Below are positions 1 to 6,351 of a DNA stretch of 6,351 nt, piece after piece. Under the pieces are notes generated by a model, which was not told the origin of the DNA, made no database searches, and was given only the letters and a program-made list of their open reading frames with translations. Origin of the DNA: an uncultured Thermoproteales archaeon (GTDB taxonomy: Archaea > Thermoproteota > Thermoprotei > Thermoproteales > Thermoproteaceae); NCBI GenBank assembly GCA_946480885.1, contig CAMLLK010000064.1, positions 1-6,351 of the forward strand. Reading direction: 5' to 3'. Each line of letters begins with the position of its first letter. Positions within the stretch are counted from its first letter, which is position 1. Both the position numbers and the translations under genes were made by a program.

Positions 1-2
1 CT

Positions 3-119
3 TTAATTGACTGTGAAAAGTGAAGTAAAGTAAAGATAGACTATACCTACTGTAAAGGCTGTGGCATATGTTCCGACGTCTGTCCAACAAAAGCTATTGA
101 AATGGTGCAGGAGTCATGA
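3..119 (+). CDS. porD: 3' end of 2-oxoacid:ferredoxin oxidoreductase delta (ferredoxin-like) subunit, partial, with in-frame TGA
   Basis: The reading frame ending at TGA 117-119 encodes a C-terminal fragment containing YCKGCGICSDVCPTKAIEMV. This is a complete CX2CX2CX3CP [4Fe-4S] motif of the second cluster of a bacterial-type 2[4Fe-4S] ferredoxin domain. In the por operons of archaea this is the delta subunit, which passes electrons from the catalytic subunits to free ferredoxin. The stop overlaps the porA start as ATGA (116-119), implying translational coupling in one transcript. The 5' part of the gene, with the first cluster, lies outside the window. Oddity: the frame contains TGA at 21-23. 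The codons before it (L-I-D-C-E-K) and after it (S-K-V-K-I-D-Y) both read like the linker between the two clusters. That suggests one wrong or mutated codon, either an error close to the contig edge or a true nonsense mutation. The open stretch after this stop is 24-119 and has no ATG before the cluster motif. Confidence 0.75.
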
Positions 120-1270
120 AGTCAATTACGGTGAAAAAAACGGCGTTGACAGGCAACCACGCAGTTGCTTATGCCGTCAAAATGGCAAAGCCTCATGTTA
201 TAGCTGCGTATCCAATCACTCCACAGACTTCAATAGTTGAAAAACTCGCCGAGTTTGTCGAAAGAGGCGAATTGAAGTCTAGTTTTGTAAATGTCGAGTC
301 TGAATTTTCTGCAATGTCTGTTGTATACGGCGCTGCAATGGCCGGCGCCAGGTCTTTCACTGCGACTTCTTCACATGGATTACTATATATGTACGAGGCC
401 ACATGGTGGACTGCGTTGAGTAGAGCGCCGGTGGTCATGGCTGTGGTAACTCGTACTATAGGCCCGCCCTGGAATATACATATTGAACACAACGACATAC
501 TTACATTAAGAGACTCGGGTTGGATTATATCCATGGCCGAAACCGTACAAGAGGCTTTTGATTTAACTATTCAGGCATTTAAAATCGCAGAGAATGCAAT
601 TCTTCCCGTTGCCGTGGGCATAGATGGATTTGTCCTCAGCCACTCTACAGAGCCTGTGGAGATACCTCCAGAAGAGGTAGTGGATAAATTCCTACCTCCA
701 CGTAGACAAGACGTCCCACTACTGCTGCGGCCTGGACATCCAGTCACCTTTGGAAACTTGCCCTCGGATAATAGAATACACGCCAGACATAAAATTTCTA
801 CTATCTACGAGGCTCAGCAAAATGCGAAAAAGATAATACAACAAATTGACGAAGAGTTCGGAAATATGTTTAACCGTCGGTATGGGGGCTTAGTAGAGTG
901 GTATAGATCAAGCGATGCAAAGTATATAGTTGTCTGTACAGGTGCATGGTGTAGCGACGCTAAACAAGCCGTGGATAAATTAAGAGAAGAAGGTATGTCT
1001 ATTGGACTCATGAGGCTGAGGTTTTTGAGGCCTTTCCCAAGCGAGGAGATTAAGAAACTTGACCAATTTAATAAAGTTATAGTATACGACCGAAACATCT
1101 CACCACTTGGAGGAATAATTGGAGTAGAGATAAAATCTATTTTAACAAAAGCCCAAGTGTTTAATATAGTCGCGGGCATAGCGGGTGTAGACTTCGACGC
1201 AGTTAATTTCTACGAAACTATAAAAAATACAATTGAGGGTAAGTATAGAGATTTAGAATTTATAATATGA
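116..1270 (+). CDS. porA: Pyruvate-type 2-oxoacid:ferredoxin oxidoreductase, alpha subunit
   Basis: A 384-residue protein, the usual length for the alpha chain of four-subunit archaeal POR. With the beta chain it oxidatively decarboxylates a 2-oxoacid with CoA to acyl-CoA, or runs in reverse, reducing ferredoxin in the cytoplasm. The N-terminal pyrimidine-binding domain (about 1-250) has the family signature AAYPITPQTS at 30-39, VESEFSA at 60-66, the helix with YEATWW (93-98), and TRTIGPPWNIH at 112-122. By analogy with Desulfovibrio PFOR, T35 and R113 would be the substrate-contacting Thr and Arg. The C-terminal transketolase-like domain starts near KYIVVCTGAW (about residue 269) and includes LRFLRPFP. 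The start is the ATG in the ATGA overlap with porD; GGTG at 104-107 could be a short Shine-Dalgarno. The end overlaps porB by another ATGA (1267-1270). Pyruvate is the best guess for the substrate; a 2-oxoisovalerate or broader 2-oxoacid enzyme cannot be excluded by reading alone. Confidence 0.92.
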   Translation: MKSITVKKTALTGNHAVAYAVKMAKPHVIAAYPITPQTSIVEKLAEFVERGELKSSFVNVESEFSAMSVVYGAAMAGARSFTATSSHGLLYMYEATWWTALSRAPVVMAVVTRTIGPPWNIHIEHNDILTLRDSGWIISMAETVQEAFDLTIQAFKIAENAILPVAVGIDGFVLSHSTEPVEIPPEEVVDKFLPPRRQDVPLLLRPGHPVTFGNLPSDNRIHARHKISTIYEAQQNAKKIIQQIDEEFGNMFNRRYGGLVEWYRSSDAKYIVVCTGAWCSDAKQAVDKLREEGMSIGLMRLRFLRPFPSEEIKKLDQFNKVIVYDRNISPLGGIIGVEIKSILTKAQVFNIVAGIAGVDFDAVNFYETIKNTIEGKYRDLEFII

Positions 1271-2157
1271 GCTTCCGTCTAGACCAGCTTCCAAAGAAAA
1301 AATACGTCTTGCCTGGCCACGCCGCGTGTGCAGGTTGTGGCATGATGATAGGTCTTAGAGTACTTTCTATGGCTCTGGGAGACGAATCTGTTTTAGTAAT
1401 ACCTGCCAGTTGTGCATCAGTAATACAAGGCCTGGCGCCAAAGACTAGCCTAAATGTACCAATTCTAAATACTCCATTCGCCTCTGCGGCAGCTGTAGCG
1501 ACGGGTATAGCCGAGGCTTTTAAAACTCTGGGAGCTAGAGGCCATGCTGTAGTGTGGGCAGGCGATGGAGGTACTGCGGATATTGGATTTGCGACATTAA
1601 GCGGCGCGGCGGAGAGAAATAGTAATATTATCTACATTATGTACGACAACGAGGCTTATATGAACACGGGGATACAACGTAGTAGCTCTACTCCAAAAAC
1701 TGCGTGGACGACCACCACCCCCATGGGCAAGCGCGAGAGAAAGAAAGACGTGGCGTTGCTCATGGCTATGCACGGAGTGCCCTATGTCGCGACGGCGAAT
1801 ATTGCATATCCACAAGACTTCTATAGAAAACTAAAAAGAGCCGCAGAGATCAGAGGCTTTAAATTTATACATCTACACACGCCATGTCCGCCGGGTTGGA
1901 GATACGACCCATCAAAGACTGTTGAAATTGCTAGACTCGCTGTGGAGACCGGCATGTGGATTCTATGGGAGTATGACAATGGACAATTTAAACTAAATCC
2001 ACCTAGTACTATCTATATTGATAAAAATAAGAGAAGACCTTTGAAAGATTATATTAAACTACAAGGTAGATTTAGCCATCTAACAGATGAAGATATTAAA
2101 CTATTAGAAGAAGAGCTTGATGACAAATGGCGTGTTTTACTTTCAATATTTAAATAA
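1267..2157 (+). CDS. porB: Pyruvate-type 2-oxoacid:ferredoxin oxidoreductase, beta subunit (TPP and [4Fe-4S])
   Basis: A 296-residue protein, close to the usual POR beta length. It binds thiamine pyrophosphate and the [4Fe-4S] cluster nearest to it. The cluster ligands are visible as C21 and C24 (HAACAGCGMM), C49 (IPASCAS) and C207 (HTPCPPGW), the four-cysteine set of this family. The TPP motif begins at G99-D100-G101 (WAGDGGTADIGF) and ends with YDNEAYMNTGIQRS (126-139), where N128 and N133 lie at the Mg/TPP site. The following STPKTAWTTTTPMG...KKD stretch is typical of PorB. Translation starts at the ATG inside the ATGA overlap with porA; no good Shine-Dalgarno is visible just upstream, so coupling to porA is likely. 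The TAA stop (2155-2157) is directly followed by the stop of a decayed gene on the other strand. No hairpin or long T-run marks the end of the operon. Confidence 0.93.
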   Translation: MSFRLDQLPKKKYVLPGHAACAGCGMMIGLRVLSMALGDESVLVIPASCASVIQGLAPKTSLNVPILNTPFASAAAVATGIAEAFKTLGARGHAVVWAGDGGTADIGFATLSGAAERNSNIIYIMYDNEAYMNTGIQRSSSTPKTAWTTTTPMGKRERKKDVALLMAMHGVPYVATANIAYPQDFYRKLKRAAEIRGFKFIHLHTPCPPGWRYDPSKTVEIARLAVETGMWILWEYDNGQFKLNPPSTIYIDKNKRRPLKDYIKLQGRFSHLTDEDIKLLEEELDDKWRVLLSIFK

Positions 2158-3013
2158 CTACTCCTTCTTAAAAGTCTTCCCAAGAGCGCGAGGCGGCTTC
2201 GCCTTCCCGATAGCGCCGGCAACAATTAAAAGAGTTGCTAAGTAAGGCACAATTCTAGTCAGTTCATATCTCGCAACTCCTAGAGTTTGAATCCAGTAGG
2301 AGATGGCGTCAAAAAAACCGAATATAAACGCCCCAACGACGGCTGTAATCCAGTTTGAAAACACAACATTAGCCAACGCTATAAAGCCTCTGCCTGCCGA
2401 AATCTCTTTTGTAACTACTGATAGATAGGCTATACTGAGATATGCCCCCGCCAACGCCACTAAACCTGCGCAGACCGACGTGGCGATAAGTCTACGTCGA
2501 TTCCGATATTGTAGGAAGACTCTGGGTGTTCTCCACACGCTCTTATGATAATCCCCAGCCTCGATTTAAAAAGTATGTACCACATAGCCACCGCCACAAG
2601 TATCGCCGACAGAGCTATTGTGAACGGGTCCCCTCTTACCCATTCCGGCACTTGTTTATAACCGGCCACTCCCCAATACGCCTCAATTATATATGCTACA
2701 GCTCCGGCGGCGACTTATAGCAACGCCGCTGATTATTTGATTCCCATTTAGATAAGCGACACTAGGCCATGTATTAGTCCAACCACTACGCCTACTACAG
2801 CCGCGGCCGCCATGCCGACAATAGGCCACATGTTAGCAGGGAGATTGACGCCTATTTTATAAATATTCTACGAAAAGCGGCGCAAATAAAGCCCCCATTA
2901 ACATTATGCCTTCAAGTCCGATATTCACAACACCACTTCGCTCTGTCAGTATTTCACCTAGTGTAGCTAGAAGTATAGGCTATGCCAACAATTATCCAGA
3001 CCATTGACTTCAT
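2158..3013 (-). pseudogene. Decayed nucleoside/simple-sugar ABC transporter permease (COG1079, YufQ/NupQ/BmpD-like)
   Basis: Read on the - strand, a single permease of about 285 codons can be pieced together from three frames. Segments in order: MKSMVWIIVGI (3013-2981); LLATLGEILTERSGVVNIGL and EGIMLMGALFAPLF (about 2973-2869); IYKIGVNLPANMWPIVGMAA ... GLIHGLVSL (about 2864-2754); LNGNQIISGVAI (2751-2716); AAGAVAYIIEAYWGVAGYK ... RLGIIIRACGEHPESSYNIG (about 2711-2505); RLIATSVCAGLVALAGAYLS ... ISAGRGFIALANVVF to the TAG stop (about 2493-2158). ERSGVVNIGLEG, NQIISG, GEHP and SAGRGFIAL are the order and motifs of the COG1079 integral membrane permease, which forms the channel with a YufP-type partner, a ribose/nucleoside ATPase and a Bmp lipoprotein. 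Frame changes lie near 2980, 2865, 2752, 2715 and 2496, some +1-like and some -1-like, so no simple recoding rescues it. The last 110 residues are intact in frame. The flanking genes have no such damage, so decay rather than poor sequence is favoured. Confidence 0.88.
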
Positions 3014-3030
3014 AGTTATCGAGTCTCTCC

Positions 3031-3040
3031 TATTTATATA
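3031..3040 (-). promoter_or_regulatory. TATA box ahead of the permease pseudogene
   Basis: The - strand reads TATATAAATA here, centred about 23 nt upstream of the ATG at 3013. This is the spacing of leaderless archaeal promoters and matches the other promoters in the window. It supports 3013 as the original start and suggests the dead gene may still be transcribed. The surrounding 3031-3060 stretch is very AT-rich, so a second TATA-like match is possible. Confidence 0.55.
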
Positions 3041-3100
3041 CAGTTATATACATATATTATGTTCTAAAGAATTTGCCTACCTACGCTCTTAGTTTGAGAT

Positions 3101-3115
3101 GAAAAAATTTTTATA
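3101..3115 (+). promoter_or_regulatory. BRE/TATA promoter of the thermosome gene
   Basis: GAAAAAATTTTTATAT: an A-rich BRE-like element (3101-3107) followed by a TATA box (about 3109-3115), centred about 24 nt upstream of the ATG at 3136. The spacing predicts transcription starting at or next to the start codon (leaderless mRNA). It also shows that the more upstream in-frame ATG at 3115 lies inside the promoter and is not the start. The 3041-3100 stretch between the divergent promoters shows no other clear element. Confidence 0.7.
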
Positions 3116-3135
3116 TGCACAATTTATGTCAAGCC

Positions 3136-4794
3136 ATGGCACAGCAAGCTCCTAGGACTGGAGTTCCCGTAATGATACTAAAAGAGGGTAGTCAGAGGAC
3201 CACGGGTGTCGATGCTAGAAGATCTAATATACAAGCAGCCAAGGTGATATCTGAGATTCTAGCTACTTCGCTAGGCCCCAGAGGTATGGACAAGATGTTA
3301 ATAGATGCGTTTGGAGACGTCACTATAACTGGCGACGGCGCCACTATTCTCAAAGAGATGGAGGTCCAACACCCCGCGGCCAAGTTGTTAATTGAAGTAG
3401 CCAAGGCACAAGACGCCGAAGTGGGCGACGGAACAACAACTGTCGTAGTCCTCGCAGGTAAATTACTTGAGTTGGGTGAAGAGCTTCTAGAGGAGGGTGT
3501 TCACCCAACGATTGTTATCGACGGCTATAAGAAAGCCGCCGATGAAGCGCTTAAGGTATCTGAAGAAATAGCAAAGCCTATTGAGTTGACTAAAGAACAG
3601 TTATTAAAAGTAGTTTCTAATGCTCTGTCCTCTAAGGTGGTTGCAGAGACTAAAGACTATCTCGCCAGTCTTGTAGTTGAGGCCGCGTTACAAGCCGTCG
3701 AGATGAGAGACGGAAAGCCATACCTAGACCTAGACTGGATAAAAATCGAAAAGAAGAAGGGCAAGTCTATATACGAGACACAGCTCGTCAGAGGCGTAGT
3801 GTTAGACAAAGAAGTGGTCCACCCGGGCATGCCTAAACGCATTACCAATGCTAAAATAGCCATTCTAGACGCCCCGTTGGAAATTGAAAAGCCAGAGTGG
3901 ACTACAAAAATCTCAGTCACAAGCCCCGACCAAATTAAAGCTTTCTTAGACCAAGAGGCGAGTATCCTTAAATCATATGTCGACCACTTAGCATCCATCG
4001 GTGCCAACGTCGTCATCACACAGAAAGGCATAGACGAAGTGGCACAACACTTCTTGGCAAAGAAGGGCATTATGGCTATTAGAAGAGTAAAACGCAGCGA
4101 CATTGAGAAATTGGCAAGAGCCACAGGTGCAAAAATTATAACTTCTATAAAAGACGCAAGGCCAGAAGACTTAGGAACTGCGGGCCTTGTGGAGGAGAGG
4201 AAAGTTGGAGAGGAGAAGATGGTATTCGTCGAAGATATACCCAATCCCAGAGCTGTAACAATTCTTGTTCGTGGCGGCAGTGACAGAATTTTAGACGAGG
4301 TCGAGAGATCTCTCCAAGACGCGCTACATGTCGCAAGAGATATATTCAGAGAGGCGAAGATTGTCCCAGGAGGCGGGGCCTTTGAGATAGAAGTGGCCAG
4401 AAGAGTTAGAGAATTTGCGAGAAAGCTCCCAGGGAAAGAACAATTAGCTGCTTTGAAATTCGCAGACGCATTAGAATTTATACCAACAGTGCTAGCTCTT
4501 ACAGCAGGTCTCGACCCAGTCGACGCAATCGCAGAACTTAGGCGGAGACATGACAATGGTGAGTTGTCGGCCGGCATTGACGTACTCGGCGGCAAGATAA
4601 CAGACATGGCCGCTCTAAATGTATGGGATCCGCTATTAGTAAAGAAGCAAGTTATTAAGTCTGCCACAGAGGCTGCTATAATGATTTTGAGAATTGATGA
4701 TATCATCGCCGCAGGTGCGCCGAAGAAAGAAGAGAAGAAAGGAAAGAAAGGCGAAGAAGAAGAAGAGAAAGGCGGAGAGAGTAAATTCGACTAG
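3136..4794 (+). CDS. thsA: Thermosome (group II chaperonin) subunit
   Basis: A 552-residue cytosolic ATP-dependent chaperonin subunit, full length for the family, which assembles into double rings with a built-in lid and folds proteins at high temperature. The N-terminal equatorial domain shows [15 protein letters not shown], the ATP-binding LGPRGMDKM (46-54), TGDGATIL (65-72) and the phosphate loop GDGTTT (97-102, with D98 contacting Mg-ATP). The apical substrate-binding and lid region is in the middle, including [16 protein letters not shown]. The C-terminal equatorial half has [12 protein letters not shown] (from P411) and [12 protein letters not shown]. The tail is an extremely charged Lys/Glu/Gly stretch ending in SKFD, encoded by an almost pure purine tract. 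The start at 3136 (MAQQAPRTG) fits family N-termini and lies about 24 nt after a TATA box; the in-frame ATG at 3115 is inside that box. Thermoproteales encode more than one thermosome paralogue, so the subunit letter (alpha or beta) is uncertain. Confidence 0.95.
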
Positions 4795-4800
4795 TTTTTT
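4795..4800 (+). terminator. T-run terminator after the thermosome gene
   Basis: Six T residues immediately follow the TAG stop (4792-4794). Archaeal RNA polymerase terminates at U-runs without needing a hairpin, and rpoK downstream has its own promoter. No hairpin is visible. Confidence 0.45.
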
Positions 4801-4811
4801 CAAGCCTCTGG

Positions 4812-4826
4812 CTTAAATTTTATAAA
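4812..4826 (+). promoter_or_regulatory. BRE/TATA promoter of rpoK
   Basis: CTTAAATTTTATAAA: a BRE-like CTTAAA followed by the TATA box TTTTATAAA (4818-4826), centred about 24 nt before the GTG at 4846. This predicts a leaderless message starting at the GTG and is the main evidence for that start. Confidence 0.7.
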
Positions 4827-4845
4827 CCGGCTTTGTCAAACTCCT

Positions 4846-5175
4846 GTGGAATCTGTAACTACTAAAGAATTTTTAGAAAAAATTCAAAGACTTACACAAC
4901 TTCTAGAAAGTGCCTTGCACAAGAGAGATTTCTACCCCCCTCGTCTGACGAAATATGAAGTAGCTCGTATAATCGGCGCGAGAGCTATGCAATTAGCGAT
5001 GGGGGCCGCCCCTCTTGTAGATATAAAAGAAGTAGGCTCTACAGACCCAGTGATTATCGCAATGGAAGAGTTTAGGCGTGGACTTCTAGATTTTATAATA
5101 GTGAGAGAGTTGCCAGGCGGAAAAATTGTAAAAATTAGGTTGAAAGACCTTCTCGAACTTGAGAAGTCGCTCTAA
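4846..5175 (+). CDS. rpoK: DNA-directed RNA polymerase subunit K (omega/Rpb6 homologue)
   Basis: A 109-residue protein. The core from LTKYEVARIIGARAMQLAMG (34-53) through APLV and the segment STDPVIIAMEEFRRG to VRELPGGK is the Rpb6/omega fold, which clamps the largest RNA polymerase subunit and stabilises the assembled enzyme. The family core is short, so the first 33 residues form an N-terminal extension predicted to be mostly helical and charged. The GTG start is chosen because no ATG precedes the core and a TATA box sits about 24 nt upstream. The mRNA would be leaderless, unusual in that it begins with GTG rather than ATG. The gene follows the thermosome gene by 51 nt but appears separately transcribed. 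Its last 41 nt overlap the 3' end of the small convergent gene at 5135-5344. Confidence 0.93.
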   Translation: MESVTTKEFLEKIQRLTQLLESALHKRDFYPPRLTKYEVARIIGARAMQLAMGAAPLVDIKEVGSTDPVIIAMEEFRRGLLDFIIVRELPGGKIVKIRLKDLLELEKSL

Positions 5176-5344
5176 CAGGCTTCACTACAACAAGGTTGCC
5201 AAAAAAGTAGAACTCGTGGTCGCCTCTCACTATTTTCTTATCGAAGTTATTGCCAATTTCGATGTCATCCATTAGATAGTAGATCGTATACTTCTTAGTT
5301 TTATACAATCTGTACTTAACACCTGGGGGCAATTCCACAGTCAC
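5135..5344 (-). CDS. Small conserved-looking protein of unknown function, coupled to livF
   Basis: A 69-residue reading frame starting at GTG 5344-5342, which overlaps the livF TGA (5343-5341) as GTGA, the same coupling style as the por genes. I do not recognise the family. The protein (VTVELPPGVKYRLYKTKKY..., then DDIEIGNNFD and GDHEFYFFGNLVVVKPVRAT) has short alternating stretches suggesting an all-beta fold. It is rich in Lys and Tyr, with no cysteine, signal peptide or full-length membrane segment. The last 13 residues and stop fall on the antisense of the 3' end of rpoK, so that tail is probably not conserved. Being real is supported by the tight overlap with livF and by its length filling the gap between livF and rpoK. 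Against it are its small size and the antisense overlap. Confidence 0.6.
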   Translation of the reverse strand: MTVELPPGVKYRLYKTKKYTIYYLMDDIEIGNNFDKKIVRGDHEFYFFGNLVVVKPVRATSQVREGLST

Positions 5345-6069
5345 TGTCCTAGAAATAGCGTCGCTAACATATTCTCATCTAAATTCTTTACGTCGCCGCT
5401 GTATTTAATCCTACCCGTGACTAATACATAAGCTCTGTCGCCAATCTCTAACGCTTTCTTAGCATTTTGTTCAACAAGGAGAATCGATACGTTAAACAAT
5501 TTTTTAATATCTCTTATAGCTGTAAAAAAGTCGCTTACTAATTTCGGAGCTAGCCCCGCCGTAGGTTCGTCAAGCATTATAAGTTTCGGCTTTTTCATCA
5601 GACCCATCCCAATTGCCAACATCTGACGCTCCCCTCCAGATAGAAACTTACCTTTTCGATTTCTTAACTCTCTAAGCTTTGGAAAAACTTTGAAAACTTC
5701 CTCCATCCTATTCTCAATCTCTTTCTTGGGGATACCTGTAGATGCTACTAAGAGGTTTTCATATACCGTCAGCTCTCCAAATATATTAGGAGTGCCGAAG
5801 TTATTAGGCGACTGCATAACATATGCAATTCCTAGAGGTATAACCTCATGCGGGGGCTTGCCTGTGATGTCTCGACCTAAGAAGCTAACACGCCCACTGT
5901 AGACATCGGCTAGACCAACTATGCCATTTAATAAAGTAGATTTGCCAGCTCCGTTGGGGCCCAGTAGAACTACTATTTCGCCAGAATTCACAACGAGGTC
6001 GACGCCAAAGATTATATGAAACTTCCCGTAGCCTACGTCTAGTTTCTCTACTCTAAGAATTTCAGCCAT
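5341..6069 (-). CDS. livF: Branched-chain amino acid type ABC transporter ATP-binding protein (LivF family)
   Basis: A 242-residue ABC ATPase, typical LivF length. It would energise uptake of branched-chain amino acids or related solutes on the cytoplasmic face, paired with LivG and the LivH/LivM permeases. Counting from the ATG at 6069: A-loop Y14, Walker A GPNGAGKST (37-45), Q-loop Q86, signature LSGGERQ (143-149), Walker B LIMLDEP (163-169), and the switch region ILLVEQNAKKAL (from 196). In this last motif Gln-Asn replaces the usual His, as in the LivF family. The ATG at 6069 is preferred over the in-frame TTG nine bases upstream because a TATA box lies about 23 nt before it. None of livG, livH, livM or a binding protein is next to it: upstream is a divergent tRNA and downstream the small overlapping gene and rpoK. 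It is therefore an isolated component here, with partners presumably elsewhere. The substrate is inferred from family only. Confidence 0.9.
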   Translation of the reverse strand: MAEILRVEKLDVGYGKFHIIFGVDLVVNSGEIVVLLGPNGAGKSTLLNGIVGLADVYSGRVSFLGRDITGKPPHEVIPLGIAYVMQSPNNFGTPNIFGELTVYENLLVASTGIPKKEIENRMEEVFKVFPKLRELRNRKGKFLSGGERQMLAIGMGLMKKPKLIMLDEPTAGLAPKLVSDFFTAIRDIKKLFNVSILLVEQNAKKALEIGDRAYVLVTGRIKYSGDVKNLDENMLATLFLGQ

Positions 6070-6088
6070 GACACACAAAAGATGGGGT

Positions 6089-6098
6089 CTTAAAAATC
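6089..6098 (-). promoter_or_regulatory. TATA box of livF
   Basis: The - strand reads GATTTTTAAG here, with its centre about 23 nt upstream of the ATG at 6069. The message would be leaderless or nearly so. It is back-to-back with the promoter of the tRNA gene. Confidence 0.6.
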
Positions 6099-6116
6099 CT
6101 TAGCGACTTGACATAC

Positions 6117-6130
6117 GATAAATTTTTAAT
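6117..6130 (+). promoter_or_regulatory. Promoter of the tRNA-Gly gene
   Basis: GATAAATTTTTAAT: a purine-rich BRE-like start followed by a TATA-like box centred near 6126, about 26 nt upstream of the first base of the mature tRNA (6152). This is the usual archaeal spacing for transcription starting at or just before the tRNA 5' end. Confidence 0.5.
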
Positions 6131-6183
6131 TTCTACAATTTAATATAAACCGCGGCGGTAGTCTAGCCTGGTTTAGGATGGCG

Positions 6184-6207
6184 TAGAGGCGCCGGGCCTC
6201 TCCACAA
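6184..6207 (+). other. Non-canonical tRNA intron at position 29/30 (24 nt)
   Basis: A clear bulge-helix-bulge splice motif frames this insertion. The outer helix is AGG (6175-6177) with CCT (6209-6211). The central helix is ATGG (6178-6181) with CCAC (6202-6205), including one A-C mismatch. The two three-base bulges are CG^T (6182-6184) and AA^G (6206-6208). The intron itself forms a 6-bp hairpin, AGAGGC (6185-6190) with GCCTCT (6196-6201), around a five-base loop. Removal restores the G30-C31 half of the anticodon stem. Position 29/30 introns are known from Thermoproteales and are cut by the heteromeric splicing endonuclease. Confidence 0.85.
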
Positions 6208-6215
6208 GCCTCCCA

Positions 6216-6227
6216 CGCTCCGAAGAA
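6216..6227 (+). other. Short tRNA intron near the canonical position 37/38 (12 nt)
   Basis: Removing 12 nt after A37 gives the anticodon loop CTCCCAA and a fully paired stem. The motif is relaxed: a 3' bulge AA^A (6226-6228), a four-position helix CTCC (6210-6213) against GAAG (6222-6225) with one C-A mismatch, and no intron stem, so bulge-helix-loop rather than full bulge-helix-bulge. Removing 6217-6228 instead would also give a valid tRNA (loop CTCCCAC), so the boundary is uncertain by one base. Confidence 0.65.
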
Positions 6228-6263
6228 AGCCGTTGATCCCGGGTTCGAATCCCGGCCGCCGCA

Positions 6264-6302
6264 ATATATAAAAACCTTATTTACAAAATATATAGCTTTA
6301 TT
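6264..6302 (+). other. AT-rich 3' flank of the tRNA, last genomic bases of the contig
   Basis: Thirty-nine very AT-rich bases with A and T runs but no hairpin. They could hold the tRNA terminator. ATATATAAAAA at 6264-6274 resembles a TATA box for a gene beyond the contig end. No gene is visible. Confidence 0.4.
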
Positions 6303-6351
6303 AGATCGGAAGAGCACACGTCTGAACTCCAGTCACGAACGGTTATCGCGT
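6303..6351 (+). other. Illumina TruSeq adapter left in the assembly (artefact)
   Basis: Positions 6303-6336 match the standard 34-base TruSeq read-1 3' adapter, beginning AGATCGGAAGAGC and ending CCAGTCAC. The next eight bases, GAACGGTT (6337-6344), are in the place of the i7 index. ATCGCGT (6345-6351) differs by one base from the ATCTCGT that follows the index in the adapter. This is library sequence, not biology, and marks the true contig end at about 6302. Confidence 0.97.

Follow-up and report, generated by a model that had tools for sequence, protein, structure and literature searches.

A COG1079-type permease relic between porB and the thermosome gene of a Pyrobaculum relative: very probably a young pseudogene of a nucleoside-type ABC importer operon

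Ordinary prokaryotic pseudogenes decay by deletion. In the portion of PMC2688765 that bears on thermophile mutation, base-substitution rates of two thermophiles are given as about tenfold below those of mesophiles, with indel rates falling less, and in Sulfolobus acidocaldarius single-base indels dominate (84/95). An importer close in kind to that of the present locus is NupDABC (TK0657-TK0660) of Thermococcus kodakarensis, which the relevant section of PMC12628685 describes as a nucleoside-specific transporter. Our literature search found no paper that treats Pyrobaculum together with nucleoside transport, and what was listed on archaeal pseudogene decay held, at the level of the listings, nothing on the locus described here. 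That locus lies in a 6,351-nt stretch of contig CAMLLK010000064.1 from an uncultured Thermoproteales archaeon (hereafter the window, meaning this whole stretch), and its features are collected in table 1.

The plus strand of the window carries porA, porB, the thermosome gene and rpb6, with a stretch ahead of porA that resembles the last part of a ferredoxin-type gene, and the minus strand carries the permease relic and a LivF-like ATPase gene. The window's PorB is 99% identical to P0121 from a 'Pyrobaculum sp.' MAG (3 of 296 residues differ), and this supports the placement of the contig with a Pyrobaculum relative. A TATA-like element and start context at 3106-3136 are strongly conserved across the genus, and the conserved context suggests that the thermosome gene begins at 3136 and not at the start of the longer ORF at 3115. 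Further along, a tRNA-Gly(CCC) gene with a 25-nt intron occupies 6152-6263 of the plus strand; ARAGORN finds it with introns allowed only, its default run on the window having reported no tRNA, and Rfam at gathering thresholds gave no match in the window. Directly downstream of the LivF-like ATPase gene is a 69-aa ORF (5135-5344, minus strand) without a Pfam match.

Table 1. Coordinates of the relic, its internal deletions, its 5' elements and the two flanking genes in the window.
Feature	Position	Strand	Basis
porB, intact	1267..2157	+	PF02775 and NCBIfam matches
COG1079-type permease relic, body	2158..2977	-	residues 18-299 of P0001, frame-tolerant alignment
in-frame deletion, 6 nt	~2347	-	frameshift-aware alignment
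frame-shifting deletion, ~10 nt	~2494	-	frameshift-aware alignment
frame-shifting deletion, ~5 nt	~2712	-	frameshift-aware alignment
frame-shifting deletion, 1 nt	~2755	-	frameshift-aware alignment
frame-shifting deletion, ~5 nt	~2862	-	frameshift-aware alignment
leader-like start, 12 codons from ATG at 3013	2978..3013	-	resembles BMP N-terminus; inferred junction ~2977
TATA-box-like element	3031..3040	-	starts at -27 from ATG 3013; TATAAA core at -25
thermosome (cpn60) gene, intact	3136..4794	+	PF00118, TIGR02339

A sequence-only reading of the window had proposed a permease relic, which it labelled COG1079, scattered across three frames. Three-frame translation does place permease pieces in order over the minus-strand frames of 2158-3013, and a frame-tolerant alignment with the intact permease P0001 bears the proposal out, scoring 1246 against 46-87 for dinucleotide shuffles (8 of 8) and 50 for the opposite strand. 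A search with the joined segments, the failure of which the same reading had named as a refutation, also found intact permease homologues: among the best 120 of 6233 matches are many Pyrobaculum sequences, with P0001, from a Pyrobaculum sp. MAG, the nearest, and a Thermococcus homologue, P0062, that is 41% identical to the joined query. The frameshift-aware alignment takes the DNA rather than the joined protein; in it P0001 and the relic agree at 262 of 271 aligned residues (97%), in agreement with the claim that decay is recent and most codons are still recognisable. Some homologues bear the source name 'nucleoside ABC transporter membrane protein'; the COG1079 label is presumably the right one for the relic. 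The ORFs of the relic had been expected to pass as two hypothetical proteins, which holds for the 126-aa ORF (no Pfam family at E 0.001) but not for its 69-aa ORF, which matches PF02653 (E 8.8e-8, 32 bits against a cut-off of 26.8; intact P0001 reaches 118.8 bits). For the NCBIfam equivalog NF047928 (putative B6 ABC transporter permease 1) the relic stays below the curated cut-off with 90.7 bits, where P0001 scores 465.

Compared with P0001, the relic requires four frame-shifting deletions and one in-frame deletion (table 1) and has no insertions in the frameshift-aware alignment, and the same four frame-shifting events, placed to within 3 nt, are recovered with P0002, P0020 and P0004. Four of the five break sites proposed earlier fall within 3 nt of these deletions and the fifth, 2980, is instead the 5' edge of homology; the 'mixed sign' ascribed to the frame changes applies to the frame alone, since all the internal events remove nucleotides on balance. 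At the other end, the stop codon of the relic (2158-2160) adjoins that of porB (2155-2157). The frame that opens at the apparent start, ATG 3013 (position 3013 being the A of this minus-strand ATG), closes after 19 codons, so the relic is unable to make the permease. With its frame broken by four frame-shifting deletions relative to orthologues that 9 of the 11 genus genomes keep intact, and with constraint on conserved residues lifted as far as small numbers tell (3 of 9 differences), the relic is very probably a young pseudogene of a COG1079 permease, the last gene of an operon for a BMP / NupDABC-type nucleoside ABC importer.

The nine residue differences between the relic and P0001 were assigned column by column. 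In five of them the relic residue is absent from the 22 other intact Pyrobaculum homologues, one of the five lying beside a deletion. In three it is the P0001 residue that is absent from the other 22, and these three changes may belong to P0001, because the relic shares its residue with other intact homologues. The ninth difference may belong to either side. We had considered that all nine lay on the side of the relic, with permease tree branches of 0 for P0001 and 0.036 for the relic, and dropped this on the column count. Three of the relic-only changes are at columns invariant in all 23 intact homologues (141 of the 271 compared columns are invariant), which looks like lifted constraint, again on small numbers. 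In another Pyrobaculum-like lineage, P0064 (9,431-bp contig) is a 5'-truncated COG1079 homologue that differs from P0023 at 19 of 158 residues, 7 of these at invariant columns; the gene may have decayed there a second time, independently. We left out another homologue that looks degenerate, P0049, because both this protein and its nearest relative are partial and sequencing errors may be present in them.

The relic does not stand where the gene usually stands in the genus. The intact orthologues of the nine genomes are 71-74% identical to P0001, and the two remaining genomes (G004 and G013) have a ~35% paralogue only; a second, ~35%-identical BMP-type importer is seen in genus genomes, these two included. 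All nine genomes that carry the orthologue have it at a site other than the porB-thermosome gap, and in 10 of 10 genus genomes examined (G013 excluded) the thermosome gene directly follows porB across a gap of 45-271 nt, which in the window is 981 nt. In Pyrobaculum islandicum the order is BMP protein, ATPase, COG4603, COG1079 and then an Hsp20 gene, and a second permease directly precedes COG1079 in 6 of 6 loci read; the BMP protein, ATPase and second permease, which adjoin the intact gene in P. islandicum, are absent from the window. Of the 11 family genomes with both the operon and a uridine phosphorylase gene, 10 have the two no more than ~6 kb apart, an indirect hint that nucleosides may be what the importer carries. 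The association is not strict: among 19 genomes, three have the phosphorylase but no importer, and two small assemblies (G001 and G005) have the importer but no phosphorylase above the cut-off. In one genome (G010, ~4138-6714 of its locus L140) the BMP leader is in a different frame than the body, with a stop in between, and the BMP body and ATPase form one 827-aa frame; this could be another damaged copy of the importer, or a sequencing error.

At the 5' edge of the relic, homology ends at 2977 (residue 18) with P0001, P0002 and P0020, and with P0004 it reaches 2989 (residue 14), across an in-frame stop. The relic had been called nearly full-length, and the greater part of the permease is indeed recovered (table 1), but the first ~13-17 codons are absent upstream and not merely shifted: when sought in 2978-3135 they gave a score of 15, reached by 41 of 60 shuffles. 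Nor did the same interval yield a remnant of COG4603, the last 60 residues of P0210 scoring 19 (37 of 60 shuffles equal this) and P0209 doing no better (53 of 60). A weak tblastn match of P0210 at 2940-2875 (E 0.069) was rejected as such a remnant; it falls within the relic, on a motif common to both permeases. What does precede the edge is a 12-codon leader-like start under a TATA-like element (table 1). Each of the eight BMP genes that were compared has an element of this kind beginning at -27 as well, and such spacing is common in archaeal genes without leaders. (A scan for sigma-70-type promoters was set aside as not informative for an archaeon.) The 12 codons resemble the BMP leaders of G003, G001, G012 and G008 with scores of 22-27 and do not resemble the other four BMP leaders, with which they score 5-8. 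The best of these scores is reached by 6 of 445 other N-termini (one of the six being itself a BMP orthologue, L153), by 2 of 45 hydrophobic N-termini and by 43 of 2000 shuffles of the leader. Thus, with modest statistical support, the 5' end of the relic looks like a deletion junction with the first gene of the operon, that for the BMP protein. The unusual site of the gene and this apparent junction are points that the sequence-only reading had not raised.

A history that would account for both begins with the whole nucleoside-import operon, which in one Pyrobaculum clade would first have been relocated to between porB and the thermosome gene. One internal deletion of ~3.7 kb, a size estimated from gene lengths in P. 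islandicum (L137), would then have brought the BMP promoter and leader up against codon 18 of the last permease in the wrong frame, and the leftover permease would have been free to decay by small deletions. We lean slightly toward this sequence of relocation and BMP-permease fusion. The main competitor is a stray extra copy: a fragment with no more than the end of COG1079 would have entered the porB-thermosome gap, would never have worked at that place and would have decayed, with the real operon still intact elsewhere. The placement of the gene elsewhere in all nine genus genomes that have it, and the existence of an intact near-twin in P0001, would suit a stray copy; however, the 5' edge with its TATA box and leader resembles, with modest support, the operon's own start, and a 6,996-bp contig is listed both for PorB P0128 and for COG1079 P0002, which come next in kinship to the window's own proteins, which suggests an intact gene linked to porB insofar as equal size in bp, the sole basis for all such pairings here, signifies a shared contig. 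We regard the stray copy as doubtful. A look for repeats around the relic that might mark an insertion gave nothing convincing. A blastn search of 2000-3200 against plasmids found no relatives, and neither did searches of viral contigs and PDB sequences with P0001.

Permease and PorB trees agree in setting the window genes beside the P0002/P0003 and P0128 proteins, and by the same size-matching the COG1079 protein P0003 and COG4603 P0209 are listed with an 8,130-bp contig, and contigs of 16,891 and 34,688 bp likewise pair one COG1079 with one COG4603 protein apiece, the pattern that a single operon should give. In a sister lineage the operon may thus be near porB. PorB P0121 and an intact COG4603, P0210, are listed with a 114,379-bp contig; the 13,375-bp contig of P0001 is in neither the PorB nor the COG4603 match list. 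The sequence-only reading had spoken of loss of an import system in this lineage. Its operon partners are indeed gone from the locus, but intact COG1079 and COG4603 genes persist in close relatives, and since these relatives keep intact parts of the operon, what we observe is loss at this locus on this contig rather than loss by the species. Because close relatives keep intact copies, the loss has about an even chance of being a difference between strains. Somewhat more tentative, and a little short of even in our judgement, is the fuller proposal that the relocated operon is now being lost within the species, by the internal deletion and then by decay largely through deletions of 1-10 nt; if true, the locus would preserve in nature the indel-rich pattern of mutation that has been measured in thermophiles.

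Could the breaks be artefacts in a gene that is in fact intact? The contig end gives some reason to ask, since it retains at ~6305-6351 an untrimmed adapter, which we take to be of the Illumina TruSeq type. The adapter is a warning on assembly cleaning but does not explain multi-base deletions within one gene. The relic has five deletions in 819 nt, four of them multi-base, and there are no broken frames in the 4,746 nt of flanking coding sequence, whose five genes each match L003 as a single full-length piece; with an even spread, the probability that all five deletions fall in the relic is 7e-5, and that the four frame shifts alone do so is 5e-4. The deletions are, moreover, accompanied by the five relic-only residues. 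Sequencing error is thus an unlikely source of the relic, and we consider it highly improbable overall that faulty assembly or sequencing has disguised a gene that is really intact. It is scarcely credible that the C-terminal 126-aa frame, or the 69-aa one, still yields a functional product: a TATA-like element does lie upstream and the 126-aa frame is little altered from P0001, but the frame from the apparent start closes early, neither piece is a whole permease and three invariant residues are altered.

In comparison with known systems, the relic is of the same family and has the same residue order as the intact COG1079 / PF02653 permeases (P0001, P0020 of P. islandicum and that of Thermococcus), and unlike them it has a frame broken four times, lacks its start and stands alone at an unusual site. 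NupDABC resembles the intact P. islandicum operon in its subunit set of BMP protein, ATPase and two permeases, and by this analogy the undamaged operon would encode an ABC importer of nucleosides of the BMP type; unlike NupDABC, the window keeps one permease remnant and a probable BMP leader. The locus is probably an ordinary young gene loss whose likely history of relocation and operon-internal deletion is of some interest, and it offers a modest example, from a hyperthermophilic archaeon, of a lost gene that can be set against an intact near-twin. Like ordinary prokaryotic pseudogenes it has frame-shifting deletions, changed conserved residues and intact orthologues in relatives, and unlike them it has no insertions among five internal indels, four of which are longer than 1 nt. 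Its indel-rich decay fits the thermophile mutation pattern as given in the portion of PMC2688765 cited above, with the difference that multi-base deletions dominate in the relic (4 of 5) and single-base indels dominate in the spectra reported there.
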